Shown one piece after another: positions 1 to 12,357 of a DNA stretch of 12,357 nucleotides. This stretch comes from Gammaproteobacteria bacterium (GTDB lineage: Bacteria; Pseudomonadota; Gammaproteobacteria; Pseudomonadales; Azotimanducaceae). Below the pieces are notes generated by a model. It was not told the DNA's origin and ran no database searches. It saw nothing but the letters and a program-made list of their open reading frames with translations. Made by a program: the position numbers and the translations under genes. Positions within the stretch are counted from its first letter, which is position 1, and each line of letters begins with the position of its first letter. The stretch covers positions 1 through 12,357 of the forward strand of contig JABIVN010000129.1 in assembly GCA_018667205.1 (NCBI GenBank). The letters run 5' to 3'.

Positions 1-53
1 ATTTCGAACTCGCCATTTTGGACTTAATAAAATAGGTGTCAACCTAGCCACAC

Positions 54-91
54 CAAGCGGTCGCCAGCGACATCGATAGAGCAACCGCTTG
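54..91. repeat. 8-bp inverted repeat (CAAGCGGT / ACCGCTTG, 22-nt spacer)
   Basis: The arm at 54-61 is perfectly complementary to the arm at 84-91, with 22 nt between them. It lies 160 bp upstream of the acyl-CoA synthetase start, in a region with no supported coding frame. It could be an operator or a cruciform or mRNA hairpin. No T-run follows, so a simple intrinsic terminator is not supported. Its function is unknown. Confidence 0.45.
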
Positions 92-115
92 AAGGTCGCA
101 GAAGTCGACGTCAGC

Positions 116-133
116 CGTTGGTTGAAGCCAACG
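116..133. repeat. Perfect short hairpin CGTTGG-TTGAAG-CCAACG
   Basis: A 6-bp perfect stem with a 6-nt loop sits immediately before the 15-bp tandem repeats and about 118 bp upstream of the synthetase start. It is not followed by a run of T on either strand, so it is more likely a regulatory or RNA-stability element than a rho-independent terminator. This is structural evidence only. Confidence 0.4.
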
Positions 134-135
134 TA

Positions 136-180
136 AATACTACCTTGATTAATACTGCCTTGATTAATACTGCCTTGATT
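136..180. repeat. 15-bp tandem repeat, three copies
   Basis: Three head-to-tail 15-bp units, AATACTRCCTTGATT, start at 136, 151 and 166. Units two and three are identical and unit one differs at one base (A instead of G). The array ends 70 bp before the synthetase start codon. Each unit contains a -35-like TTGATT, but no properly spaced -10 stands out. It could be a slippage-generated spacer or an array of binding sites. There are no unique spacers between units, so it is not CRISPR. Confidence 0.85.
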
Positions 181-250
181 ATCGCACCCCTATTACGGCA
201 TTCTCAATAAGACACTCTTTGCCGCAGTCCAATGGGAAGGTAGACGAACA

Positions 251-1822
251 ATGACCGATTACGCAACAGTCTCTGTCGAAATGGCCGCACTCACGGGTAT
301 GGCGACCGCTGTGCATGCGGCAATAAAGCCCGAAAAGATGGCCGTGACGGATCAACACGGCAAGGTCCTGACATGGTCGGAACTTAACGGTAAAGCCAAC
401 CAACTCGCTCGGTACTTTCTCTCAGTGGGTATAGAAGGCGACGACGGGGTCGCCCTGCTTTGCGGCAACAGAAGTGAGTACGCCATCGTCTTTATGGCGG
501 CAATGCGAAGCGGCGTCAGACTGACTCCGATTAACTGGCACCTCACCAGTGAGGAAGTTGGTTATATTGTCGGCAACTGCAACGCTAGGGTTTTTCTCGC
601 AGATACCAGTTTCGCCGAAACAGCCGGCCGAGTGCTCAACATGAGTCAGCGAGTCGAATCCGGCTTGTCGATTGGCGGTGATATTGCTCAATTTGACGCC
701 TTTAGTGACGTTCTCGAAAGCTTCTCGTCAGATAACATTCCCAACCCCACTTTGGGTGGGGGCATGCTGTATACCTCGGGCACAACAGGCAAGCCCAAAG
801 GCGTTTATCGCAAAGAAAGCCCCCCCATATTGCCAGACTACTCTGAACGCGGATACGCCTCCGGAAATGAAGTTGCGCTTTGCACGGGTCCCGCTTACCA
901 CGCTGCACCGTTGCTCATTGACGTGCTGACGCCACTCATTTCTGGTGCGTCCCTGGTGATGATGGATCGATGGGATCCGGAACAAACACTAAAACTGATA
1001 AGCGAATATAAGGTGACTCACAGCCATATGGTGGCCACAATGTTTCACCGCCTGCTGCGCCTGGATGAATCGATTAAACGGCAATACAACCTGTCAAGCC
1101 TTAAACGCATCATCCACGGCGCAGCGCCATGCCCCGTGCACATCAAGCACGAGATGATCGATTGGTTTGGCCCGGTACTGATCGAATATTACGCCGCCAC
1201 AGAAGGTGGCGGCGGTTTTCTCATCGATTCACATGAATGGTTAACAAAACCAGGCAGTGTTGGGCGACCCGGCCCGGAGTTCGACAATAAAATTGTGGAT
1301 GACGAAGGCAACGATGTCTCCGTGGGAGTAATCGGTACCATTTATATGCACGCCCCCGACTCAGGTCGATTCGAATACTATAAAGATGACAGCAAGACAT
1401 CTTCGTCCTACCGAGGGGACTATTTTACCTTAGGCGATATGGGCTACTTCGATGAGGACGGTTACCTGTTTCTAACTGGCCGGACGGCAGAACTGATTAT
1501 CTCAGGTGGCGTTAACATCTACCCGCAGGAAGTCGACAGCAGGATGATGCAACACCCTGCCGTACAGGACGTATGCACGATAGGTGTACCAAACGCTGAG
1601 TGGGGCGAAGAGGTGAAGTCTGTCGTCCAACTTAAACCTGATAGTGTCGCCAGCGAAGATCTGGCAGAACAACTTATTGCGTTTACCCGTGAGCATATCG
1701 CCGGTTACAAGTGCCCAAAAACCGTCGACTTCGTGACTGACCTGCCAAGATTACCCACCGGAAAAATTCAACGCAGGATCGTGCGCGAACCTTATTGGGC
1801 AGGTCATGAAAAATCAATCTAG
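251..1822 (+). CDS. AMP-forming acyl-CoA synthetase (fatty-acid/aryl-acid CoA ligase, ANL superfamily)
   Basis: Predicted cytosolic enzyme that activates a carboxylic acid with ATP to an acyl-adenylate and then transfers it to CoA. The 523-aa length suits the family. Visible core motifs are the P-loop YTSGTTGKPKGV (residues 174-185), the adenine/acyl site YYAATEGG (313-320), GDMGYFDEDGYLFLTGR with the ribose-binding Asp and hinge region (395-411), and the C-terminal PTGK whose Lys505 is the expected adenylation lysine. All catalytic motifs are intact. The start is supported by GGGAAGG at 234-240, 10 nt before ATG. The stop is 3 bp from the stop of the convergent AhpD-like selenoprotein gene. 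Substrate cannot be read from sequence. Its place beside two acyl-CoA dehydrogenases suggests it feeds a beta-oxidation-type route for fatty, terpenoid or steroid side-chain acids (inference). Confidence 0.93.
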   Translation: MTDYATVSVEMAALTGMATAVHAAIKPEKMAVTDQHGKVLTWSELNGKANQLARYFLSVGIEGDDGVALLCGNRSEYAIVFMAAMRSGVRLTPINWHLTSEEVGYIVGNCNARVFLADTSFAETAGRVLNMSQRVESGLSIGGDIAQFDAFSDVLESFSSDNIPNPTLGGGMLYTSGTTGKPKGVYRKESPPILPDYSERGYASGNEVALCTGPAYHAAPLLIDVLTPLISGASLVMMDRWDPEQTLKLISEYKVTHSHMVATMFHRLLRLDESIKRQYNLSSLKRIIHGAAPCPVHIKHEMIDWFGPVLIEYYAATEGGGGFLIDSHEWLTKPGSVGRPGPEFDNKIVDDEGNDVSVGVIGTIYMHAPDSGRFEYYKDDSKTSSSYRGDYFTLGDMGYFDEDGYLFLTGRTAELIISGGVNIYPQEVDSRMMQHPAVQDVCTIGVPNAEWGEEVKSVVQLKPDSVASEDLAEQLIAFTREHIAGYKCPKTVDFVTDLPRLPTGKIQRRIVREPYWAGHEKSI

Positions 1823-1825
1823 CGG

Positions 1826-2338
1826 CTAGCTGCCCGGCGTTGGCAATACTGTGGTATCCATCGCTTCCGGTTCCAGGCCTAGTGTAATCAACACCTTGGA
1901 CATTCCCAAAAACAATCCAACACCGAGCGCTAACTCGGCGATCTCAGCATCGCTGTAGTGTTTCTTTAAGGCGGCGATCTGCGAATCGCGGAGTTGGCCG
2001 GGTAGGCCAATGATGTCATCGGTTAGCTGCAGTGCAATCGCTTCTTTTTCTTCCAGCGTCTCTTCGTACCCATCTTCTATTTGGGCAACTATACCTTCTT
2101 CCAGACCCGCTACACGAGCGGCGTCAAATCGGACGTTTTTTCAGTAGCCGCAATCGGTAATACGCGCATTGCGGATCCTGGTCATTTCTTTGACTTCCTG
2201 ACTGATCAATCCCTGCTGCCAGAACTCTGCGTAGAGATCACCGAACTTCGCAATGATGTCTGGCGTGTGACTCATGACTGTGCCGAACTCGGCTGGTGCA
2301 CCGGGTATTGCCGAGCCTATTCTGGGTGTCGTGGACAT
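1826..2338 (-). CDS. AhpD-like (carboxymuconolactone decarboxylase family) selenoprotein with CxxU motif, in-frame UGA read as Sec
   Basis: Read through the UGA at 2141-2143, this is a 170-aa AhpD-like protein, a family of all-helical thiol peroxidase/reductase-type enzymes. Residues 1-65 end RIRNARITDCGY. The next codon is UGA (residue 66), followed by KNVRFDAAR and 104 open codons that end in LGLEPEAMDTTVLPTPGS and TAG. The UGA replaces the second cysteine of the family CxxC, giving Cys63-Gly-Tyr-Sec66, so the redox pair would be a thiol/selenol. AhpD-like selenoproteins are an established bacterial selenoprotein family. A SECIS-like hairpin follows the UGA. The upstream gene's TAA overlaps this ATG (TAATG), with AGGAGA nine nt before it, so translation is probably coupled. 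The nearest alternative is a single C-to-A nonsense mutation. The absence of any other lesion and the exact position argue against decay. SelA, SelB, SelC and SelD would have to be encoded elsewhere. Confidence 0.85.
2104..2125 (-). promoter_or_regulatory. Candidate bacterial SECIS stem-loop 3' of the Sec UGA
   Basis: On the minus strand, GAC (2125-2123) pairs with GTC (2106-2104). A single G is bulged at 2122. CCGCT (2121-2117) then pairs with AGCGG (2111-2107), closing a 5-nt loop CGUGU (2116-2112). The loop begins 24 nt after the UGA and has G in its second position. Bacterial SECIS elements are known to lie within the coding sequence just 3' of the UGA, with a G in the first two loop bases. 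A further UCC/GGA pairing (2133-2131 with 2102-2100) could extend the stem past an asymmetric internal loop. Position and shape fit SelB recruitment. This was folded by eye, not by computation. Confidence 0.7.
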
Positions 2339-2760
2339 TAGCTAACTTCTCCTGTCATGGTCGCGTTCAATCGGCAAGACACATCAAAGAACGCCAGGGC
2401 TGTCAGTAGCGAAACACATCCTGCGTCGCCAAACGCCAGCTTGATGGCTTCGACTTCTTCGTCTTCAATAGCGTGGTGTTGATAAGGGATTTTTTCTGCA
2501 GCGATAAGCGCAATTTGCTCCGACGGATCGAAGGCTTCTAATCTCTGAGACCGCAGCATTGAGGATTCATCAGCAGAAATTCCGTTCACCTGCTGGCCAT
2601 GAATTTGTGCAATGCGAGCATGGCACAATGTAAAAACGCGCTCAGGTACTGCGTCGCTTGATTCAATAGCAGCAAGAAACGCGGTGTATTTCATATGAAG
2701 CGCTGGCCTTAACGCCAACGCTTCAATGAACGATTCACTATGGATGCCGATCAGACTCAA
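2338..2760 (-). CDS. AhpD/carboxymuconolactone decarboxylase-like protein lacking the redox cysteines
   Basis: A 140-aa protein with the layout of a CMD/AhpD-like domain. An N-terminal helical segment (RPALHMKYTAFLAAI, 18-32) precedes FTLCHARIAQIHGQQ (43-57). The latter matches the family pattern LxxLRVAQLNGCxxC, but Gln56 and Asn59 occupy the two cysteine positions. Remaining cysteines (46, 115, 129) are not in a CxxC. It is therefore probably not a thiol redox enzyme itself. It may be a structural partner of the AhpD-like selenoprotein encoded directly downstream. The start is a TTG at 2760, 1 nt after the stop of the preceding dehydrogenase gene. The in-frame stop at 2770-2772 limits extension and the first ATG (residue 23) would cut the domain. 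Its TAA overlaps the next ATG by one base. Fold assignment is moderately sure and function is unknown. Confidence 0.75.
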   Translation of the reverse strand: MSLIGIHSESFIEALALRPALHMKYTAFLAAIESSDAVPERVFTLCHARIAQIHGQQVNGISADESSMLRSQRLEAFDPSEQIALIAAEKIPYQHHAIEDEEVEAIKLAFGDAGCVSLLTALAFFDVSCRLNATMTGEVS

Positions 2761-2761
2761 A

Positions 2762-3892
2762 TTAGAACCCTAGCAGCCTTGCGTACCTATCGCGGTGAAA
2801 TGCCCGATTACCAAATGAGGGTTCCAGCAAGCGGGCTCGCTTGAGGTAGAAGCCTGCATCAAACTCATCAGTCATACCGATTCCACCGTGGATCTGAATT
2901 AGTTGGTTAGACATTTCATGCAAGAAATCACCGACTTTTGCCTTAGACAGGGAGCACAGCTTTGGTACGGCATCCGCGTCATCATCAATGGCCTGCAACG
3001 CCGCTTCTACACAGGATCGCGACAACTCCATCTGACCAAACAAACCGGCAGCCCTATGGCCCAAGGCCTGAAAAGACCCGATGACCTGACCAAACTGCAC
3101 TCGGGTCTTCAGATAGTCAAGTGTCATGTCAAAAGCCTGCGCGGCAGTTCCCAACATCTCGGCACCCAGACCCGCCCTCGCCCGGTCCAGAAGCGCTTCA
3201 AGAACTCGATAGCCTTGGTCAACCGTACCCAACACTGTCGTTTCACTCACCGTCACTCCATCGAAGTGAACATTTGCATAACCACGACTATCAAACGTGG
3301 TCACCGCTTCGCGGGAAACACCATCGGCACTGGCAGACACCAGAAATAGTGTAATGCCCTCTTCCCCTTCACCGCTGGTTCTTGCAGCCACCACGTAATC
3401 AGTCGCTGTCATGCCCTCATGTACAAACGTTTTGTTACCGGTCAGTTTAAAACCGGATCCAGATCTTTCGGCGACAAGCTTCGTTTTTTTAGGCGAATGC
3501 CTGGGGCCTTCATCGACCGCCAGTGTCAGTATTACACTGCCCTCTACGACTTTAGGCAGTATTGCCTGCTTTTGTTCTTCGTTGCCACCCAGGAGTACTG
3601 CTGACGCACCAACGAACGCAGATGCGAACAAAGGAGACGCCGTCAACTGTCGACCTACCTCCTCCAATATAACGCCAAACGTTAGGTATCCTAGACCCGA
3701 ACCGCCATACTGTTCAGGTACCAAAATACCGGTCCAGCCCATGTCAATCATTGCTTGCCACGTGTCGGGCGTGAATTTACTCTCGATGCCACTATCCCGC
3801 ATTTCGCGAAACTTTTGAACAGGAGACTGCTCGGTTACCCAGGATTTAGCCTGGTCCCTAATCATAGATTGTTCTTCCGTTAGTGCAGCCAT
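2762..3892 (-). CDS. Acyl-CoA dehydrogenase family protein, second subunit (376 aa)
   Basis: A flavin-dependent acyl-CoA dehydrogenase-fold protein, cytosolic, 376 aa, close to family length. The N-terminal helical domain includes MGWTGILVPEQYGGSGLG (51-68). The C-terminal domain shows RVQFGQVIGSFQALGHRAA (264-282), the FAD/subunit-contact signature, and IHGGIGMTDEFD (334-345). The mid-domain signature normally containing the SE-GAGSD substrate/flavin loop is degenerate (AVDEGPRHSP, 125-134). The helix-G glutamate of the neighbouring subunit corresponds here to alanine (LLDRARAG, 234-241), while Glu357 near the C-terminus may or may not align with the MCAD-type base. This pattern suits the less conserved subunit of a heteromeric dehydrogenase. 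ATG at 3892 has AGGG nine nt upstream, inside the 3' end of the preceding gene, and the genes are 5 nt apart. Substrate is unknown. Confidence 0.88.
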   Translation of the reverse strand: MAALTEEQSMIRDQAKSWVTEQSPVQKFREMRDSGIESKFTPDTWQAMIDMGWTGILVPEQYGGSGLGYLTFGVILEEVGRQLTASPLFASAFVGASAVLLGGNEEQKQAILPKVVEGSVILTLAVDEGPRHSPKKTKLVAERSGSGFKLTGNKTFVHEGMTATDYVVAARTSGEGEEGITLFLVSASADGVSREAVTTFDSRGYANVHFDGVTVSETTVLGTVDQGYRVLEALLDRARAGLGAEMLGTAAQAFDMTLDYLKTRVQFGQVIGSFQALGHRAAGLFGQMELSRSCVEAALQAIDDDADAVPKLCSLSKAKVGDFLHEMSNQLIQIHGGIGMTDEFDAGFYLKRARLLEPSFGNRAFHRDRYARLLGF

Positions 3893-3897
3893 CGTCG

Positions 3898-5112
3898 TTA
3901 TCCCTTTTGAGTGTTCTCGGGAAGACCGAGGATGTTCTTGGAAATGATATTATTCTGGACTTCAAACGAGCCACCGTAAATAGAAATGGCTTTGCCCCAC
4001 AGCCAGTCTTGAACGTTGTCGAGTTCTTCTTTAGTGTAGTTATCACCTTCCCAACCAACACCCTGGCTACCCATCAATTCCATGGTCAATTCAGCCTTAC
4101 CCTGAGCAATTTTTGTTGCTGAGTTCTTCAGGATCGAAGCGGCAGCACTCACCTCTACCTTGCCCCGCGCTTCCGCAGTTATTCTGTTGACGGTTAGACC
4201 GTGTGCCTCGGAATCCATCAGGTGATCGATAAGCCGTACTCTTAAATCTCCATCTGCCAGCGCGCCGGAGTCATCTACACCGACATAGTCTTTGGCGATC
4301 TGCTGAAATGATGGTTTCTTGGTGCTTCCACCGGGACCTCTGGCCTGTGTCTGACTCTGACGCTCATGTTGCAACAGTCTTTTGACAACGCTCCAGCCTT
4401 CATTCAGCGGTCCAAGCAGGTCACTCTTTTCGGCCTGGGCATTATCAAAAAAGGTATCGCAAAATGGCGAGGCACCGGATATCAATCGAATGGGTTTTGT
4501 TGACACGCCATCTTGAGCCATAGGCAACATTACAAAACTGATGCCGTCGCGTTTCTTGGCGTTTGAATCTGTTCTCACTAAAGCACCACACCACTGAGAA
4601 ATATCGGCACCGGATGTCCATGTCTTCTGACCGTTCAACTTATAGGTATCACCATCGTCTTCGGCTTTCGTAATAAGCGATGCGAGGTCTGACCCAGCGC
4701 CGGGTTCTGACAGGCCCAGGCACCAGCGGGTTTCACCGCTGGCCATACCGCGAAGGTGCTTGGCTTTCTGCTCATCGGTTCCGTATTCAAGTAGCGTTGG
4801 TCCAACCATCGTGACACCCATACCCGCCATGAGCGGTATCGGGTTAAAAGCGCCCATCTTCCCCATTTCCTGGCTAATAATTTTCGCCTCGGGATGACCA
4901 ATACCGGCACCACCAAACTCTGCCGGCCAGGTCGGTGCGCCCCAACCTTTATCTGCGAGCCGCTGCCGCCAAAGTTCAAAGTCAGCTTTCATACTGTCGT
5001 CTGCCTCACCCTCCAGGCCCATGGCGCTTCCGACAAGTGTTTTGGGGAAGTTTCCCTCTAGCCAGGTCTTTGTTGAAGCTCGAAATTCCTCGAGCGCTAC
5101 TTGCTTTGACAT
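3898..5112 (-). CDS. Acyl-CoA dehydrogenase, probable catalytic subunit (404 aa)
   Basis: An FAD-dependent enzyme expected to introduce the alpha,beta double bond into an acyl-CoA and pass electrons to ETF. Motifs: GWGAPTWPAEFGGAGIG (56-72), CLGLSEPGAGSDLAS (131-145, family signature 1), LNGQKTWTSGA (159-169), and a C-terminal IYGGSFEVQNNIISKNILG (378-396, signature 2). The MCAD-type base position in YEG is Gly here (YGG). Glu250 in LLQHERQ is the likely base, as in isovaleryl/long-chain type dehydrogenases (inference). An upstream ATG at 5235 would add 41 residues with no family resemblance. I choose ATG 5112 because MSKQVALEEFRASTKTWL looks like a normal N-terminus and GGAAGG at 5124-5119 gives a good ribosome-binding site. 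It is first in the minus-strand operon and pairs with the next dehydrogenase, resembling the alpha2beta2 dehydrogenases of steroid side-chain breakdown. Confidence 0.9.
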   Translation of the reverse strand: MSKQVALEEFRASTKTWLEGNFPKTLVGSAMGLEGEADDSMKADFELWRQRLADKGWGAPTWPAEFGGAGIGHPEAKIISQEMGKMGAFNPIPLMAGMGVTMVGPTLLEYGTDEQKAKHLRGMASGETRWCLGLSEPGAGSDLASLITKAEDDGDTYKLNGQKTWTSGADISQWCGALVRTDSNAKKRDGISFVMLPMAQDGVSTKPIRLISGASPFCDTFFDNAQAEKSDLLGPLNEGWSVVKRLLQHERQSQTQARGPGGSTKKPSFQQIAKDYVGVDDSGALADGDLRVRLIDHLMDSEAHGLTVNRITAEARGKVEVSAAASILKNSATKIAQGKAELTMELMGSQGVGWEGDNYTKEELDNVQDWLWGKAISIYGGSFEVQNNIISKNILGLPENTQKG

Positions 5113-5184
5113 GCGTTTACCTTCCATCTCGTTATATTGAAGTGTACTAAGCGAATATTTAACCCTAATAATAGGCAAATCATC

Positions 5185-5200
5185 GCCTTGGCGCCATGGC
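5185..5200. promoter_or_regulatory. Near-perfect palindrome in divergent intergenic region (candidate operator)
   Basis: GCCTTGGCGCCATGGC is a 16-bp palindrome with one mismatched pair, centred on GGCGCC. It sits roughly in the middle of the 194-bp gap between the divergently read dehydrogenase operon (ATG 5112) and NHL gene (ATG 5307), a place where a shared regulator could act on both. No regulator gene for it is visible nearby. A weak -10-like TATAAC for the minus strand lies at 5136-5131 without a clear -35. Confidence 0.35.
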
Positions 5201-5306
5201 CTTGCACCTGAACAGCTTGGTGAATCAGACATCATGGAAAAGACACCGCTTGTACAGTGAACGTACTTTCGCTACGGTCTATGCACCATCATAACGGAGA
5301 CCAGAT

Positions 5307-6341
5307 ATGTGCACCTCTCACGACGTTGATAATAGTACTGAAAGTAATGACCCCAGAGACGGTTATCAACTTGATGGCAACTGGCCAGTCTATCCAGCCG
5401 ACATGCAGTTTGAGATGGGCTCAGGTATCGCCGTCGACAAGCAAGGAATTGTCTATCTTTTCACCAGGGACCTCGAGCACTGGGCAACCCACCCACTCGC
5501 CATGAAAGACAAGATGGGTAAGAGCAGCATCTCCATGTTCACCCGCGAGGGTCAATACCTTGGTAAATGGGGACCCTCTGACGAGCAAGGCTTCGCCTTA
5601 GGCGCCCACACCCTTTATATAGAAAAAGATGGCATGTTCTGGACCACTGATCGCGATGGGCATACTGTCAAAAAATATACACCGGAAGGCGAATTGCTAC
5701 TGACGCTAGGTACCTTTGGCGAATGGGGTAACGACGATTCTCATTTTAACGGTCCTACGGCCGTCCTGGTGCAGGAAAACGGCAATATTGTGGTCGCTGA
5801 TGGATATTGGAACTCTCGACTGGTGTGGTACACCGCGGAGGGTGAATTTATTAAGTCGGTCGGTGGTTGGGGCCGAGGACCCGCGGAATTCAACACACCT
5901 CACGCAATGGCTCAGGATTCTAAAGGGAGGATTCTGGTGGCAGATCTCTGCGGCGGTAACTTTCATGATTACATGACCAAACCCGGGCAAATAGAAGCCC
6001 ACCGCACCCAGGCCGATAATGACTGTGTCCATCGAATCCAACGCCTGACGCCAGATGGAGCATACATCGATGAATGGACTCACATTACGCCACTGAGCCT
6101 GGCGACCTATGGCGACAGAGTTTACGCAAGCGACAAAATGAGCGATCTAACGATCCTTCACGAAGACACTGGCGAGGTGCTTGGCCGGGTAGAGAAAATC
6201 GCCATCTATATCCATCAACTTGCCATGGATCAGCACGGGGACTTGTACACCGCGTCGGTTTACCCTGAACATGCCGGCGAACTAAGGGGCCCGAAGGGCC
6301 CGAGCCATAGACGATGGACCCGAGCATCCCTGGCGGCCTAG
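5307..6341 (+). CDS. NHL-repeat beta-propeller protein (peptidylglycine amidating lyase-like)
   Basis: A 344-aa protein made largely of NHL-type blades. Clear blades are FTREGQYLGKWG with LGAHTLYIEKDGMFWTTDRDGH (78-119), YTPEGELLLTLGTFGEWG (124-141) with FNGPTAVLVQENGNIVVADG (147-166), and YTAEGEFIKSVGGWGRGP (175-192) with FNTPHAMAQDSKGRILVAD (195-213). Less regular repeats follow to the C-terminus. The ADGYWNSRLVWY stretch (164-175) resembles the propeller of peptidyl-alpha-hydroxyglycine alpha-amidating lyase-like proteins. Catalytic residues of that enzyme were not verified, so activity is not claimed. No signal peptide or membrane segment is seen, suggesting a cytosolic location. GGAGA at 5296-5300, 6 nt before ATG, supports the start. 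It is divergent from the dehydrogenase operon and its stop is 14 bp from the convergent oxidoreductase stop. Confidence 0.88.
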   Translation: MCTSHDVDNSTESNDPRDGYQLDGNWPVYPADMQFEMGSGIAVDKQGIVYLFTRDLEHWATHPLAMKDKMGKSSISMFTREGQYLGKWGPSDEQGFALGAHTLYIEKDGMFWTTDRDGHTVKKYTPEGELLLTLGTFGEWGNDDSHFNGPTAVLVQENGNIVVADGYWNSRLVWYTAEGEFIKSVGGWGRGPAEFNTPHAMAQDSKGRILVADLCGGNFHDYMTKPGQIEAHRTQADNDCVHRIQRLTPDGAYIDEWTHITPLSLATYGDRVYASDKMSDLTILHEDTGEVLGRVEKIAIYIHQLAMDQHGDLYTASVYPEHAGELRGPKGPSHRRWTRASLAA

Positions 6342-6355
6342 GCGCCCAACAAACG

Positions 6356-7354
6356 CTACATCTTTAACAGCTGTTTGCCAAAGTTTGCACCGGTAAACAG
6401 CCGTTTAAGTGTCGCTGGAATGTTATCGAACCCTTCCTGGATATCTTCCTTGTAAACCAGGTCGCCACTTGCAATCCAGCCTTTAAGCCGATCAAGTGCA
6501 ACGGGGTACTCCCTTTCGTACCCGCTCAACAAAAAACCTTCAATGCGAGCCTGCCTGAACACGACATTAAAGTAATTCGCTGGCCCAGCTGGCAAGGACG
6601 ATTGTTCATAACGTGAAATCCCACCGCAGATAACAACTCTTGCATGCGCTGCGATACGCGCAAGTACGTCGTTGAGAACAGGGCCACCGACATTGTCAAA
6701 AAATACATTTACGCCATTCGGACACTGTTCCTTCAATCCAGCCTTAACATTATCGTTTTTATAGTCGATGGCCGCGTCGAAGCCAAACTCATTAACGATT
6801 GCAGCACATTTATCCGGGCCACCTGCGGTACCAATGACCCTGCAACCATTGATTCTCGCAATCTGCCCGACCACAGAACCAACCGCACCGGCGGCTCCCG
6901 AGACAACCACAGTATCGCCCGGTTCCGGTTGGCCGATCCTAAGCAAGCCAAAATATGCGGTTAATCCCTGCGCGCCCAAAGGACCCAGATGGGCCGTCAG
7001 GAACTGATCATTGGGTAACTCCTGCAACGAGCGCCCAGGCAACGTCGCCAGTTCTTGCCAACCGAATGACCCCAACACTTTTTTACCAACCGGTAGACCC
7101 GGATCATTGCTTTCAACCACTTCGCCAATACCTCGGGCACCCATGACATCCCCAATCGCCGTGCCCGAGGAATAACCCGCAATAACTTCAATTTGTCCTT
7201 TTTGTGACGGCTCAAAACTTAGGCACTCTACTTTCACCCTGACCTCACCCTTACCGAGTGGCTCCACCTCCGCTTCATTGTATTTGAAATCGGTGAGTTC
7301 CAGCGCTCGCCCTCGTGGACTTGCAGCTACCAGCCATTGTCGATTTGTCGTCAT
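6356..7354 (-). CDS. NADP-dependent medium-chain oxidoreductase (prostaglandin reductase / LTB4 12-hydroxydehydrogenase-like)
   Basis: A 332-aa zinc-free member of the medium-chain dehydrogenase/reductase superfamily, predicted to reduce the C=C bond of enones or enals with NADPH in the cytosol. Visible features are the N-terminal GroES-like domain (residues 1-120, with FEPSQKGQI near 48-56 and GDVMGARGIGEVVES at 68-82), LGPLGAQGLTAYFGLLRIG (123-141), and the nucleotide-binding VSGAAGAVGSVVGQIA (151-166). GTAGGPDKC (175-183) follows, with a lysine at the usual NADPH-phosphate contact. IDYKNDNVKAGL and VFFDNVGG are also typical of PTGR/CurA-type proteins. No structural-zinc cysteine cluster is present. 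ATG 7354 is preceded only by a weak GAGA at about 10 nt. It probably forms a single-gene unit and converges on the NHL gene. Substrate is unknown. Confidence 0.92.
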   Translation of the reverse strand: MTTNRQWLVAASPRGRALELTDFKYNEAEVEPLGKGEVRVKVECLSFEPSQKGQIEVIAGYSSGTAIGDVMGARGIGEVVESNDPGLPVGKKVLGSFGWQELATLPGRSLQELPNDQFLTAHLGPLGAQGLTAYFGLLRIGQPEPGDTVVVSGAAGAVGSVVGQIARINGCRVIGTAGGPDKCAAIVNEFGFDAAIDYKNDNVKAGLKEQCPNGVNVFFDNVGGPVLNDVLARIAAHARVVICGGISRYEQSSLPAGPANYFNVVFRQARIEGFLLSGYEREYPVALDRLKGWIASGDLVYKEDIQEGFDNIPATLKRLFTGANFGKQLLKM

Positions 7355-7490
7355 GTTTTTTATCTCAGTTGACTAAGTTTTTAGTTTCACTCTATTAAAG
7401 ATCAGTTTATCGACATCTCTCAGCCCGGTCGAGGCCGCTATCGCACCGGTCTCACTGAACAGTCATTCTCACTATTCACCCTCACTCTTC

Positions 7491-7548
7491 AGCCACACTT
7501 TTTAGCCACACTTCTCAGCCACACTTTTCAACCACACTTTTCAACCAC
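7491..7548. repeat. 13-bp tandem repeat upstream of the TetR operator
   Basis: Units start at 7491, 7504, 7517, 7530 and 7543 with consensus ARCCACACTTTTC. The fifth is cut after AACCAC. A degenerate earlier unit may begin at 7478 (ACCCTCACTCTTC). The array lies in the 251-bp spacer between divergent oxidoreductase and TetR genes and ends 15 bp before the TetR palindrome. The remainder of the spacer (7355-7477) shows only a short ACTAA-GTTT-TTAGT dyad at 7372-7385. The array may be slippage-prone DNA that changes promoter spacing, or multiple protein sites. There are no spacers as in CRISPR. Confidence 0.85.
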
Positions 7549-7562
7549 GGGGGAATAGTTTA

Positions 7563-7584
7563 CTGTACCAACCGGACGGTACAG
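7563..7584. promoter_or_regulatory. TetR-type operator palindrome (CTGTACC-N8-GGTACAG)
   Basis: Perfect 7-bp arms at 7563-7569 and 7578-7584 are centred on CCGG (18 of 22 positions symmetric). It lies 21 bp upstream of the TetR start codon, the usual place for autorepression. TetR-family dimers commonly bind GTAC-containing dyads of about this size. CTATAG at 7585-7590 abuts it and could be a -10. The -35-like TTTACT at 7559-7564 is spaced too far for confidence. Confidence 0.7.
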
Positions 7585-7605
7585 CTATAGCCCGGAGAAG
7601 AACCA

Positions 7606-8130
7606 ATGAGAAGCAACAACAAAAGAGACCAGATCCTGGAAGCAGCACTGCGGGTGGTGGAAGAAAAAGGCGCCAATCACCTGACCATAGACGCCGTCGC
7701 TGCCTGTGCCAATTTTTCCAAAGGCGGGGTTTTGTATCACTTTCCCTCAAAAAAAGCCCTACTAAGCGGCATGCTTGATTGCCTGATTGAGGCTAACGAA
7801 AAAAGAATAAACGCACTGGGGAACAGTGACAATATTCTTGCTGCGTATTTACACAAAGAAAACCAAATGACCGCAGCAGAACGTCGGGCATCACAGGCGC
7901 TGCTTGCCGCTGCGGCAGAAGACCCCGAACTTTTGATACCAGCGAAAGACTATATGAAGCGCCTGGTCAACGAAATTTCGCAAAGCAGTCAGAAACCCAC
8001 AGAAGCACTCACATTACTCCTTGCCCGTGAAGGAATAAGATTTCTTGATATCCTGGAAATAAACCCAATGAGTTCGAAACAAACCCGAGAAGTCGTCGAA
8101 CAGCTAAGTCAACGAGCACAGGAGGTTTAG
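7606..8130 (+). CDS. TetR/AcrR-family transcriptional repressor
   Basis: A 174-aa regulator with the typical N-terminal helix-turn-helix: KRDQILEAALRVVEEKG (6-22) then LTIDAVAACANFSKGGVLYHF (26-46) and PSKKALLSGML (47-57). The C-terminal two thirds is helical and alanine-rich, as in ligand-binding/dimerisation domains (QALLAAAAEDPELL, 101-114). Ligand is unknown. GGAGAAG at 7594-7600 precedes ATG by 5 nt. It is the first gene of a three-gene operon. Its TAG overlaps the ribosome-binding region of the adaptor gene, which starts one base later. The palindrome at 7563-7584 suggests it represses its own operon, so the whole pump would be induced when an effector binds. Confidence 0.93.
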   Translation: MRSNNKRDQILEAALRVVEEKGANHLTIDAVAACANFSKGGVLYHFPSKKALLSGMLDCLIEANEKRINALGNSDNILAAYLHKENQMTAAERRASQALLAAAAEDPELLIPAKDYMKRLVNEISQSSQKPTEALTLLLAREGIRFLDILEINPMSSKQTREVVEQLSQRAQEV

Positions 8131-8131
8131 C

Positions 8132-9169
8132 GTGAAGCGAATCGGCGGCCTTGCTCTGGTTTTTATGCTCATCGGTTGTTCGGATAGAACCCCTCCCGAA
8201 CCCGTTTCACAAAATATCCGACCCGCAAAACTGATGACCGTAACGAGTCAGGTCGACGGTGTTAGGCACCAGTTCACAGCACGGCTTGAGGCCCTGCAAT
8301 CGATTGATCTTTCGTTCGAGATCGGCGGCCCGCTGCACGAGATGCTCGTCAGGGAAGGTGAAAGCATCAAAACTGGTTCAATGATCGCTTCGCTTGATCC
8401 AACTGAATTCCAACTCGCTGTGCAGGAAGCTAAGGTCCAGCTTAAACTCGCTGTCCAGGACCTAACTCGCAAGCGCCAGGTACTGGCAGAAAACGGTATC
8501 GCTAAATCTGCGGTGGAAGACGCGCAATCCAACTACGAGCTTCAACGAGTCCGGCTGAACAAAGCGAAAGAACGACTGAGCGATACTCGAATATACGCTC
8601 CCTTTGGCGCTTACGTATCGCGACGATACTTTGATACTTTCGTCAACGTTACCCCGGGCGCGCCTATCGTAAAATTACATGACCTGACGCAGTTGCAGGT
8701 CATCATGAATATTCCGGAAAACCTGGTTGCCACAGCGGGCGCAGACGAAATATTTCGAGCCTGGGTAGAATTCTCCTTTGCCCCGGGAAGACAGTTTGAA
8801 ATGTCCTACTATGAAAACCGGGGCGAAGCTGAATCACTTGCGCAGACCTATGAAGTGTCCTTCGTGATGGATAAACCGGAGGGGCTTAATCTACTGCCGG
8901 GCATGACTGCTTCGGCAACAATCGAAATGAAAAAAACGAACGACGCGTCGATCCTGCTGCCGTCCTCTTCACTGGTGCCTACCCCCGATAATAAACTTGC
9001 TGTCTGGATCTTTGATCCTGCCACTCAACTCGTGAGTCGCCGCGTGATCGAGTCCGGTGCTCCCACTCAAGCGGGTGTTCCGGTGACCGGGGGCCTTCAG
9101 ACAGGGGAACAAATTGTGGTGGCTGGTAGCAGTCAACTTCAAGAAGGCATGCAGGTACGTCCCCTCTAA
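8132..9169 (+). CDS. RND efflux periplasmic adaptor lipoprotein (membrane fusion protein, HlyD/AcrA-like)
   Basis: A 345-aa periplasmic adaptor linking the RND pump to an outer-membrane channel. The N-terminus MKRIGGLALVFMLIGC is a lipoprotein signal peptide with lipobox LIGC, giving Cys16 as the lipidated residue. Serine at +2 predicts outer- rather than inner-membrane sorting by the usual rule, which is unusual for an adaptor. A lipoyl half-motif follows (GGPLHEMLVREGESIKTG, 65-82, with SLDPTEF to 93). A coiled-coil hairpin (about 94-150) comes next, then the second lipoyl half (RIYAPFGAYVSRR, 153-165, with APIVKLHDL at 177-185) and beta-barrel/membrane-proximal segments ending LQEGMQVRPL. 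The start is GTG at 8132, fixed by AGGAGG at 8120-8125 with a 6-nt gap. Its TAA overlaps the pump ATG by one base, implying translational coupling. Confidence 0.93.
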   Translation: MKRIGGLALVFMLIGCSDRTPPEPVSQNIRPAKLMTVTSQVDGVRHQFTARLEALQSIDLSFEIGGPLHEMLVREGESIKTGSMIASLDPTEFQLAVQEAKVQLKLAVQDLTRKRQVLAENGIAKSAVEDAQSNYELQRVRLNKAKERLSDTRIYAPFGAYVSRRYFDTFVNVTPGAPIVKLHDLTQLQVIMNIPENLVATAGADEIFRAWVEFSFAPGRQFEMSYYENRGEAESLAQTYEVSFVMDKPEGLNLLPGMTASATIEMKKTNDASILLPSSSLVPTPDNKLAVWIFDPATQLVSRRVIESGAPTQAGVPVTGGLQTGEQIVVAGSSQLQEGMQVRPL

Positions 9170-12100
9170 TGATGAACTTAGCCCAATTCGTTATTAAGCG
9201 ACCCATCTATGGCTGGATTCTGGCACTGGCTTGCCTGTTCGGTGGGATACACGGAATCGATAACATCGGACGTCTGGAAGACCCCGACTTCCCAATCAAG
9301 CACGCTTACATTATAACCACCTACCCTGGCGCATCGGCGGAAGAAGTCGAGCAGGAGGTCACTGACACAATAGAGAAGGCACTGCAGGAACTTCCCTCAG
9401 TGTTGACGCTAAAATCAAAGTCGGTGCCTGGACGATCCGAAATACAGGTCGAGCTACTCGAAGAATTTGGCAAAGGTGATATTCCGCAGGCTTATGATGA
9501 AATGCGGCGACGTGTCTCTGAAGCTCAGATGCGGTTACCACCCGGCGTTGATACCCCGCTCGTCGAGGACGACTTCGGGGATGTCTACGGCATCCTTTAC
9601 GCCGTTAAAGCGCAAGGTTACTCGGACGCGGAGCTTCACGACATCGCAAAAGAGCTCTCCACCCAACTTAAGCTTGTACCTAACGTCGCCAAGGTCAGCA
9701 CCAGTGGATTGCCGTTCGAGGCCATTTACATTGAAATTAATGAAGACAGACTCACCAGACTCGGGCTTTCTATCGATGACATTGCTGCGAAAATTCATCT
9801 CGAGAACCAAGTTGTCGGCGCTGGATCTGCACTGTTTGATGGCCGGCGCCTGAGAATTGCGCAACCTTCCACCATAGGAAGTGTCGAGGAACTCAAGGAA
9901 ATGAAAATCGGCACCCCCGGCTCTACCGAGATGATCCGGCTGGGTGACGTGACGAGTATCACCCGAACTTCGCTTGAAGCACCTTTTGAAATCGTCCGGC
10001 TAAATGGTGAACAGGTATTCACTTTTTCTGTGTCAGTGACACCAGGTCAGAACGTTGTCGCAGTTGGCAAAGATATAGACCGAAAGGTTCAGCAAATTGC
10101 GGAACAGCTTCCAATTGGCATCATCATTGAACCCATTTACAAACAGCACACGGCAGTGGAACTCGCCATCACTAACTTTCTTAAGAACCTGGGGATCTCC
10201 GTACTCACCGTCATCATCGCGCTGAACCTCTTCATGGGCTGGCGAGCAGGGACGGTGGTCGGCGTTGTTCTATTTCTGACCGTCATGGGAACCATCGAAA
10301 TCATGTGGATCATGGGGGTAGAGTTACAACGAATCTCGCTGGGCGCGCTCATGTTAGCGATGGGCATGCTGGTGGACAACGGCATTGTTATCGCTGAAGG
10401 CATGGTCGTCGGAGTCCGGCGCGGCTTGACCCCCCAGAATGCGGCTATCCAATCCGTCGCGCGAACCCAATATGCACTTCTCGGCGCCACTATTATTGGC
10501 ATCCTGGCGTTCGCGCCGATTAGCCTGTCTGATGACAACAGCGGACACTTTTTAGTGTCCCTTTTCCAGGTGGTAGCAATCTCTTTAATGCTTTCCTGGT
10601 TGCTAGCGATCACCATCGTGCCACTGTTAGGCAATATTCTATTAACGTCGGTGTCACCGATCGCAGATGGAAACCTGTATCAAACCTGGTACTTCAAGGC
10701 CTATAAAAGCCTGATTAGTTTCGGGCTTCGCCGCGCATGGCTTTCGGCCGTCATCATCATCGCTATTACGAGCGCGTGCCTCTTTTCAATGAAGTTCGTA
10801 AAAACGAGTTTCTTCCCAACCAACAATACACCGCTATTTTTTGTTGATTATCGCTTGCCTGAGGGGACCGACATCATCACAACTTCGCGCGACTTAGTAG
10901 AACTGGAGTCAAAAATACTCCTGGTCGAAGGCGTCACGAAAACAGTGAGTTTCATCGGCCGAGGCTCGCCAAGGTTTACCTCGATGACTCAACCAGAACA
11001 ACCAAATCCTGCCTACGCTCGGCTCGTGATTGAATCAGCGGACGTCAGGAATTTAAATGAACAGATGAACGCCGTAAAAAAACTGTTTGTAGATAACCGG
11101 CCCGATGCGGAAGTGATGGTTACTCGAGCTCAGTTTTCCCCTGGCAGTACCTCTAAAATTGAAATACGCTATTCTGGCCCGGACATCACCGTTTTAAGGC
11201 AACTCGCTGAACAGACACTCGCTGTTTACCTTGACCACAACCTGATCGATAGGAAGACCGACTGGAGGGCCCAATCACTGCAACTGGCCCCTCAATTCAA
11301 TGAAGCCAATGCGAGGCTCGCTGGAATAACCAGAAATGACCTTGCGAAGTCCCTCGCCTACAACACTCATGGTATCCAAATCGGGTTAATTCGAGACAGT
11401 GACAAGCTCGTCCCTATTATCGCTCGCGCGCCTGATGCCGAACGAATTGATTTGCGCGGACTGCAGACCCGCCAGGTCTGGAGCGCCACCCAACGCGAGT
11501 TTATTCCTATCACCCAGGTGGTCAGTGAATTCCGTTTAGAACCAGAGAACACCACCATCTTTCGTCGCAATCAAATCAGAACGATTACCGCGCAGGCAAA
11601 CCCTCCAGAAGGCCACAACGTCAATTTGTTCTTCCAAACGGTAAAACAAGACGTGGAAGCCCTCAAACTGCCACCGGGCTATACCAGAGAATGGGGAGGT
11701 GAGTTCGAAAACGACAAAATGGCTAACGAGTCACTCGGGGAACGTATGCCAACGGCTTTTGCGCTGATGTTCTTTATCACCGTTCTTATGTTCGGCGCGC
11801 TTAAGCAACCCATCGTTATCTGGCTAACAGTACCCATGACGCTGTGCGGCGTCGCTGTAGGCCTATTAGTGACTGATCTGCCGCTGACGTTTCCTTCAAT
11901 GCTAGGGATTTTAAGTCTTTCCGGCATGTTGATTAAAAACTGTATCGTGCTGGTCGATGAGATCGATAAACGCTTGGCTGAGGACAATCCCACGTTAGAG
12001 ACCATGATATCGGCAAGCCTAAGTCGCCTTCGACCCGTGATGCTCGCAGCACTGACCACTATTTTCGGCATGTCTCCGCTGTTAACAGATGCTTTTTTCA

Positions 12101-12213
12101 GGGAAATGGCGGTGTGTGTTATGAGTGGCTTGATGTTTGCAACGTTACTGACGCTGATCGCTGTGCCAGTATTTTATCGAATAGCGCTGGGTTCTAGAAT
12201 CCGAGCGGCCTAA
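9169..12213 (+). CDS. RND-family efflux transporter permease (HAE1-like)
   Basis: A 1014-aa inner-membrane proton-driven exporter with the duplicated RND plan: TM1 (about 10-28), a large periplasmic loop, TM2-6 (about 330-500), TM7 (about 522-540), a second loop, and TM8-12 (about 860-1005). Family signatures include LEDPDFPIKHAYIITTYPGA (36-55) and AYDEMRRRVSEAQMRLPPGV (108-127). In TM4, MLVDNGIVIAEG keeps one proton-relay aspartate (Asp403), while the second position is Asn404. In TM10, MLIKNCIVLVDE supplies Lys923. The DN rather than DD pair occurs in several RND subgroups, so it is not taken as inactivation. A second ATG follows directly at 9172. It is the last gene of the TetR-adaptor-pump operon, and no TolC-like gene follows, so a shared outer-membrane channel is implied. 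The exported substrate is unknown. Confidence 0.95.
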   Translation: MMNLAQFVIKRPIYGWILALACLFGGIHGIDNIGRLEDPDFPIKHAYIITTYPGASAEEVEQEVTDTIEKALQELPSVLTLKSKSVPGRSEIQVELLEEFGKGDIPQAYDEMRRRVSEAQMRLPPGVDTPLVEDDFGDVYGILYAVKAQGYSDAELHDIAKELSTQLKLVPNVAKVSTSGLPFEAIYIEINEDRLTRLGLSIDDIAAKIHLENQVVGAGSALFDGRRLRIAQPSTIGSVEELKEMKIGTPGSTEMIRLGDVTSITRTSLEAPFEIVRLNGEQVFTFSVSVTPGQNVVAVGKDIDRKVQQIAEQLPIGIIIEPIYKQHTAVELAITNFLKNLGISVLTVIIALNLFMGWRAGTVVGVVLFLTVMGTIEIMWIMGVELQRISLGALMLAMGMLVDNGIVIAEGMVVGVRRGLTPQNAAIQSVARTQYALLGATIIGILAFAPISLSDDNSGHFLVSLFQVVAISLMLSWLLAITIVPLLGNILLTSVSPIADGNLYQTWYFKAYKSLISFGLRRAWLSAVIIIAITSACLFSMKFVKTSFFPTNNTPLFFVDYRLPEGTDIITTSRDLVELESKILLVEGVTKTVSFIGRGSPRFTSMTQPEQPNPAYARLVIESADVRNLNEQMNAVKKLFVDNRPDAEVMVTRAQFSPGSTSKIEIRYSGPDITVLRQLAEQTLAVYLDHNLIDRKTDWRAQSLQLAPQFNEANARLAGITRNDLAKSLAYNTHGIQIGLIRDSDKLVPIIARAPDAERIDLRGLQTRQVWSATQREFIPITQVVSEFRLEPENTTIFRRNQIRTITAQANPPEGHNVNLFFQTVKQDVEALKLPPGYTREWGGEFENDKMANESLGERMPTAFALMFFITVLMFGALKQPIVIWLTVPMTLCGVAVGLLVTDLPLTFPSMLGILSLSGMLIKNCIVLVDEIDKRLAEDNPTLETMISASLSRLRPVMLAALTTIFGMSPLLTDAFFREMAVCVMSGLMFATLLTLIAVPVFYRIALGSRIRAA

Positions 12214-12274
12214 AGAGACACGGCATTCAAGAGAGACTGCACTAAAGAGAAACAGCACTAAAGAGAAACAGCAC
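12211..12274. repeat. 16-bp tandem repeat, four copies, at the 3' end of the RND gene
   Basis: Units start at 12211, 12227, 12243 and 12259. The last two are identical (TAAAGAGAAACAGCAC) and the first two are diverged (TAAAGAGACACGGCAT, TCAAGAGAGACTGCAC). The first unit begins with the TAA stop of the RND gene. The array runs to the probable stop and last codons of a minus-strand gene. No hairpin with a T-run is seen here, so transcription termination between the two genes is unexplained. Confidence 0.85.
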
Positions 12275-12357
12275 TACCTGATTCGGTTTGCGGGTTTCCG
12301 GCAATTCTTGCCAGCCACATCTCTCTCGCTTCAGAAAAATCCCAGGGATAGGCACGG
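12258..12357 (-). CDS. Possible partial CDS, C-terminal 32 codons, cut by window edge
   Basis: On the minus strand a frame enters from the right edge and stays open to TAG at 12260-12258. Its translation reads RAYPWDFSEAREMWLARIAG (20 residues) then NPQTESGSAVSL. The composition looks protein-like, and another minus-strand frame closes within 27 bases. The last residues are encoded by the fourth unit of the 16-bp repeat, as expected if repeat expansion altered the 3' end. I do not recognise the family from this fragment. It would converge on the RND operon. Confidence 0.45.
   Translation of the reverse strand, partial: RAYPWDFSEAREMWLARIAGNPQTESGSAVSL

What the first reader, a model, noticed from the sequence alone, without database searches (positions are those of the whole stretch)
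1826..2338. Undeclared selenoprotein: AhpD-like protein with Cys-Gly-Tyr-Sec encoded by in-frame UGA
Seen: a UGA at 2141-2143 interrupts an AhpD/CMD-family protein exactly at the second cysteine of its CxxC. 104 codons downstream remain open and family-like (KNVRFDAAR to LGLEPEAMDTTVLPTPGS). No other stop or frameshift is present, and translation start signals are good. Known: AhpD-like selenoproteins exist in bacteria, notably in marine data. Inferred: this is a functional Sec enzyme that automatic annotation would truncate to 65 aa. A selenol at the resolving or attacking position would make it a faster peroxide or disulfide redox catalyst.
Basis: partly seen in the sequence, partly recalled or inferred. 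Interest (0 to 1): 0.92.

Follow-up and report, generated by a model that had tools for sequence, protein, structure and literature searches.

The report
Selenium enzyme with an inactive partner
A bacterial gene that looks cut short by a stop signal almost certainly inserts the rare amino acid selenocysteine there instead, and it comes together with a second gene for a look-alike protein that lacks the active site.

Summary
At 2338->1826 a 170-codon CMD/AhpD-fold gene carries one in-frame UGA (2143-2141) at the second position of its CxxC motif (C63-G-Y-U66). Of 206 genomes of the window's bacterial family, 45 have this gene: 43 with TGA, 2 with TGC at that codon. The part beyond the UGA is under purifying selection. 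A hairpin 24 nt after the UGA fits the published bacterial SECIS model and keeps pairs through paired synonymous changes. selA, selB and selD are in the same, 69% complete genome; selC was not found there but is in 9 of 17 genomes of the genus. Selenocysteine insertion is close to certain by sequence, not shown by experiment. AhpD-like CxxU selenoproteins have been known since 2005. The catalytic His of AhpD is Arg here, so peroxidase activity should not be assumed. Best reading: a selenol-thiol redox enzyme working with an inactive AhpD-fold partner.

The parts
1826..2338 (-). selenoprotein gene, 170 codons: ATG 2338, UGA at codon 66, stop TAG 1828-1826
   Evidence: TGA in 43 of 45 orthologues; dN/dS downstream of UGA 0.06-0.27 in the finite window comparisons
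2141..2143 (-). in-frame UGA read as selenocysteine (residue 66, second position of C-G-Y-U)
2105..2123 (-). SECIS-like hairpin (columns 21-39 counted from the U of UGA), loop CGUGU in the window; the window's stem has a bulged G
2349..2353 (-). AGGAG, likely ribosome binding site of the selenoprotein gene
2338..2760 (-). partner gene: AhpD-fold protein of 140 aa (start TTG as listed; true start uncertain) without the CxxC; its TAA overlaps the next ATG by one base
2762..3892 (-). acyl-CoA dehydrogenase 1, upstream in the likely operon (in this genus only)
3898..5235 (-). acyl-CoA dehydrogenase 2, upstream in the likely operon (in this genus only)

Best explanation
The gene at 2338-1826 (-) encodes a selenoprotein. 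UGA66 is decoded as selenocysteine by SelB with tRNA-Sec, directed by a hairpin that begins its loop 24 nt after the UGA inside the coding region (inferred from sequence; about 0.97). The product is an AhpD/CMD-fold redox enzyme whose Cys63-Gly-Tyr-Sec66 pair cycles between selenol/thiol and selenenylsulfide, with Glu51 where AhpD has its relay glutamate and Arg70 where it has histidine (inferred; about 0.75). It works together with the upstream AhpD-fold protein (2760-2338), which never has a Cys at the Sec position, usually has Glu there, and was found wherever the enzyme was found. The likeliest arrangement is a hetero-oligomer in which the inactive subunit shapes the substrate or reductant site (inferred; about 0.5). 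The Sec form arose from a Cys form within one gammaproteobacterial family. The substrate is unknown; an organic hydroperoxide or a disulfide is the first guess.
Against: selC not found in this genome (it is 69% complete). 5 of 43 TGA genomes have no selA match (G719, G720, G763, G793, G799). Hairpin energy is hardly below a synonymous-codon null (mean z -0.48), and the MFE fold of the 42 nt holds the innermost pair in 38 of 43. On the tree only three independent supported contrasts per pair exist (3 of 3 and 2 of 3 concordant), not significant. No experiment. Complex formation is inferred from co-occurrence only. The partner's fold matches have weak E-values, none at or under 0.001.
Confidence: 0.8

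Rival explanations
1. The UGA is a true stop: a pseudogene, a recent nonsense mutation or a sequencing or assembly error.
For: Most gene callers would end the gene there; the genome is a fragmented MAG (614 contigs).
Against: Same TGA in 43 of 45 orthologues, low dN/dS downstream, hairpin with covariation, sel genes.
Confidence: 0.01
2. UGA is read as Trp or another standard amino acid (code change or programmed readthrough without Sec).
For: One database relative (P0004) is listed with Trp at the site; none of the ten window genes ends in TGA.
Against: TGA ends 7 of 22 long ORFs in the pieces of this genome held (some pieces overlap) and 26 of 69 in congeners; Trp is TGG in this same gene; homologues have Cys at the site; SECIS-like hairpin and sel genes.
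Confidence: 0.02
3. It is an ordinary AhpD-type alkylhydroperoxidase with Sec for speed, acting alone; the neighbouring gene is only linked by history.
For: Fold and four of five relay residues as in PA0269 (Glu, Cys, Tyr, Cys/Sec); PA0269 itself reduces H2O2 weakly (PMC3141380, passages).
Against: The relay His is Arg in 49 of 49; the partner is in 45 of 45 genomes with the gene and 0 of 161 without, including one genome where it is on another contig.
Confidence: 0.2
4. It is a reductive dehalogenase-like enzyme, using the selenol on halogenated compounds as the AhpD-fold debrominase Bmp8 uses Cys.
Against: Bmp8 is no closer than the peroxidase-type structures; no halogenation gene was recognised in the window.
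Confidence: 0.05

Closest known systems
AhpD-like selenoproteins of the Sargasso Sea and GOS surveys (AhpD-like, COG2128, CxxU; CMD domain-containing and AhpD-like 2, PF02627, CxxU)
   Same: CMD/AhpD superfamily with Sec as the second residue of the CxxC motif and a bacterial SECIS (PMC1088965 and PMC2398784, passages)
   Different: Whether those sets contain this clade could not be tested (alignments are figures). The passages seen do not mention an inactive AhpD-fold partner.
NCBIfam TIGR01926 (peroxidase-related enzyme) and NF053654 (YciW-related (seleno)protein)
   Same: Best family matches of the read-through protein (31.7 and 31.4 bits)
   Different: Far below the curated cut-offs (81.8 and 310 bits)
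PA0269 and Mycobacterium tuberculosis AhpD
   Same: Helical fold; Glu, Cys, Tyr and the second redox residue in register with PA0269
   Different: Sec for the second Cys, Arg for the relay His, partner gene
Sestrin2 of animals
   Different: Two domains of one chain with a role in mTORC1 signalling; an analogy only, no special kinship claimed

Membership tests
Bacterial selenoprotein | in-frame UGA at a conserved Cys of homologues | tested here: met
   43 TGA and 2 TGC of 45; Cys in full-length homologues
[quoted passage not shown]
   5-nt loop CGUGN, 24 nt, 43 of 43 at most -7.5; MFE fold holds the innermost pair in 38 of 43; covariation
Bacterial selenoprotein | selA, selB, selD in the genome | tested here: met
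   all over the curated cut-offs
Bacterial selenoprotein | selC (tRNA-Sec) in the genome | tested here: inconclusive
   none in G000, 69% complete; over cut-off in 9 of 17 genomes of the genus
Bacterial selenoprotein | selenium in the protein | not testable with these tools
   needs 75Se labelling or mass spectrometry
AhpD/CMD superfamily | fold | tested here: met
AhpD/CMD superfamily | Pfam PF02627 gathering score | tested here: not met
   20.8 bits against 23; many database relatives are assigned PF02627
AhpD peroxidase proper (relay Glu, Cys, His/Tyr, Cys, His) | Glu, both redox residues and His | tested here: not met
   Glu51 and Cys63 in 49 of 49 and the Cys/Sec position kept, but Arg70 instead of His in 49 of 49; PMC3141380 calls that His invariant in its set (passages)
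AhpD peroxidase proper (relay Glu, Cys, His/Tyr, Cys, His) | peroxidase activity | not testable with these tools
   needs an enzyme assay
TIGR01926 and NF053654 | curated score cut-offs | tested here: not met
   31.7 of 81.8 and 31.4 of 310 bits
GOS AhpD-like 1 (COG2128) selenoproteins | belonging to the published sequence set | not testable with these tools
   no COG library; the published alignments are figures

The most novel reading that the evidence does not exclude
The two genes encode one obligate heteromeric selenoenzyme: an AhpD-fold selenol subunit with Arg in place of the relay His, and a dedicated inactive AhpD-fold subunit with Glu where the redox residue was, doing chemistry other than plain peroxide reduction. 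It would be a two-chain counterpart of the active and inactive halves of Sestrin.
Probability: 0.3. Interest if true: 0.7.

Novelty: new variant of a known kind. Interest (0 to 1): 0.5.

Why it matters
In the protein collection searched this family is held mostly as downstream fragments that start three codons after the Sec, so its catalytic residue is invisible to ordinary annotation. The strict pairing with an inactive AhpD-fold protein is a concrete, testable lead on what AhpD-like selenoproteins do: none of the passages I read reports an experimental function for them, and searches (open-licence papers only) listed no study that appears to be one. The clade is also a clean case of a Cys-to-Sec change with the SECIS hairpin built partly at synonymous sites and with Cys sister sequences for comparison.

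Tried and rejected
Pseudogene or sequencing error: rejected on conservation of TGA and on dN/dS. UGA as Trp: rejected; TGA is a normal stop in this genome and its relatives. selC in G000: Rfam's two weak matches are tRNA-Leu and tRNA-Arg by ARAGORN. Hairpin energy against synonymous-codon shuffles gave little (mean z -0.48 for 43 TGA loci, +0.47 for 6 Cys loci, -1.97 for 13 loci of TGA paralogues), so the SECIS case rests on covariation and model fit. Tree-corrected covariation is too sparse to reach significance. Co-occurrence of selA with the Sec form inside the family is uninformative, selA being found in 172 of 206 genomes. Viral contigs: no relative. A general link to the acyl-CoA dehydrogenases: rejected, since both stand directly upstream in only 11 of 45 loci, all of the window's genus. 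I first took Arg70 as a mark of this subfamily alone; on checking, Arg is at that place in 19 of 21 more distant loci outside the family too, and His in two, so it marks a wider branch. The two trees disagree on whether the two Cys orthologues lie inside the Sec clade (49 rows) or are its sister with P0003 (98 rows, short search, Sec clade SH-aLRT 98); I prefer the second for its sampling. deep-Sep paper: the terms AhpD, CMD and carboxymuconolactone do not occur in its main text.

Papers seen as passages found by term: PMC2398784, PMC1088965, PMC9312934, PMC13188914, PMC12013277, PMC3141380, PMC4674687, PMC1794560; all other papers only as search listings. Searches returned no paper. Bmp8/deiodinase chemistry and the wording of COG2128 are recalled.

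Full report
1. What is there. The finding's stretch 1826-2338 has no open frame on the plus strand in register; on the minus strand it is a 170-codon frame from ATG 2338 to TAG 1828-1826 with a single in-frame TGA at codon 66, 2143-2141. The motif is D-C63-G-Y-U66-K-N-V-R70. Codon 66 is the second Cys of CxxC in the full-length homologues. The start has an AGGAG ten bases upstream, and its ATG overlaps by one base the TAA of the gene before it.

2. Conservation. Four named gammaproteobacterial MAGs (one called 'K189A clade') have the same TGA, with differences mostly at third codon positions on both sides. In the window's own family 206 genomes were searched; 45, the window's included, carry an orthologue of at least 53% identity, and at codon 66 there are 43 TGA and 2 TGC. 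In wider draws the gene is rare: 6 of 369 genomes of the class had a match at E up to 1e-8 and 17 of 293 of the order at E up to 1e-15, own genome included. Of 21 loci from outside the family that I could align at this site, 20 have Cys and one, a 27% identical relative in G091, has TGA. By the Nei-Gojobori method over up to 100 codons after the UGA, dN/dS is 0.06-0.27 for the window against L120-L123 and L100 (L096 is saturated) and 0.06-0.15 for six further pairs. Pseudogene or error is therefore very unlikely.

3. The hairpin. In the 43 TGA loci the codons after the UGA form a helix of columns 21-27 with 33-39 and a five-base loop CGUGN that begins 24 nt after the UGA. PMC13188914 gives the bacterial SECIS model as loop 3-9 nt, G in the first two loop positions, spacing 16-37 nt, MFE at most -7.5 kcal/mol (passage); these are met, with MFE at most -7.5 in 43 of 43, and the MFE fold of the 42 nt holds the innermost pair in 38 of 43. 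On 41 distinct rows 94.1% of cells pair (shuffles 86.2), the covariation score is 0.321 (shuffles 0.162), 0 of 500 shuffles as high; sliding the partner strand by 1-3 columns drops pairing to 37-60%. Pairs 27-33 (CG 25, UA 16) and 24-36 (CG 26, UA 13, two others) join third codon positions. In the six Cys loci compared only 19 of 42 cells pair. Limits: the energy is hardly below a synonymous-codon null (mean z -0.48), the outer two pairs fail in 8 of 41 rows each, and on the tree only three supported independent contrasts per pair exist, 3 of 3 and 2 of 3 concordant, which cannot reach significance. In the window the stem has a bulged G.

4. Machinery. G000 is a 3.2 Mb genome in 614 contigs, 69% complete. 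selA and selB lie side by side on C238 and selD on C94, all over the curated cut-offs. tRNA-Sec was not found there, but 9 of 17 genomes of the genus (G000 is one of the 17) have it over the gathering score. Of the 43 TGA genomes 38 have selA; G719, G720, G763, G793 and G799 have no match at E up to 1e-30 (read off). Of nine genomes with the Cys form, the two inside the family have selA and the seven outside lack it.

5. Other codes. TGA ends 7 of 22 long ORFs in the pieces of this genome that I hold (some pieces overlap) and 26 of 69 in congeners, so it is not reassigned, though none of the ten window genes ends in TGA.

6. The partner. The gene just upstream, 2760-2338 (-), has no Pfam match of its own, but 15 of 33 family members match PF02627 at E up to 1 (best 2.9e-7). 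Its model (pLDDT 85.8) has its 30 best Foldseek rows all in CMD/AhpD structures, at weak E-values (0.017 or more) with query TM-scores of 0.62-0.75. In other loci partner genes align with the Sec protein at about 22-28% identity. At the Sec position 0 of 46 partners have Cys and 32 have Glu; 24 of 46 keep the first Cys, none of the 12 of the window's genus among them. A profile of the partner finds it at E up to 2.8e-26 in exactly the 45 genomes that carry the Sec/Cys gene and in none of the other 161; the next matches, E 4e-13 and weaker, are other CMD proteins, many with one TGA. It is adjacent in 43 of 45; in G660 both genes lie at contig ends, and in G712 they are on different contigs. The distant Cys relatives L076-L078, and L079 weakly, have it too. 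Other neighbours vary: both acyl-CoA dehydrogenases stand upstream in 11 of 45 loci, all of the window's genus.

8. Origin. With 98 rows the 43 Sec proteins form one clade (SH-aLRT 98) whose sister is three Cys proteins including both Cys orthologues of the family, within a larger Cys family: one Cys-to-Sec change is the simplest history, in line with the trend reported in PMC1794560 (passages). A smaller tree with few Cys rows nests the two Cys orthologues inside the Sec clade, so a later return to Cys is not excluded. The host is probably a marine gammaproteobacterium near 'Azotimanducaceae': a partner relative (P0140) bears that name, and L013-L016 are gammaproteobacterial MAGs; this is inference.

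9. Known and new. Sec-containing AhpD-like and CMD proteins with CxxU were reported from the Sargasso Sea in 2005 and GOS in 2008 (passages of PMC1088965 and PMC2398784). The 2026 review lists several AhpD-type families (PMC13188914, passages). The present subfamily scores far below NCBIfam's related models and has a strictly co-occurring inactive partner. I saw no mention of such a pair in the listings of searches or in the passages read; these cover only open-licence PubMed Central papers. Whether GOS AhpD-like 1 already contains it could not be tested. I file it as a new variant of a known kind; if the GOS set does contain it, the selenoprotein itself is a known member and only the pairing is new.

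Noticed in passing
L072 about 5454-4882 (-) (G000:C66) and L073 1-297 (+) (G000:C195): Two more CMD-type genes of the same genome, about 30% identical to this one, each with an in-frame TGA at the same site and a strong hairpin just after it; L073 is cut by the contig end.
   Followed up: partly
rows with '1 TGA' (e.g. G404:C14, G824:C300, G749:C35): Many further CMD-type genes with one TGA across the family: probably several AhpD-like selenoprotein subfamilies in these genomes.
   Followed up: no
L094 6725-7318 (+) (G657): This orthologue has an extra stretch of about 28 residues in the middle that splits the match.
   Followed up: no
window 7606-12213 (+): TetR regulator, membrane fusion protein and RND efflux pump in a row; looks ordinary.
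   Followed up: no
window 5307-6341 (+): NHL-repeat protein next to the operon; kept at the same place in L120, L121 and L122.
   Followed up: no
P0004: A database relative with Trp at the Sec position, most likely the same UGA translated with a TGA=Trp code.
   Followed up: no
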